From positions 960,001 to 1,024,000 of the forward strand of contig NZ_CP039456.1 of the NCBI RefSeq assembly GCF_006974145.1: a stretch of DNA of 64,000 bases. The letters run 5' to 3'. The stretch comes from Changchengzhania lutea. GTDB taxonomy: Bacteria > Bacteroidota > Bacteroidia > Flavobacteriales > Flavobacteriaceae. The notes under the pieces were generated by a model, which worked only from the letters and a program-made list of their open reading frames with translations, had not been told where the DNA came from and did no database searches. Of the stretch, positions 1 to 64,000 are shown one piece after another. The stretch's first letter is position 1; the number at the start of each line of letters is the position of its first letter. The translations under genes and the position numbers were made by a program.

Positions 1-1380
1 TGTATTATTAAAATTCGTTCTCCAGTTATAATTAATATAATCACTTTGATAAAGTTGCACATTGTAATTGGGAACGGTTGAACTGTGGTTTAATGAGGCC
101 GAGGCTGCAATATCATCATTTAAATTAAATGAAGCTTCTGCTTTTATAAAGTTGCCATCAAACTCTCCAGAGATGTTAATACCTAATTCTCCTTCTAACT
201 CAAAGCCTTTATACTGCTTATGGTATTTACCTCCCGCCGCATAGACATCGCCTTTTAATCTATTGGTTATAGTTTCACCATTTAACACCACCAACTTATT
301 ATACCCGTAGTTATAATTGGTATTGCTGATATTAAACTGTACATCCCCTAATATATTATTACTATAATTTAATTGAAGTTGATTATATAAATTCTCAAGC
401 GTAACGCGGTCCCTTAAGTTTGAGGTTTTAAATGACTCGCCAAAAAAAGTGGTTTCCGAAGCGGTTTGATTATATTGATAATACTTATCTTCAAAGGATA
501 TGACATGACCAAAGCTCAGTTTGTTTCGCCAAAGCGAATCTTTCTTCTTTATTATTTTATAATTGTGTTCTAAATGAAAACGCTTTCCCCTTAGGATATT
601 TTCGGCATTATCAAAATTCACTTCAAGGATGGAGCGATCTAGAAACTCCTCGACGCCTGATTTAAAAAATTCGACATCATCCTCTGTAAGTCCTCCATTT
701 TCTTCATTCCAAAGATCTTGCATCACGATATGTCCACGCATATTATACCGGTCATTCTTGGTTCGGTAATTGGTTGTAAATCTGAAATTCCCTGTACTGG
801 TAATCAAATGCTGGTATTTACCTATAGAGCGCATCCCTTTATAAGCAATCGAAAAATTGAACTGTGGTGAGGTGTTTACCGTAAAAAAAGAATCGGCTAA
901 TTGCCCTTGCTCAAAAGCTGTTTTATAAAACAACTCTGTAAGTGGGGTTGGTACTCTGTAATAGTTAATGTCTTCAATTTCCATATAATTGAAGTGTCTT
1001 GCGGTTGCCCCAAAACGTGGTATTAGCTTCGTGTTTTCAAAATCGTATGTTAATCTGTTATAAGTTTGCCCTAGATTAGAAAACGGGATTAAACCGAAAT
1101 TATCTCTTCTTAAGTAATTGAATTTATATTCCTTTTGAATGGTTAAAGTGGTGTCTACGAAGGTCGTATCGTTGGCATGGGAAATTATAAGATAGTCTTG
1201 AATTTTGGCCTTAGGATTTTTGAGGTTTTTAATACTAGTACTTTTTCTTGATGTCCTACTGAGGGTATCCTTTTCAGACCTAGACACCGATGGTAATTCC
1301 TTTCTAGGAATAGGTCGGTCTTGGGCGTTTAAAACAGTACAAAAACACAAAAGAAAACAACCTAATATAAATCTCTTCAT
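1..1380 (-). CDS. Putative outer-membrane porin (Porin_10-like), C-terminus beyond window
   Basis: The gene starts at 1380 on the minus strand and stays open to base 1, so 460 codons are present and the C-terminus lies outside the window. The first residues read MKRFILGCFLLCFCTVLNAQ, a clear signal peptide with cleavage after A-Q. It is followed by a basic, serine-rich stretch and then by IQKEYKFNYLRRDNFGLIPF and SNLGQTYNRL, which I recognise from the Bacteroidota putative-porin family (Porin_10). The rest alternates polar and aromatic residues, as expected of a transmembrane beta-barrel. The protein should sit in the outer membrane; its substrate cannot be told. Family assignment is from recalled motifs, not a search. 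Confidence 0.8.
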   Translation of the reverse strand, partial: MKRFILGCFLLCFCTVLNAQDRPIPRKELPSVSRSEKDTLSRTSRKSTSIKNLKNPKAKIQDYLIISHANDTTFVDTTLTIQKEYKFNYLRRDNFGLIPFSNLGQTYNRLTYDFENTKLIPRFGATARHFNYMEIEDINYYRVPTPLTELFYKTAFEQGQLADSFFTVNTSPQFNFSIAYKGMRSIGKYQHLITSTGNFRFTTNYRTKNDRYNMRGHIVMQDLWNEENGGLTEDDVEFFKSGVEEFLDRSILEVNFDNAENILRGKRFHLEHNYKIIKKKDSLWRNKLSFGHVISFEDKYYQYNQTASETTFFGESFKTSNLRDRVTLENLYNQLQLNYSNNILGDVQFNISNTNYNYGYNKLVVLNGETITNRLKGDVYAAGGKYHKQYKGFELEGELGINISGEFDGNFIKAEASFNLNDDIAASASLNHSSTVPNYNVQLYQSDYINYNWRTNFNNT

Positions 1381-1880
1381 CCTAATATTCTTATTTGCTC
1401 GATTGTGTTTAAAGCGTTTTTGGTATCAAAATTATCATGCACAGAAAATTTAATCTACAAATTGTCCGATTCCATCTTCTCGGAAACAAAAGTAATTATT
1501 TGAACGTTACTAGTTCGAAAATATTTTAAATAAACAAAGCCAGCAATATCTGCTGGCTTTGTTTTAAATATTTAATCATCTTTTCTCAAAAACGATCTGT
1601 GAATATTTATTTTGAGTTAGTCAATGGCAAACATCTACATATTATCTTAATTAAACAAAAAATAAGCGTTAAAAATAGTTTTGACTAAAAAATAAGCCGT
1701 TACACAATTACGAGATGTTTAAAAAAAGTACTTATTTAATGAAATAAGGACTTAGGAATTGTATTATTTTTGAATATTCAATAATGTATAGTAAATTTTT
1801 CTTATAAAATGACATAAATCTATTATGTATGCATAATAATAACGGCTTTAAATTTTAAATTTCGCAATATTTGCATACAT
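1381..1880. other. Divergent intergenic region, no gene seen
   Basis: This 500-base AT-rich spacer separates the porin gene (minus strand) from rnhB (plus strand). I see no convincing coding sequence in it. It holds a strong hairpin at 1535-1561 and an inverted repeat at 1824-1881. Promoters for both flanking genes should lie here, but I found no clean TAnnTTTG match. Confidence 0.6.
1535..1561. terminator. Terminator-like hairpin between divergent genes
   Basis: A perfect 11-bp stem (CAAAGCCAGCA pairing with TGCTGGCTTTG) closes a 5-base loop and is followed by GTTTTAAA; the other side is A-rich, so it could work in both directions. Both neighbouring genes are transcribed away from it, so neither obviously needs it. 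It may end a small untranslated transcript, or be a relic. Confidence 0.55.
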
Positions 1881-1881
1881 A
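1824..1881. repeat. Inverted repeat just upstream of rnhB
   Basis: TATGTATGCA (1824-1833) and its exact reverse complement TGCATACATA (1872-1881) flank 38 bases. The right arm ends on the A of the rnhB start codon. It could be an operator or an mRNA structure that hides the start; no function is shown. Confidence 0.4.
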
Positions 1882-2480
1882 TGCTACTAATAAATCATTC
1901 CAATGCAAACTTTGAATGTGGTACAGACGAGGCTGGACGCGGTTGTTTGGCAGGACCTGTTACTGCCGCGGCTGTTATTTTATCTGAAAATTTTACAAAC
2001 ACGCTTTTGAATGATTCCAAGCAACTGAGCGAAAAAAAACGTGATATTTTACAGCCTATTATTATCGAACAGGCCCTAACATTTGGTATTGCTCATGTTT
2101 TTCAAGACACCATAGACAAGATAAACATCTTAAACGCTTCCATATTGGCAATGCATAAATCGGTTAAACAATTGAAACCTCAACCCGAATTTATTATTGT
2201 AGATGGCAATAGGTTTAAGCCTTATGGCAATATTCCTTTTGAAACCATTATTAAAGGAGATGGCAAGTATCTAAGTATAGCTGCTGCTTCGGTGCTAGCC
2301 AAGACCTATAGGGATGCTTATATGAATACCATTCACGAAGAGTACCCCATGTACAATTGGAAACAAAACAAAGGCTATCCCACCAAGGAACATCGTGCAG
2401 CTATTAAAGAATTTGGCATTACAAAATATCATAGAAAATCTTTTAGATTATTACCCGAACAACTCAAGTTAGACATTTAA
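1881..2480 (+). CDS. rnhB: Ribonuclease HII
   Basis: This 199-residue cytoplasmic enzyme cleaves the RNA strand of RNA-DNA hybrids and removes single misincorporated ribonucleotides. The N-terminal motif [14 protein letters not shown] carries the metal-binding Asp16 and Glu17; IIVDGNRF and the later YRDAYM supply further acidic residues, and SVLAKTYRD is the conserved C-terminal block. Length is normal for bacterial RNase HII. It stands alone on the plus strand, 31 bases before the lipoprotein gene at 2512, which has its own promoter-like motif. The ATG at 1881 overlaps an inverted repeat. Confidence 0.95.
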
Positions 2481-2485
2481 GTTTT

Positions 2486-2493
2486 TATATTTG
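2486..2493 (+). promoter_or_regulatory. Bacteroidota -7 promoter element for the lipoprotein gene
   Basis: TATATTTG matches the Bacteroidota consensus TAnnTTTG exactly and lies 18 bases before the ATG at 2512. The upstream -33 TTTG is not clear. It lies just after the rnhB stop codon, so the downstream gene can be transcribed separately. Confidence 0.5.
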
Positions 2494-2511
2494 TAAAAAC
2501 GAATTCCTTAC

Positions 2512-4944
2512 ATGAGATTTTTCTGGGTTACCCTCATATTTTTTACAGTTCTAAGCTGCTCAAACACGAAAATAAATCATTCTAATCTTATTGACTTTGT
2601 GCCCAAAGACGCGACTGTTGTATTGCGAACTTCAAATCTTGAGGGCTTAAAAAGTGCGATATCTACAAATGAATTTTTACAGAACCTTTCTAAAACAGAG
2701 ACTTACAAATCTTTAGAAAGCAGCCTTTTTAGCACCTCTTATTTTAAACCGTCACATGAAGCCTTAATCTGTATCTCAGGAACTACAAATGATAGTCTAC
2801 ATGTCACTTTTATTTCAAAAAATGAACACCAATTATTTAATACCGATTCATTAACCAATTACCAGGAAGAAACCCTTAAGTACAAAACAAAAAAAATTAC
2901 AAAATCCATTCTTAACAGTAATATATTTTATAGTACAATTATTGACAGCACCTTTATTAGTTCCTCCTCAAAAACCATTATAGATAATATGTTCGAGGGC
3001 ATTTCTGAGAATTCAGAATTAGAAAAACTGTACCATACAACCAGCTTAAACAAAGGGGTATCATTCATTATTTCCAATGAAAACCCATTACTAAACTCAT
3101 TTTTTATTGAGGATTCCTTAAGTTGTAAAACCCTTGCTAAATATCTAGCTGTAGATGTAGACATACAACAGAATAACATTATCGTAAACGGTATTGCGAC
3201 GGCTAACGATACCACTAAATATGTTATTAGTCTTTTTAAAGGTACTGTGCCTCAAGAAAATCAAATGCATCATATTACACCATCTAATAGTGATGGTTTT
3301 ATGAGTTTTACATTTGATGATTTTAAAATTTTAAAAACTAATTTGAGTGCAAATAAAACTATTGATTCGTTAGGTATAACTACATCACTTTTTGATGATG
3401 TTAATGAAATTGGTGTTATTTATGAAGACGACAATTCTGCTATTGTTTTAAATTCCATTGATATTATTGCGACGAAAGATGCACTTATTGCTGAACAAAC
3501 TGTTGTAGATAGCTATAGACAAGTAGACATTTATAGTTTCAGTAATAAGGTTTTATTTAAAACTACTTTTTCACCATTAATACAATTCACAAAAGCCACC
3601 AAGTATTGTGTTTTAGATGATTTTTTTGTTTTTGCAGACTCTGTCGAAATCCTTCAAAACATCATTGCAAGCTACCAAAACAAGACCACACTAAGTGTAC
3701 AGCCGTATTATCAATCGATCATGGAACAGTTAAGCAATGCCTCGTCTTTATTGGTAGTTGCAAAACCTAATATGCTTCAGGGGATCTTTAAAAAAAATGG
3801 AATAGAAAGCTCAGGTTCGAACTTAAAAAATTACAATGCTTCTGCCATTCAATTTATTTATGATACCCATTTTGCTCATGTAAATGCCGTCATTAAAAAG
3901 AACAAAAGTAGAATTAGCAGAAATTCAGTTTCTGAAACATTCAACATACAACTGGAGAATGATTTACTTAGCGATCCACAGTTTGTTACGAATCACGTCA
4001 CTAAACTAAAAGATATTGTTGTTCAAGACATTAACAATACCCTATATTTAATCTCGAATACTGGGAAAATCCGTTGGAAAAAACAATTGCACGGGCCTGT
4101 TTTGGGTGACGTCTTTCAAATTGACATGTATAAAAATGGTCGATTGCAAATGGCATTTGCGACACCTAACAGGGTTTATGTCCTCGATAGAAATGGTAAT
4201 TCCGTAGCACCATTTCCTAAAAAATTTAATGATGATATTACCCAACCCTTAGCTGTTTTTGATTATGACAAAAAGAGAAACTATAGGTTTTTAGTTACTC
4301 AAGGTAGAAACCTAATCATGTATAATACCCAAGCCAAAGTGGTCAGTGGTTTTACATTTAAAAAGGCTAACAAAACTATTATAAGCCAGCCAAAGCATTT
4401 TAGAATTGGTAGCAAAGACTATATCACTATTAAAACAAGTAATAAACTTTATATTTTAGATAGGCTAGGAAGAACACGAGTAAGCCCAAATAAAACAGCT
4501 TTATTTTCAACTGAGGCAGTGTTTCTCTATAGGAATAAATTCACCACAACATCTAAGGACGGGAATCTTTTCTCTGTTGACACTAAAGGGAATGTTGCTG
4601 TGCAAAATTTAAATATTTCTGAGAACCATCATCTTAAAACCACAAGCAAAACGCTAGTGATTCTCAGTGATAATACTTTAAATATTAGAGCAAAGAACGT
4701 GGAGTTAGATTATGGCAACTATGCCGAACCAAAATTATTTTATATTAAGAACAAAATATATGTTTCTATAACCGACTTACAAACTCACAAAGTCTTTCTG
4801 TACGATAGTCAAGGGCAACTACTTTCAAATTTCCCTGTATATGGTAATTCACCAATAAGTCTTGATAATATTGATAAGGATAATGCTTTGGAATTTGTTA
4901 CAAAAGGAGAGCGTAATTCTATTATTCTTTATCAAGTCAACTAA
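2512..4944 (+). CDS. Large lipoprotein with N-terminal DUF3352-like part and C-terminal propeller-like part
   Basis: The 810-residue product begins MRFFWVTLIFFTVLSCS, a lipoprotein signal with lipid attachment at Cys16, so it is probably anchored in a membrane. Residues 25 to about 480 start with DFVPKDATVVLRTSNLEGLK, resembling the start of DUF3352-type proteins. From about residue 490 the sequence changes to repeats of the kind seen in PQQ or FG-GAP propellers, for example NTGKIRWKKQLHGPVLGD and RVYVLDRNGN. The function is unknown. It is flanked by rnhB and the OmpA-type gene, all on the plus strand. The domain boundary is inferred by eye. Confidence 0.75.
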   Translation: MRFFWVTLIFFTVLSCSNTKINHSNLIDFVPKDATVVLRTSNLEGLKSAISTNEFLQNLSKTETYKSLESSLFSTSYFKPSHEALICISGTTNDSLHVTFISKNEHQLFNTDSLTNYQEETLKYKTKKITKSILNSNIFYSTIIDSTFISSSSKTIIDNMFEGISENSELEKLYHTTSLNKGVSFIISNENPLLNSFFIEDSLSCKTLAKYLAVDVDIQQNNIIVNGIATANDTTKYVISLFKGTVPQENQMHHITPSNSDGFMSFTFDDFKILKTNLSANKTIDSLGITTSLFDDVNEIGVIYEDDNSAIVLNSIDIIATKDALIAEQTVVDSYRQVDIYSFSNKVLFKTTFSPLIQFTKATKYCVLDDFFVFADSVEILQNIIASYQNKTTLSVQPYYQSIMEQLSNASSLLVVAKPNMLQGIFKKNGIESSGSNLKNYNASAIQFIYDTHFAHVNAVIKKNKSRISRNSVSETFNIQLENDLLSDPQFVTNHVTKLKDIVVQDINNTLYLISNTGKIRWKKQLHGPVLGDVFQIDMYKNGRLQMAFATPNRVYVLDRNGNSVAPFPKKFNDDITQPLAVFDYDKKRNYRFLVTQGRNLIMYNTQAKVVSGFTFKKANKTIISQPKHFRIGSKDYITIKTSNKLYILDRLGRTRVSPNKTALFSTEAVFLYRNKFTTTSKDGNLFSVDTKGNVAVQNLNISENHHLKTTSKTLVILSDNTLNIRAKNVELDYGNYAEPKLFYIKNKIYVSITDLQTHKVFLYDSQGQLLSNFPVYGNSPISLDNIDKDNALEFVTKGERNSIILYQVN

Positions 4945-5040
4945 TTACTCCTAAATTTTTGTAAGTTGATTTTCGCAATACGCTTTTATAAGTAAAAACT
5001 AATTATTATATTTAGGCTGTTGTTAATCAAACATTTATCA

Positions 5041-6579
5041 ATGGAATTTCCTAGAAACACCCCTAGCATACTTTTCTTTTGTGTGGTTGCATTCATGGTA
5101 ATACCATCTCTTCAAGCGCAAACCAAACAACTAAAGAGACCAAAAAACAAGGTAGGCATATCTAGTGTAGACCGTTTCGTGACTGAAACTTTTGATTTAT
5201 ATGATAAAGTATATAGATATGATGGTTACGCAGCTGCTGGAAAACCCTTAGAAGATGAGGATATTGATGTGTTGGAAGACGCTCTAGAAGATTTATCTGG
5301 TTTAAGTGAAAGCGCTCCAGATATATTAGGCGACATAGATGGTGCTGGTGTTTTAAAACAAGGTAAAGCGACTTTACAAATTAATCGCGCCAAAAAAGCA
5401 TTAAATTATAGCATAAAAACGGCTAAACAGTTGTTGCTCGGGCAAAGAGAGCATGATAAGGAAGATGATGACAAAGATGACAGTTCAACTAATGAAAACG
5501 ACAATACTTCGAACAACAATAGTGAAACTGATGACATAGAAGACGATTCAAATGTTTCAGATAACCTTGAGGTGTACAGCAAATTTGATTATGTTCCTGG
5601 AGATAAGCTGTTATTTTTTGACGATTTTTCGCAAGATTTTATAGGCGATTTTCCATCTAAATGGAATACAAATGCCTCTGGAGAAGTAGTGAAAATTGGA
5701 GATAAAGGCAATTGGTTTGAACTAAAATCTGGTTATGGCGTTTATTTCATTCCCGATGTAAAAGACCTTCCAGAAGATTACACCATAGAATTTGATATCT
5801 TAACAAAAGGGATTGGAAAACAAACCTCATCAACCGCTAGACTCCACATTATTTTAAGTGATGATGCTAAATTTAAGGACGGCACTGCGCATTATGCGTT
5901 TGTTTCAATCCCAGTTGGTCAATATGGTGCATTCTCTTTAAGAGCCAAAAATTTCTTTAACCGCGGAGGGGGCGATATTAATACAGATATAAAAGCAGAT
6001 ATTAGAGATGAAGTGCTCAACCAGCCACATATATCAATTTCTGTAACAAAAAACAGATATCGCTTATGGATCAATGAAGTTAAGTATGTGGATATTCCTA
6101 GATTTATTGAAGAATTAAATGTGTTAAAATTTCTCAAGTTTCATATTAATAATTTTAAAGATGGCGTGGAGCACCTGTACATTACTAACCTAAAGGTGGC
6201 TAAAGGTGGTGTAGATTTAAGACGAAAGCTTTTAACTGAAGGGAAAATATCTACCAATGGTATTTTATTCGATCCAGGATCTGCTACCATAAAGGCGCAA
6301 TCTTATGGTGTCATTCGCCAAATTTCGCAGGTATTGATGCAAGATGAAAGTATTAAATTAAACATTATTGGTCATACGGACGCTGATGGGAACGATGATA
6401 CTAACTTAAAATTATCAAAAAGCAGAGCCCAAGCGGTTAAACAGGCTTTAATAAAAGTCTATAAAATTTCTGCAAACCGTTTACAGACTGATGGTAAAGG
6501 TGAAAACGAACCTATTTCAGATAATACTACAACCAATGGAAAAGCACAAAATAGACGTGTCGAATTTATTAAAATATAA
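5041..6579 (+). CDS. OmpA-family envelope protein with acidic linker
   Basis: Starting at the ATG at 5041 gives 512 residues and a clean signal peptide (MEFPRNTPSILFFCVVAFMV, ending at LQAQ); a TTG at 5020 would put extra polar residues in front and is rejected. After an N-terminal helical region comes a strongly acidic Asp/Glu/Asn/Ser linker (about residues 137-180), then a LamG-like beta-sandwich region from about 190 to 390, and a C-terminal OmpA domain with GILFDPGSATIK, NIIGHTDADG and NRRVEF. The OmpA domain should bind peptidoglycan and tie the outer membrane to the wall. The gene for a secreted protein follows 4 bases later. Confidence 0.85.
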   Translation: MEFPRNTPSILFFCVVAFMVIPSLQAQTKQLKRPKNKVGISSVDRFVTETFDLYDKVYRYDGYAAAGKPLEDEDIDVLEDALEDLSGLSESAPDILGDIDGAGVLKQGKATLQINRAKKALNYSIKTAKQLLLGQREHDKEDDDKDDSSTNENDNTSNNNSETDDIEDDSNVSDNLEVYSKFDYVPGDKLLFFDDFSQDFIGDFPSKWNTNASGEVVKIGDKGNWFELKSGYGVYFIPDVKDLPEDYTIEFDILTKGIGKQTSSTARLHIILSDDAKFKDGTAHYAFVSIPVGQYGAFSLRAKNFFNRGGGDINTDIKADIRDEVLNQPHISISVTKNRYRLWINEVKYVDIPRFIEELNVLKFLKFHINNFKDGVEHLYITNLKVAKGGVDLRRKLLTEGKISTNGILFDPGSATIKAQSYGVIRQISQVLMQDESIKLNIIGHTDADGNDDTNLKLSKSRAQAVKQALIKVYKISANRLQTDGKGENEPISDNTTTNGKAQNRRVEFIKI

Positions 6580-6583
6580 CCTC

Positions 6584-7264
6584 ATGAAAACAAAAACTGT
6601 AATTTTAATTTGTTCCCTTTTAATAAGCTTTTCTGCAATTTCCCAAAATGGGTGTAACACCTATTATCCTTTTAAAGAAGGTGCTCAATTTGAAATAACA
6701 AGTTTTAACAAAAAAGGTAAAAAAGAAAGTGTTGTAAATTATGAGGTAACAGAAATTAATGATGGTGTAGCTACTATAAATACTATAATTTCTGATGAGA
6801 AGGGTAAAGAAATTACAACGGCCAATTATCAAGTTACTTGTGACGGTAATACGGTGTCTATAGATTTTAAATCTTTAATGAATCCTGATTTATTCAAGCA
6901 GTACAAAGATATGGAAATAGACATGTCGGGCACCAATTTAGAATTTCCAAACCATTTAGAAATTAGGCAAGCCTTAAAAGACGCTAGCCTCAAAATGGCT
7001 ATTAATATGGGTGGCATGAAAATGAATATGAGCATCGATATGATTAACAGAATGGTTAATGCTAAAGAATCTATAACTACTGCCGCAGGAACTTTCGATT
7101 GTTTTGCTTTAAGTTATAATACCGAAATGAAAATGGGTTTGAAATCAACATTTAAAATTAAAGAATGGATTGCCGAAGGTGTTGGGCTAGTAAAAAATGA
7201 AACCTACAATAAAAATGATAAACTAATAGGCTATTCAGAATTAACACGTATTAGCAATAATTAA
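6584..7264 (+). CDS. Secreted protein of unknown function (TapB-like in Bacteroidota)
   Basis: The 226-residue product starts at the ATG at 6584, four bases after the OmpA stop; a longer frame from 6491 overlaps the OmpA gene and lacks a signal. MKTKTVILICSLLISFSAIS is a signal peptide. The mature part includes YYPFKEGAQFEITSFNKKGK and a later ESITTAAGTFDCFALSY, typical of small periplasmic or surface beta-rich proteins of this phylum (the DUF3108/TapB-like type). No catalytic motif is visible. The close spacing suggests cotranscription with the OmpA gene, and a terminator follows. Confidence 0.65.
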   Translation: MKTKTVILICSLLISFSAISQNGCNTYYPFKEGAQFEITSFNKKGKKESVVNYEVTEINDGVATINTIISDEKGKEITTANYQVTCDGNTVSIDFKSLMNPDLFKQYKDMEIDMSGTNLEFPNHLEIRQALKDASLKMAINMGGMKMNMSIDMINRMVNAKESITTAAGTFDCFALSYNTEMKMGLKSTFKIKEWIAEGVGLVKNETYNKNDKLIGYSELTRISNN

Positions 7265-7304
7265 AATATAACGACAACCAAATCTCAAGTCCTCGAGTCT
7301 TAGG

Positions 7305-7340
7305 AGCGTCAAAGTGTAATGCTTTGGCGTTCTTTTTTTT
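7305..7340 (+). terminator. Rho-independent terminator
   Basis: A 10-bp stem with two G-T pairs (AGCGTCAAAG against CTTTGGCGTT, 7-base loop) is followed by an uninterrupted T-tract at 7332-7340. It lies 40 bases after the stop at 7264 and would end the 5041-7264 unit. Confidence 0.8.
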
Positions 7341-7354
7341 AAATTTATGCCTGT

Positions 7355-7461
7355 TTAAGTCATTCTGATTTTATTTAGAATCGAAAACAAGTGCTTATAT
7401 TTTTAAAAGCATTCACTTCTCGATGAAATTTTTCCTTAGAAAATCACGCGAAGTGACTTAA
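7355..7461. repeat. Small element bounded by inverted repeats
   Basis: TTAAGTCA (7355-7362) and TGACTTAA (7454-7461) bound about 107 bases with no gene. The inside contains GAATCGA and TCGATGAAA, partly self-complementary. It resembles short palindromic intergenic elements dispersed in Flavobacteriaceae; I cannot confirm copies elsewhere. Confidence 0.35.
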
Positions 7462-7495
7462 GATTTAATAGTATTGCAAACTCAATTATACACTT

Positions 7496-8545
7496 ATGAT
7501 TTCACGTAAAAACGCTTCCATTTCAAAATTTATAATTCATAAAGTAGGTAACAAATCCAATGATACCAAAAATGTGTTTTCAGAAAAGTTAGTCGATTTT
7601 GATGAAGCCAGTTACGATTTAATGCTACCCTTTCTTTTAAGACCATTTGGGAACGTCGTTCAAAGCTATCGGTTTAATCATCATGCTGATATTACTTTGA
7701 ATGAAATCAACAGCTATTCCGCTCAAATGTTTAACGATGACGATGCCTTTATTGAGGTTTCGAAACATATGGTTACGCACTTATACGAGCAATCCACTTC
7801 GGCACAAATAAAAACGGGCGATGTGCTGGTTGTTATGTTCGAAGGCATAGAATTTAGAGATATGAGCACGAACGCCATTGGTATTTTTAAAATTGAAAGT
7901 AAAGTTAACTTCTTTCAAACCTATTTAGAAAACAATAGTTATGATGTGTTGGTCCAGAAAGGAATCAGTTCTAAAAAAGTAGATAAAGGCTGTTTAATTT
8001 TGAATCAAAGCGATGGCGAAGGCAACATTATTTTGAGTGTGGATAATAATAGTTATGATGCCCAATATTGGATTAATAAATTTCTGAATATTAAATATGC
8101 TGATGATGCCAACAATCATACCCAACAGTATATCGAATTATGTAAGGACTTCTCAACCGAAATTTTAAAAACCAGTTATGGTGCCCAAGAGCGGAATACC
8201 TTTTTGGCAAAAAGCATTGATTTTTTTAGGGAGAACGAAGTCGTAAATATAGAACGCTTTAAGGAAGACGTTTTTGAAGAAGAAAAGCATAGCCGTTTGT
8301 TTGATGATTACAAAAAGGAATTTGAAGGCGAGCAAAATATAGTCATTAGAAATCAATTTGATATTGCCGAAGCGGTTGTTACCAAGGAAAAACGAAAAAT
8401 CAAGACCGACATTAAACTAGACACCAACATACAAATCAAGCTAGATATTGATGCGCCCGAGGCTTCCAGCGAATATTTAGAACGTGGTTATGATGATGAA
8501 AAGAAAATGCACTACTACAAAGTATTCTTTAATGCAGAAAATTAA
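7496..8545 (+). CDS. Nucleoid-associated protein, NdpA/YejK (37-kDa) family
   Basis: The 349-residue protein has the NdpA layout: an N-terminal start with SISKFIIHKVGNK, a central FIEVSKHMVTHLYEQSTSAQ and KTGDVLVVMFEG, and KGCLILNQ before a C-terminal region ending in KKMHYYKVFFNAEN. Family members bind DNA in the nucleoid; the precise role is poorly known. Length agrees with the family (about 330-350). It is a single gene between the inverted-repeat element and ppk2. Family recognition rests on recalled motifs. Confidence 0.75.
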   Translation: MISRKNASISKFIIHKVGNKSNDTKNVFSEKLVDFDEASYDLMLPFLLRPFGNVVQSYRFNHHADITLNEINSYSAQMFNDDDAFIEVSKHMVTHLYEQSTSAQIKTGDVLVVMFEGIEFRDMSTNAIGIFKIESKVNFFQTYLENNSYDVLVQKGISSKKVDKGCLILNQSDGEGNIILSVDNNSYDAQYWINKFLNIKYADDANNHTQQYIELCKDFSTEILKTSYGAQERNTFLAKSIDFFRENEVVNIERFKEDVFEEEKHSRLFDDYKKEFEGEQNIVIRNQFDIAEAVVTKEKRKIKTDIKLDTNIQIKLDIDAPEASSEYLERGYDDEKKMHYYKVFFNAEN

Positions 8546-8653
8546 TTAGTCCCGGGCCTTTTCTTTTATAAAGAATCAATCAAAAAAATAAAATTATACG
8601 GGTTGTTTTTTTAGTTTTTCTTAACTTGACCTTGTTACTATAAAAGCCCGAGT

Positions 8654-9427
8654 ATGTCTCATAAATACGATTACGATAAGGAACTTGCAAAATTACACAC
8701 AGAACTCGTTCATCTTCAAGAGCACGTTAAAAAAAATGGTCTAAAAGTGGTTATTGTTTTCGAAGGTAGAGATGCCTCTGGAAAAGGGGGCACCATCAAA
8801 CGTTTTACAGAGCCTTTAAACCCACGGGTTTGTAAAGTGGTGGCGTTGGGAGTTCCCACCGAAAAAGAAAAAACGCAATGGTATTTCCAAAGGTTTGCAT
8901 ATCATTTACCATCAGCCGGTCATATCGTGCTTTTCGACCGTAGTTGGTATAATAGAGCTGGCGTAGAAAAAGTGATGGGCTTTTGCACCGATGATGAATA
9001 TCGTGAATTTTTACGCTCCTGTCCAGAATTTGAGCGTATGCTGGTACGCTCAGGTATTATTCTTTTAAAATATTGGTTTTCAGTAAGTGATGAAGAACAA
9101 GAAAAACGTTTTAAAAATCGTATTAGTAATCCATTAAAACGCTGGAAATTTAGTCCGATGGATTTAGAATCACGCTCTAGATGGTTAGAATATTCTAAAG
9201 CCAAAGATGATATGTTTGCCCATACCGACACGAAGCAAGTACCGTGGTTTGTTGTTAATTCAGATAATAAGAAAAAGGCGCGTTTAAACTGTATTAGCCA
9301 TGTTCTAAGCCAGATCCCCTATGAAAAAATGGATATTAAACCTGTTGAACTCCCCGATTTACCAGATTACAACAGTTATGTGCGTCCGCCAATGAATTAT
9401 CAAACCTTTATACCTGAAAAGTATTAA
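8654..9427 (+). CDS. ppk2: Polyphosphate kinase 2
   Basis: This 257-residue cytoplasmic enzyme transfers phosphate between polyphosphate and nucleotides. The Walker A loop is GRDASGKGG (residues 38-46) and the Walker B/lid block is IVLFDRSWYNRAGVEKVMGF (from residue 91). The ending PYEKMDIKPVELPD followed by RPPMNYQTFIPEKY is typical of the class I single-domain form. Such enzymes commonly regenerate GTP or ATP, but direction and nucleotide preference cannot be read from sequence. It starts 108 bases after the NdpA gene and seems to have its own transcription unit. Confidence 0.92.
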   Translation: MSHKYDYDKELAKLHTELVHLQEHVKKNGLKVVIVFEGRDASGKGGTIKRFTEPLNPRVCKVVALGVPTEKEKTQWYFQRFAYHLPSAGHIVLFDRSWYNRAGVEKVMGFCTDDEYREFLRSCPEFERMLVRSGIILLKYWFSVSDEEQEKRFKNRISNPLKRWKFSPMDLESRSRWLEYSKAKDDMFAHTDTKQVPWFVVNSDNKKKARLNCISHVLSQIPYEKMDIKPVELPDLPDYNSYVRPPMNYQTFIPEKY

Positions 9428-9529
9428 AGCCAATCTCAATTAACCCATATTTCAAAACTATTATTACAGTTCTGGCCTATGAATAACATCATAACTGGGA
9501 TTATTATTATCATAAAGAATAAAAAATAA

Positions 9530-11275
9530 ATGAAAGATACCAGAACTTTGGCTATTGTTGGCGCTGGACCCCGAGGCCATTATGCCTTAGAATGTTTCTT
9601 ACTTGAACTGTCAAAACAAAGCATGTCAGTTCCAATGAACATTTTAATGTTCGAAGAGACCCCTCATTTAGGCTATGGCCCCGTTTACAATCTCGATCAA
9701 CCAGACACCAATTGGGTAAATATTTCAGAACGGATCCTGTTTTTAGAACCACGACAGGAAATGATTTTGGACGATATCACTATCCCTGCATTTCCATCAT
9801 ATCACGACTGGTATCATATTAATCCTAATGAGATTTCAGAGGGTATTCCAGACAACTTCCCTCCTAGATCTAAAATTGGCACCTATTTAAAAACACGGTT
9901 CCAATCCATGCTGCAAGTGCTCTTGCAATCTAGATTGCTCACAGTCATTCAAGAAAGTCTGGAGGATATCGATATAAAATCGGGAAAACTATACCTCAGC
10001 ACGAATACTGACCACACCTATCAAGTGGATGAAGTGCTATTAACCATAGGCCATCAACCCTCCAAATTATCAAAGCAAATTAAAGCGTGGCAACAACATG
10101 CTCAGAAGAGTAATAATATTGTTTATAGCTCACCTTATCCTATTCAACAGTTTTTTGAAAATGATACTATAAATAATGAAAGCGTTATTGGCATTCGTGG
10201 CTTTGGTTTAGCAATGATAGATGTTGTTAGAGGTATCTCAGAAGAATTAGGCGGAACATTTAAAGTAATAAATAAAAGTACAGCAGCTGTAGAATATCAA
10301 GCAAGCACAAAAACACCTAAATGCTTTGTGCCTTTTTCATTAGACGGTTTACCGATGTCTCCAAAACCAATAAACGCATCCATTGATGCCTGGTTTAAAC
10401 CCACGACAAAGCAGCTAGACACCTTTTCAAAATGTATAAAAGATAAAGAAACGCAGAAGAGTGCTAATAGCAATGCTTTTTTAATTCAAGCTGTATCACC
10501 AATCATTGCAGACATCTACATTAATTTGGAGTTATCAATGAAGATGACTCAAAATGAACTAAAAAGTATTGTAGAACACTGGCTGCAGGATGCCAGTTTC
10601 GAACATACGTCTATAGTATCAAAAAACAAGACGCCATTAAGTACCATGAAAAATTATGTAGAGATGGCAACGGGCAATGCACCATCCTCTTTAGATTTTT
10701 GTATTGGGCAACTGTGGCGCCATTGCCAACCTATCATGTATGATGCCTTGTCTTATAACGCCTGCAAAGATGACGTTATAGCAGATATTATTGATTTGGA
10801 CGAACGTTTAAAACGCTACTCTTATGGGCCACCCGTTGAAAGCCTGCAACAACTACTCGCATTAATTGAAGCAAAAGCCATGACTTTGGATGTTGTTGAC
10901 GACCCCAAGATTTCTTCGGTTTCAAATGGTTGGGAATTACGAAAAGATAATAAATCTATTACCGTTAGTATTATGGTTAATTCGGTTTTAGATCCTCCAA
11001 AATTAGTAGCGGTTGATACCCCTATAATCACCAATATGCTACAACATAAATTGATTCAGCCTATTCATGATGATTTAGGAATCCTTACGGATGACAATGC
11101 TTATGTGATATCTGATAAAACACAAGACCCACTCCCTATTGCGGTATTAGGTCGTCTAGCAAAAGGGACTATTATAGGCGTTGATGCTATATTGGAATGT
11201 TTTGGCGACCGACCCAAACAATGGGCAAAAGCAGCTCTAACACGCCATTTGGAATGTGTTTCTGAGAATGAATAA
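9530..11275 (+). CDS. FAD/NAD(P)-binding protein
   Basis: The 581-residue protein begins KDTRTLAIVGAGPRGHYALE, a Rossmann dinucleotide-binding motif (GAGPRG) typical of the FAD-NAD(P)-binding family (PF13454-like). Further support is HLGYGPVYNLDQPDTNWVN after the first strand and VDEVLLTIGHQPSK near residue 170. The family includes ornithine-hydroxylase-like and uncharacterised oxidoreductases; the substrate is unknown. It follows ppk2 by about 100 bases on the same strand and converges on lipB. No signal peptide, so probably cytoplasmic. Confidence 0.8.
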   Translation: MKDTRTLAIVGAGPRGHYALECFLLELSKQSMSVPMNILMFEETPHLGYGPVYNLDQPDTNWVNISERILFLEPRQEMILDDITIPAFPSYHDWYHINPNEISEGIPDNFPPRSKIGTYLKTRFQSMLQVLLQSRLLTVIQESLEDIDIKSGKLYLSTNTDHTYQVDEVLLTIGHQPSKLSKQIKAWQQHAQKSNNIVYSSPYPIQQFFENDTINNESVIGIRGFGLAMIDVVRGISEELGGTFKVINKSTAAVEYQASTKTPKCFVPFSLDGLPMSPKPINASIDAWFKPTTKQLDTFSKCIKDKETQKSANSNAFLIQAVSPIIADIYINLELSMKMTQNELKSIVEHWLQDASFEHTSIVSKNKTPLSTMKNYVEMATGNAPSSLDFCIGQLWRHCQPIMYDALSYNACKDDVIADIIDLDERLKRYSYGPPVESLQQLLALIEAKAMTLDVVDDPKISSVSNGWELRKDNKSITVSIMVNSVLDPPKLVAVDTPIITNMLQHKLIQPIHDDLGILTDDNAYVISDKTQDPLPIAVLGRLAKGTIIGVDAILECFGDRPKQWAKAALTRHLECVSENE

Positions 11276-11294
11276 AACAGTCATATTACATATC

Positions 11295-11993
11295 TCAGAA
11301 AAACTCAGCCTCAAAAAGAGAACCAAAATGTCTTAGTAACTTTTCTTTCACCCCCGCTTCATCAACTGTTTTTTGAGCAAGCTCAACATTTAAGGATGTC
11401 ACGGCTTTGCCACGAATACCGCACGGTATAATATGATCAAAATACCCCAAATTGGCATTCACGTTAAGGGCAAAACCGTGCATGGTCACCCAACGGCTGG
11501 CACGGACGCCCATGGCACAGATTTTTCGGGCAAATGGTGTTCCTACATCCAGCCAAACCCCCGTTTCACCGGGACTTCTCTCTGCTTTTAAACCATACTC
11601 GCCAAGTGTTAAAATAATCATTTCCTCTAATAAGCGTAAGTATTTATGAATATCAGTAAAAAAAAATTCTAAGTCTAAAATAGGATAACCAACAATTTGT
11701 CCTGGACCGTGATACGTAATATCACCGCCTCGGTTAATTTTATAAAACGTCGCTCCTTTTTCGGTGAGCTGTTGTTCGTTTAAAAGCAGATTTGACAAAT
11801 CGCCACTTTTACCTAAGGTATACACATGTGGATGCTCTACAAACAAAAAATAGTTTTTCGTTTCCAGTCCCGCATCTTCCCGCCTATTTTTAATCTTAGT
11901 ATCTACAATGCCTTTAAATAATCGCTCTTGATAATCCCAAGTTTGTTTATAGTCTTTACAGCCTAAATCCTGCAGTTCTATTTTTTTATTCAT
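11295..11993 (-). CDS. lipB: Lipoyl(octanoyl) transferase
   Basis: LipB moves octanoate from acyl carrier protein to lipoyl domains, the first step of lipoate synthesis. The 232-residue product has RGGDITYHGPGQIVGYPILD (from residue 88), the catalytic Cys191 in IIPCGIRGKAVTSL and Lys157 in ARKICAMGV, with MHGFALNVN between them. Length is normal. It is convergent with the FAD protein, 19 bases apart. TAATTTTG on the minus strand (12007-12000) resembles a -7 element but is only 7 bases from the ATG, so transcription may be nearly leaderless if it is used. Confidence 0.95.
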   Translation of the reverse strand: MNKKIELQDLGCKDYKQTWDYQERLFKGIVDTKIKNRREDAGLETKNYFLFVEHPHVYTLGKSGDLSNLLLNEQQLTEKGATFYKINRGGDITYHGPGQIVGYPILDLEFFFTDIHKYLRLLEEMIILTLGEYGLKAERSPGETGVWLDVGTPFARKICAMGVRASRWVTMHGFALNVNANLGYFDHIIPCGIRGKAVTSLNVELAQKTVDEAGVKEKLLRHFGSLFEAEFF

Positions 11994-12078
11994 AGGCTAC
12001 AAAATTACGATATTTTAGGACATGGTTTCATGCAAAAAAATAGGAAAAAAAGTGAATGAATATATTTAGTCGAAAACC

Positions 12079-12128
12079 GAGACTGGCAACTGTGACCATA
12101 TACTGTGACTGAGACTGCCAACTGATAC
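12079..12128. repeat. Short imperfect direct repeat in spacer
   Basis: Two 18-base units, GAGACTGGCAACTGTGAC (12079-12096) and GAGACTGCCAACTGATAC (12111-12128), agree at 15 positions and are embedded in further ACTG-rich sequence. The stretch lies between lipB and the pmp3-like gene and contains no gene. Confidence 0.5.
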
Positions 12129-12133
12129 TAAAA

Positions 12134-12292
12134 CTAGCTTTTAGGATTATTAAGTATAATTAATGCCGCAATAACCCCTGGTACCCAGCCACAAAGCCAT
12201 AATAAAAAGACAATAATAATAGAGCCGCAACCTTTGTCTAAAACAGCTAAAGGTGGACAAATAATAGACAGCAAAACTCTCCAGAAACCCAT
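12134..12292 (-). CDS. Pmp3/YqaE family small membrane protein
   Basis: This 52-residue gene is below the usual ORF length limit. Read on the minus strand from the ATG at 12292 it gives MGFWRVLLSIICPPLAVLDK, then a second hydrophobic segment with LLWLCGWVPGVIAALIIL, and ends NNPKS. The CPPLAV motif and the GWVPGVIAA motif in the second helix are diagnostic of Pmp3 (UPF0057) proteolipids, which sit in the cytoplasmic membrane and are often linked to salt or membrane-potential stress. It is an isolated gene between lipB and a DUF302-like gene. Confidence 0.9.
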   Translation of the reverse strand: MGFWRVLLSIICPPLAVLDKGCGSIIIVFLLWLCGWVPGVIAALIILNNPKS

Positions 12293-12611
12293 GTTTGATT
12301 GATTTTAATTGATGATACTAATTTGACGTAATTTTATGGGTTTTGTTACAAATAAAAAAATTCTTGAAAACAACTATCCTCATAGCAGAGCCATAGAGGT
12401 ATTTCGCCGTCCCGATAATTATCGGGATCATTTTGCCTTTGAGCCCAAAAATCGAAATTTTGTATTTTACCTCACCAAGAACTGCCGAAAATGTCAGTTC
12501 TGACCTTGTACATTCCTCTCGCTACATTCGTCGGATGCAAGAGGAGAGGTAAAAAGGAAACCCCGATCCAAGGGTCGGAGAATCTTTAGATTGAATACTT
12601 TATTAAAGCAC
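12293..12611. repeat. Gene-free spacer with palindromes, probably a dispersed repeat
   Basis: This 319-base spacer between two minus-strand genes holds a perfect 18-base palindrome, TCCCGATAATTATCGGGA, at 12410-12427, and looser inverted pairs such as CCTCTCGC with GCAAGAGGAGAGG (12512-12555) and CCGATCC with GGGTCGG. Its base composition is richer in G and C than other spacers here. I see no complete gene. It looks like one of the repeat elements spread through Flavobacteriaceae spacers, but copy number cannot be checked here. Confidence 0.4.
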
Positions 12612-13499
12612 TTATTGACAAATTACTTCTAAAGTATCTTCAATATCTCCCGGCGTACTCATAATTTTCATAAAAGTACCCATTGTTAAATCTGGCCAAT
12701 GCAATGCAAGTCTATATTTACCATGAAGCATGGTAGCAACTTTATCTTGCAATATTATTTCATAAGGCAAAGCAGCAACATGATCTTCACCAATAATTGG
12801 TAAAAAATAGGATTCGCCATCCTCTTTATTTAGTAATCCAACACCAAAAACGGCTACTTTAGCATTATTATAAACTAGCTTATAAACTAGTTTCGTATTT
12901 CCTTCTTTAGAATTTAAAGCATTTTCAATAGTTTTTACTCCTTCAGCAAATGTGGTAAATTCATTTAACACAACAGGATCTGTAAAATAAGGCATCGTAA
13001 TTTTATAATGGTACTTTTTTAATTTATCAGCTTGTACCGTTCCTCCAAATGACACAAACTCATTTCCAACAGCAGAAAACACAGTCTTCAAATCTGCACT
13101 AAATGTTTTAAAAGCGCCACTGTATGTACTATAGCTATCCCTTAAATAGGCTCTTAAAATATAATCCGGATTTGTATAGGACATAATTACTTTATCATTT
13201 TTTTTAACTAAACCTACTTTAAAAACTGCGGCCAATGCACCCCTATCTTTAACTTTAATTGAAACATCACTTAAATCTCTTCTTGTAAATGCAATAACCT
13301 TTAAAGAACTTTTGTTTGAAGGATTATAAGTTCCTAAAACAGTAAATGAATTATCCTTTAATACAGAAATAATTTTTTCTGATAATTCCTGAATACTTTC
13401 TGTTGACTCCCCTATTTTAATATATGGAGACAATTCCTGAGCTAACACGGTAAAACTAACGGTAAAAAAAACAAGCGAACTTAATATTACATTTTTCAT
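12612..13499 (-). CDS. Secreted protein with DUF302-like regions
   Basis: The 295-residue product starts MKNVILSSLVFFTVSFTVLA, a signal peptide, so it is exported. The mature protein looks like two similar halves. Each half has an amphipathic helix (ESIQELSEKIISVLKDNSF and GVKTIENALN) followed by strands, and the C-terminal half has LPYEIILQDKVATMLHGKYR and TPGDIEDTLEVICQ. This pattern resembles DUF302, a small alpha/beta domain of unknown function. No catalytic residues are evident. It is divergent from lysS. The family call is tentative. Confidence 0.55.
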   Translation of the reverse strand: MKNVILSSLVFFTVSFTVLAQELSPYIKIGESTESIQELSEKIISVLKDNSFTVLGTYNPSNKSSLKVIAFTRRDLSDVSIKVKDRGALAAVFKVGLVKKNDKVIMSYTNPDYILRAYLRDSYSTYSGAFKTFSADLKTVFSAVGNEFVSFGGTVQADKLKKYHYKITMPYFTDPVVLNEFTTFAEGVKTIENALNSKEGNTKLVYKLVYNNAKVAVFGVGLLNKEDGESYFLPIIGEDHVAALPYEIILQDKVATMLHGKYRLALHWPDLTMGTFMKIMSTPGDIEDTLEVICQ

Positions 13500-13694
13500 C
13501 TGAATGAAGTTTAAATTATATGAGTTGTATCAATTCAATAACATACTCATTATAAAAAGTAAAAATAAAAACTACATCACCTATCAACCTATGATTAATG
13601 TCATAAACGAAAACTATTTTTGCCAAATTTTTATCAGTAAATCAATAAAAACAAAGAATAATTAAAAAGAAGCTTTTCGTTTTTTTAAATAGTT

Positions 13695-13702
13695 TAATTT
13701 TG
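13695..13702 (+). promoter_or_regulatory. Bacteroidota -7 promoter element for lysS
   Basis: TAATTTTG matches TAnnTTTG exactly, 19 bases before the lysS ATG at 13722. A weak TTTTCG lies about 19 bases upstream at the -33 position. Confidence 0.55.
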
Positions 13703-13721
13703 CGATTCAAAAAATCATCAG

Positions 13722-15413
13722 ATGCAGCTTTCAGAGCAAGAATTAGTAAGAAGAGAAAAACTAAAAAAATTACGCGAGTTAGGAATTAACCCTTACCCTG
13801 CAGATTTATATCCAGTCACCCACAACTCTAAACAGGTGAAAACCGACTTTAAAGAGGGCAAACAGGTGGTTATTGCAGGAAGGTTGATGATGATTAAAGT
13901 GCAAGGGAAAGCAAGTTTTGCACAACTACAGGATGCTGAAGGAAAAATTCAAGTGTATTTTAATCGTGATGAAATTTGCCCAGATGAAGACAAAACCAAA
14001 TACAATGACATCTTTAAGAAGTTATTGGATTTTGGTGACTTTGTAGGGATTGAAGGCGAATTGTTCACTACTCAAGTAGGTGAAAAAACGGTAAAGGTTA
14101 AAGATTTCACGCTTTTAAGCAAGGCCTTGAAACCATTACCGCTACCAAAAGAAAAAGACGGTGTCATTTATGATGCTTTCACAGACCCTGAACAACGTTA
14201 CAGACAGCGTTATGCAGATTTAGTAGTAAACCCTAAGGTAAAAGATGTCTTTGTAAAGCGTACTAAATTATTTAATGCGATGCGTCAGTTTTTTAATGAT
14301 GCTGGATATTTTGAAGTAGAAACTCCCGTTTTACAACCCATTCCTGGAGGTGCCGCTGCACGCCCATTTGTAACCCATCACAATGCATTAGACATTCCGT
14401 TGTATATGCGGATTGCCAACGAACTCTATTTAAAACGCTTAATTGTAGGCGGTTTTGATGGGGTTTATGAATTCTCAAAAAACTTCCGTAACGAAGGGAT
14501 GGACAGAACCCACAACCCAGAGTTTACGGCTATGGAAATTTATGTAGCTTATAAAGATTACAACTGGATGATGGACTTCTGTGAGCGTCTTTTAGAGCAT
14601 TGCGCTATGGCTGTAAACGGAACCACAAAAGCTACTTTTGGAATCCATGAAATAGATTTTAAAGCACCTTATGCCCGGGTAACCATGGCAGATTCCATTA
14701 AGCATTTTACTGGATTTGATATTAATGGAAAAAGTGAATTGGAAATAAGAGAAGCTGCTAAAAATATGGGTATTGAAGTTGATGATACCATGGGTAAAGG
14801 CAAACTTATCGATGAGATATTTGGCGAGAAATGTGAGGGCCATTATATTCAGCCAACCTACATTACAGATTACCCAAAAGAAATGAGTCCGCTATGTAAA
14901 GAGCACCGTGAAAATCCAGAGTTAACAGAGCGATTTGAATTGATGGTCTGTGGTAAGGAAATTGCCAATGCGTATTCTGAATTAAACGATCCAATTGATC
15001 AACGAGAACGTTTTGAACATCAAATGGAATTGGCTAAAAAAGGTGATGATGAAGCTACCGGCGTTATAGATTACGACTTTTTACGTGCTTTGGAGTATGG
15101 GATGCCGCCAACCTCTGGTATGGGGATTGGTATGGACCGATTGATTATGTTTTTAACCAACAATCAATCTATTCAAGAGGTGTTATTCTTTCCGCAAATG
15201 CGTCCAGAGAAAAAAGCGATTGCTGTGAGTGATGATGCTAAAGCCGTTTTTGAGATTATAAAAAAAGCAGACAAACTAGAACTTAATGAGTTAAAGACCG
15301 CTTCTGGTTTATCGAACAAAAAATGGGATAAGACTATTAAGGAATTGACTAAAAACAACCTTGCTAAAGTTGAAAAAACGGATGATGGTTTATTTGTCCA
15401 TCTAGTTGAATAG
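13722..15413 (+). CDS. lysS: Lysyl-tRNA synthetase, class II
   Basis: LysS charges tRNA-Lys with lysine in the cytoplasm. The 563-residue protein has the N-terminal OB-fold anticodon domain (VVIAGRLMMIKVQGKASFAQ), motif 1 region around FNDAGYFEVETPVLQPIPGG, motif 2 in YEFSKNFRNEGMDRTHNPEF and motif 3 in GMGIGMDRLIMFL. It is about 60 residues longer than E. coli LysS: the extra C-terminal tail (from about residue 500, rich in Lys, Glu and Leu) is common in Bacteroidota homologues. A clear promoter lies upstream and a large palindrome follows. Confidence 0.96.
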   Translation: MQLSEQELVRREKLKKLRELGINPYPADLYPVTHNSKQVKTDFKEGKQVVIAGRLMMIKVQGKASFAQLQDAEGKIQVYFNRDEICPDEDKTKYNDIFKKLLDFGDFVGIEGELFTTQVGEKTVKVKDFTLLSKALKPLPLPKEKDGVIYDAFTDPEQRYRQRYADLVVNPKVKDVFVKRTKLFNAMRQFFNDAGYFEVETPVLQPIPGGAAARPFVTHHNALDIPLYMRIANELYLKRLIVGGFDGVYEFSKNFRNEGMDRTHNPEFTAMEIYVAYKDYNWMMDFCERLLEHCAMAVNGTTKATFGIHEIDFKAPYARVTMADSIKHFTGFDINGKSELEIREAAKNMGIEVDDTMGKGKLIDEIFGEKCEGHYIQPTYITDYPKEMSPLCKEHRENPELTERFELMVCGKEIANAYSELNDPIDQRERFEHQMELAKKGDDEATGVIDYDFLRALEYGMPPTSGMGIGMDRLIMFLTNNQSIQEVLFFPQMRPEKKAIAVSDDAKAVFEIIKKADKLELNELKTASGLSNKKWDKTIKELTKNNLAKVEKTDDGLFVHLVE

Positions 15414-15420
15414 CCATAGT

Positions 15421-15566
15421 GATGAGGCTGTCTAAAAAGTAATTAATTCTTGTCAAACTGTCACATTGAGCGCAGTCGAAGTTTTAATGTTTTAAAAACT
15501 AAAGCATTTCGACTGCGCTCAATGTGACATTTAAACTAAAAACTCACTTTGTTAGACAGCCTCATC
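15421..15566. repeat. Long palindromic element, probably a bidirectional terminator
   Basis: The outer arms GATGAGGCTGTCTAA (15421-15435) and TTAGACAGCCTCATC (15552-15566) are perfect complements. Inside, TCACATTGAGCGCAGTCGAA pairs with TTCGACTGCGCTCAATGTGA further on, so the whole 146 bases can fold into one long hairpin. It lies between the convergent genes lysS and 15580-15966. The same inner sequence occurs at 53145-53499, which shows that it is a dispersed family. Confidence 0.85.
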
Positions 15567-15579
15567 ATTTTACATCCGC

Positions 15580-15966
15580 CTATAGACTTTGATGAGAATC
15601 AAAATTTTCTGGTAAATAACATTGTGTATTAAAATTGATAGTCACCGGTTCTTCTAGTTCAACCAGTTCAATTTTACTCCAATCTAGATCGTGTTTTCCT
15701 TTTAAGGGATTAAAGTTTACGGGAAGATACTTTTTAGTATCAAAATTAATGATAACTGCCTCTTCCAATTCATAGAGTTCAATGGTGTCCCAATCTAAGT
15801 CTGTGGGCTCCGTTTGAGGGTTGGTTTCAAATAAAGATGCTCGCAATTGTACTTCTTCGTTAGTGGGTTCTTTGCAATCATTATCCAAACAGGATGATGT
15901 GTTGTTACTAAGTGTCGGTGAGCTCAAGCTGAGCAAGGTGCTAAAAATGATTGATGAATAAAGCAT
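15580..15966 (-). CDS. Small secreted protein with two internal repeats
   Basis: The 128-residue product has an N-terminal hydrophobic signal (MLYSSIIFSTLLSLSS) and then two copies of a motif of about 31 residues: LDWDTIELYELEEAVIINFD plus TKKYLPVNFNP, and LDWSKIELVELEEPVTINFN plus TQCYLPENFD. The shared pattern is DLDW..IEL.ELEE.V.INF.T..YLP.NF. Two cysteines sit between signal and repeats. I do not recognise a characterised family; similar YLP-x-NF repeats occur in short hypothetical proteins of Flavobacteriaceae. It converges on lysS across a palindrome. Confidence 0.7.
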   Translation of the reverse strand: MLYSSIIFSTLLSLSSPTLSNNTSSCLDNDCKEPTNEEVQLRASLFETNPQTEPTDLDWDTIELYELEEAVIINFDTKKYLPVNFNPLKGKHDLDWSKIELVELEEPVTINFNTQCYLPENFDSHQSL

Positions 15967-16112
15967 GATTTTAAAGTTTTATTGGTTCATATATAAATTG
16001 ACGTAAATAAAACCAAACTGTTACACACCTTTAGAAATGTTTAACACTACAAATCAGTATTTTACATATATTTTAAGACATCAACATGGCTACTGTTAAT
16101 TTTTTAAGACCG

Positions 16113-16937
16113 CTAGAGCAAGATCTCATTAATTCGGGTATGATACAAATCAAATTCTATAAGGTTATTATGATCGCCATTTTGAATGGTTACAAAAGTA
16201 GTTTTCGATAAAGATGCTGCCGTAAATAATTTTCTACCCGAAGCATAAGGGACGATGCCATCATCTGTTCCATGAAATATCGTGATGGGGCATTCCACGT
16301 CTTTTATAAACTTATACGAAGGAAACTTATATTGCAATAGTTTTTCAATGGGGAGCATTGGAAACCTATGTTTTGCAACATCGAGTATGCTATAATAAGG
16401 TGTTTCTAAAATAAGTTGTTTGGGATTGTTTTTACCCGCCACATAGGTTGCGATGCCTGTACCAAGAGAGCGCCCGTACAATGTGATGTCACTTTCATTA
16501 TAATCACCTTTCAAATACTCGTAAAACAATTGGGCATCACTATAAAAGACCGCTTCACTTAGTTTACCCGAACTCTTCCCATAAGTTCTATAATCCATAA
16601 TTAATAGATCATAGTTCTTTTCTACAAAATACTCCCCTATTGTACCCCATCGTTGTAAATCTCCTGCATTTCCATGAAAATATAAGATGACTCCTTTTGG
16701 GTTTTCAACTTTAAAATGGACGGCATTAAGTTTTGCTCCATCTGAAGCTATTAAATTTAATTCTTCAAAACCATAATTAAATTCATAGACATAATTTTCC
16801 TCTAAAACGGTTGGGAAAAAAAATAATTTTTCTTGTAGAAAATATAATGAAGTCCCAATCATAATATATAAACTTAGTAGAATGATACCAATTTTTTTAA
16901 GCCTTTGTTTTATTCGGTTTCGAGGTATGTTTAACAT
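16113..16937 (-). CDS. Alpha/beta hydrolase, membrane-anchored (copy 1)
   Basis: The 274-residue protein has an N-terminal membrane anchor (GIILLSLYIMIGTSLYFL) and a serine hydrolase fold: nucleophile in LYGRSLGTGIATY (GxSxG), the acid in IFHGTDDGIVPY and the histidine in QNGDHNNLIEF. VILYFHGNAGDLQRWG forms the oxyanion region. This is the BEM46/ABHD13-like type; the substrate is unknown. Its start overlaps the end of the paralogous hydrolase by 41 bases, which suggests translational coupling and tandem duplication. The catalytic domain probably faces one side of the membrane; which side cannot be told. Confidence 0.85.
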   Translation of the reverse strand: MLNIPRNRIKQRLKKIGIILLSLYIMIGTSLYFLQEKLFFFPTVLEENYVYEFNYGFEELNLIASDGAKLNAVHFKVENPKGVILYFHGNAGDLQRWGTIGEYFVEKNYDLLIMDYRTYGKSSGKLSEAVFYSDAQLFYEYLKGDYNESDITLYGRSLGTGIATYVAGKNNPKQLILETPYYSILDVAKHRFPMLPIEKLLQYKFPSYKFIKDVECPITIFHGTDDGIVPYASGRKLFTAASLSKTTFVTIQNGDHNNLIEFDLYHTRINEILL

Positions 16938-17775
16938 GAATACTTGTGGTTGTTAAATCTATAGGATGTGACTTGTTATGGAGTATCTCAAAAATCATTT
17001 TATGGTAGGATTCAAAATTGTTTAAATTTTTATGACCTCCACCAATAACCGTGTGCAATGTGGTTCTTTTTGGATTTACCTGAGATAATTTCACACTGGT
17101 TTTATAAGGAATCAAATTGTCATGCGTGCCATGAATGATATGAATGGGACATTGCACATATTTTAGCCACTTGTATGTTGGGAGTGGATATTTAATTAAA
17201 AGCGACAAGGGCATAAAGGGTGCGTAGCGTGCTGTAACTTTGGTTAAACTATAATATGGCGCATCTAAAACCAGCATTTTAGGATTATTCATGGAAGCCA
17301 ATTTTGCCGCAAACCCTGATCCTAAAGACCGTCCGTACAAGATGATTCTGTTTTCACTTGTTCTTTCTTTTATTTTATTATAGATTTCCTGCAGATCTCT
17401 TTTTATGGCTTTTTGAGAGCGCCTACCTGTACTTTTTCCAAAGCCTCGGTAGTCTACCATTAATACGTTATAGCCATGTCGTGTAAAATCAACTGCAAAT
17501 TTACCCCAACCTTTGATGCTTTTTGAATTGCCTTTAAGATATAAAACTATCCCTTTTGATTCCACTTTTGGTTTAAAAAGAAGCCCATTGATAACAGCTC
17601 CATCTCTAGTCTCTAAATTGTATTCTTTAATGTTTTGATTTTCGTAGTAAAACTGAAAATCCTTTGAAAGTTTTTCAGGCTTAAATAACATATAATCCTG
17701 CAAATAATATAGAGCAATACTAGCTGATACGTAAATTACAAGTACTATTATTGAAATATATAACCAATAAGGCAT
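16897..17775 (-). CDS. Alpha/beta hydrolase, membrane-anchored (copy 2)
   Basis: This 292-residue paralogue of the next gene downstream has an N-terminal membrane segment (ISIIVLVIYVSASIALYYL), GIVLYLKGNSKSIKGWG in place of the usual HG oxyanion motif, the nucleophile in LYGRSLGSGFAAK, an aspartate in IIHGTHDNLIPY and the histidine in GGGHKNLNNF. The region after the first beta strand has L-K-G-N where the neighbour has F-H-G-N, so the oxyanion hole may differ. It is first in a two-gene unit. Substrate unknown. Confidence 0.85.
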   Translation of the reverse strand: MPYWLYISIIVLVIYVSASIALYYLQDYMLFKPEKLSKDFQFYYENQNIKEYNLETRDGAVINGLLFKPKVESKGIVLYLKGNSKSIKGWGKFAVDFTRHGYNVLMVDYRGFGKSTGRRSQKAIKRDLQEIYNKIKERTSENRIILYGRSLGSGFAAKLASMNNPKMLVLDAPYYSLTKVTARYAPFMPLSLLIKYPLPTYKWLKYVQCPIHIIHGTHDNLIPYKTSVKLSQVNPKRTTLHTVIGGGHKNLNNFESYHKMIFEILHNKSHPIDLTTTSIHVKHTSKPNKTKA

Positions 17776-17872
17776 AGGTGAACATCGTTAGAATACTAAT
17801 ATACAATAAAAAGATTAGCGGTTTAAAAGCCAATAAGATAATGCTTTATGCTGTTTTATTAAGTGAACTATT

Positions 17873-18017
17873 TTATTGTTCCTCGTCCTTTAGCTCTCTA
17901 TCGATATACTGGACATCCCTTATGTTTTTTTGAACAGCAATGGCAGCAAACAGGCTTAAAGAGAATGACATGCCATAAAATCCTTTTTTACTCTAAAGAC
18001 AAACCATTACAGCATCC
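17873..18017 (-). pseudogene. Relic of a yiaA-like membrane protein gene
   Basis: On the minus strand, bases 17992-17873 read [38 protein letters not shown] and stop. This strongly resembles the C-terminal end of E. coli YiaA (...[23 protein letters not shown]...). Immediately upstream GCCNGLSLE (18017-17991) looks like the preceding helix end, but an extra base at 17990 shifts the frame and places a TAG before the recognisable part. The N-terminal two thirds of the protein are missing. It is a decayed remnant; the longest intact piece, from the ATG at 17971, is only 32 codons. Confidence 0.7.
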
Positions 18018-18089
18018 TTAAATTAATTGAATATAAATAAAATAACTATATTAGGAGGTAGTTATTTGTCCATCAATAAATTCACTCAT

Positions 18090-19397
18090 ATGATTACACG
18101 TCTTATTACTTTCTCTATCCTCATTTTCACATCTTTTACTTCTTTCAGCCAAAACACGACCATAATACATGCCGGAAAATTACTGGCTATTCCTGGTGAA
18201 CCCTATCTCAATAATAAGAGTATCATTATTCAAAATGGCAAAATTACTGGTGTAAAGGATGGTTTTGTAACTGTCGAGGATATAAAAGACAAGGCTACCG
18301 ATTCGGTAATTTTTATCGATTTAAAAGATAAATTCGTTATGCCTGGGTTTATCGATTTACACACCCATATTACCCACGAACGCGATCCAGGTGCAAATCC
18401 GCATGAATGGACCACATTAAATGATGAAGATTTCGCATTTAATTCTATCAAGTATTTAAACAGAACACTTATGGCTGGATTTACAACCGTTAGAAATCTA
18501 GGTTCCGATTACAACTTAATAAATGCCACAAAAAGAGCCATTGCAAAAGGTGATATTCCTGGTCCTCGCATTATTGCTGCTACCGGTGCTGTTTCTGCCA
18601 CTGGTGGTCATGGCGATTTTCATGGCTACAGAACGGAGGTAATGAATGCCGTTGAAAAAAGAGTGGGTATCTGTGATGGTCCAGATGACTGCAAAAGAGC
18701 CGTAAGAGCTTTGGTAAAACAAGGTGCAGATATTATAAAAATCACAGCTACCGGAGGTGTTCTTAGCAATACCAATGCGGGTGTTGGGCAACAATTGTCT
18801 GATGCTGAATTAAAGGCCATTGTAGAAACCGCTCACAGTCTGGGACGCAAAGTGGCTGCGCATGCACATGAAGTAGATGGCATTAATGCTGCACTAAGAG
18901 CTGGTGTAAACTCTATAGAACACGGATCTTATTTAAACGACGAATCGGTAAGATTATTTAAAGAACACGATGCCTATTTAGTGCCCACATTGTTGGCAGG
19001 AGTTTCTGTATCAGAAGAACTTAAAACGAATAAAAATATTCCGCCAGCAATAGCTGAAAAAATCAGTCAAGTAGCGCCTGTAGTGGAAGCTTCTTTTAAA
19101 AGAGCTCTAAAAGGCGGTGTAAAAATTGCTTTTGGAACCGATTCTGGAGTTAGTAAACATGGCACTAATGCTAGAGAATTTGAACTGATGGTGAAATACG
19201 GCATGAGTGAAAACGAAGCCATAAAATCTGCCACTGTGACAGCGTCTGAAGTTTTAGGAATGCCTGAAACACTAGGAACTATTGAATTGAATAAATTTGC
19301 TGATATGGTTGCTGTTGACGGCAATCCACTATCAGACATCAGTATTTTAAATGCTATCCAATTCGTTATGAAAGAGGGTGTTGTTTATAAGCAATAA
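18090..19397 (+). CDS. Secreted amidohydrolase (imidazolonepropionase-like metal-dependent hydrolase)
   Basis: Starting at the ATG at 18090 gives 435 residues with a signal peptide (MITRLITFSILIFTSFTSFS); an ATG at 18027 would add 21 residues in front of the signal and is rejected. Metal-binding motifs are HTHITHERDPG after strand one, HAHEVDGI and IEHGSYL in the middle, and FGTDSGV near the C-terminus. The conserved Lys that can be carboxylated is probably in DIIKITATGG. Such enzymes hydrolyse peptides or cyclic amides in the periplasm; substrate unknown. Its 3' end precedes the sigma factor gene by about 60 bases. Confidence 0.85.
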   Translation: MITRLITFSILIFTSFTSFSQNTTIIHAGKLLAIPGEPYLNNKSIIIQNGKITGVKDGFVTVEDIKDKATDSVIFIDLKDKFVMPGFIDLHTHITHERDPGANPHEWTTLNDEDFAFNSIKYLNRTLMAGFTTVRNLGSDYNLINATKRAIAKGDIPGPRIIAATGAVSATGGHGDFHGYRTEVMNAVEKRVGICDGPDDCKRAVRALVKQGADIIKITATGGVLSNTNAGVGQQLSDAELKAIVETAHSLGRKVAAHAHEVDGINAALRAGVNSIEHGSYLNDESVRLFKEHDAYLVPTLLAGVSVSEELKTNKNIPPAIAEKISQVAPVVEASFKRALKGGVKIAFGTDSGVSKHGTNAREFELMVKYGMSENEAIKSATVTASEVLGMPETLGTIELNKFADMVAVDGNPLSDISILNAIQFVMKEGVVYKQ

Positions 19398-19458
19398 AAA
19401 AATGCTTTGCATCTTAATAGTCATTCAGCTATATAAGGATAAGCTAAAATCAAAAATT

Positions 19459-19995
19459 ATGAAAAACGAGATAAATACAATCTGGATTGATTTAAATGAA
19501 GAGCTTTATAAATTCATTTTAGTCAAAATCAAGGATGAACAAATTTCAAAAGACATTCATCAAGAAGTATTCTTAAAAATGCACGCTAAAATCCATCAGT
19601 TAAAGCATACTTCGAAGCTTACTTCTTGGACTTATCAAATAACTAGAAATACCATTTTTGACTATTTCAGAAAGGTAAATTCAAAATACAAACCAATTGA
19701 CAATCTTGATATCCCAGAGATAGAAAGTGAAAGTTTTCATTACTCAAACCTTACCAATTGTATTAACCAAAAAATAGAACAACTTTCTACTCAGCATAAA
19801 GAAGCCATTATCCTAACTTCATTTAAAAACTATTCACAAAAAGAACTAGCAGAACATTTAAAAATATCTTATTCTGGCACGAAATCTAGAGTTCAAAAAG
19901 CTCGAGAAATTCTGAAAGAAACCATTTTAGATTGCCCTAATGTTGAATCTGATAGCTCAGGAAAATTACTAGACTTCGAAAATAATCAAATTTAA
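19459..19995 (+). CDS. ECF-type RNA polymerase sigma factor, SigZ-like
   Basis: The 178-residue product starts at the ATG at 19459; the frame is open from 19378, inside the end of the amidohydrolase gene, but the extra 27 residues are not family-like. Region 2 is visible in ELYKFILVKIKDEQISKDIH and SWTYQITRNTIFDYFRK; region 4 is the helix-turn-helix in HKEAIILTSFKNYSQKELAE followed by SGTKSRVQKAREILK. The tail with ILDCPNVESDSSGKLLDF resembles SigZ, which keeps cysteine- and acid-rich tails. No anti-sigma gene is adjacent. A PhzF-family gene follows after 48 bases and may be part of the same unit. Confidence 0.88.
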   Translation: MKNEINTIWIDLNEELYKFILVKIKDEQISKDIHQEVFLKMHAKIHQLKHTSKLTSWTYQITRNTIFDYFRKVNSKYKPIDNLDIPEIESESFHYSNLTNCINQKIEQLSTQHKEAIILTSFKNYSQKELAEHLKISYSGTKSRVQKAREILKETILDCPNVESDSSGKLLDFENNQI

Positions 19996-20043
19996 TTACG
20001 TCTTTTCGCAAACAGTTTCGTCCATTATATATAACAAACAAAA

Positions 20044-20940
20044 ATGATTAAAATGGACAATAAAAAAAATGTTACCGTACAAATTCTTAATGCTTTTGCA
20101 GAACATGGCAAAGGGGGCAATCCAGCTGGGGTTGTTTTAAATGCAGATGATTTATCAGACAAAAATAAGCTTGATATCGCTAAAAAAGTAGGTCTATCAG
20201 AAACTGCTTTTGTTTCCAAATCTAACACCGAAGACTTTAAATTAGATTTTTTTACGCCTAATAAGCAAATAGCGCATTGCGGTCATGCAACAGTGGCAAC
20301 GTTTTCATATTTAAAACAAATTGGTGCCTTGAAAAATGATTCCTCTTCTAAAGAAACCATTGATGGAAAACGAAATATAAAGTTAACAGGTGATTTAGCG
20401 TTTATGGAACAATTAGCACCAAAATACGAGGACGTAAGCCATCAGGAAGACCTAATTCTAAAATCTCTAGGATTAAATAAAAATGACTTAGCACCAAACA
20501 CTCCAATACAATTAGTAAATACTGGAAATTCGTTTATTCTAGTTCCAGTTAATAACACAGCAATCTTAAAAAATATAATTCCAGATTTTAAATTGATAAG
20601 TGAAGTTAGTGAAGCGTTCGATTTAATTGGTTATTACGTATTTTCTACCGACACAGGTGACACTGAATATGACGCTACGTCAAGAATGTTTGGTCCACGT
20701 TACGGCATATTGGAAGAGTCTGGAACAGGAATGGCAGCTGGACCTCTTGCTTGTTATTTATTTGATATTTTAAAATGGAATAAAAAAAGATTTCATATTC
20801 AACAAGGCAAGTATATGGCAGAACCTTCACCAAGTGTAATAGTTGTTGATTTGCTAACGGAAAACAACCAAATAAAAGGCCTAATGGCCGGTGGCAAAGG
20901 ACTACTAAAAGCACAATTAGAAATTGAAATAAACAACTAG
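20044..20940 (+). CDS. PhzF family isomerase/epimerase-like protein
   Basis: The 298-residue protein carries the PhzF signature: an N-terminal FAEHGKGGNPAGVVL, the catalytic glutamate block VGLSETAFV, FFTPNKQIAHCGHATVATF, and SGTGMAAGPLACYLFD in the second half. PhzF-like proteins isomerise small molecules; only the phenazine pathway member is well understood, and no phenazine genes are near. A second ATG at 20053 is possible. It follows the sigma factor gene on the same strand by 48 bases, which hints at joint expression. Confidence 0.85.
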   Translation: MIKMDNKKNVTVQILNAFAEHGKGGNPAGVVLNADDLSDKNKLDIAKKVGLSETAFVSKSNTEDFKLDFFTPNKQIAHCGHATVATFSYLKQIGALKNDSSSKETIDGKRNIKLTGDLAFMEQLAPKYEDVSHQEDLILKSLGLNKNDLAPNTPIQLVNTGNSFILVPVNNTAILKNIIPDFKLISEVSEAFDLIGYYVFSTDTGDTEYDATSRMFGPRYGILEESGTGMAAGPLACYLFDILKWNKKRFHIQQGKYMAEPSPSVIVVDLLTENNQIKGLMAGGKGLLKAQLEIEINN

Positions 20941-21034
20941 TTTGAATGTTAATGTCGCGTTAAAAACATAAAGGACTTTAAACTATTCTAAATTTTTAAA
21001 GTCCTACATGCAAATAATCTTAACAATATTACAC

Positions 21035-21487
21035 ATGAAAAAATTAATAATGATCGCCATAGCCTTTGTAGGATTACAAACTATAGCACAACAACGACCA
21101 GAGCGCCCAAATAGAGAACGGGCTGAAAAAATGAGTAATATGTCTGCCGAAGATGCTGCAACGCTGAAGACAAAGAAGATGACTTTGCATTTGGACCTAA
21201 ATGAGTCACAGCAGTCTAAAATATATAAACTCAATCTAGAAAACGTAAAAAAGCGGAAGACTTTTATGGCAGCGCGTAAAGCTAGAAAAGAAAGTGACAA
21301 TGCTACAAAACCAACACAGGAGGAACGTTTGCAAATGATGAATGCTAAGTTGGATCATCAAATTGCCACAAAGCAACAAATGAAAACTATTTTAAATGAA
21401 GCTCAATATGAAAAATGGGAACGTGCACAAATGAAAATGTCACAAAAGAAAAAAGGCAAAAGACATGAAGGTCATAAAAAATCTTAA
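21035..21487 (+). CDS. Small secreted Spy/CpxP-like protein
   Basis: The 150-residue product begins at the ATG at 21035 (MKKLIMIAIAFVGLQTIAQQ, a signal peptide); a start at 21008 would add nine residues before it. The mature part is basic, Met-rich and helical, with the pattern LHLDLNESQQSKIYKLNLEN and ILNEAQYEKWERAQ, which resembles LTxxQ-type periplasmic chaperone-like proteins such as Spy. It ends in a Lys- and His-rich tail (KKKGKRHEGHKKS). The biological role is unknown. A bidirectional terminator separates it from hemL. Confidence 0.7.
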   Translation: MKKLIMIAIAFVGLQTIAQQRPERPNRERAEKMSNMSAEDAATLKTKKMTLHLDLNESQQSKIYKLNLENVKKRKTFMAARKARKESDNATKPTQEERLQMMNAKLDHQIATKQQMKTILNEAQYEKWERAQMKMSQKKKGKRHEGHKKS

Positions 21488-21530
21488 TTTCAATAACTTT
21501 TTAGTTTGGTTGATTTAGTTTGATTGAAGA

Positions 21531-21561
21531 AAGCGCATTTCTGAATTTTAGAAATGCGCTT
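21531..21561. terminator. Bidirectional terminator
   Basis: AAGCGCATTTCT (21531-21542) pairs perfectly with AGAAATGCGCTT (21550-21561) over a 7-base loop, with A residues before and TTT after. It lies between the convergent Spy-like gene and hemL. Confidence 0.85.
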
Positions 21562-21566
21562 TTAGA

Positions 21567-22853
21567 TTATAATTCCATCGCTACTTTATCAATAGCAGCA
21601 ATCGTGAAATCTAAATCTTCATATGTCAAAGCGTCTGTAATAAACCAAGTTTCAAAAGCACTTGGAGCGATATAAACGCCTTCATCTAACAAACCGTGAA
21701 AGAATTTTTTAAAAATTTCATTATTACCTTTAGCAGCAGTTTCAATATCTACAACAGGTTCCTTATCAAAATGAACGGAAATCATAGAACCCACACGATT
21801 AATGGTGTGTGTTACACCATGACTTTCTAATGCTTTAGAAATTCCTTGGTGTAAATATTTAGTTTTATCTTCTAAACGACTAAAAATTTCTGAATTTTCA
21901 TCTAATGCCTTTAACATAGCTAATCCTGCAGCCATCGCCAAGGGATTACCACTTAAAGTACCTGCCTGATAAACTGGTCCTAAAGGTGCCAAATGATCCA
22001 TAATGTCATGGCGTGCGGCAAATGCCCCTACAGGCAATCCACCACCAATAACTTTACCAAAACAAACAATGTCCGCATTAACATTATAGAGCTCTTGAAC
22101 CCCACCTTTTGCCAAGCGAAACCCGGTCATGACTTCATCAAAAATCAACAAAATTTCATTGGCGTAACACAATTTTCTCAGCGCTTGTAGAAATCCTTCT
22201 TTTGGTGGAATGCATCCCATATTTCCTGCAACGGGCTCGATGATAATACAAGCGATTTTATTTTTATTGGCTTCTATTAAATCTGCCACTTGATGGATAT
22301 CATTATATCTTGCTAACAAGGTATCCTTAGCTGTGCCTTTGGTAACCCCGGGACTGTTTGGCGACCCGAAGGTTACTGCACCACTACCCGCTTGAATTAG
22401 AAACGAATCGCTATGCCCATGATAGCATCCAGCAAATTTTATAATTTTATCCTTCCCAGTAAAACCTCTTGCCAAACGCACCGCGCTCATACAGGCTTCT
22501 GTTCCTGAATTCACAAATCGTATTTTATCAATATTGGGAACCATTGAAACTGCCAATTCTGCAATTTGCGTTTCAATTTCGGTTGGCATTCCGAAAGAAG
22601 TGCCTTTTTTAGCTTTCTCTACCACCGCATCAACAACAGGTTGGTAAGCATGGCCCAAAATCATGGGACCCCATGAATTTATATAATCAACAAAACGATT
22701 TCCATCTTCATCATATAAATAAGCCCCTTTTGCTTCTTTTACAAAAATAGGCGTTCCACCCACGGCTTTAAACGCTCTTACAGGAGAATTAACGCCGCCA
22801 GGAATAACGCGCTCAGCTTGTGCAAATAAGGTACTACTACGTTTATAATTCAT
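21567..22853 (-). CDS. hemL: Glutamate-1-semialdehyde 2,1-aminomutase
   Basis: HemL converts glutamate-1-semialdehyde to 5-aminolevulinate, a step of the C5 tetrapyrrole (haem) pathway in the cytoplasm. The 428-residue sequence has [20 protein letters not shown] at the N-terminus, [18 protein letters not shown] for PLP phosphate binding, [12 protein letters not shown], the lysine in [16 protein letters not shown], and [15 protein letters not shown] near the C-terminal part. Length is normal. It is the last gene of a minus-strand run that includes the glucosaminidase and the PLP deaminase-like gene (11 bases between hemL and the glucosaminidase). Confidence 0.96.
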
Positions 22854-22863
22854 ATTAAATCTA

Positions 22864-23670
22864 TTAGTTTTTTGATGCTGGTTTTACAATTAAAGTTTGC
22901 CCAATACTTAGTGAAGAATCTCTTAAACCATTTATGTTTTGAAGTTCTTTAACGGTCATGTTGTATTTTCTGGAAATAGAATACAAGGTATCCCCCTTAA
23001 CAACCGCATATGTTTCAGCGTGATTTGTTACTGGCATTTCAAATTTTGTATAGGTATCGCCAAGCACCTCTTCATCTAATTGATATAACTTATAGCGCTC
23101 AATTAATCCAATTAATTTTTGAGGATACTTTTTATCTGTAGCATAACCAGCGGCTCTTAGTCCTTTGGCCCATCCTTTATAATCTTCTTTTTTAAGTTTA
23201 AAAAGTTTTGCGTAGCGTTTTCTTTCTGATAAGAATAACGAATGATCCCTAAACGAATATTTGGCATCTTTGTATTTTCTGAAACATTCCTGTTTTGCAT
23301 CATCATCATGATAGATTTTTGCACCAATCCATCCGTGACATTTAATCCCAAAATGATTGTTCGCTTTAACCGATAGCCTTCCTCTACCAGATCCAGATTC
23401 TAAAATACCTTGGGCTAAGGTGATGCTTGCCGGAATGTTATATAAAACCATTTCGCTTTGTGCAATGGCCTTATAAGTATCAATGTACTCTTCTGTTTTA
23501 CTACCGTAGATTTTTTTAAGAGGTATTTTTTCTTCTTCTGAAGCGAGCTGTTTGTCTCTTTCTTCTGCTTGTTCAGTTCGTTCTTTTTCCTGTTTTGCAA
23601 TCACCGCTTTTTTAGAGCGACAACTAAACAACACACAAGACAAACAAATTATAAATGCTACTCTTTTCAT
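22864..23670 (-). CDS. Glucosaminidase lipoprotein with LysM domain
   Basis: The 268-residue protein starts with a lipoprotein signal ([20 protein letters not shown], lipid at the Cys of LFSC). A charged linker leads to a mannosyl-glycoprotein endo-beta-N-acetylglucosaminidase domain (about residues 60-195) with [20 protein letters not shown], where the Glu is the likely catalytic acid, and [10 protein letters not shown]-terminal LysM module ([18 protein letters not shown]) binds peptidoglycan. It should hydrolyse cell-wall glycan strands at the envelope. It sits in a tight operon with hemL and the PLP gene (2-10 bases apart). Confidence 0.92.
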
Positions 23671-23672
23671 TT

Positions 23673-24587
23673 TTATATCTTAATTATTGGCAAATTTTTC
23701 TTTTTCAATTTTAAATTCATACCGGCAACACCTTGCAATCCTCCCGTATGAATGGCCAAAATGTTCGATCCCTTTGGAAAATAGCCCTTTTTAATCAAAT
23801 CAAAAATCCCAAACATCATTTTACCGGTATATATAGGATCTAGTAAAATATTTTGACTTGCTTTAAACTGATTAATAAAACTGATTAATTCAGAATTTAT
23901 TTTTGCATAACCACCAAAATGGTAATCTGTAATTAATTTCCAATTGTCGGTTACTGCAAATTTACTAATATCTTGTTGTAAAAAATCACCTTTTAGAGCA
24001 GGAAAACCTAAAACTTGTTGACTGGGTTTTGAACAATTAATAAGTCCCGCAATCGTTCCTCCAGTGCCAACGGCGCAACATATATAATCAAAATGCTTAT
24101 CTGCTTCATTTAAAATTTCTTCACAGCCCTTTATAGCTAATTTATTTGTGCCCCCTTCTGGAATGAGGTAGAAATTACCATGGCATACTTTTAACTGATT
24201 TATAAAGTCAGCTGTCGATTTCTTCCTGTAATCAGCCCGTGATATAAACTGCAATTGCATCCCACAAGCATGAGCAAAATTTAAAGTGGGATTACTACTT
24301 ATACTGGCATGTAACTCTTCTCCCCGAATATAACCTATAGTATTAAATCCGAGTTGCTTACCAGCAGATGCCACAGCCGCAACATGATTAGAATAGGCGC
24401 CACCAAAAGTCACCAGCGTTTTTAACCCCTGTTTTTCAGCTTCAATAAGGTTGTACTTAAGTTTCCTGTATTTGTTTCCTGAGACGAAAAGATGTATAGC
24501 ATCTTCCCGCTTAATAAATAAATTCAAGCCGTTTGCTTCAACTAATTTTAGTTGTTGATTTATGCTATTTTGAAGACTAAAAATCAT
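23673..24587 (-). CDS. 1-aminocyclopropane-1-carboxylate deaminase/D-cysteine desulfhydrase family
   Basis: This 304-residue fold-type II PLP enzyme has LFIKREDAIHLFVSGNKYRK (PLP lysine in the SGNKYRK block), FGGAYSNHVAAVASAGKQLG, LIPEGGTNKLAIKG and AVGTGGTIAGLI, the Gly-rich phosphate clamp. It belongs to the group that includes ACC deaminase and D-cysteine desulfhydrase; which substrate is used is not decidable here. It begins 11 bases inside the end of the HEKIH-motif gene and is followed by the glucosaminidase gene after 2 bases, so these genes form an operon. Confidence 0.88.
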   Translation of the reverse strand: MIFSLQNSINQQLKLVEANGLNLFIKREDAIHLFVSGNKYRKLKYNLIEAEKQGLKTLVTFGGAYSNHVAAVASAGKQLGFNTIGYIRGEELHASISSNPTLNFAHACGMQLQFISRADYRKKSTADFINQLKVCHGNFYLIPEGGTNKLAIKGCEEILNEADKHFDYICCAVGTGGTIAGLINCSKPSQQVLGFPALKGDFLQQDISKFAVTDNWKLITDYHFGGYAKINSELISFINQFKASQNILLDPIYTGKMMFGIFDLIKKGYFPKGSNILAIHTGGLQGVAGMNLKLKKKNLPIIKI

Positions 24588-24915
24588 GCCTGCGAAGATA
24601 CTCCAAAAAGTCCCAATTCTGTCGATGCTTTAAATAATCCAAATCATTTTCATGAGTATAAGCTTCCCTTTCAAAAGAAATATTTATGTAAGCCATATGC
24701 CAATTTTTGTATAGAGCCCATCGATATAAAAACTCTATACCATAAAAGATATAAAAAGGAAGTACTAGGAGTTCTAATTGTTGCCTTAAATGAATTTTTT
24801 CATGATTAATTAAAAATGTATTCGATTTTAAATCTTTAGATCTTAAAACAATAAATGGAAAAAGAGTGAGCCCACGATAGCCTTTTGGAATAAGAAAATT
24901 AGAGATTAAAATCAT
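24577..24915 (-). CDS. Small protein with HEXXH motif (putative membrane zincin)
   Basis: The 112-residue product has a hydrophobic N-terminus (GYRGLTLFPFIVLR), then FLINHEKIHLRQQLELLVLP, an HEXXH motif as in zinc metallopeptidases, followed by a hydrophobic stretch and FEREAYTHENDLDYL, where a glutamate could be the third zinc ligand. The size is far below ordinary M48 or M56 peptidases. Similar short proteins are encoded in other Flavobacteriaceae genomes. Its end overlaps the start of the PLP deaminase-like gene by 11 bases, which suggests coupling. Activity is inferred from the motif only. Confidence 0.7.
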   Translation of the reverse strand: MILISNFLIPKGYRGLTLFPFIVLRSKDLKSNTFLINHEKIHLRQQLELLVLPFYIFYGIEFLYRWALYKNWHMAYINISFEREAYTHENDLDYLKHRQNWDFLEYLRRHDF

Positions 24916-24965
24916 GCTCTTAGTGGTTCAAAAATCAATCCAAATTACATTATCTTTGTGATATA

Positions 24966-25130
24966 ATGAAGAAAATAATCCCCATTGAAGCAGGTGATTT
25001 CTACCTAACACCAGAAGGATATCGTTGTTTTACCGAGCAATACCATTTAAAGCGTGGATATTGTTGCGAAAGTGGATGCAGACATTGCCCTTACGGCTAT
25101 GACAAAAACACCAATTCAATAAAACGATAA
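24966..25130 (+). CDS. Small cysteine-rich protein, DUF5522-like
   Basis: This 54-residue gene is below the usual ORF length limit. From the ATG at 24966 it reads MKKIIPIEAGDFYLTPEGYR, then CFTEQYHLKRGYCCESGCRH, then CPYGYDK and a short tail. The Cys-Cys-x3-Cys-x2-Cys-P-Y-G pattern is that of the DUF5522 family, likely a small metal-binding (zinc) module. It is divergent from the HEXXH gene, with 50 bases between the starts, so the two may share a control region. Function unknown. Confidence 0.85.
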   Translation: MKKIIPIEAGDFYLTPEGYRCFTEQYHLKRGYCCESGCRHCPYGYDKNTNSIKR

Positions 25131-25363
25131 TTTATTTATAACGGCTTATAATTGACTGGAATACCATAATAAACAGTGAAATTGGTATGATTCTTGATGC
25201 TAATAATAACGCCAAAAGGTGTTTAGAATCAATGATATAATTTGGTTTCTAGAAGCTAGTTATAAAAACAGACCTTCTATGATTATTGAATCATTCTTAA
25301 ATTTATTCACCTATAATAGTATTGACGATTAATTGAATTCAATTTTTAGTATAAAAAAACGCA

Positions 25364-25936
25364 ATGAAAAAGATGAAAAAAATTTTACGCATTATGCCAC
25401 TGTTTGCCATTCTTATTGTGGCAACCTCATGCAGTTCTGTAAGAGTTGCTGCAGATTACGACAAAAACGCTGATTTTAACACCTACAAGACCTTTGCATT
25501 CTTTAAAACAGGAATTGACAAAGCCGAAATTAGCGATCTAGATAAACGCCGTATTTTACGTGCCATTGAAGCTGAACTATTATCGAAAGGTTTCTCCAAA
25601 TCTGAAGACCCCGATTTACTCATCAGCTTATTTACAAAATCGCAGCAGCGCGTAGACGTGTACAACAATGCTTGGGGCATGGGTGCCTGGGGTTGGGGAG
25701 GCTGGGGCTGGGGAGGCTTTGGTCCTGGTTGGGGCTGGGGCTGGAATCAACCTTCTGTTTCAACAAGTACACAAGGTACGCTTTATATAGACCTTATTGA
25801 TGCCGATAAAAAAGAACTGGTTTGGCAAGGTATGGGCACAGGGTATTTATCTCGGAATATGGAGAAAAAAGAAGCACGGATTAAGGAATTTGTGAATGAA
25901 ATTATGGCTAAATATCCGCCTGAGATGCAACAATAA
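25364..25936 (+). CDS. DUF4136 lipoprotein with Gly/Trp-rich insertion
   Basis: The 190-residue product has a lipoprotein signal (KILRIMPLFAILIVATSCSS, lipid at Cys) followed by DYDKNADFNTYKTFAFF, the usual start of DUF4136. At about residues 106-128 there is a strongly Gly- and Trp-rich run (GMGAWGWGGWGWGGFGPGWG). The C-terminal GTLYIDLIDADKKELVWQG is again family-typical. It is an envelope protein of unknown function. ATG codons at 25364 and 25373 are both possible. A strong terminator follows. Confidence 0.85.
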   Translation: MKKMKKILRIMPLFAILIVATSCSSVRVAADYDKNADFNTYKTFAFFKTGIDKAEISDLDKRRILRAIEAELLSKGFSKSEDPDLLISLFTKSQQRVDVYNNAWGMGAWGWGGWGWGGFGPGWGWGWNQPSVSTSTQGTLYIDLIDADKKELVWQGMGTGYLSRNMEKKEARIKEFVNEIMAKYPPEMQQ

Positions 25937-25955
25937 AACTAATTCATTGATTTAG

Positions 25956-25985
25956 AAAAGCAACTTTAAGGGTTGCTTTTTTTTT
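25956..25985 (+). terminator. Rho-independent terminator of the DUF4136 gene
   Basis: AAAAGCAAC (25956-25964) pairs with GTTGCTTTT (25972-25980) over a 7-base loop, followed by five more T residues. Confidence 0.85.
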
Positions 25986-25992
25986 AAATATG

Positions 25993-27054
25993 TCACATCT
26001 GCGCATGATGGCTCTCCGGAAACTGCTTTGGAATCTCATCATCATTTTCATCTAGCATTTGGCGCAAATCTATTTCAATACCACGCGAAATAGTAGAGAT
26101 TGGAACATCATTCACAGTGCCTTCAAAAGGGTTTTCCCCTACTCTTGCCATACGTTCCATAATGTGAAATGCCCACGACACAATACCACAAAACGGGATT
26201 CCCAACCATATAAAATTTTGTCCTATATAAAAGAAATCATCAACCATCGTTTTACCAATGTCCGCGAATTCTGGTATGATTCCAAAAGGCAATAGAATGG
26301 CAAATACGCGTGTTAAATAGAAGGCCAAACTTGCATATTGTCTGGGATAAGGGAAGTTTTTAATCCGTTCCGATTTTCCTTGATGCGTAAATAATTCTTC
26401 CAAAACATTTTCTAACTCCAAAAAAGCAAACTCCCATATAAGTCCTTGTTCTTTGAGTGATCGAATATGCTTTGATTGTAAATATAAAATAGCCGTCTGC
26501 TTATTATTTTTAGATAACACATACTGCGTTTCATCTTTAGACAAGTATGCAATTAAATTATCTTCTAAATCTGAAACCTTTTCTGGGATATGTATCAGTT
26601 TAGACCATTCTCTATTCGTTCTGGCTTTATGTTGTGCTTCCCATGATTTGCGCATTCTCATAGCATATCGCAATGCCGTTAACCAAGCAATGTGTCTATA
26701 GACCAAAATACGTTTTTGTGCTTTTATTTCAACATCAGTAGTTTCGCCTATAATATGTTCCGCTGTTACCATATCTTGAACTTTCATGCCCCACGTGCGA
26801 GACGTATTCACAATAGCACCCCAAATTTTTCGTGCTTCCCATATTCTCCCATATGCAGAATTGTTTTGAAAACCTACCATAAATGCTACGGCTGTTCCAA
26901 TAAGGGCCACAGGTGTCCACGGAACGGTTAAAAATGTAAAACCTAATACTTCATAACATATAACTATAATTGTAGCATAGAGCAAATAGACTAATGTTTC
27001 CCATCGGGACCATAAAGCAATGTCCTTAACTGTATAGCGTTTTTTAGTTAGCAT
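25993..27054 (-). CDS. Bestrophin-family ion channel
   Basis: The 353-residue membrane protein has several hydrophobic segments (around residues 21-60, 230-250 and 268-295) and the conserved IGTAVAFMVGFQNNSAYGRI and WEARKIWGAIVNTSRTWG. It belongs to the bestrophin-like group (UPF0187), which in bacteria form pentameric anion or cation channels. Length is somewhat longer than the Klebsiella homologue (about 300). It converges on the DUF4136 gene, and its start faces the palindrome at 27084-27243. Confidence 0.88.
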   Translation of the reverse strand: MLTKKRYTVKDIALWSRWETLVYLLYATIIVICYEVLGFTFLTVPWTPVALIGTAVAFMVGFQNNSAYGRIWEARKIWGAIVNTSRTWGMKVQDMVTAEHIIGETTDVEIKAQKRILVYRHIAWLTALRYAMRMRKSWEAQHKARTNREWSKLIHIPEKVSDLEDNLIAYLSKDETQYVLSKNNKQTAILYLQSKHIRSLKEQGLIWEFAFLELENVLEELFTHQGKSERIKNFPYPRQYASLAFYLTRVFAILLPFGIIPEFADIGKTMVDDFFYIGQNFIWLGIPFCGIVSWAFHIMERMARVGENPFEGTVNDVPISTISRGIEIDLRQMLDENDDEIPKQFPESHHAQM

Positions 27055-27083
27055 ATATTTTACGTTTTTAAATCCTTATAAAT

Positions 27084-27243
27084 GAACTCGTTTAAACTTT
27101 TTGGATTGAGCGAAAATTAGTCATTTTGTGACCAGTTGAAGGTTCTTTTTGAGTTGCATAGCATCGCTACGGAATGAAAGAAAAACAAAACATGGGTGCA
27201 AGAGGACAATTTTTTAGCGAATTAAAAAAGTTTAAACGAGTTC
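27084..27243. repeat. 160-bp element with perfect 19-bp terminal inverted repeats
   Basis: GAACTCGTTTAAACTTTTT (27084-27102) and AAAAAGTTTAAACGAGTTC (27225-27243) are exact reverse complements. The interior is richer in G and C than the flanks and holds a 28-codon ORF that runs past the right arm. It lies in the 309-base divergent spacer between bestrophin and the aromatic hydroxylase, where I see no other gene. It looks like a dispersed non-autonomous element. Confidence 0.75.
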
Positions 27244-27260
27244 AATATACAGAAAATTAA
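27174..27260 (+). CDS. Possible 28-residue ORF inside the palindromic element
   Basis: The frame from the ATG at 27174 reads MKEKQNMGARGQFFSELKKF followed by KRVQYTEN and stop. It is basic and lacks a recognisable domain. It may be only a property of the repeat element. Confidence 0.15.
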   Translation: MKEKQNMGARGQFFSELKKFKRVQYTEN

Positions 27261-27363
27261 TTATCAGCAAATCCCCTTTCAGAAACTATATTATGATTGA
27301 AACAAATAAAAATGTAATCGATAATTCGTAATTTTACAAAACCGACAACTCTTGAAATAGACT

Positions 27364-29124
27364 ATGGATAATTCAATTGAATCTAACGAGATTTTAAACC
27401 GACTTCCTAAACATTTGAGGCAATTTATCAAACCTCAAAATTACGATGACTACTCAGCCATAAACCAAGCTGTGTGGCGCTATGTGATGCGAAAAAATGT
27501 CGATTTTCTTAAAAGCGTCGCGCACAAATCATATTTAGAAGGCTTGAAGCAAACCGGGATTTCTGTGGATAGCATCCCGAATATGTATGGTATGAACCGA
27601 ATTTTAAAGGATATTGGATGGGCAGCGGTGGCGGTTGACGGTTTTATTCCACCCAATGCGTTTATGGAATTTCAAGCCTATAACGTCCTGGTAATTGCCA
27701 GTGATATTAGGCAATTGGAACATATCGAATACACGCCCGCACCAGATATTATCCACGAAGGTGCTGGACATGCGCCCATAATTGCAAATCCTGAATATGC
27801 TGAGTATTTAAGGCGTTTTGGCGAAGTTGGATGCAAGGCCATTTCCTCGGCTAAAGATTTTGAACTATACGAAGCGGTGAGGCATTTATCTATAATTAAG
27901 GAAGCTCCAAATTCGATTGAGGACGATATCGCTTCCGCAGAAAAACATGTCGCCCATTTACAAAAAAACATGGGAGACCCCAGCGAAATGGCTCTCATTA
28001 GGAATTTACACTGGTGGACCGTTGAATATGGATTAATTGGCACTTTAGAGAATCCTAAAATTTATGGTGCCGGCCTATTATCCTCTATTGGAGAAAGTGC
28101 CTGGTGCATGACAGATGCTGTAAAAAAATTACCTTACACTATTAGTGCCACTTATCAGGATTTTGATATCACGAAACCACAGCCACAACTGTACGTCACT
28201 CCAGATTTTGCACATTTAAGTTTAGTTTTGGAAGAATTTGCAAATACGATGGCCCTAAGAAGAGGTGGCTTAAGCGGCATTAATAAGCTAATTGCCTCTA
28301 AGGCTTTGGGTACTATTGAATTAAGCACGGGACTTCAAATCTCGGGAGTATTCACTCATGTTATTGAAAATAACGGACAGCCCATTTATATACAAACTGA
28401 TGGCGAAACGGCCTTGGCATATCGGGAAAAAGAACTTGTTGGTCACGGCATAGCAACTCATAAAAGGGGGTTTGGTTCTCCCATTGGTAAACTAAAAGGG
28501 ATCAATCTTGCTATTGAAGACATGAGCCCACGTGATTTAAGTGCCTATGATATTTATGAAGAACAGCAAATTACCTTAGAGTTCGAAGGCGGTGTGAAAG
28601 TTTCAGGGGAAATCATTACTGGGAAACGCAATCTGCAAGGAAAAATAATACTTATTAGTTTTAAAAACTGTACCGTCACCCACAAAGACGCCGTACTTTT
28701 TAAGCCAGAATGGGGTATTTATGATATGGCTATTGGCAAGGAAGTAGTTTCTGCCTTTGCTGGCCCTGCAGATTTGAATAGTTTTGATCTGATTACACAT
28801 GTTCCTTCTTCTCAAACCATTCATATGAATAAGTCTGAAAAACAATTAGGATTAGAAGCATTCTATCAACAAGTTAGAGATTATAGAGATGGTAAAAACC
28901 GAACTATTTCCAGGACTAAGGTTTTGGAAGAACTTATTGAAAAACATCCCAACGACTGGTTATTGCCTATAGAGCTATATGAATTGGCCTATTTGGGGAA
29001 TGAACCTAAATTGTGTGATCGTATTTTAAATCATTTAGAAACCATAAAACAAAATAGACCTAAGGTTGGAAAATTAATTGATGATGGATTGGCCATTATT
29101 AATCAGAAAAGTGTCATAAACTAA
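27364..29124 (+). CDS. Phenylalanine 4-monooxygenase-type aromatic amino acid hydroxylase with C-terminal extension
   Basis: The 586-residue protein contains a full aromatic amino acid hydroxylase domain (about residues 20-300) with IIHEGAGHAPIIANPEYAEY, whose two histidines bind iron, and LHWWTVEYGLIGTLENP, whose Glu is the third ligand. The enzyme uses tetrahydrobiopterin and oxygen, probably on phenylalanine. The remaining 280 residues or so are not found in short bacterial PhhA. They include TGLQISGVFTHVIENNGQPI and DMAIGKEVVSAFAG, of unknown function; this long form seems usual in Bacteroidota. It ends one base before the opposite-strand hydratase gene. Confidence 0.88.
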   Translation: MDNSIESNEILNRLPKHLRQFIKPQNYDDYSAINQAVWRYVMRKNVDFLKSVAHKSYLEGLKQTGISVDSIPNMYGMNRILKDIGWAAVAVDGFIPPNAFMEFQAYNVLVIASDIRQLEHIEYTPAPDIIHEGAGHAPIIANPEYAEYLRRFGEVGCKAISSAKDFELYEAVRHLSIIKEAPNSIEDDIASAEKHVAHLQKNMGDPSEMALIRNLHWWTVEYGLIGTLENPKIYGAGLLSSIGESAWCMTDAVKKLPYTISATYQDFDITKPQPQLYVTPDFAHLSLVLEEFANTMALRRGGLSGINKLIASKALGTIELSTGLQISGVFTHVIENNGQPIYIQTDGETALAYREKELVGHGIATHKRGFGSPIGKLKGINLAIEDMSPRDLSAYDIYEEQQITLEFEGGVKVSGEIITGKRNLQGKIILISFKNCTVTHKDAVLFKPEWGIYDMAIGKEVVSAFAGPADLNSFDLITHVPSSQTIHMNKSEKQLGLEAFYQQVRDYRDGKNRTISRTKVLEELIEKHPNDWLLPIELYELAYLGNEPKLCDRILNHLETIKQNRPKVGKLIDDGLAIINQKSVIN

Positions 29125-29125
29125 T

Positions 29126-29875
29126 TTATCTGAATCCCTTCAATTTGTTTTTGGTGAATTCACTTAAAACCAATTCACCACTAGTTTTAGCGCGGTTCAG
29201 CAATAAGGATTCCCAGTGGTCTGTGTTTTCCCAGAACGTGGCTTTTATTTGCTTCAAAGCTTCGGGATTATAGGTCGCTAAGGTTTCTGCTAAAGTTTTT
29301 ACTGCGACGTCTAAAGCTGCTGTGGTCTCATAAACATTACTGTACAATCCTTTTTCTTGAGCATATTCTGCCGAATAAAAGACTTCAGCATTTATGGTCA
29401 TTTGCGACATGGCAGACAGCCCCATTTTTCTGGTTACTGCTGGTTCTATAACAAAAGGGCCAATACCAATGCTCAACTCACTCAATTTTATGGAAGCATA
29501 TTTTGTAGCCAAACAATAATCTGTAGCTGCCGCTAATCCTACACCACCTCCAACCGCTTTACCCTGTACACGACCAATGATTAACTTAGGATTTATGCGC
29601 ATGGTATTAATTAAGTTGGCAAAGCCAGAAAAAAAACGCGCTCCGGTTTCAGAATCTTCAATAGCAATGAGTTCCTTAAAACTGGCACCTGCACAAAATG
29701 TGCGCTCACCACCACTTTTTAAAACAATCACATGAATAGCGTCATTGTGCCCTGCATCATTAAGCGTTTTATTTAATTGCTCTAGAACATCCGTTGGAAG
29801 CGCATTGTGATCTGGATGAAAAAACTCAACATAACCTACCTTATTTTCAATAGTTAATGTGACGTATGACTGCAT
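29126..29875 (-). CDS. Enoyl-CoA hydratase/isomerase family protein
   Basis: The likely start is the ATG at 29875, giving 249 residues (MQSYVTLTIENKVGYVEFFH); an upstream in-frame ATG at 29944 adds 23 residues without family match. The crotonase fold is shown by GGERTFCAGASFKELIAIE, for the first oxyanion half, QGKAVGGGVGLAAATDYCLA for the second, and SELSIGIGPFVIEP. It acts on acyl-CoA thioesters in the cytoplasm; whether it is a hydratase or an isomerase is not clear. It is convergent with the aromatic hydroxylase gene. Confidence 0.88.
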   Translation of the reverse strand: MQSYVTLTIENKVGYVEFFHPDHNALPTDVLEQLNKTLNDAGHNDAIHVIVLKSGGERTFCAGASFKELIAIEDSETGARFFSGFANLINTMRINPKLIIGRVQGKAVGGGVGLAAATDYCLATKYASIKLSELSIGIGPFVIEPAVTRKMGLSAMSQMTINAEVFYSAEYAQEKGLYSNVYETTAALDVAVKTLAETLATYNPEALKQIKATFWENTDHWESLLLNRAKTSGELVLSEFTKNKLKGFR

Positions 29876-29992
29876 GATTGGTTTATTTTTAAAGGTTGAA
29901 TATACGCAAAAAAATAGCTTAGACATTATTTTTTTGAACCCCATCTAGGCTCAATAAAAAAGAAAATAGTAATTTGTGCGAAAATAGATATT

Positions 29993-30298
29993 ATGGGAAT
30001 TTTAGATATATTTTTTGGTAATAAAAACGACAAGATTAACGATTTTTTGTCGCGCGATGCCATTATTATAGATGTTAGAAGTGAACGGGAATATAAGAGT
30101 GGTGCCATAGTCGGTTCCAAAAACGTCCCTTTACATCATTTAAACGATAATATTGATGTTCTTAAAAAATTAAACAAACCAGTAATTACGTGTTGTGCCA
30201 GTGGTATGCGCTCTAATAAAGCGGCCAAGGTTTTAATAATTCACAATATTGAAGCTATTAACGGGGGTGGTTGGGCTCGTTTAAAAGAGAAATTATAG
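29993..30298 (+). CDS. Rhodanese-like domain protein
   Basis: The 101-residue protein is a single rhodanese domain with AIIIDVRSEREYKSGAIVGS near the N-terminus and the active loop TCCASGMRSNKAA, in which one of the two adjacent cysteines should carry the persulfide. Such proteins transfer sulfur or act in redox repair in the cytoplasm. The end overlaps the end of the opposite-strand DUF4230 gene by 6 bases. It is divergent from the hydratase gene. Confidence 0.9.
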   Translation: MGILDIFFGNKNDKINDFLSRDAIIIDVRSEREYKSGAIVGSKNVPLHHLNDNIDVLKKLNKPVITCCASGMRSNKAAKVLIIHNIEAINGGGWARLKEKL

Positions 30299-30907
30299 CT
30301 TAATATTTTGCAACCCATTCACATCTGTTATGGTTTCATCATTGTACTGAAGCGTCCATCCTAAGGAACTGGTGAGAATATAGAATTTGGACAGTTCGCT
30401 GATGAGTCTGTTTTTTGCATTCGATTTTAAATCAGAATTTTCTATTTTTTTTGACAAGGATTTATTTACTGTATTTTTAATATCATTATAGTCCTTCGCT
30501 TCAAATGGATTTAAATAATCTGCTTGAACATCATAATATTCAAAATCGGGATTGATTTTAATTTCTTCTTTTGGAATGCTTGTAATTTGCAAGGTTTTGT
30601 TCTCTTTGTTTATAGTGTATTCAATTTTACTCAAATCATAAGCTACCGTAACCTCAGCATTCACAACCACTAGTGCTTTTTTTTCAAAAGAGAGATAGGC
30701 TCCAAAAATCTCTTTTGAGTTTTTATAGCTAAACACTTCACTAAAATATCCTTCGGTCACGATAAGCTTACCAACATTATTAATCTGTTCTTGTATAAGT
30801 GCCGAATTTTCCTGAAGCACTATGTTATCATCCCGCTTATCGCCGCAATATTTAAAAGCAAACAGAATAATTAGAGTAATGATGACACCAAATAGAATTT
30901 TTCGCAT
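30293..30907 (-). CDS. DUF4230 membrane-anchored protein
   Basis: The 204-residue product has one N-terminal membrane segment (MRKILFGVIITLIILFAFKY) and a soluble part with VGKLIVTEGYFSEVFSYKNS and EVTVAYDLSKIEYTINKENK, typical of DUF4230, a family often found in Gram-negative and Gram-positive bacteria without known function. Length is normal. It converges on the rhodanese gene with a six-base overlap of stop codons. Confidence 0.85.
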   Translation of the reverse strand: MRKILFGVIITLIILFAFKYCGDKRDDNIVLQENSALIQEQINNVGKLIVTEGYFSEVFSYKNSKEIFGAYLSFEKKALVVVNAEVTVAYDLSKIEYTINKENKTLQITSIPKEEIKINPDFEYYDVQADYLNPFEAKDYNDIKNTVNKSLSKKIENSDLKSNAKNRLISELSKFYILTSSLGWTLQYNDETITDVNGLQNIKL

Positions 30908-31034
30908 GTACTAATGTAAACAAAAAACATGAGTTCTTTAAGCCAAAAGACATTCATGAAATAGATTTAATAGAATAAAAAAATCACTCAAAGCCAGATC
31001 CATTTCAACTTAAATTTTAATCCAGTCTTCACTT

Positions 31035-31685
31035 TTAAATTAAGTTGTTCCGTTGCGCTTTCTGTACGGCTTCCAACTTATTATGCACCTGAAGTTTTTT
31101 GTATATGTTTTCAATATGTTTGCGTACCGTTCCTGTAGATAAGATAAGATTGTCTGCAGTAAGATGATAACTTAGGCCTTTACTTAGCTGTTCCAATACT
31201 TCTGTTTCTCTAGGAGTAAGTAGGATAGATTCTTTTTCGGATACATTTTCAATATCTATAGGGTTTCTTAATAATTTAAGCGTCTTCATAGCGATTGACG
31301 GCGTCATGGCAGCACCACCATTTACAGTTTCTTGAATCCCATTATATAAGTCTTGCGCATTGACTTCCTTAAGTAAATAACCGTCTGCACCTGCTTTTAT
31401 CGCATTAAAAATATGTTCATCATTATCAAATACGGTGAGCATGATGATTTTAATATGAGGATATTTCTGTTTTACTTTTTCGGTTGTAACAATACCGTCT
31501 AAAATCGGCATTTCTATATCCATTAAAATAAGATCCAAATTATGATTATCATCAAGTTTATCCAATAAATCCTCACCATTCATGGCAATAATTTTGACAT
31601 TTAAATCTGGAAAAAATGATAGTTTTTCTTGTATCATTCTTATTAAGAATGAATTATCATCGGCTATGGCAATTTTAATTTTCAT
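31035..31685 (-). CDS. LuxR/NarL-type response regulator
   Basis: The 216-residue protein has a receiver domain (acceptor Asp in LDLILMDIEMPILDG) and a C-terminal LuxR-type helix-turn-helix (LTPRETEVLEQLSKGLSYHL and TGTVRKHIENIYKKLQVHNK). It should bind DNA after phosphorylation by the kinase next to it. Its start overlaps the end of the histidine kinase gene by 4 bases, so both are cotranscribed and probably translationally coupled. Targets cannot be predicted. Confidence 0.95.
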   Translation of the reverse strand: MKIKIAIADDNSFLIRMIQEKLSFFPDLNVKIIAMNGEDLLDKLDDNHNLDLILMDIEMPILDGIVTTEKVKQKYPHIKIIMLTVFDNDEHIFNAIKAGADGYLLKEVNAQDLYNGIQETVNGGAAMTPSIAMKTLKLLRNPIDIENVSEKESILLTPRETEVLEQLSKGLSYHLTADNLILSTGTVRKHIENIYKKLQVHNKLEAVQKAQRNNLI

Positions 31686-33643
31686 GTCTCTTCGACTTCT
31701 AATTTTAAAATGACAGCTGTTCCTTGATTTGGTACACTTTCAATATGGTAATCTGCATGAATGTCTTGGGCTCGCTTACGCATATTGGATAAGCCATTAC
31801 CATGTTCCACACTATTGATATCAAACCCTTTACCATTGTCTTTAATAGTGATTTCTATCCCATTAATGATTTGGTTTATTTGTATTTCTAATTGTGATGC
31901 CTCAGCATATTTAATGGTATTATTTACAGCTTCTTGAATGATTCTATACATATTCATACCTTTAATAGAACTGAAGGTTACATTGTCTGGAATAGTCTCA
32001 TCTACATTAAATTCAAATTTCACATTACTAGTAGATTCTTTCGCCTTATCTATAAAATTCGTAATGCGTGCTTGTAAATCTTCCAAAGAAATTTCACTTT
32101 TATTCATAGCCCAAATCGTGTCACGCAGGTCGTAAATAGTATCTTTCGCAAAGGCACTAATGTACTTTAGTTTATCATTTAATTCGCTATTTTCAATTTT
32201 ATATCCAAACTTTAAATTTTCAATGGACGAAATTATAAAAGTGAGTTGCGCCCCTATATTATCATGCAAATCCCTGGAAATTCTAAAGCGCTGTTCTTGC
32301 AGTCTATTTTGGGTTTCAATTTTTACTAAGGCCGCTTTTAACTCATTTTCTTTTTGGAGTTGACGATTTTTTAATTTTTGCTGGTTGTACAACAAATAGC
32401 CCAAGAGCGCTAGCATAAAAACTAAAACACCTAGACCAATGAGTTGTGTATTCTTTTTAGTTAAGTTCAGTTCCTTTTCAGCCAAATCTGCACGCTGTAA
32501 CAGAATTTGTTTTTCCTTTTTCTCGGTCTGGTATTTGGTTTCAATCTCACTGGTAATATTTTGCATTTTCTCTTGCAAACTAATATCTCTACTCTTTACA
32601 TATAAATCGGTGTAATAGGCTACACTATCGGGCTTCGCTTGATAAGCATATGCGGGGATGAGTTGCAAATAAGATGATAATAATTTGTCTGTGATGCCTT
32701 CGTTTTTAAAAACTTCAAGATTTTCTAATAGCAATGGCTTCGCCTTATCAAACTCTCCAAGCGCATTATAAATGCCCGCAAGTGTTAACTCTGAACTTGC
32801 CAATTCTGTGCTCAAATTCGTTTTTTTTCGAATCTCGATAGATTTTAAAATGTATGTTTTCGCAAGTTTATAATCACCTTTGTCACTATATATAGTTCCT
32901 AGGTTATTATACGCAGAACCTAATGTTGGATAAGCATTAATTTTTTCTGAAGTTAGAATTCCTCTTTTTAAAGTTTTAATGGCTTCTATGGTATCTTGTT
33001 TATATAAATAGACCGTTGCAAGATTTACCAATGCATTACCCAATAGCTCATGTTCTTTATTTTTTTCAAAATAATTAATGTTACTTTTGAGGTAATCCAG
33101 GGCTTTATCATAGTTTTTTAAAGACATGTAAATACTGGCAATGTTACTCTTTAAAGAATTTGCTATGACATCAATATGATGACTTTCATAATATTCCAAT
33201 GCCCTAACATAATACACCATAGCGCTATCTAAACTCGTGGTTTTATAGAAGATATTTCCTATTTTGAAATTCAAGGAAGCGATACCAGCAGAATCTGAAA
33301 GGCTGGTTCTTACTTTTAAGGATTTTTTAAATAATGCTTTGGCAACTTTGTAATCGCCTTTTAAGTAATATACAACAGCATTATCACTTATGGTTTGTGC
33401 CAAAAAGGCTGAGTCATTTAGTTTTTGTGCTAGAACCATGGCTTTTTTACCATAGACTAAGGCCGAATCTGTAGAAATTTGACTGTAATACCAAGTAAGG
33501 TCGCCGTAGATTTTGGCTCTATGTTCTTCTCTGGAAGTTTTTGATAATTCTGTCTTTAAGCTATCAACGATTTTTAAGTTATTTTGTGCTACACCTGTGT
33601 AACTGAGAGCTAACAAAAATCCAAGTAATAGTCTTAAAACCAT
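31682..33643 (-). CDS. Sensor histidine kinase with periplasmic TPR domain
   Basis: The 653-residue protein has a signal peptide (MVLRLLLGFLLALSYTGVAQ), about eight TPR-like repeats to about residue 370 (for example AYNNLGTIYSDKGDYKLAKT), a transmembrane helix near residues 398-418 (LIGLGVLVFMLALLGYLLYN), a HisKA_3 dimerisation motif with the phosphate-accepting His in FRISRDLHDNIGAQLTF, and a HATPase domain with DNGKGFDINSVEHGNGL. This is the usual Bacteroidota arrangement for a TPR-sensing NarL-type kinase. The response regulator gene follows with a 4-base overlap. The signal sensed is unknown. Confidence 0.95.
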   Translation of the reverse strand: MVLRLLLGFLLALSYTGVAQNNLKIVDSLKTELSKTSREEHRAKIYGDLTWYYSQISTDSALVYGKKAMVLAQKLNDSAFLAQTISDNAVVYYLKGDYKVAKALFKKSLKVRTSLSDSAGIASLNFKIGNIFYKTTSLDSAMVYYVRALEYYESHHIDVIANSLKSNIASIYMSLKNYDKALDYLKSNINYFEKNKEHELLGNALVNLATVYLYKQDTIEAIKTLKRGILTSEKINAYPTLGSAYNNLGTIYSDKGDYKLAKTYILKSIEIRKKTNLSTELASSELTLAGIYNALGEFDKAKPLLLENLEVFKNEGITDKLLSSYLQLIPAYAYQAKPDSVAYYTDLYVKSRDISLQEKMQNITSEIETKYQTEKKEKQILLQRADLAEKELNLTKKNTQLIGLGVLVFMLALLGYLLYNQQKLKNRQLQKENELKAALVKIETQNRLQEQRFRISRDLHDNIGAQLTFIISSIENLKFGYKIENSELNDKLKYISAFAKDTIYDLRDTIWAMNKSEISLEDLQARITNFIDKAKESTSNVKFEFNVDETIPDNVTFSSIKGMNMYRIIQEAVNNTIKYAEASQLEIQINQIINGIEITIKDNGKGFDINSVEHGNGLSNMRKRAQDIHADYHIESVPNQGTAVILKLEVEET

Positions 33644-33649
33644 AAAATA

Positions 33650-34009
33650 TCAAATACGCTTTTCAATTATAAACTTTTGTAATAGGATAAGCTCGTTATT
33701 TATTTTAAACAGACTGTCTAAAAGTTTTCTGTTTAGCTTCTCAAACACTATCCCTTTTTTAAGATTTATATTACAGACTTTTTCTGCTGTTATAATATTA
33801 GTTCTTAAGTCTGCAAGTATCTGTTCAAACTGTTTTTTGGAATTCAGCGATATAATAAAAACCCGAATAGAAATTATAAAAATGAGTATTGTTGACATAA
33901 CAATTAGCACATCTAAAACAGAAACGGCATCTAAAAAAAAACACCAATCGTCAACCAGATTACTGATTATAACAATTGATGTTTTTTTATATGAACTGAT
34001 TAATAGCAT
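33650..34009 (-). CDS. Possible small membrane protein upstream of the histidine kinase
   Basis: The frame encodes 119 residues with one strongly hydrophobic segment (LDVLIVMSTILIFIISIRVF) followed by a charged, helical C-terminus. An internal ATG at 33898 would give an 82-residue form that starts in the membrane segment. It ends 6 bases before the histidine kinase start, on the same strand, which would fit a cotranscribed accessory protein. I do not recognise a family, and it could be chance. Confidence 0.4.
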   Translation of the reverse strand: MLLISSYKKTSIVIISNLVDDWCFFLDAVSVLDVLIVMSTILIFIISIRVFIISLNSKKQFEQILADLRTNIITAEKVCNINLKKGIVFEKLNRKLLDSLFKINNELILLQKFIIEKRI

Positions 34010-34126
34010 TTTAAAGCTAATATATATATTGAAAGGAAGGTTAATTTTTCGATTAACTGTTATTTAAAAAGATTAAGCGCAATAATTACATTATTACGCC
34101 CAATCAACAAATGGCAACAACAAGAT

Positions 34127-35983
34127 TTATTTGTTAAGATCATAGGCATAAATATGACTGCCATTAGCTAGGTAATACAAGTAGCCTCCGAACTCGTCTA
34201 CTTCATAGGTTGGTTTTTTGTCTTTTAACAAAATTTCCTTATCAACTGTTCCAGAATCCTTGTTTACTTTAACCAATCCTACCCCATTATCTAACTTGGT
34301 TAAAATAAACTGGGCATCTTTGGTAGCGGCGGTAGCATTAAAACGTTTTGACATTTCGCTAAAAGATGCCGAACCAATATCAGAAAACATATCTTGGGCG
34401 CGTTTCATATCAGCGCCATAACTGTTATATTGTCCTAAACTGTTGGAATTTGCACCTGCTCTATAAGCAGCAGAACTCGCCATAGCCGTAGACGCTACCG
34501 CCAAAACCGCCATTAAACCTGCACCAAATGCGCTCTTTCCTGGTGAACGATAGTACTCATGAAATTTCTCCGCCCCATCAAAATCTAACATCATAATATT
34601 TTGATCTGAAGTTAATAACAAGCCACTATCTCTCACTTCTAATTTTGTTGGGTTTTCCTTTTCGTCAAAATCATATTTTGAAAAACCACTGATTGCTCCA
34701 GAATTCTCATCAATAGCAATCATCTCTTCACCCGTACTTATTAAATAGCGCCCGTGAGCTTCATCATAAGTACTGGTAACCGCTTTGGCTTTTTTATACT
34801 TAATAGGTTTGTTCCAGATAGATTCTCCCGTTTCAAGGTTTATAATATCTGCATCACTGTCTGTGATATAAATCATGCCTTGTTTGGTTATAGCCATAGT
34901 GTGAATATTTTCACCTGTTTTTAAAGGTTTTTTAAACAGTGGCTTTCCATCAAACGAAATTTTATTTATGCCTCCGCTACCAATTCCGAACAAAATACCA
35001 TCATCCATAATATAGAAATGTTGCACATAACCCTTAGTTTTTGGAGCTTTATCCCATAAATCTTCACCTGTAGCTGCCGATAAAAAACTAATGTTACTCT
35101 GTGCTTTTCCAGAACCGAGTGCTGCTAAACCAGATTTACCAGAATCGGCCACATCACTTACAATAGCTAGTCCTTTTTGTGTGATTTGAAAGTTGGACAC
35201 GATCCCTTTTAATTTATTGCCGTCAGGCCATGCCAAAGCGCCAGAAGCACTCACTTTAAAAACTTCTTGGTTTTTTCCATTATTGGAGGTGATAAAAGCA
35301 TAGATGGATTTACCATCTTCGGCAGGCTCAACAAAAGCCACGCCCTTTAGTTTGGTTGTCCAACTTTCATTCCCCGTTGCTAAATCTATTCGAGTTAACC
35401 CTTTTGCTGTGGGAATAATTAATCCGCCATCTATAATATTAGGCCGTCCAACCATGGCATCAAAGCCTTTTAACGTAAACAATTTTTCTTCTTGTCCTGT
35501 GGCCATATCATATATACCAACGGCACTTGCATATTTCTCTTTAGCTGTACGCTGCCCAGATACAATAAGTTTGTTTTCTGGTAGCAGTAGAGTCGGCTGC
35601 CCCGCAGCTTTCCAACCATTGGCCTTGGTATCAAATAAACGTTTTCCTGAAACCACATCAATAACACTTTGTTTTGCAGAAATTCCAGCAAAACCTGTTT
35701 GACCAACCATAACATATGGTGTATTTGGTATAATGCTTATTTCCTCTTCTTTTACTTTTCCATAATCGTCAAAATTAAACGCTAAACCCTCATGCCCTGG
35801 TTTAATACCGGCCAAACCTTTACTGTGAGTTACTAAGAGCACGCCAGAACTAGTTACTGTCATTTTTTCAATTTTGCCACCAACATCATAACTGTAATCT
35901 GGCGATTCTGCTTTTTGCGCAAATCCTATTTGTGACATCACAAGGCACGCCATAAAAAATATATTTTTGTATAAAGTTCTCAT
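34127..35983 (-). CDS. Secreted PQQ-like beta-propeller protein
   Basis: The 618-residue product has a signal peptide (MRTLYKNIFFMACLVMSQIG, ending in FAQ). The mature part is a series of propeller-type repeats, such as LTRIDLATGNESWTTKLKGV, FLSAATGEDLWDKAPKTKGY and ADIINLETGESIWNKPIKYK. A segment near residues 490-520 is Ala/Gly/Ser-rich (AFGAGLMAVLAVASTAMASS) and is hydrophobic, so it may be a membrane or flexible insertion. PQQ-type propellers often bind partners rather than PQQ itself; no calcium-quinone ligand set is evident. Function unknown. Confidence 0.8.
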   Translation of the reverse strand: MRTLYKNIFFMACLVMSQIGFAQKAESPDYSYDVGGKIEKMTVTSSGVLLVTHSKGLAGIKPGHEGLAFNFDDYGKVKEEEISIIPNTPYVMVGQTGFAGISAKQSVIDVVSGKRLFDTKANGWKAAGQPTLLLPENKLIVSGQRTAKEKYASAVGIYDMATGQEEKLFTLKGFDAMVGRPNIIDGGLIIPTAKGLTRIDLATGNESWTTKLKGVAFVEPAEDGKSIYAFITSNNGKNQEVFKVSASGALAWPDGNKLKGIVSNFQITQKGLAIVSDVADSGKSGLAALGSGKAQSNISFLSAATGEDLWDKAPKTKGYVQHFYIMDDGILFGIGSGGINKISFDGKPLFKKPLKTGENIHTMAITKQGMIYITDSDADIINLETGESIWNKPIKYKKAKAVTSTYDEAHGRYLISTGEEMIAIDENSGAISGFSKYDFDEKENPTKLEVRDSGLLLTSDQNIMMLDFDGAEKFHEYYRSPGKSAFGAGLMAVLAVASTAMASSAAYRAGANSNSLGQYNSYGADMKRAQDMFSDIGSASFSEMSKRFNATAATKDAQFILTKLDNGVGLVKVNKDSGTVDKEILLKDKKPTYEVDEFGGYLYYLANGSHIYAYDLNK

Positions 35984-36010
35984 TGTTGAATTTGTTTGTT
36001 TTTATTAGGT

Positions 36011-36052
36011 AAAAATGATATCATGACAACATTGTTGCTGCACGATATCATC
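36011..36052 (-). terminator. Terminator of the DUF6252 gene
   Basis: On the minus strand ATGATATCGTG (36051-36041) pairs with CATGATATCAT (36025-36015) over an 11-base stem with one G-T pair, and TTTTTA follows. It lies just after the stop of 36062-36583 and before the start of the next gene. Confidence 0.7.
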
Positions 36053-36061
36053 TTAAATATA

Positions 36062-36583
36062 TTAGGAAGTTTTCTTTGTAAGATTGAATGCCCCTTCGGT
36101 AACAGCTTTGGTGCTTCCGTCATCATTATTCTTTCCTGTGAAAGAAAAAGTGCCCTTTATATTAGTATCTGTCTCCTCAGAAATTTTAATTTCCCCAATA
36201 ACACCTGAATTTTGATAAGGCGCACTCCATATTTTAGAATTTAGAGGGTCGTTAGTATTAGGTTCTACATAAGAAGCAACTATAAATACGCTATCATCTG
36301 ATATCTCATAGGTACCCAATCCATCATATCCATTCATTGTAATACTAATAACCTGAGATGAGGTGTTTCCTTGCAAAGCTAAAGTAGTTTGTCCGCCCCC
36401 AGATGTAAGTTGGGCAAAAGATGTTTGATTTAAGGATGTGAATTGAGTCCCATCAATTTTTGCAGTAATTGTTCCAGAGCCTGCTGCTCCTCCACTTCCA
36501 CCGTCATCATCTTTTGAACATGATGTAAATATTACTAATGATCCCATCATTACTAATAGCATAAATTTTTTTAAATGTCTCAT
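36062..36583 (-). CDS. DUF6252-like lipoprotein
   Basis: The 173-residue product starts MRHLKKFMLLVMMGSLVIFT and has a lipid-attachment Cys in TSCSKDDDGG, followed by Gly/Asp-rich spacer. The folded part has TITAKIDGTQFTSLNQTSFA and ISITMNGYDGLGTYEISDDS and IKGTFSFTGKNND, typical of the DUF6252 family of Bacteroidota surface proteins. Function unknown. A terminator follows it. Confidence 0.75.
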   Translation of the reverse strand: MRHLKKFMLLVMMGSLVIFTSCSKDDDGGSGGAAGSGTITAKIDGTQFTSLNQTSFAQLTSGGGQTTLALQGNTSSQVISITMNGYDGLGTYEISDDSVFIVASYVEPNTNDPLNSKIWSAPYQNSGVIGEIKISEETDTNIKGTFSFTGKNNDDGSTKAVTEGAFNLTKKTS

Positions 36584-36663
36584 TGTTGATTTGTTTTATT
36601 GTTAATAATGAAACAAAGCTGCAACTTATTGACACCGTAATCAATACGATGAATTACGTATAT

Positions 36664-37620
36664 TTAAAATACGATATTTGGAAATTTTGAATGAAGCGCT
36701 GCTTTTTTGGCTTCTAAACTCTGAAGAAATTGCTGGTGCGCTTGAGATTGTGCATGGAATGGTTTATGCCGAATACCTTTTTGAATAACATCAACTTCAT
36801 CCATAGTATTTGATATGCTTTCTGAAATCCAAACGGTTTTAAAGGTTTCCCAAATATAATTGATAGCTGTTTGATTTGGGTGAATCATATCCTCGTTATA
36901 AAAACGATAATCACGAAGTTCGTCCATCATGATTTCATAAGAAGGAAAATAATGACAGTTTAAAAACTCTTTTCTTGCCAATAGCCTATGAACAGCTGTA
37001 AGTAAATGGGCTTTACTTTGTGTGTTTTCTACAAAGCCATCCTTAATGTGTCTTATTGGTGATACTGTAAATATGATTGAAGCGTTCGAGTTGATTCCTT
37101 TAATTGATTGTACAATATTCTGAAGGGATTCATATATATCTTCAACAGATAATAACACTTTTTCAAATTGCTTCTGAGGCACTTTATGACAATTGGCGAC
37201 AATGGTGTTGCTCTCTAGAAAACGATAAACCCAAGCCGTTCCTAAAGTAATAACGATGTGAGTTGATTTGTTTATTTGTTGATGCGTTAATTTCAAATTT
37301 AAATTCAACATATTAATCAAATCGTCTTTTGAAATACTACTTAGTTTCGAGTGTGCATCAAAACAATGCCACTGCTCATTCATCACAAAAATATCATCGC
37401 TAGTATACACCTTAGCATTTAGGGCGTGGCTTATCAAAGCTTCTATAGCTTTTGGGTGAAATAAAATTCCAAAAGGGTTTTGAAGATTTTGAAACTTGAA
37501 ATAATCTAATTTTTCACCAATATTCTCAACAAAACACGAGCCTAACAATAATAAATCAGAGGCATAGTCTATACGACTATCAGCCCTTTTTATTATCGGT
37601 AGCTGGGTTCTAAAATTCAT
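36664..37620 (-). CDS. GSCFA-family protein
   Basis: The 318-residue protein begins with DSRIDYASDLLLLGSCFVEN, which contains the G-S-C-F sequence that names the family, and shows HIVITLGTAWVYRF and RFYNEDMIHPNQTAINYIWE, the final D-x-x-H of an SGNH-like hydrolase fold. Members are probable esterases or acyltransferases; substrates are unknown. No signal peptide, so cytoplasmic. It is followed on the same strand by no close gene; alaS lies upstream at a distance of about 170 bases. Confidence 0.88.
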   Translation of the reverse strand: MNFRTQLPIIKRADSRIDYASDLLLLGSCFVENIGEKLDYFKFQNLQNPFGILFHPKAIEALISHALNAKVYTSDDIFVMNEQWHCFDAHSKLSSISKDDLINMLNLNLKLTHQQINKSTHIVITLGTAWVYRFLESNTIVANCHKVPQKQFEKVLLSVEDIYESLQNIVQSIKGINSNASIIFTVSPIRHIKDGFVENTQSKAHLLTAVHRLLARKEFLNCHYFPSYEIMMDELRDYRFYNEDMIHPNQTAINYIWETFKTVWISESISNTMDEVDVIQKGIRHKPFHAQSQAHQQFLQSLEAKKAALHSKFPNIVF

Positions 37621-37682
37621 TTAGTCAATTATTCTAGTAACATTTTCTTCTTTTCACCGTCTAACTTATTATATAAGCCATC

Positions 37683-37787
37683 ATGAAAGAAAATAACAAC
37701 ACCAAGTTAAGCCGCTTTAAAAGCAAATTTTTAAAATTTTATAAATGTGAATTGAAAACATTTAATAAGATTTTAGGGATCAAATAG
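37683..37787 (+). CDS. Possible 34-residue basic ORF
   Basis: A small plus-strand frame between two minus-strand genes reads MKENNNTKLSRFKSKFLKFY followed by KCELKTFNKILGIK and stop, one base before the end of alaS. It is very basic. I do not recognise it and cannot exclude chance. Confidence 0.25.
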   Translation: MKENNNTKLSRFKSKFLKFYKCELKTFNKILGIK

Positions 37788-37788
37788 T

Positions 37789-40404
37789 TTAATCTAAATA
37801 AGCCTTAGCTTTCTCCAAAGCCTTATCAATACCAGCAGGATTTTTTCCTCCTGCAGTTGCGAAAAATGGTTGTCCGCCGCCGCCACCTTGAATATACTTC
37901 CCAAGTTCGCGTACCACTAAACCTGCATTCAAGCCTCTACTGGCTACTAGTTCTTTTGAAATATAGCATGACAAGAGGGCCTTTCCATTTTGCTCGGTAC
38001 CGAACAGTAAAAACAGATTATCAAATTGACTTCCTAGTTCGAAAGCGACATCTTTAATTCCGCTAGCATCTAAATCAAGTTTCTTAGCTAAAAAATATAC
38101 ACCATTAATTTCGGTGAGTTCATTTTTAAGTTCGCCTTTAATGTTTTTCGCTTTATCTTTCAATAAAGACTCGATTTCTTTTTTAAGATTAGTGTTTTCT
38201 TCCTTTAAATTTTGGAGTGCTTTTACAGGCTCTTTAGAATTATTGAGCAACTCCTTCATTTCAAAATACAGGCTATTGTTTTCTTGGTAGAAATCTTTAA
38301 CAGCATCATTGGTTATCGCTTCAATACGACGAATCCCAGACGCTACAGCGCCTTCAGAAATAATTTTAAAATACCAAATATCTGATGTGTTGTTAACATG
38401 GATACCGCCACAAAGCTCTATAGAATTACCAAAACGAATCGTTCTAACCGTATCTCCATATTTTTCGCCAAAAAGCGCCATGGCCCCTTCGTCAATGGCT
38501 TGTTGCATTGGGATATTTCTTTTTTCATCCAATGGTAATTTACCCTCTATACGACGGTTTACAAAATGCTCTACATCACGTAATTCCTCTGGAGTAAGTT
38601 TTGAAAAATGCGAGAAATCAAATCTTAAATATTTAGAATGTACCGCACTTCCTTTTTGCTCGACATGCGCTCCTAGCACTTCGCGGAGTGCTTGGTGCAA
38701 TAAGTGGGTTGCTGTATGATTACAGGCTGTTCGATGCCGCTGTTTTGCATCAACTACTGCTTTAAAGCGCTCGTTAATATGCTTTGGTAGATTTTTTGTA
38801 AAATGAATAATAACGTTATTCTCTTTTTTGGTATCCAAAATATAAACCACATCGCCATGGGTATCTTCCAAATAGCCTTTATCGCCTACTTGTCCGCCAC
38901 CTTCTGGATAAAAAGGGGTCAAATTAAATACTAACTGATACATATCCCCATCTTTTTTGGAGACCACTTTTCTGTATCTTGTTAGATTAACAGTGGCTTC
39001 TGTAGTGTCGTATCCAATAAATTCTTCTTCTGCATCATCTATTAAAATAGTCCAATCATCTGTAGACATCTCACTTGCTGCTCGCGACCTGTTTTTCTGC
39101 TTTTCTAGTTCCTCATTGAAGCCATCTTCATCCAATTTTAAGTTTTTTTCGCTTAAAATAAGTGCGGTCAAATCAATAGGAAAACCATAGGTGTCGAATA
39201 ATTCAAAAGCTTTTTTGCCAGAAATAGTATCTCCTTTAGATTCTTCAACAATTCTATTTAATAGCAGCAAGCCTTGATCTAAGGTTCGTAAAAAAGATTG
39301 CTCTTCTTCCTTAATGACATTTTCTATAAGTTGCTTTTGAGCTTTTAATTCTGGGAATGCACCGCCCATTCCTTTACTTAACACATCAATCAACCTATAA
39401 ATAAAAGGTTCCTTTTTGTTTAAAAACGTAAACCCATATCGAACAGCACGACGTAAAATACGTCTGATAACATATCCTGCACCTGTGTTGCTAGGCAATT
39501 GCCCATCTGCAATTGAAAAGGCCACAGCACGAACATGATCTGAAATGACCCGGATGGCTACATCTGCTTTTTCGTCCTTGCCATAACTTTTATTGGTGAT
39601 GGTCTCTATTTCTTTAATGATTGGTATAAAAACATCGGTATCATAATTGGACTGAACACCTTGCAATACCATACATAAACGTTCAAAACCCATGCCCGTA
39701 TCGATATGCTTATCGGGCAAGTTTTCTAAATTACCGCTAGCTTTTCGGTTGTATTGCATGAATACCAAATTCCATATTTCTACAACTTGCGGATGATCTT
39801 GATTCACCAATTCTTTACCAGAAACTTTTGCTTTCTCCTCTTTGGAGCGAATATCTACATGTATTTCACTACATGGGCCACAGGGACCTTGATCTCCCAT
39901 TTCCCAAAAGTTATCTTTCTTATTTCCTTTTAAAATACGATCTTCACTTATAAACTGTTTCCAATAATCGTAAGCCTCCGTATCCATAGGAAGCTTATCT
40001 GCATCGTCGCTACCTTCAAAAATTGTAACGTATAAAATATCCTTATCTATCCCGTAAACTTCAGTCAATAATTCCCATGCCCAGGCAATAGCTTCTTTCT
40101 TAAAGTAATCACCAAAACTCCAGTTTCCTAACATTTCAAATAAGGTATGGTGATAGGTATCGTAACCTACCTCTTCCAAATCATTGTGCTTCCCTGAAAC
40201 ACGTAAGCATTTTTGGGAATCTGCCAGTCTACTGTTTTTGGGTTGCGCATTGCCTAAAAAGTATTCTTTAAAAGGTGCCATTCCAGAATTTACAAACATA
40301 AGTGTTGGGTCATCCTTGACCACCATAGGTGCGGATGGCACAATGCTATGCTGCTTTCCTTCAAAAAAATTTAAAAATGTTGAGCGTATATCTTTTGACT
40401 TCAT
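37789..40404 (-). CDS. alaS: Alanyl-tRNA synthetase
   Basis: AlaS charges tRNA-Ala in the cytoplasm. The 871-residue protein has the class II catalytic core ([20 protein letters not shown]), the editing domain with its zinc motif ([20 protein letters not shown] and [14 protein letters not shown]), and a C-terminal DHHA1-like domain ending near [20 protein letters not shown]. Length is normal. A -7 promoter motif lies upstream at 40473-40480, and the gene is divergent from the M23 peptidase operon. Confidence 0.96.
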
Positions 40405-40472
40405 TTAGTACTATTAAAAACGGTATTTATAAAAGGGTTTGCCTAAACCAAACCTTTTTTTATATTTAAACA

Positions 40473-40480
40473 CAAATCTA
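40473..40480 (-). promoter_or_regulatory. Bacteroidota -7 promoter element for alaS
   Basis: The minus strand reads TAGATTTG, an exact TAnnTTTG match, 68 bases before the alaS ATG. A clean -33 element is not seen. Within the same divergent spacer CCAAACCTTTTTT occurs twice (about 40448-40460 and 40508-40520), and ATTTAGT TTT ACTAAAT (40524-40540) is a small inverted repeat. Confidence 0.4.
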
Positions 40481-40572
40481 TTTCAAAATTTACATGTACC
40501 TGCAAATCCAAACCTTTTTTATCATTTAGTTTTACTAAATTTACAATGAAAATATTTCGTAGGTTTGTTTTT

Positions 40573-40602
40573 TTTGGTTATAAATTAAAAGGCATAACTT
40601 TG
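40573..40602 (+). promoter_or_regulatory. Bacteroidota promoter for the M23-LemA-TPM operon
   Basis: TTTG at 40573-40576 (-33) and TAACTTTG at 40595-40602 (-7, exact TAnnTTTG) are 18 bases apart, the expected spacing for the primary sigma factor of Bacteroidota. The start codon is at 40638. Confidence 0.7.
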
Positions 40603-40637
40603 TTGATATTTTCAGCAAAAATAGTATAAATTACGCA

Positions 40638-41609
40638 ATGAGTAAGGTAAAATATTATTACGATTCTGAATCGCTTTCTTATAGGAAAATAGAGCGAAAA
40701 AAAAGAACCACTTTTAAATATGGATTCATGTTTATTTTGGCGACTTCTCTTTTTGCGTTTATTTTTGTTTTCATAGCTGGTCAATACTTGGAATCTCCTA
40801 AAGAAAAAGCCTTAAAGCGTGAACTGCACAATGCTCAACTTCAATTTGAACTACTTAATAAAAAAATGGATGCTGCCGCTGCAGTTTTAGCGAATGTAGC
40901 AGAGCGGGACAATAATATCTATCGCCTTTATTTTGAAGCTAACCCCATTCCTGATGAGCAACGTAAAGCAGGTTTTGGAGGTATTAACAGATACAAAAAT
41001 CTGGAAGGTTTTGATAATTCAAAATTAATTATAGAGAGCCATAAGCGTTTGGATATTTTACAAAAGCAAATAGTCGTTCAATCGAAATCACTCGATGAAA
41101 TTGCGATACTTGCTAAAGAAAAAGAAAAACTATTAGCGGCTATACCAGCCATTCAACCTGTTAGTAATGAGGAATTATCACGTATGGCTTCGGGTTACGG
41201 TATGCGCTCGGATCCCTTCACTAAAGTACGGAAAATGCATTGGGGCATGGATTTTACAGCCCCTAGAGGCACGCCTATATATGCCAGTGGTGATGGTGTG
41301 GTAGTTAGAGCAGATGCGGGGTCAACGGGTTATGGCAAACATATTAGAATTGATCACGGTTACGGCTATACAAGCCTATACGCACATTTATACAAATACA
41401 ATGTGAGAAAAAATCAAAAGGTGAAACGAGGCGACTTAATTGGATTTGTGGGTAGTACAGGACGTTCTCAAGCACCACATTTACATTATGAGATTTTCAA
41501 GGATGGTGATCGTATCAACCCTATAAATTTTTACTATGGAAGTTTAACCGCAGAAGAATTTAATGACCTTTTAAAACGTGCTACTCTTGAAAACCAATCG
41601 TTAGATTAA
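40638..41609 (+). CDS. M23 family metallopeptidase, membrane-anchored
   Basis: The 323-residue protein has one transmembrane helix (about residues 32-52), a coiled-coil region (about 57-175) and a C-terminal lysostaphin-type M23 domain with SGYGMRSDPF, the zinc-binding MHWGMDFTAPRG, and QAPHLHYEIFKDG at the end. All metal-ligand residues are present, so it should cleave peptidoglycan cross-links in the periplasm. It heads a five-gene unit; the MerR gene begins immediately after its stop codon. Confidence 0.93.
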   Translation: MSKVKYYYDSESLSYRKIERKKRTTFKYGFMFILATSLFAFIFVFIAGQYLESPKEKALKRELHNAQLQFELLNKKMDAAAAVLANVAERDNNIYRLYFEANPIPDEQRKAGFGGINRYKNLEGFDNSKLIIESHKRLDILQKQIVVQSKSLDEIAILAKEKEKLLAAIPAIQPVSNEELSRMASGYGMRSDPFTKVRKMHWGMDFTAPRGTPIYASGDGVVVRADAGSTGYGKHIRIDHGYGYTSLYAHLYKYNVRKNQKVKRGDLIGFVGSTGRSQAPHLHYEIFKDGDRINPINFYYGSLTAEEFNDLLKRATLENQSLD

Positions 41610-41939
41610 ATGTATATAGATTTACCAGAAAAAAGATATTACAGTATTGGTGAAGTGGCTAAAGCATTTGGCGTAAACACGTCCCTTATTCGTTTTTGGG
41701 AAAAAGAATTCGATGTTTTAAAACCTAAAAAAAACGCCAAAGGCAATCGAAAATTCACACCAGAAGATATAAAAAATCTTAAGTTCATCTATCATTTGGT
41801 AAAAGAACGTGGATTTACACTTGAGGGGGCAAAAATTCATTTGAAAGAAGACAAACAAGCAGCCCTCAATAATTTCGAAATTATCAGTAAACTAGAAGAC
41901 GTTAAAAATCAACTTATTAAAATAAAACAACACCTTTAA
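41610..41939 (+). CDS. MerR family transcriptional regulator
   Basis: The 109-residue protein starts MYIDLPEKRYYSIGEVAKAF and continues NTSLIRFWEKEFDVLKPKKN, a winged-helix MerR DNA-binding domain, followed by a dimerisation helix. The usual C-terminal effector domain and metal-binding cysteines are absent. The ATG follows the M23 stop codon directly, so the two are translationally coupled. In Bacteroidota this short MerR next to an M23 peptidase is a recurring pair. Target unknown; it could control its own operon. Confidence 0.92.
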   Translation: MYIDLPEKRYYSIGEVAKAFGVNTSLIRFWEKEFDVLKPKKNAKGNRKFTPEDIKNLKFIYHLVKERGFTLEGAKIHLKEDKQAALNNFEIISKLEDVKNQLIKIKQHL

Positions 41940-41950
41940 ACAACACTATT

Positions 41951-42550
41951 ATGAAAAAATGGCTTATTCCAGTTATTGTTATTGCAGTAATCATTTTCGG
42001 ACTCTATTCATGGGGAAAGAATTTTAATAACACTGCGGTTAATTTAAATGAAAACGTAAAAGAAGCTTGGGGAAATGTTCAAACATCGTATCAAAGGCGA
42101 AATGATTTAATTGGTAATTTGGTAAATACAGTAAAAGGTGCTGCCGATTTTGAAAAAAGCACTTTAGAGGCTGTGATAAAAGCAAGAAGTCAAGCCACCC
42201 AAACCACTATTGACCCTTCCAATATTACACCAGAACAACTGCAACAATTTAATGAGGCTCAAGGCGGTTTAAGTAGCGCCTTGTCAAGATTATTGGTAAC
42301 CGTTGAACGGTATCCTGAATTGAAGGCCAATCAGAATTTCCTGAAACTTCAAGATGAATTAACAAGTACTGAGAATACGATTCAAACAGCCAGAACAAGG
42401 TATAATGAAGCCATTAAGCCTTACAACGTACATGTTAATACGTTTCCTAATACCATTCTTGCTGGCATTTTAAACTTTGATGAAAAACCTTATTTTGATG
42501 CTGAAGCGGGTGCAGAAAAACCTGTAGAAGTTGAGTTTGATTTTAAATAG
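41951..42550 (+). CDS. lemA: LemA family protein
   Basis: The 199-residue protein has a single N-terminal membrane helix (LIPVIVIAVIIFGLYSWG) and the LemA core: VNLNENVKEAWGNVQTSYQR, RNDLIGNLVNTVKGAADFEK, LLVTVERYPELKANQNFLKL, and RYNEAIKPYNVHVNTFPNTI. LemA proteins are widespread, of unclear function, and are often next to TPM-domain proteins. Here the two following genes both encode TPM domains. Spacing to the MerR gene is 11 bases. Confidence 0.93.
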   Translation: MKKWLIPVIVIAVIIFGLYSWGKNFNNTAVNLNENVKEAWGNVQTSYQRRNDLIGNLVNTVKGAADFEKSTLEAVIKARSQATQTTIDPSNITPEQLQQFNEAQGGLSSALSRLLVTVERYPELKANQNFLKLQDELTSTENTIQTARTRYNEAIKPYNVHVNTFPNTILAGILNFDEKPYFDAEAGAEKPVEVEFDFK

Positions 42551-42555
42551 AACCT

Positions 42556-42993
42556 ATGTCTAAAATAGAAGATTTTCTTTCCGTTGAAGAGGAACAGGAA
42601 ATTATAGAAGCTATTAGAGTAGCCGAAAAAAACACCTCTGGTGAAATTCGAGTGCATATTGAAAAATCATCGACACTGGATGCTTTTGACCGCGCCATGG
42701 AATTATTTCATGTGCTTAAAATGGACAACACAAAACTATCTAACGGTGTTTTAATTTATGTAGCCGTAGAAGATAAGACCTTCGTTATTTATGGCGATAA
42801 GGGCATCAATGATGTGGTAAGTCCAGATTTCTGGGATAGCACTAAAGATGTGATGCAAAACCATTTTAAATCCGGTCACTTTAAACAAGGGTTATTAGAA
42901 GGCATCTTAAAGGCTGGCGAACAATTACAAAAATACTTTCCTTGGCAGCACGATGATGTGAATGAGCTACCAAATGATATTTCTAAAGGGTAA
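42556..42993 (+). CDS. TPM-domain protein without signal peptide
   Basis: The 145-residue protein starts EDFLSVEEEQEIIEAIRVAE and shows a TPM (TLP18.3/Psb32/MOLO-1) core with NTSGEIRVHIEK, NGVLIYVAVEDKTFVIYGDK and GINDVVSPDFWDSTKDVM. There is no signal peptide or membrane segment, so it is probably cytoplasmic, unlike the next gene. Such domains may be phosphatase-like or act as assembly factors; no function is proven. It follows lemA by 5 bases. Confidence 0.88.
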   Translation: MSKIEDFLSVEEEQEIIEAIRVAEKNTSGEIRVHIEKSSTLDAFDRAMELFHVLKMDNTKLSNGVLIYVAVEDKTFVIYGDKGINDVVSPDFWDSTKDVMQNHFKSGHFKQGLLEGILKAGEQLQKYFPWQHDDVNELPNDISKG

Positions 42994-43041
42994 AGGTTTA
43001 ATATGAGCTATTCATTTTTTAATATTTCGAATAACAACACC

Positions 43042-43857
43042 ATGAAAATGAAGCCTTTATTTTTGGGTATATTGTTTACGATCTTTTCAGTATCCATAGG
43101 ATTTGCGCAATACGATATTCCAGAAATCCCCAAAGAACAGACCAGTGTTTATGATTACATCAATCTCCTAACACCATCGCAAGCAACTAGTCTTGAACAA
43201 AAACTTATTCGATATTCCGATACCACTTCTACTCAAATAGTTGTTGCCATCATCAGTACTTCTAAAGGTGAAAATATCGGTTTACTCGCCCCAAGATGGG
43301 CCCAAAAATGGGGAATAGGACAAGCTAAGGAAGACAACGGTGTTTTTATTTTACTAGCAAAAGAAGATCGAAAAATATGGATTTCTCCAGGCTATGGTGT
43401 TGAAGACAGATTAACTGCTGGTATTGTGGGACAGCTTACAAGGGATGTTATTATTCCTGAGTTTAAACGTGATGACTATTATAGTGGCCTTGATAAAGGT
43501 TCTGATGCCATATTTGAAGTGCTGACGGGCGCTTATCAGGGGACTAGAAAAGTTTCCAACAACGACGGACCACCTATTGGTTTTGGAGTTTTATTGTTCA
43601 TCGTATTTATCATCATAATCCTATCAATTTCCAAGAACAGACGTGGTGGTGGAAAGGGTGGCAATAGAGGTAACCGTTCTAAAGGGATCAGTATTTTAGA
43701 AGCCATTATACTAAGCAATATGGGCCGAGGCAACTATCGTGGCGGAAGCTCTGGCGGTTTTGGCGGAAGTTCTGGTGGTGGCTTTGGAGGTGGTGGTTTC
43801 GGTGGCGGCTTTGGCGGCGGCGGCTTTTCCGGTGGTGGCGCTGGTGGAAGTTGGTAA
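43042..43857 (+). CDS. TPM-domain membrane protein with glycine-rich tail
   Basis: The likely ATG is at 43042, giving 271 residues with a signal peptide (MKMKPLFLGILFTIFSVSIG, ending FAQ); the frame is open from 43003. A TPM domain follows (QIVVAIISTSKGENIGLLA, then AQKWGIGQAKEDNGVFILLA and GYGVEDRLTAGIVGQL), then a transmembrane helix (about residues 175-195) and a Gly/Ser/Phe-rich tail (GGFGGSSGGGFGGGGFGGGF). This is the YgcG-like layout with the tail in the cytoplasm. It ends one base before the broken outer-membrane gene on the opposite strand. Confidence 0.9.
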   Translation: MKMKPLFLGILFTIFSVSIGFAQYDIPEIPKEQTSVYDYINLLTPSQATSLEQKLIRYSDTTSTQIVVAIISTSKGENIGLLAPRWAQKWGIGQAKEDNGVFILLAKEDRKIWISPGYGVEDRLTAGIVGQLTRDVIIPEFKRDDYYSGLDKGSDAIFEVLTGAYQGTRKVSNNDGPPIGFGVLLFIVFIIIILSISKNRRGGGKGGNRGNRSKGISILEAIILSNMGRGNYRGGSSGGFGGSSGGGFGGGGFGGGFGGGGFSGGGAGGSW

Positions 43858-43858
43858 A

Positions 43859-46636
43859 CTAAAATCTATAGAAATGCCCGCCATCATTAGTTTCACCCTT
43901 TTTCCCTAAGCTATTAAATTTCCAGCTAAAACTCAGCATAAAATACTGTTGTAATACTGTACTTTGGGAATCTTGAATATAATTCTCGGTAGCTGTACGT
44001 CTCGCATTTGTATTTTGATTTAGTACATCGTATGCTTTTAATGTTAGGGTGGCTTGATCTTTTAATAAAGAGTATGCTAAAGTAGAATTCCAAAACCAGG
44101 CACTCTTTTGAAAACCATCTGCAATATTTGGATTGTAATTATATTGAATTTCATTACGCCATTCAAAATGCTTTGGAAAAAATGTAGCTGTACCTAAGTT
44201 TAAGGAATGATACAGGAATTCTCTATCTTCAAAAGATGGAATGTCATACGTGTTTTTTGTGAAATTTATGGAGTAGCGTGGTCTAAATTCCATGATATCC
44301 TTCCATGTAAACAAAACATTTATGTTTGGTGATAATGACTGCACATTGCTAGCATATTGGACACCATTATTAAAATTCACGTTTCTGTTAATATTCGTAT
44401 AAATACCAGCACCATATTTAATGGTCCTTAAGGTGTCCATTTTAACACTTTTGGTATAATTCACACCACCGCCAATACGGTAATTGCCATCAACATTCGT
44501 ATAGGTGGTGCGTCTCACAAAATTCTCATCGATCGTGGTATTTGATACGACTTGATTATCTGTAATCTGGCCATTAAACCAGCTATAAAATCCCGTGCCT
44601 TTTTGAAAATCGTAATTATTATACCCAGCATACATCCTGTGATTGTTTACCGGTTTCAAATTTGGATTCCCCACCACAGTATTTAAAGGGTCTGAAACAT
44701 TTTGAAAGGCCTGCAACTGATTAAGTTGTGGCGGATTGTTATTTAGACGATAACTAGCATAAACAGAAGATTTAGGACTAAAACGATAATTAAACCGTGC
44801 CCTAAGTTCCACAGCCTCGAAATCGCGCTTTAAATTAGATTCTGGTCTTAGGAAATCTGTGTTTTCTAAAGTTCTAAAAACATAGCTCGTTTTAAATCGT
44901 GCAGACCACTTTTTATTTCTATAATTAATTGATATGGCTGGTTTTTGCACGGCATCAACATATTCAAAATCTGTACTTAAATCGATATTAAAAACATTGT
45001 AATCACCGTTAATATCTTTATCAAAAGTACTTTGCTTATCACTACGTTTATCTCTATTATACCTATATTCAAAATTTAAAAACAATTCTTTAGCAATAAG
45101 GGGAAGATTATAATTTATTTCGGTTCCGAACGTGTTGGTCTTATTTTCACCGTCTGTATATTGGTCCCTTAATGTATTATTAGGGGTGTCACCGTAAACA
45201 TTGGTTTCAGAATTTAAAAAATCATCAGTATCCCTACTGTTGATTTCATTCTCTATACTAAACTCTAAATAGGCGCCTTTAGAACCAAACTTTTTAGTAA
45301 TATCGATATCATTACTAAAATTTCTCCCTGAGGTTTCCACAACAGATTCAGTTTCAGAATCATTATTCAGCACATTATCAGCATCACGTGATGTTTCTGA
45401 ACGTGAAAATTCATTCCGGTTTTTTGAATAGCGTAAAGACGGCTCAATATTTATTAATAACGTTGAATCAATTTCAATATCAAACTCTAAATTAGCACTA
45501 TGATTATCGCTACGGTTAAAAGACCTCGACTCTGAAGTTGTAAAATATCTGGCATCCGGTAAGATATTTTCGCGTTCTGTGGTGGTTACATTATCAGAAT
45601 CGCTGCCAGAATAAAAATAATCTGCTGATACATCAACCCCTTCACTTAGCACATCTGCATAATTAACACCCGAATTCTTAGAAGCGGTAATACCTTGTCC
45701 TCCTCCAAAAGAACGCCCATCTATATTAAAAGAGCCATTACTATTGAAGCTTACGGCATTACCGCGACCAAACATTTTACTGATTTCCCCAAAACTAAAA
45801 CCAGGCGAATTGGTATTATTCCCTCCAACTAATACGCTAATACGTTGATCGTTATCAAATCGATTAAACATGCCCGCAAACTCATAAGTTTCTTCTGTAC
45901 CGGCACCTGCCGAAACACGCCCAAAAACCCCTTTATTGTTTTCTTCCTTAATGGTTAAATTAATGGTTTTACTCTCATCATCGCCATCCTCTCCAGAAAA
46001 AGCCTGTGCCTTGGTTTTAGTATCTACAACCTGAATTTTTTCTATAATTTCTTTGGTTAAATTTCGCGTGGTTATGGTCGGGTCGTTTCCAAAAAAGGGT
46101 TTCCCATTCACCAAAATTTTACTAACCTCTTTACCATTAACCGTTATCTTTCCATTTTCATCAACCTCAACTCCAGGGAGCAATTTTAATAAATCCTCAA
46201 CATTGGCATCCTTTTTTGTTTTAAAGGATTTTACATTGAATTCTAAAGTGTCCTGCTTTATCGTAATAGGCGCCCTACTCTTAATGACAACCTCGTCTAG
46301 CGCATTAGCGTCAACCATCATGCGTATGGTTTCAAGTTTAATATCTGAAGTATTTATATCAATAACCTTTGCAAAGGTCTTGTAGCCTACATAGGATACA
46401 AATAGTTGCAGCTTCACATCAGACGTTTTGTCTTCTAAAAAAAACACCCCGTTCTTATCTGTAATCGTGTAGCTTACCAAAGAACTATCTTGTAATCGCT
46501 CCAAATAAACCGTAGCAGATTCAAGCGGTTTTTAATCATCTTCTGAAATTAATTCGCCTGTAATTGAAAATGATTTAGTTTGTGAAAATGATAGCGATGC
46601 CCATAGCAGAGCTATACCTAAAAGAAAGAATCTCAT
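43859..46636 (-). pseudogene. TonB-dependent-receptor-like outer-membrane protein with in-frame stop
   Basis: The minus-strand frame from the ATG at 46636 reads a signal peptide MRFFLLGIALLWASLSFSQ, then TKSFSITGELISEDD, then TAA at 46532-46534, and continues in frame KPLESATVYLERLQDSSLVS. The full frame is 926 codons including the internal stop and the terminal stop. After it come a carboxypeptidase regulatory-like domain, a plug-like region (ITIKQDTLEFNVKSFKTKKD) and a long beta-barrel. It resembles outer-membrane beta-barrel proteins with CarboxypepD_reg and TonB-receptor-like regions. A restart at an internal codon (for example TTG at 46504) would lack the signal peptide. It may be a recent pseudogene or a sequence error. 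Confidence 0.85.
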
Positions 46637-46757
46637 ATAGATTTGATGATTGATGATTAGCGTTTTTTGTTGTCACAATTTTCGTACCAAAACGCTAATT
46701 TAAATCAAATGCTATAGGAAAGTCTTAAAGAAATCCTAAAATCAATAAAAAAAGATC

Positions 46758-48062
46758 TTACTTCTTCCGCATATAAACACTAATAGGCACACCATTAAAA
46801 TCGAAATGATCACGAATTTTATTCTCAAGAAAACGCTTATAGGCATCTTTAACATATTGCGGTAAATTACAGAAAAAAGCAAATTGAGGCTGCGGCGTTG
46901 GCAACTGCATCACGTATTTAATCTTAACGTATTTTGCCTTGTATGCTGGTGGTGGATAATTCTCAATGATAGGAAGTAAGATCTCATTTAACTTACTCGT
47001 CTTAATTTTTTTGGTACGGTTTTTATAAACCTCTACCGCTGTTTCAATCGCTTTAAAAATACGTTGTTTTGTAAGCGCAGATATAAAGATGATTGGTACA
47101 TCGGTAAAAGGCTCCATTTGTTGTCTGATGGCTTTTTCAAACTCTTTAACAGACTTATGATCCTTCTCTACTAAATCCCATTTATTCACTAAAACAACAA
47201 TACCTTTTCGGTTGCGCTCTGCCAACCAAAATATATTTTGAACTTGTCCATCGAACCCACGAGTGGCATCTAAAACAATTAAACACACATCACTATGCTC
47301 AATGGCCCGCACACTTCGCATTACGGAGTAAAATTCTAAATCTTCCTTGACCTTAGACTTTCTACGGATACCTGCTGTATCTACTAAATTAAATTCAAAT
47401 CCGAAGCGATTGTATTTCGTATCAATAGAGTCTCTGGTAGTTCCTGCAATATCCGTTACAATATATCGGTCTTCACCAATTAAGGCATTGATAAAAGATG
47501 ATTTCCCTGCATTAGGACGACCAACAACCGCAAAACGTGGTAAGGCCTCCTCAACAACATCTTCTTTCTCTGGTAAAGCTTCCACCAGCGCATCCAAAAG
47601 CTCCCCTGTACCGCTCCCGTTTATACTGGCAACAGTGTAATATTCACCTAATCCTAAGGAATAAAATTCTACAGCATCTTCTGCACGCTTACCATTATCT
47701 ACTTTATTAACGACAAGAAATACCGGTTTATTCACTTTTCGAAGCAACTTTGCCACGTCTTCATCCATTCCAGTCACGCCAGATTCAACATCTACCATGA
47801 AAATTATCGCATCAGCTTCATCAATAGCCAGTTCCACTTGCTTATCAATTTCAGCTTCAAAAATATCATCACTTCCTTTTACATAACCACCTGTGTCAAT
47901 AAGCGAAAATTCTTTTCCGTTCCAATCACTTTTGCCATAATGTCTATCTCTAGTTACGCCGCTTACAGCATCAACAATGGCTTCTCGCCTCTGGATTAAC
48001 CGATTAAAAAACGTTGATTTCCCAACATTGGGACGACCTACTATAGCTACTATATTACTCAT
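46758..48062 (-). CDS. der: Ribosome biogenesis GTPase Der
   Basis: Der (EngA) has two GTPase domains in tandem and assists 50S ribosome assembly in the cytoplasm. The 434-residue protein carries [15 protein letters not shown] (residue 8 on), NKVDNG, a second P-loop [20 protein letters not shown] (near residue 180), [19 protein letters not shown], and a C-terminal KH-like domain with [20 protein letters not shown]. Length is normal. It is divergent from the hypothetical protein at 48237. Confidence 0.96.
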
Positions 48063-48236
48063 AATCCTTAAATTTTCTGTAACAGCCTAAGGCTAATTTA
48101 TTTATTCAACAGCATCTTCTTAATATTTTGCAAAAATAGTAAATATACACCACGCAAAACCCTTTTTTATTAAAGATTAAATTGAATTCAGTTTTAAAGA
48201 AAATTTAGTAATTTACTTTTTCTAAATTGAACTAAA

Positions 48237-48740
48237 ATGCAGCTATCTAATGAGGTCGTTTTGAGACCGCGGTTTCAAATTAAAATCCCCAAAAACAATG
48301 CCTCTGTGTTGAAGGATTTTGATAGCGTGAAAATGGATCAATCTGATTTTGTAATTACAAGAATAGATGACCATGTTTTTATAAAATTTCCAAAAAAGAA
48401 ACAGCACTTTTGGTCCCCGAAATTACATTTAGAAATTAATGAAGTTGATGAAGAAACAAGTTTACTTTATGGTTTATTTGGCCCCAGTCCAACCGTTTGG
48501 ACACTTTTTATGTTTCTTCATTTTATGGTGGCAGGTTTGTTTATTGCCGCAGGCATTTGGGCATATACCAATTGGAGGTTAGAACATAGTTATGCTATCC
48601 AAGTTAGTCTCATGTTATTTATGATTATTATTTGGTTCGCATTATATTTTGGAGGACGCATAGGGAAAGCTTCAAGCAAGCACGAGATGCATGAATTGAA
48701 TAATTTTATGAATACGGTTTTAAATAAATCCACTCATTAA
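48237..48740 (+). CDS. Two-helix membrane protein of unknown function
   Basis: The 167-residue protein has a soluble N-terminal half that begins MQLSNEVVLRPRFQIKIPKN and reads like an SRPBCC- or GTPase-unrelated small domain, then two transmembrane helices: TLFMFLHFMVAGLFIAAGIW (about 90-110) and VSLMLFMIIIWFALYFGGRI (about 123-142), followed by a short basic-acidic tail. I do not recognise a family. It lies between der and era, which face each other across it on the minus strand. Its ATG is clear but its promoter is not. Confidence 0.7.
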   Translation: MQLSNEVVLRPRFQIKIPKNNASVLKDFDSVKMDQSDFVITRIDDHVFIKFPKKKQHFWSPKLHLEINEVDEETSLLYGLFGPSPTVWTLFMFLHFMVAGLFIAAGIWAYTNWRLEHSYAIQVSLMLFMIIIWFALYFGGRIGKASSKHEMHELNNFMNTVLNKSTH

Positions 48741-48780
48741 AGTAACAGGTATGTACCTTTCTTAAGATGAGTTCCATTAA

Positions 48781-49659
48781 TTATTTATTGTAACCAAAAC
48801 GTTTCAGCTGGTTTTGATTACTTCTCCAATTCTTATTTACTTTTACATACAATTCAAGGTGAATTTGTTTTCCAAAGAATGCCTCTAAATCTTTTCGAGC
48901 TTCTACACCTACACGTTTCAAGGCGCTTCCTTTATGCCCAATGATGATCCCTTTTTGAGTTTCGCGTTCTACCATAATTACCGAACGGATTCTGATAATA
49001 TGCTCTTCTTCAAAAAACTCCTCCGTTTCAATTTCAACGGCATAAGGAATTTCTTTTTTATAATGAATTAGAATTTTTTCCCGGATGGTTTCATTTATAA
49101 AGAAACGCTCTGGCTTATCCGTTAACTGATCTTTAGGATAAAATGCGGGCGACTCTGGTAATAACTCTATAATTCTATTAAACACCTCAGTCACATTAAA
49201 CCCTTCTAAAGCTGAAATAGGGAATATTTCGGCATTTGGAACTTTCTCAGACCATAAGGCTACTTGAGATTCTAACTGTTCTTGATTCGACTTATCAATT
49301 TTATTCAACAATAATAAAACGGGGATTTTAGAGGCCTTTATTTTTTTAAAAAATGCTTCGTCTTTTAAGTTTTGCTCACCAATTTCAACCATGTAAAGGA
49401 GGATGTCTGCATCTTCAAAAGCAGATTTTACAAAACCCATCATAGATTCCTGCAATTCATAGGCAGGTTTTATAATTCCGGGTGTATCACTAAACAAAAC
49501 TTGAAAATCTTCACCGTTTACAATACCCAAAATTCTATGGCGAGTCGTTTGCGCTTTAGAGGTAATAATGGATAATTTCTCCCCAATAAAGGCATTCATT
49601 AAAGTAGACTTTCCAACGTTTGGATTCCCAATAATATTTACAAAACCAGCTTTGTGCAT
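48781..49659 (-). CDS. era: GTPase Era
   Basis: Era is a 292-residue GTPase that binds 16S rRNA during 30S maturation. The ATG at 49659 gives MHKAGFVNIIGNPNVGKSTL; a start seven codons upstream is possible but not needed. It has the P-loop [33 protein letters not shown], and a C-terminal KH domain with GIIIGHKGSALKRVGVEARK and NWRSNQNQLKRFGY. Length is normal. Confidence 0.96.
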   Translation of the reverse strand: MHKAGFVNIIGNPNVGKSTLMNAFIGEKLSIITSKAQTTRHRILGIVNGEDFQVLFSDTPGIIKPAYELQESMMGFVKSAFEDADILLYMVEIGEQNLKDEAFFKKIKASKIPVLLLLNKIDKSNQEQLESQVALWSEKVPNAEIFPISALEGFNVTEVFNRIIELLPESPAFYPKDQLTDKPERFFINETIREKILIHYKKEIPYAVEIETEEFFEEEHIIRIRSVIMVERETQKGIIIGHKGSALKRVGVEARKDLEAFFGKQIHLELYVKVNKNWRSNQNQLKRFGYNK

Positions 49660-49831
49660 TCTAAAAGTATTTAACTGCAAAGATACTGTTTCTGTTTGGC
49701 AACAAAAAAAGCAATAAAATGAAAAAAAATACGGATATAAAATTTAAACTTTTAACCCTCTAAGAACCAATTATATATTATTAATACTGTAAATTAGTGA
49801 CTACATTTTTTAATCAATCAAAATCAATCTT

Positions 49832-52800
49832 ATGAAAAGACTACGCTTGTCTCTCTTAGCAACTATTTGTATAACGTTTCTAAATGCACAAATCGATGCC
49901 AAACTCATGCAGTTTCCAGACATATCTGGAACCCACATCACATTCACCTACGGCGATGATGTTTGGATCGTAAAAAAATCGGGAGGTATTGCCAACAGAT
50001 TAAGTTCTCCAGATGGGACTGAAAGTTTTCCTCGCTTTTCTCCAGACGGGAGTATGGTGGCTTATACAGCCAATTATCATGGTAATAGTGATGTTTATGT
50101 GATCGATATAAACGGTGGCATCCCAAAAAGATTAACCTATCACGGCATGTTCGATCGCGTTTTAGGATGGGCACCCGATGGGAAATCTGTACTATTTGCT
50201 TCTTCTCGCGAAAGCGGAAGACAACGTTACAACCAGTTTTATACCGTATCGCTTGATGGTGGAACGCCTAAAAAATTACCCGTCCCTTATGGAGAATATG
50301 GTTCATTCTCACAGGATGGAAAAAAATTCGCTTACACAGATCGGTCCAGAGTGCATCGCAATTGGAAACGATACCGCGGCGGTACCGCTCCTGATATCAC
50401 GATATTCGACTTAAAAACGTTTCAATCTGAAAATATTACAAACAATACGGCCAATGATGAGTTACCCATGTGGATTGATAATGACATTTATTATATGTCT
50501 GATAACGGATCTAACCAAAGAAACAATCTTTGGAAATATAATGTAAACAAAAAGTCACATGCCCAACTCACGCGTTTCAGCGATTTTGATATCACCTATC
50601 CTGAAAGCAGCAAGAACGATATCATTTTTGAAGCTGGCGGTAAATTATATGTGTACAATATTGAATCAGATGTCACATCCGAAGTTGCTATTCAAATTAT
50701 TTCAGACCAAACCAATCTTATTGCCGAACAGAAAAGTGTGGAATCTTTTATGAACGCTGCTACAGTCTCGCCAGATGGTAACCGCGTAGTGGTAGAGGCG
50801 CGAGGAGAATTATTCAATTTGCCTGCTACTGAAGGTTTTGTATCTAATCTTTCGGCCACTTCCACGTATGCAGAACGCAGGCCTTCATGGTCCCCAGACG
50901 GTAAATATGTAGCCTGTTGGAGTGACGTAAATGGCGAATATCAACTGGTTTTATACGATATGTTAGACTTAAAAAAACCTAGAGTTGTTACCAATTTTAA
51001 GAACGGATTTTATTACGATATTTATTGGTCGCCCGATAGTAAAAAAATTGCGTATATAGATCAAGCTATGAGCATTAGCTTCTTAGATATTGCTAGTGGA
51101 AAGGTTACTAAGGCAGATAAAGGCAGGTATATGTTTCATGGGAATCTAAACAATTTCTCAGTGAGTTGGTCTCCAGATAGCCAATGGTTTGCTTACTCTA
51201 GAGGCACTGAAAACACAGCAACCTCTGCTATTTTCGTTTACAACACCAACACCAATACCCTGTCGCAACTCACCTCTGGATACTATTCAGACCGTTCACC
51301 AGTGTTTGGTGAAGATGGTAAATACCTGTTTTTTGTGACGAACAGAACCTTCAACCCCGTGTATTCGTCTCTAGATAATACGTTTATATATCCCAATTCG
51401 AGTAATATTGCTGTTGGAACATTGAACAATTCCGTAGCCTCCATCCTAGAGGTGAAGAATGATGCCTATGAACCAGAAAAAGAAGATACTGAAGATGAAG
51501 CCGACAGTGACGACAAAGATTCAAAAAACAAAAAAGACAAAGACAAAGACAAAGACAAGAAAGATAAAAAAAGTGAAGTTACTAAAACCTTTATAGAAAT
51601 TGCAGGTTTTGAGAACAGGGTAGAACATTTAGATATCGAACCCGGAAATATAGGCAGTTTAACTGCTATAAAGGACAAACTATTATTTGTAAGATATCCA
51701 AATTCGGGATCGGTGGAAGATGCATCGGCGGCTCTACATTATTATGATTTTGAAGAACGCGACGTTAAAACCATCATGTCTGAAGTATCCAGCTACTCGG
51801 TAACCTCAGATGGGGAAAAAATTCTTCTTTATAAGGGTGGTAAATTAGCAGTTGTAGAAGCTAAAGAAAAGCAAAAAATCGATAAAACCGTACCGATATC
51901 TAAAATGCAAATGGAAGTCATTCCAAAAGAAGAATGGAAGCAAATATTTAATGATGTCTGGCGATTTGAGCGTGACTATTTTTATGACCCACAAATGCAT
52001 GGTGTCGATTGGGGTGCTATGAGAACGCGTTATGGAAATCTAGTTGAACAGGCCAGTACAAGAAATGATGTAAACATTATTATTGGTGATTTAATTGCAG
52101 AACTTAATGCATCGCATACATACACAGGTGGCGGTGATATTAAATCGTCAAAACAAATGAATGTTGGTTATTTGGGCGCCGATATAATCCTAGAAAACGG
52201 CTTTTTCAAAATAAAAGAAATTTTAACAGGAGCACCGTGGGATACAGAGGTAAGGTCGCCTCTTAGCAAACCTGGTAAAAATATTAAAGCAGGCGATTAC
52301 ATTTTAGCAGTTAATGGTATTTCTGTGGATACCACCAAACCTATCTCTGCAGCTTTTCAAGGTTTGGCAGATAACCCCGTTCAGTTAACAATAAGCAAAT
52401 CAACTTCAGCTAAAGATTCAAAGGAGGTTATTGTTAAATTGTTACCATCAGAATCCCGTTTACGTCATCTGGCGTGGATAGAAAATAATCGACAACAAGT
52501 AGACAAGGCGACTAATGGTAAGGTGGGGTATATTTACGTAAGAAGCACAGGTATTGATGGCCAAAATGAATTGGTAAGACAATTTTACGGGCAAATGAAT
52601 AAGGAAGGGTTAATTATTGACGAACGCTTTAATAGCGGCGGACAAATTCCAGACCGCTTTATTGAATTACTAGACAGAGATCCTTTGGCGTATTGGGCGG
52701 TTAGAGATGGAAAAGATTGGGCGTGGCCACCCTCTGGAAGTTTTGCTGCAAAAGTGATGCTCATTAATGGGTTTAGTGGTTCAGGCGGCGATGCTTTTCC

Positions 52801-53122
52801 TGATTACTTTAGAAAAAGAGGTCTTGGGCCTTTAATAGGAACGCGCACGTGGGGCGGTCTTATAGGAATTTCAGGTGCACCAAGTCTAATAGATGGCGGA
52901 CGTGTGACTGTGCCCACTTTCAGGATGTATGACCCTAATGGGGAATGGTTTAAGGAAGGACACGGCGTAGACCCAGATATTGAGGTGGTAGAAGATTTTC
53001 AAAGTTTAGCACATGGGAATGATGCACAACTTGAAACTGGTATTCAAGAGGTGCTGAAATTAATTAAAACTAATAAGAAGTTTAAAAAACCTGCTCGACC
53101 AGCATTCGAAAACAGGAATTAG
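49832..53122 (+). CDS. Tricorn-like protease (S41 family) with beta-propellers and PDZ
   Basis: The 1096-residue protein has a signal peptide (MKRLRLSLLATICITFLNAQ), so it is exported. The N-terminal half is WD40/Tol-like propeller repeats (for example LSSPDGTESFPRFSPDGSMV). A Lys/Asp-rich linker follows (about residues 550-590), encoded partly by four in-frame AAAGAC units at 51533-51556. A PDZ domain and the S41 catalytic part come next: ELNASHTYTGGGD holds the putative histidine, and LINGFSGSGGDAFPDYF the nucleophilic serine. All core residues appear present. It degrades peptides, probably in the periplasm. A large palindrome lies after the gene. Confidence 0.92.
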   Translation: MKRLRLSLLATICITFLNAQIDAKLMQFPDISGTHITFTYGDDVWIVKKSGGIANRLSSPDGTESFPRFSPDGSMVAYTANYHGNSDVYVIDINGGIPKRLTYHGMFDRVLGWAPDGKSVLFASSRESGRQRYNQFYTVSLDGGTPKKLPVPYGEYGSFSQDGKKFAYTDRSRVHRNWKRYRGGTAPDITIFDLKTFQSENITNNTANDELPMWIDNDIYYMSDNGSNQRNNLWKYNVNKKSHAQLTRFSDFDITYPESSKNDIIFEAGGKLYVYNIESDVTSEVAIQIISDQTNLIAEQKSVESFMNAATVSPDGNRVVVEARGELFNLPATEGFVSNLSATSTYAERRPSWSPDGKYVACWSDVNGEYQLVLYDMLDLKKPRVVTNFKNGFYYDIYWSPDSKKIAYIDQAMSISFLDIASGKVTKADKGRYMFHGNLNNFSVSWSPDSQWFAYSRGTENTATSAIFVYNTNTNTLSQLTSGYYSDRSPVFGEDGKYLFFVTNRTFNPVYSSLDNTFIYPNSSNIAVGTLNNSVASILEVKNDAYEPEKEDTEDEADSDDKDSKNKKDKDKDKDKKDKKSEVTKTFIEIAGFENRVEHLDIEPGNIGSLTAIKDKLLFVRYPNSGSVEDASAALHYYDFEERDVKTIMSEVSSYSVTSDGEKILLYKGGKLAVVEAKEKQKIDKTVPISKMQMEVIPKEEWKQIFNDVWRFERDYFYDPQMHGVDWGAMRTRYGNLVEQASTRNDVNIIIGDLIAELNASHTYTGGGDIKSSKQMNVGYLGADIILENGFFKIKEILTGAPWDTEVRSPLSKPGKNIKAGDYILAVNGISVDTTKPISAAFQGLADNPVQLTISKSTSAKDSKEVIVKLLPSESRLRHLAWIENNRQQVDKATNGKVGYIYVRSTGIDGQNELVRQFYGQMNKEGLIIDERFNSGGQIPDRFIELLDRDPLAYWAVRDGKDWAWPPSGSFAAKVMLINGFSGSGGDAFPDYFRKRGLGPLIGTRTWGGLIGISGAPSLIDGGRVTVPTFRMYDPNGEWFKEGHGVDPDIEVVEDFQSLAHGNDAQLETGIQEVLKLIKTNKKFKKPARPAFENRN

Positions 53123-53144
53123 CTCCGTATTAGACATATAAAAA

Positions 53145-53499
53145 GAGGTCGTCTAAAAATTAATTAACTCTTGTCAAACTGAGCGCAGTCGAAGTTTCAA
53201 TGTTTTGAAAACCAAAGCATTTCACTGCGCTACCATTGACATCTATTTTATGTATTTGATTTCCAATTATTTAAATTTCAATCAAAATCTTTAAAACACC
53301 CCTAATGAGCTGCGCTCGCAACCTTCAAAACAAAATATATTTTGTTTCTCGCCTATCCTCTAGGGGACAATCCATAATTTGAAATTTTCAGTTTCAAATT
53401 CAAGTTCGGTTTCATTGTCAACATTACCGCTTGATAAAATTTTTTGGCTCGGGTCTCAATGTGACATTTAAGCTAAAAATCGACTTTTTAGACGACCTC
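53145..53499. repeat. Long palindromic element with internal insertion
   Basis: The outer arms GAGGTCGTCTAAAAA (53145-53159) and TTTTTAGACGACCTC (53485-53499) are perfect complements. The inner sequence TGAGCGCAGTCGAAG, GTTTTGAAAACCAAAGCATT and TCAATGTGACATTTAAGCTA repeats the element at 15421-15566, but here the two halves are separated by about 225 bases. It lies between the convergent genes for the tricorn-like protease and the FKBP protein, the only sequence in this 403-base gap. The same placement at 15421 suggests a bidirectional terminator role. Confidence 0.8.
53299..53366. repeat. Nested inverted repeat inside the palindromic element
   Basis: CCCCTA (53299-53304) and TAGGGG (53361-53366) bound a segment centred on a perfect 20-base palindrome, AAACAAAATATATTTTGTTT (53328-53347). 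It interrupts the copy of the repeat family shared with 15421-15566, so it may itself be a small inserted element. Confidence 0.5.
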
Positions 53500-53525
53500 C
53501 TTTAATTATAACCTTTTATTATAAA

Positions 53526-54254
53526 CTACTTAACAATCTCTAGCAACTCAACTTCAAAGATTAAAGCTGAGAATGGTTTTATTGGCCCTCCTTGTCTAGG
53601 AAAAGCACCGTAAGCTAAATCTTGAGGAATAAAGAATTTATATTTTGAACCTACTGGCATAAGTTGTAAACCTTCAGTCCATCCTTTAATAACTTGACCT
53701 ACTCCAAATTCAGACGGCTCACCTCTATCTACAGAACTATCAAACACAGTCCCATCAATTAAAGTACCATGATAATGTACTTTTACTTTTGAAGCTGCAG
53801 TTGGTTTTTCACCTGTACCTTCTTTTAAAACTACATATTGCAACCCGCTTTCTGTAACTTTAACGCCCTCTTTTGCTTTGTTTTCTTCTAAAAACTTAAC
53901 ACCTTCAGCTTTCACTTCTCCAAATTGTTCTTCAGCTTTTTTTGCAGCTTCTTCTTGTTGCTTTTCTCTTCTTTCCTGTTGCGTTTTCTGGAAATAAGAT
54001 CTTACCAAAGCTTGTGCTGCTGTTTCATCTATTAAAACATTAGTAGAATCGATAGTACTGTTATACCCTTGAATAAATAAATCATTGTCAAATTCTGTAA
54101 AATTAGTTTTTACATTTCTAGCTACATCCATTCCGATAGCATAACTCACAGAATCTAATTCTGTTTTCAACGATTTGTTCGAAGCCCCTTTTTCATTGCA
54201 AGAAAATGCCAATGAAACTATTGTTAGAATACTTAAAAATTTAATTACTTTCAT
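53526..54254 (-). CDS. FKBP-type peptidyl-prolyl isomerase lipoprotein
   Basis: The 242-residue product has a lipoprotein signal ([20 protein letters not shown], lipid at Cys19). The N-terminal half is helical and dimerising (FkpA/Mip type), with [18 protein letters not shown] and [20 protein letters not shown]. The C-terminal FKBP domain has [20 protein letters not shown] and [20 protein letters not shown]. It should assist folding of envelope proteins. It lies 70 bases downstream of pdeM on the same strand and could be read through from that operon, but is probably separate. Confidence 0.93.
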
Positions 54255-54324
54255 TTTATTAAATTATTTTTATTTGACGCCAAATGTAATAAAATAATGT
54301 ATGTATTAAAAGAATTTATAATAC

Positions 54325-54984
54325 CTATTTATGCGCTTGTTTATTTAAATCCAGTTGAATGACTTCAGATGTTGTATTGATAAAAATAGCATCGTCAACA
54401 TTAGGTTTCATTATATATTTACCGGTAAAATTCCCAAACGCTGGTAATATCATCTGACTATTCGTTTTATAAAAACAGGGTACATTTAAAAATTGTTTTC
54501 CTAAACCCTTCAGTCTTATACCTGGATGGATATGTCCAGCGATATTAAATAATTCGGAATCGGTTTGCGGATGATGCGTTAGTGATATATTATGAATCCG
54601 AAGCTCATCGTAAATTTTAAATTCTAAATTCTCATATTCAATAGGTGAAATAACATCATGATTACCTGTTATTAATAACTTGTTATAGGTCGTTTTTAAA
54701 GCCCAATCTTTAAATGGAATCCACTCGTTATTCCAGTTACTATGAAAAAGGTCTCCTAAAAAACATACTGTTTTAGGGCTGAAACAATCACAAACGTATG
54801 TGAGTTGATCAAAATTTTTATCAATGGCCTCTCTAGGAACTGCGCTACCGTGTTTCCTGAAATGCATGATTTTTCCAAAATGTATATCTGCAATCAATAG
54901 CATAGACCGTTCTACCCAAAACAATGCACCAGTGGGGTGCATGATGAATGTCTGTTCGTTAATTACAATAGATTTCGTTTGCAT
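54325..54984 (-). CDS. pdeM: Ligase-associated DNA damage response endonuclease PdeM
   Basis: The 219-residue protein is a metallophosphoesterase with LLIADIHFGK (near residue 30), VCFLGDLFHS, LLITGNHDVI, ISLTHHPQTD and AGHIHPGIRLKGLG, which supply the two-metal site. It belongs to the PdeM group always found with the following helicase and ligase genes. It is the last gene of a four-gene minus-strand unit and starts 9 bases after the helicase stop. Activity in the damage response is known of the family, not shown here. Confidence 0.9.
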   Translation of the reverse strand: MQTKSIVINEQTFIMHPTGALFWVERSMLLIADIHFGKIMHFRKHGSAVPREAIDKNFDQLTYVCDCFSPKTVCFLGDLFHSNWNNEWIPFKDWALKTTYNKLLITGNHDVISPIEYENLEFKIYDELRIHNISLTHHPQTDSELFNIAGHIHPGIRLKGLGKQFLNVPCFYKTNSQMILPAFGNFTGKYIMKPNVDDAIFINTTSEVIQLDLNKQAHK

Positions 54985-54993
54985 AATGGAATT

Positions 54994-57456
54994 TTATTTG
55001 CTCAAAACTGCAGTCATTCGTTTAATACGTTCTGCTAATTTTTCAGAGGATAATTTCTCCCTTAGCCTATCGGTTATAATTGGAAAAGAAAATGGCGTAG
55101 CCTTTTCGCAATCCTTCCAAATAATGGTTTGCTTATTTATACGCTCCATTGCTAATTGAAGCCTACCCTCTTCGAGCTGATGTTCAAAGGTTTCTGTATA
55201 AGCTTGTTGGTATAATAGATTATCTGGCTCATAATCTTTAAAAACCTCGAAGAGCAATTGCGAACTGGACTGTAAGTGTTTGCTCTTTACTAATTTATTT
55301 GGATAGCCAGTAAAGACCAATCCTGAAATAACCGCGATATCTCTAAATTTTCGTCGTGCCATTTCCGTGGCATTTAAACTCTTTTCCAAATCACTTTTTA
55401 GAAAATCTGTAGAGAACAAGTTGTTATCAAGCACTTGTTCCATGTCTATTTTTTGATCTGATAACAATTCAAAACCATAATCGTTAAAAGCAATGGAGAA
55501 CGTTATGGGTGATAGCAAACTGATTCTATAAGCCAACAGGCTCCCAATAGCTTCATGCACGAAACGGCCTTCGAAAGGATAAAATACATTATGATAGCCT
55601 TCTCGTGTTTTAAAGGTCTCTATTAAAAATTGATTGTTGCTAGGAATAATGCTCTCCAATTTCTGACGTTCGAAAATAGGCGCTAGTGCTTTCATTTCGG
55701 GTGATTGCTTGTTACTTTCCGTGCTCAACTCATATAACTCATCACGTAGCATATCGCTCATTTCTGAAGAAAAAGTCATTCGCCCTCCCATCCAACTTGG
55801 TATTTTTGAAGTTTTCTGCTTCGATTTCCTAACCAATACCTGCATGTCTTTAATTTTGAAAAGCTCTAAATTTTTTCCTGCAAAAGTAAATACATCACCC
55901 GGTTTTAACTTGGAAACAAACCACTCTTCAACAGACCCTAAAAATCCGCCTTTCAAATATTTCACAGTAAGCATCGCATCACTTACAATAGTCCCAATTT
56001 GCAATCTGTGGCGCATCGCTACTGCCCTACTATTTACTTTTAAAAGACCGTCTGTTTCTATATCTACTTTTTTGTATTCATCATAGGCGTGTAAACTTTG
56101 ACTGCCCATAGTAATAAAATTGATGAGCCATCGGTAGCGATCCTCGCTTAGTGCTTGAAAACAAAATGTAGATTTTACTTCTGAATAAATGGCATCGGGA
56201 TAAAATCCATTGGAAACTGCTAATGTTACTAGATATTGGATAAGCACATCATAGCTATTAATATAAGGCATTCTATCTTCTACAATATCCTCTTTTATAG
56301 CCTTTTTTAATGCCGAAGCTTCTATCAATTCTATGGCATGCGTTGGTAAAAAATAAATGACACTTTTCTTTCCGGGTTGATGACCACTACGACCGGCGCG
56401 TTGCATAAAACGGGCAACCCCTTTTGGTCCACCTACTTGTATGATAGTTTCAACGGGCGCAAAATCGACACCTAAATCTAAACTCGAGGTACAAACTACG
56501 GCTTTCAGTTGACCCAATCTAATCGCTTGTTCTACCCACAACCTTGTTTCTTTGTTAATACTCCCGTGATGCATAGCAAGCTCACCAGCAAATTCAGGAT
56601 GTGCCAAAATAATTTTTTGAAACCAAATTTCACATTGCGCCCTCGTGTTTGTAAAAATTAAAGTCGTCTTACTTTTGTTTATAATAGGAATGATTTGTTC
56701 GAGCAAATGAAGTCCTAAATGACCGCGCCAAGGGAAGGTCTCCATTTTTTTAGGAATAATGGGCTTAACTTCTATTTGTTTATTAAGCGTCGCCCTTACC
56801 AAAATGGAATTATTAAAGGCCTTTGATTGCGGGCCCAAAAGTACCTCGCGGGCTTGATCTAAATTACCAATTGTGGCCGATATTCCCCAAATACGCATTT
56901 TTGGCGAGACAGTTTTTAATCGCGACAAGGCCAATTCCATTTGTACGCCACGTTTGCTTCCTAGAAGCTCGTGCCATTCATCAACCACAATCGCAGACAC
57001 CTCTGAAAATACTTTATCATATCCTTTTGATGCCAATAATAATTGCAAACTCTCTGGTGTCGTAATCAATAGATCTGGCATAGACCGTTTTTGTTGCGCC
57101 CGTTCCTTTTGAGAGGTATCGCCACTTCTAATGCCAACAGTAAGTGGTAATTCTAAATCGGTAACGAAACGTTCTGCCGACTGCTTTATTTCTACAGACA
57201 AGGCTCTTAATGGGGTTACCCAAATAGCTTTGAGTCCTTTGGGGTGCTTTGTTTTATAGTTTGGATTGTTTTTTATATAATTCAACACAATCGGAATCCA
57301 CAACGCATAGGTTTTTCCACTACCCGTTGGAGCATTGAGCAATCCGTTATTTCCTTGAAAAAAGGCATCCCATACTTTCTTTTGGAAAGGAAATGGTTTC
57401 CATCCGTTTGAAAGAAACCAATCTGTAGCTATATCTTTGAGTTCTTTACGCGTCAT
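54994..57456 (-). CDS. Ligase-associated DNA damage response DEXH-box helicase
   Basis: The 820-residue Lhr-like helicase starts with WKPFPFQKKVWDAFFQGNNG, Walker A APTGSGKTYALWIPIV, the DEXH box VVDEWHELLGSKRG, SATIGNLDQAREVL, and motif VI AGRSGHQPGKKSVI. The C-terminal domain has LRDELYELST and further Lhr-type residues. It should unwind DNA or RNA-DNA at damage sites with the ligase next to it. The ATG overlaps the ligase stop by 4 bases, indicating coupling. Confidence 0.93.
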   Translation of the reverse strand: MTRKELKDIATDWFLSNGWKPFPFQKKVWDAFFQGNNGLLNAPTGSGKTYALWIPIVLNYIKNNPNYKTKHPKGLKAIWVTPLRALSVEIKQSAERFVTDLELPLTVGIRSGDTSQKERAQQKRSMPDLLITTPESLQLLLASKGYDKVFSEVSAIVVDEWHELLGSKRGVQMELALSRLKTVSPKMRIWGISATIGNLDQAREVLLGPQSKAFNNSILVRATLNKQIEVKPIIPKKMETFPWRGHLGLHLLEQIIPIINKSKTTLIFTNTRAQCEIWFQKIILAHPEFAGELAMHHGSINKETRLWVEQAIRLGQLKAVVCTSSLDLGVDFAPVETIIQVGGPKGVARFMQRAGRSGHQPGKKSVIYFLPTHAIELIEASALKKAIKEDIVEDRMPYINSYDVLIQYLVTLAVSNGFYPDAIYSEVKSTFCFQALSEDRYRWLINFITMGSQSLHAYDEYKKVDIETDGLLKVNSRAVAMRHRLQIGTIVSDAMLTVKYLKGGFLGSVEEWFVSKLKPGDVFTFAGKNLELFKIKDMQVLVRKSKQKTSKIPSWMGGRMTFSSEMSDMLRDELYELSTESNKQSPEMKALAPIFERQKLESIIPSNNQFLIETFKTREGYHNVFYPFEGRFVHEAIGSLLAYRISLLSPITFSIAFNDYGFELLSDQKIDMEQVLDNNLFSTDFLKSDLEKSLNATEMARRKFRDIAVISGLVFTGYPNKLVKSKHLQSSSQLLFEVFKDYEPDNLLYQQAYTETFEHQLEEGRLQLAMERINKQTIIWKDCEKATPFSFPIITDRLREKLSSEKLAERIKRMTAVLSK

Positions 57457-59060
57457 GCAGGTTCTTGAATAGGAATCATCGCTTTTAAATCGTCTAGAGT
57501 ATTGGCTTCATCTATCGTTTTATCTTGCCGCCATCTTAGAATTCTTGGAAACCGAGTAGCAATACCACTTTTATGTCTTTTGGACAATGCAATACCTTCA
57601 AAAGCAATTTCAAAGACTAAATGAGGTGTGACACTCCTTACTGGACCAAAACGTTCCAAGGTATTTTTTTTAATCCAATTGTCCACTTTTCTAAATTCGG
57701 CATCGGTAAGACCCGAATAGGCTTTTGCGAACGTGACCAATTGTTTACTCTCTGTATCCCATAAACCAAAAGTATAATCGGTAAACAAATTGGAGCGCCT
57801 GCCGTGACCGCGCATCGCATAGGTTAGTACAGCATCAATAGTTAATGGATCTACTTTCCATTTCCACCAATCGCCTTTTTTACGACCTACTTTATAGGTT
57901 GAATCCCATTGTTTTATCATTAAGCCTTCGCTGCGCATCTCGCGAGATTTCGCTCGTTCTTCGGCCATAGCTTCCCAACTATCGAATTGTATAGTTTCCG
58001 ATAACTGTAAAGGCAATTCTTCGTAATTAACAGATTTTATTAGATTTTCTAAAATACCGCGTCGTTCTCTAAAAGATTTTTCTCTTAAATCTTCACCTTC
58101 CCATTCTAGAATATCGTAAGCTTTAAGAATCACAGGGGTTTTCTCAAGCAGTGCTTTGGACACATTTTTTCGACCTATTCTGGTTTGAAGCGCATTAAAA
58201 TTATCTATTTCACCATTAACATATGGCAGAATTTCGCCGTCTAAGACCGTTCCATTTGGAATAACCTCTACCAAGTTTTGAAATTCCGGATATTTATCGG
58301 TCACCAACTCTTCTCCTCTACTCCAAACAAACAGCTGTTCGTTTCTTATAATGACTTGTGATCGAATACCATCCCATTTATGTTCTGCACTCCATAACTT
58401 TACGTCGCCCAAATTAGCTAACTCACCTTCTATCGCGTATGCCAGATAAAATGGATAGGGTTTTGAGAGAAAGTCGGATTCTTTTTCTTCCAAAATAAGA
58501 TCATGAAACGATATGAGATTGGGATCCCAATTACCCATGAGCTTATAAGCCAAAATATCTTCATCAATTTCGGTGGCTTTTGACAGTGCTCTAGTCATCA
58601 GTTTTTGACTAACGCCAATTCTGAAACTTCCGGTTATTAGTTTTGTAAATACAAAGCGTTCGTAATAATTGAGGCTTTTCCAATTGTTAAAGAGATATGC
58701 TTTTTTGTCTTCTTCGGATTTTTTCTTTAAGGCAATGATTTCCTGTAAAAATGTCGTGAGACTTTTATCGGAGTTTTCTTTAGAAGATGGAATGACGAGC
58801 GCAATCGTTTCGGCTAAATCGCCCACAATATGATACGACTCTTCAAACAGCCACAGTGGGATATTAGATAATTCTGAAGCCCAATGCCTAAGTAGCGTTG
58901 TATTGACAGGTCTTGGTGGACGCCGATGGGATAATATGGCGATAGTCCATACTTTATCTTCATCACTAGCATTTTGGAAATACTGAGTTAAAGCTTGCAC
59001 CTTTTCATTTGTTTTGTTGGTGCTATCTAACTGCTTAATCAAATGGGCGAAGTTTTTCAT
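57453..59060 (-). CDS. ATP-dependent DNA ligase (LigD-like)
   Basis: The 535-residue ligase has the adenylation lysine in WSAEHKWDGIRSQVI, FVWSRGEELVTDKYPEFQNL, VLDGEILPYVNGEI, and GLMIKQWDSTYKVGRKKGDW. The N-terminal region (residues 1-190) is a DNA-binding domain of the ligase-associated kind, and the C-terminal OB-fold is present. It seals nicks using ATP in the repair operon. Start and stop overlap the flanking exonuclease and helicase genes by 4 bases each. Confidence 0.95.
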   Translation of the reverse strand: MKNFAHLIKQLDSTNKTNEKVQALTQYFQNASDEDKVWTIAILSHRRPPRPVNTTLLRHWASELSNIPLWLFEESYHIVGDLAETIALVIPSSKENSDKSLTTFLQEIIALKKKSEEDKKAYLFNNWKSLNYYERFVFTKLITGSFRIGVSQKLMTRALSKATEIDEDILAYKLMGNWDPNLISFHDLILEEKESDFLSKPYPFYLAYAIEGELANLGDVKLWSAEHKWDGIRSQVIIRNEQLFVWSRGEELVTDKYPEFQNLVEVIPNGTVLDGEILPYVNGEIDNFNALQTRIGRKNVSKALLEKTPVILKAYDILEWEGEDLREKSFRERRGILENLIKSVNYEELPLQLSETIQFDSWEAMAEERAKSREMRSEGLMIKQWDSTYKVGRKKGDWWKWKVDPLTIDAVLTYAMRGHGRRSNLFTDYTFGLWDTESKQLVTFAKAYSGLTDAEFRKVDNWIKKNTLERFGPVRSVTPHLVFEIAFEGIALSKRHKSGIATRFPRILRWRQDKTIDEANTLDDLKAMIPIQEPA

Positions 59061-60076
59061 ACGGTTTCTTCCTCTGTTTTAACCAGTTCTCCCAATTCCC
59101 CTTCATATTGTGTTTTCTCTGTTCTGGCATCATAGCCCTGCTCTCTTAAATATTTTGCAAAAATATCTGTATAACCATGCGTGGTAATTATTTTTTCGGC
59201 ACCAGTAGCTTGAATAGCTGTCAATAACCCTTCCCAGTCACAGTGGTCTGACAACACAAAACCCTTGTCTATGGCACGTCGTCTTCGTGCTCCTCTAAAA
59301 GTCATCCAACCGCTCGCCGACGCGGTGACGTAGGGCACCATCTTTCTAATCCATGAGCCGCCATGAGCACTTGGCGGTGCTAAAATAATATTACCTTTAA
59401 AAGCATCTTTTGGCGTTTCTTTGGTAATACGTATCGTTTTAGGAAATTCTACGAAAGGTCTAAGCACATCAGTCATATTTTCAATGGCCGCATGCGTATA
59501 AATTTCTCCAATGGATGGGTCTAAATACTTCAATAGCCGTTGGGCTTTTCCTAGGGAATAGCCAAATAAGATTGATGATTTTCCTTCAGACTTGTTAGCT
59601 GCCCACCAGTTATTTATATCTGAAAAAACCTGACCTTGAGGAATCCACTTAAATGCAGGTAAGCCAAAAGTGCATTCTGTAATAAACGTGTCGCATTTAA
59701 CAGGCTCGAAGGGTACTGAAATGCCATCATCTTCGGTTTTATAATCGCCAGTAAATACCCAAACCTCTCCCTTGTGTTCGACACGTACTTGAGAACTGCC
59801 AATTATATGACCCGCTGGATGAAGGGAAAACTTGACGTTATTAATGATAAAAACTTCATTATAATCTTTACCGCTTACCGATATTTTACCCAATCGATGT
59901 GATATTATTGGAACATTGGTATGGTGCGTAATATATTGCTTATGGCCATATCTACTATGATCTGCATGCCCATGTGTGATTATGGCTTTATCCACCGGTC
60001 GCCATGGATCTAAGTAGACATTTGCCTGCTCACAATAAATACCTTTATCATTAAATACCAGCAATGGGGTTTTCAT
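59057..60076 (-). CDS. Ligase-associated DNA damage response exonuclease
   Basis: The 339-residue metallo-beta-lactamase-fold nuclease (CPSF/SNM1 type) has KAIITHGHADHSRYGHKQYI, the HxHxDH zinc motif, LHPAGHIIGSSQVRVE, VFTGDYKTEDDG, and VLSDHCDWEGLLTAIQATGA followed by ITTHGY. It heads the four-gene repair unit (exonuclease, ligase, helicase, PdeM). Immediately upstream lies the decayed tspO/IS630 region, so its promoter must lie within about 140 bases of spacer. Substrate is inferred from the family. Confidence 0.93.
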   Translation of the reverse strand: MKTPLLVFNDKGIYCEQANVYLDPWRPVDKAIITHGHADHSRYGHKQYITHHTNVPIISHRLGKISVSGKDYNEVFIINNVKFSLHPAGHIIGSSQVRVEHKGEVWVFTGDYKTEDDGISVPFEPVKCDTFITECTFGLPAFKWIPQGQVFSDINNWWAANKSEGKSSILFGYSLGKAQRLLKYLDPSIGEIYTHAAIENMTDVLRPFVEFPKTIRITKETPKDAFKGNIILAPPSAHGGSWIRKMVPYVTASASGWMTFRGARRRRAIDKGFVLSDHCDWEGLLTAIQATGAEKIITTHGYTDIFAKYLREQGYDARTEKTQYEGELGELVKTEEETV

Positions 60077-60217
60077 AACAATGTTATTTTCTTTTCAAAA
60101 ATTCATGAATCAACAAGATAAACTTCTGTAAAAAAATTGAGCCACTTCTAATGCTATTAATTTTAACTCAATTGCAAAAAAGGAATTTATTATCAACCAA
60201 ACAGATTTTAGACATCT

Positions 60218-60338
60218 CTATAACTTCATAAGTGGATTATGCTTTCTATTTTGATAGGCATGAACTGCCGTGTTCATAATTAAAAGAATGGCGCTTCCTA
60301 AGGCAACATAATAAATAGTTATTAATCGTTAGGTTATT
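60218..60338 (-). pseudogene. C-terminal fragment of a TspO-like gene, cut off by IS630
   Basis: On the minus strand, TIYYVALGSAILLIMNTAVH and AYQNRKHNPLMKL end at the TAG at 60218-60220. This matches the last helix and tail of Flavobacteriaceae tryptophan-rich TspO-like proteins. The rest of the gene lies on the other side of the IS630 at 60341-61422. Stops occur between this fragment and the element, so the join was already decayed or was damaged by the insertion. Confidence 0.65.
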
Positions 60339-60340
60339 TA

Positions 60341-61422
60341 GTTCTTATAAGATTGTCAGGCAGCATATCTGGCGTGTCTGTGATGAAAATATTTTTTCAC
60401 TTGTGGTTTGTCCTTTTTTCTTTTGTTCATAAAATCATTGATATTTTCCTTTAGCTGTTCCTTGTTGATCGCCCTTTTCTTGCCGATAATATTGGTCTTC
60501 AGATCTTGGTTGACGTATTCCTGGGGATTCAGTTCCGGGGAATAGGGCGGGATGAACAATACTTCGATCTTATCATTGTTCTCCTCTAGCCATTGGTCAA
60601 GTTTGATGGTCTTGTGGGCGGGATGGTTATCGGTAATGAAAAATATCTTTTTATTGCTATACTTTATCATCAGTAGCAAGAACATCTTAAAGACCTCGCT
60701 GTTGAAGCCCTTCTCCATCAACATGAACTGCAGATGCCCCCTGTTGCTTATTGCGGAGATCATATTGACCGTGTATCTTTTCCCCGTTGCCTTTATTATA
60801 GGCGTTTTTCCTTTAGGGGCATAGCTCTTGCCTGCCTGGTGGTCGCTCCTGCAGCCCGTCTCGTCCCCAAAGTATATTATCGCTCTTTCTGCCTTTGCCC
60901 TTTTTTCTATCGCCGGATATTCTTCCTCCAGCCATTTCCGTACGTTTTCCGGCTTTTGCTCGAACGCCTTTCTTATGGGCTTTTGGGGAGTGTACCCCCA
61001 TTTTTTCAGGTAGCGCCCTACCTGCCAGCGCGACAGCTCGACGCCGAACTTCTGCGATATCAGCTGCTGTACGGCTTCCCTTGTCCAAAGTCCGAAGGGG
61101 AGCTTCAACTGCTCGGGAAGTTTTTCCCTGATAAGTTCCCGCACCTTATGGGCCTGGTCCTTCTTGAGTTTCATGCCGCCCTGCACACCACGTTTCCTGC
61201 TGCACAGCGCGCGCTTGCCGCCGGCCCTGTACCGCGCCCATATCTTGTTTACCGAACGCTCGGTGATACCGAAAATCTCGGCGGCCTGTCTCTGGGTGCC
61301 CAATTTCTTGCGGAGATAATCGGCCACACGCAACCGTGTTTCCTCTTGGGCATCTTGGTTCTTACGCTTCTTCACCTTTGTTTTCATACAATAAAGATAC
61401 GTAAAATTTTCAGAATAAGAAC
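60341..61422 (-). mobile_element. IS630-family insertion sequence
   Basis: Ends read GTTCTTAT (60341-60348) and its complement ATAAGAAC (61415-61422), flanked by TA on each side (60339-60340 and 61423-61424), the TA duplication expected of IS630. It carries one transposase gene. The interior is visibly richer in G and C than all surrounding genes, which marks recent arrival. The terminal inverted repeats are short in perfect identity (8 bases). Boundaries are inferred from the TA rule. Confidence 0.8.
60356..61387 (-). CDS. IS630-family transposase
   Basis: The 343-residue transposase has two N-terminal helix-turn-helix regions (LRKKLGTQRQAAEIFGITER and LISQKFGVELSRWQVGRYLK). The DDE triad is in IIYFGDETGCRSDHQ, IFFITDNHPAHKTIKLD and IPPYSPELNPQEYVNQDLKT. 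All three acidic residues are present and the frame is intact, so it may be active. It is the only gene of the element. Confidence 0.92.
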   Translation of the reverse strand: MKTKVKKRKNQDAQEETRLRVADYLRKKLGTQRQAAEIFGITERSVNKIWARYRAGGKRALCSRKRGVQGGMKLKKDQAHKVRELIREKLPEQLKLPFGLWTREAVQQLISQKFGVELSRWQVGRYLKKWGYTPQKPIRKAFEQKPENVRKWLEEEYPAIEKRAKAERAIIYFGDETGCRSDHQAGKSYAPKGKTPIIKATGKRYTVNMISAISNRGHLQFMLMEKGFNSEVFKMFLLLMIKYSNKKIFFITDNHPAHKTIKLDQWLEENNDKIEVLFIPPYSPELNPQEYVNQDLKTNIIGKKRAINKEQLKENINDFMNKRKKDKPQVKKYFHHRHARYAA

Positions 61423-61426
61423 TAAT

Positions 61427-61690
61427 TTATGCTCTTATTAATAAATTAATATTTGAGTTAGCAACAGCAATTGCGACTAAAGCCCAAACACCCACCAGTG
61501 CAAACTCACGCATGTTTCGTATCCATATTATTGTTAAGTTAATTACAGCGGCAATAATTATCATAATTATGGTCCAAACACTAGGAGACAGCCCAAACCC
61601 ATGCCACTCCACTTTAACTAATTAAGACGCGACATTTGCAATACTAGCTACCGTTACCCAACCGCTATAAACCACAAAGGGGAATCTATG
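61427..61690 (-). pseudogene. Central fragment of a TspO-like gene with in-frame stop
   Basis: The minus strand reads FPFVVYSGWVTVASIANVAS, stop (TAA at 61622-61624), LVKVEWHGFGLSPSVWTII and WIRNMREFALVGVWALVAIA, all in one frame. This matches the last part of TspO/MBR-like tryptophan-rich proteins, where the normal sequence would read through the stop. The 3' part is cut off by IS630 at 61424, and the 5' part is replaced by an istB fragment. The first hundred or more residues are missing. Confidence 0.7.
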
Positions 61691-62215
61691 GCCAGAGTGT
61701 ACAATTCTATCCAAAATGGCATCAGCAATAGTTTGCCCTCCAATGATTTGATGCCATGCTTCCACAGGTAATTGTGAAGCAATTATAGTGGCTTTCTTTC
61801 CATGTCTATCTTCAATAATTTCCATAAAAAAGCATCTGTTAACACTGCCTAGTGCTCTAAATCCAAAATCATCGAGTATCAATAAATCTTGTTTTTCCAA
61901 CTTACTAATTTCTTTCATATAAGAGCCATCAGCTTTTGATGTTTTTAATTTAGTAAACAGTTTATGGGTATTAAAATACATAACTTTATAGCCCAGGGAA
62001 CAAGCTTGATAGCCTAGAGCTAAAGCCATATAGCTTTTACCAACACCTGTACTTCCTGTAATAAGTATACTTTCATTGTTTTTTATAAAATCATACTCTG
62101 AGAAGCGTTTTAGTGGATTTTTATTGATATTTCTATTGTCACCATAATCAATATCCTCAACAACAGTTTTGTATCTAAACTTAGCTACTTTGGTTAAACG
62201 TTCAATTTTCCTGTT
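61685..62215 (-). pseudogene. istB fragment (IS21 helper ATPase), truncated at both ends
   Basis: The frame reads NRKIERLTKVAKFRYK from 62215 downward, then ILITGSTGVGKSYMALALGY (Walker A), FTKLKTSKADGSYMKEISKL, KQDLLILDDFG (Walker B) and ADAILDRIVHSGHR. These match IstB of IS21-type elements. The N-terminal part (about 60 residues) and the C-terminal 15 or so residues are absent, and there is no istA nearby. From about 61690 onwards the same frame continues into TspO-like sequence, so the junction is in frame by chance. Confidence 0.8.
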
Positions 62216-62627
62216 TACTTTGTTCCAGAACCTTTATGCTATAAGCGGTTCTAAAATGGTGCTTCTTTAAAAATTCTAAATTAAGCTTGTGCCAATCCAA
62301 ATCTACTAACTTGTTATCACAGAACACTTCCCATTCCCTGCGTAGTAATGGCTTTCTGTAAAAGAAATGCGAGTTACTTATATGGAATATATCTGCACCA
62401 CCAAGTACTTCGGCTAATGCATTTGTTGGGCATTGTGGTATTTTTGTAGCGTCAATACAATTACAGACCTTATCAATAAAGTCATTATTGACTTCTAGTT
62501 CATTCAAAAATCTATTTGCAATCACTTTGCTTTCGTCTTCGTGGTCTTTGTATGTTTTAGAAAAACCAGTATCGTGAAACCAAGCAGCAGTAAGCAAAAC
62601 CTCAGTGTCCTCGTGATTGATATCCAT
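62202..62627 (-). pseudogene. HD-domain phosphohydrolase gene, truncated
   Basis: The frame gives 141 residues starting MDINHEDTEVLLTAAWFHDT, then GFSKTYKDHEDESKVIANRF, typical of HD-domain proteins. The normal first half of the fold with the leading YHNxxHT histidine is missing: upstream in frame are only about 20 codons (VVQNVKHLCAAM) and then a stop. The 3' end runs into istB at about 62202-62215. Without the first histidine it should be inactive. It could also be an intact short gene with an unusual start. Confidence 0.65.
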
Positions 62628-62744
62628 TGCCGCACATAAGTGCTTTACGTTTTGTACTACTTCTTTTAGTATGTTTAAGATTAAAATGGTACCTCTTTAC
62701 CTTTTGAAGTCGTAAGCAAGTCTGTGCAATATTTAGAAACGTTG

Positions 62745-63233
62745 TTAATCATCGTCGTGGTCATCTTGTGCATCTAATTGAATCACATTAGCATCACTTC
62801 TAATTTCAATATGTGTTATCTCACCACCACTTGTTCCTACATATTTAGAAATCCCTATTGAGGTAATTGAAAGCAATAAAACCGCAACAAAGCCATATTT
62901 AGAGAATGGAAGCTTTTTATATTCTAAAAACAAAGTTGTTAGCGATACTCCTGCTAAAATCAACATTATAGTCAAAAACAATTCTGCGTACTCTTCGTGC
63001 TTATGAATTAATGTTTCGCTAATTCCAGGTAAGTTCTCAACGATTTCTTCAGCTCCTTCACCTGTTAAAAAAGCTGCTGCTGCTGTGAAGGCACTAAATA
63101 TAAAAATGCCTAGTGCTGTGTTTTTAATTTGAGGTTTTTTAATAATATAACCTACAAGTAATACCAAAAAACCAATCAATACTCCCACAATAGGAAGATG
63201 ATTTACTACTAAATGAAAATGTGCGTCGTTCAT
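62745..63233 (-). CDS. Four-helix membrane protein, DUF2231-like
   Basis: The 162-residue protein has four hydrophobic helices (about residues 12-32, 40-60, 80-102 and 108-128). The N-terminal AHFHLVVNHLPIVGVLIGFL contains histidines at membrane depth, as in DUF2231 proteins. The C-terminal tail is acidic and ends QLDAQDDHDDD, which could bind divalent metal. It follows the VIT1/CCC1 transporter gene on the same strand by 15 bases and is likely cotranscribed. Function unknown. Confidence 0.65.
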   Translation of the reverse strand: MNDAHFHLVVNHLPIVGVLIGFLVLLVGYIIKKPQIKNTALGIFIFSAFTAAAAFLTGEGAEEIVENLPGISETLIHKHEEYAELFLTIMLILAGVSLTTLFLEYKKLPFSKYGFVAVLLLSITSIGISKYVGTSGGEITHIEIRSDANVIQLDAQDDHDDD

Positions 63234-63248
63234 AATTTTATGTTTTGT

Positions 63249-63962
63249 TTAAATGTTTACTCCAAATAGATATCCAACTATGGCAGTCAGACCCATTGCG
63301 ACAGTTCCCCAAAATGTGATACGGACAATTGCTTTTACAATACTTGAACCACCAGTTTTAGCTGCTAATGCTCCTAAAACAATAAGGAAAAATAGCGCAA
63401 AACCGTAGATAGAATATACCATACGTTGCAAAGGCAGAAAAAGCGTTACTAAAAAAGGAAGTAATCCTCCTATTGTAAATGCTGCTCCAGATGCAAAAGC
63501 CGCTTGAATAGGTTGAGCTTGACTTATTTCATTGATTCCTAATTCATCTCTAATATGTGCGCCTAAAGCATCGTGCTCTGTTAATTCTTTAGTTACAGTT
63601 AATGCCGTTGTTTTTTTTAGTCCTCTTTTTTCATAAATTTCTGCTAATCGCTGTAATTCGATTTCTGGCATTTCATCTAGTTCTTGCTTTTCACGTTCAA
63701 TATCAGCTTTTTCGATATCTGTTTGTGAACTTACAGAAACATACTCGCCAGCTGCCATTGATATAGCACCAGCAACAAGTCCTGCCAATGTTGCTAAAAT
63801 GATAGGCTCTCGTATCGCACTCGCAGCTGCAACACCTATTGCAAGACTGGCTGTAGATAAAATACCATCATTAGCTCCAAGTACTGCTGCTCTTAACCAA
63901 TTACTTCTGTGAATGTAATGGCTGTCTAAATAATTGTCTAGTTCTTCTGTTTTTTCTGTCAT
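63249..63962 (-). CDS. VIT1/CCC1-family metal transporter
   Basis: The 237-residue membrane protein begins LDNYLDSHYIHRSNWLRAAV, then LGANDGILSTASLAIGVAAA, the hallmark first helices of the VIT1/CCC1 family of iron and manganese transporters. An acidic cytoplasmic segment (DIEREKQELDEMPEIELQRL) lies before helix three, and FASGAAFTIGGLLPFLVTLF is in the second half. The protein should export or sequester Fe(II) or Mn(II). It begins the minus-strand pair near the window edge; no metal-regulator site is visible. Confidence 0.85.
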   Translation of the reverse strand: MTEKTEELDNYLDSHYIHRSNWLRAAVLGANDGILSTASLAIGVAAASAIREPIILATLAGLVAGAISMAAGEYVSVSSQTDIEKADIEREKQELDEMPEIELQRLAEIYEKRGLKKTTALTVTKELTEHDALGAHIRDELGINEISQAQPIQAAFASGAAFTIGGLLPFLVTLFLPLQRMVYSIYGFALFFLIVLGALAAKTGGSSIVKAIVRITFWGTVAMGLTAIVGYLFGVNI

Positions 63963-64000
63963 CTATTCAGTAATTAGATTAAATGCTCCTTTAGTCAAAA

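Follow-up and report, generated by a model that had tools for sequence, protein, structure and literature searches.

An outer-membrane barrel gene of Changchengzhania lutea, a marine member of the Flavobacteriaceae, carries an in-frame TAA that is best explained as a single-nucleotide and evolutionarily very recent nonsense mutation, with a probability of roughly three in four. The gene occupies 43859-46636 on the minus strand of the window (the whole stretch of 64,000 nucleotides that was analyzed), which forms part of a single contig of 4,130,958 bases rated 100% complete. A single substitution would have created the TAA in an intact barrel gene; translation would start at 46636 and end after 34 codons, yielding a short and useless signal-peptide fragment, and internal starts would produce a protein without a signal peptide, unable to reach the outer membrane. 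The barrel gene would then be null in this strain, with the remaining frame too young to have decayed. We infer a correct base call and the absence of a full-length product.

The interrupted frame and its predicted protein

Translation of the gene gives 34 residues, one stop, 890 residues, and a terminal stop (Table 1). The 5′ piece contains a signal peptide recognized by eye (MRFFLLGIALLWASLSFSQ) and matches the signal peptide and first strand of the orthologs in the alignment. A preliminary description of the window had reported that the TAA interrupts a 2.8-kb frame that is otherwise intact; the minus-strand sequence and its translation bear this out, and the 890 codons downstream contain neither a stop nor a frameshift.

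Table 1. Coordinates of the barrel gene, its parts, and its neighbors in the window
Feature	Position	Strand	Evidence
5′ piece: ATG, signal peptide, first strand of CarboxypepD_reg-like domain, 34 codons	46535..46636	-	translation, ortholog alignment
In-frame TAA	46532..46534	-	translation; sense codon in 106/106 distinct orthologs
Remainder of frame, 890 codons, open; terminal stop 43859-43861	43862..46531	-	ORF list, translation
First ATG past the TAA, at codon 71, with no signal peptide following	46319..46321	-	sequence
CarboxypepD_reg-like domain (PF13715), portion 3′ of the stop	46283..46528	-	31.3 bits vs cut-off 32.2
OMP_b-brl_3 outer-membrane beta-barrel (PF14905)	43922..45295	-	87 bits vs cut-off 27
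der/engA, upstream neighbor	46758..48062	-	TIGR03594, synteny
TPM-domain protein, convergent neighbor	43003..43857	+	PF04536, synteny

The barrel scores above the cut-off of the OMP_b-brl_3 family (PF14905), and the PF13715 match falls just under its own cut-off because the first strand of that domain is cut off by the stop; an intact ortholog (L060) scores 51.2 for PF13715 and lies above the cut-offs of both families. Domain order, signal peptide, and barrel strands are those of the Bacteroidota proteins that combine PF14905 with an N-terminal CarboxypepD_reg-like domain. The predicted structure of L060 (mean pLDDT 69) combines a beta-sandwich at the N terminus with a large barrel, and the residue aligned with the stop is placed in the loop that joins strands one and two of the N-terminal domain. 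TonB-dependent transporters are the top Foldseek matches to this model (best E 3e-9, TM about 0.2-0.4), and a search for a sequence relative with a solved structure returned none. A TonB-dependent transporter consists of a plug domain, a TonB box, and a 22-strand barrel; a plug-domain Pfam match is absent from both the window protein and L060. The lack of a plug match, the low TM-scores of the L060 model, and the stop of the window copy are the points of difference from the transporter-like PF14905 barrels of Bacteroidota. The protein most plausibly has a transporter-like role in the outer membrane.

Orthologs, constraint, and a second stop

Orthologs were drawn from 137 fetched loci, read on both strands, and 128 of these yielded a frame at E ≤ 1e-50; an identity of at least 40% retained 119 (nine were dropped), and counting identical proteins once left 106 distinct sequences, 105 of them with the whole frame. 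Comparison with relatives, which the preliminary description had proposed as a check, finds the stop absent: all 106 have a sense codon at that column and none has TAA, so a conserved stop common to the relatives is rejected. A premature in-frame stop missing from intact homologs is the mark of a nonsense pseudogene, and that is the pattern found here. In the plus-strand subset of loci, 92 of 93 rows are gap-free from eight columns before the stop to 20 after it. The same description had taken the two sides of the TAA for one protein, and the orthologs, which align through the stop with a residue there in every case, support it: judged by this alignment, the upstream and downstream frames are one gene with one nonsense codon. 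Among stops flagged elsewhere, inspection covered five orthologous or paralogous places, in G267, G356, G019 (two places), and G010:C8, and not the distant paralogs in G001:C6, G047, G048:C7, or G010:C17; at the inspected places no premature stop was found, and only the terminal stop lay within the alignment.

The residues at the stop column are variable (K in 33 orthologs, Q in 30, N in 22, E in eight, S in six, D in three, and A and R in two each), and in 58 of the 106 orthologs the codon lies a single substitution away from TAA, which fits an origin by single substitution. The suggestion that TAA arose from AAA thus agrees with the data in its first part, a one-base change, and is weaker in its second; AAA is a possible earlier codon, but the column is variable, and fixing the codon would take another genome of the species.

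Constraint in the rest of the gene was assessed at 194 alignment columns with conservation of 97% or more among the other sequences, taking as the reference 99 orthologs of at least 52% identity whose frames span 880 or more amino acids (a set that thereby excludes the A. pectinivorans sequence described below). At these columns the window copy is free of private changes; the median is one among the 99 relatives, of which 34 also have none, and two among the 40 relatives with comparably long branches, of which five have none. Neither relaxed constraint nor a further lesion was found over the 890 codons and these conserved columns. Either the change is recent, therefore, or the base is an error, or the strain still uses the frame; put otherwise, with no decay past the stop, either the stop is too recent for it or the gene is not a pseudogene. 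These were the choices given in the preliminary description (great recency, error, or readthrough), and each step of that reasoning holds. As a rough inference from the sequence, the absence of private changes would bound the time of drift to less than about 0.7% neutral divergence, if the gene has drifted freely since the stop appeared. Because identity to the nearest ortholog is only about 75% across the full protein, nothing but this absence of decay bounds the date; dating by dS was ruled out, since dS is saturated against the nearest relative. Relative-rate counts are mixed and depend on the outgroup, the window copy being slower than L060 under each of the eight outgroups used and, when L062 serves as the outgroup, faster than L061 (chi-square 23).

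A second case was found in Algibacter pectinivorans DSM 25730, whose ortholog (L074) has a single TAA of its own at codon 540 (L074:5510-5512) in a frame that is otherwise open. In the closely related A. amylolyticus the ortholog (L108) is unbroken; with the stop included, 26 of 927 positions separate the two sequences (dN 0.012, dS 0.079). The likeness to the window copy lies in a single in-frame TAA with an open remainder, whereas the position at codon 540 makes it an independent event, and this second nonsense codon indicates that such losses occur in the barrel gene. Independent single stops thus number two among 107 distinct copies (the 106 orthologs and the window), a count from which no excess is claimed; such lesions recur at low frequency in the barrel gene.

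Of 397 genomes searched within the bacterial family, 141 contain relatives at E ≤ 1e-150, a patchy distribution suggesting that loss is tolerated. With two stops in 107 copies and the gene in about a third of the family's genomes searched, these look like ordinary losses of a dispensable surface protein. A scan of named-species genomes gave 80 loci, of which the nearest come from an uncultured Algibacter sp. (76% over its best segment) and from Flavivirga amylovorans (73%). In 59 of these 80, within flanks limited to 4 kb, der lies upstream on the same strand and a TPM gene lies convergently downstream. In the window, a LemA gene and the two TPM-domain genes after it (41951-43857) are convergent with the barrel gene, and this group adjoins the barrel gene in many relatives as well. 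Tandem pairs of barrel genes about 3 kb apart occur in several other genomes (G350:C1:88831-94514, G330:C23:163025-168740, G133:C27:206170-211865, G248:C25:38239-43903, and G166:C14:78166-83711); no tandem pair was found in the genome of the window. Nor does that genome contain a close paralog, its remaining matches being 25-30% identical, and redundancy through a close second copy was rejected on this ground.

Error, readthrough, and other readings of the stop

We favor a recent nonsense mutation first, an error second, and readthrough a distant third, because the relatives lack the stop, constraint is not relaxed, the 39 tRNAs identified include no suppressor, most genes here end in TAA, and about 11% of the genome showed no other clear case. 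A base-call or assembly error, in which the strain's gene is intact and the TAA exists in the record only, is the most serious rival, though an unlikely one. The change is single and isolated, constraint is not relaxed elsewhere in the gene, and a crude codon-pair scan revealed no other clear interrupted frame, all of which would fit an error. The scan covered 464 kb (the window and 20 sampled stretches) and gave 221 sites, of which 43 were selected; by eye, the barrel gene alone was judged to be split by a stop, and the remaining matches resemble same-frame neighboring genes or antisense frames. An earlier single-codon scan with stricter thresholds selected one site, which was not the barrel-gene TAA, and both scans detect stops and do not test for frameshifts. 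A genome full of similar lesions was thus not seen, and this same scarcity is contrary to what a poor consensus would give. The completeness rating of the single contig also argues against an error, as does the kind of change: long-read errors are usually homopolymer indels, and this is a substitution.

Functional readthrough, which would make a little full-length barrel and use the stop as a down-regulating device, is very improbable here. In-frame stops have been proposed as such devices for prokaryotes in general, and are reported to be widespread in otherwise conserved prokaryotic genes, with frequent readthrough (Belinky et al. 2021; PMC7918605). The intact and normally conserved downstream frame would agree with this, but recency explains it equally well. 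The authors of that study also find that such stops tend toward short persistence and assume that most of the detected events lack functional recoding (PMC7918605), which itself speaks against the device; the window stop fits the brief-persistence part of that account. The stops they describe are likewise single in-frame stops in otherwise intact, constrained-looking genes, but the study kept those common to orthologs of at least two species (PMC7918605), whereas the window stop is present in no relative. Apart from the intact frame, readthrough has no positive support. Of 227 long frames in the 464 kb (about 11% of the genome), 167 end in TAA, the commonest stop. A tRNA search, which scored 150 of 348 first-look candidates and could miss a very aberrant tRNA, gave 39 genes covering all 20 amino acids, with no anticodon reading UAA, UAG, or UGA. 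A changed genetic code or a suppressor tRNA was rejected on these counts. The 100 nucleotides past the stop fold no better than shuffled sequences (z -0.35), so that a stimulating RNA fold was not found there.

It is scarcely credible that the downstream frame is a normal gene with an internal start, although the ORF caller lists 43859-46504 from a TTG. Good start codons are missing close to the stop: the TTG at 46504 lies inside the conserved domain, and neither it nor the ATG at 46321 is accompanied by a signal peptide; 59 aligned orthologs begin with a signal peptide matching 46636. A protein begun internally would lose the signal peptide and part of the domain and could not be exported as an outer-membrane barrel, as the preliminary description had argued. 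We give little credence to a more elaborate idea, that phages or bacteriocins, for instance, target the barrel at the cell surface and that it is repeatedly silenced by single nonsense mutations and regained by reversion, of which the stop would be a snapshot. The two independent stops in 107 copies are compatible with such a cycle of loss and return, and do not demand one.

Consequences for annotation and for the barrel family

A nonsense mutation in this barrel gene is an ordinary event. A mechanical gene caller would annotate the locus as an 881-amino-acid protein that begins with the TTG at 46504, and this does not correspond to the real gene. Should the base be wrong, the TAA is a consensus error in the record; should it be correct, the strain offers a natural null for an uncharacterized barrel family and would be usable as a loss-of-function comparison.
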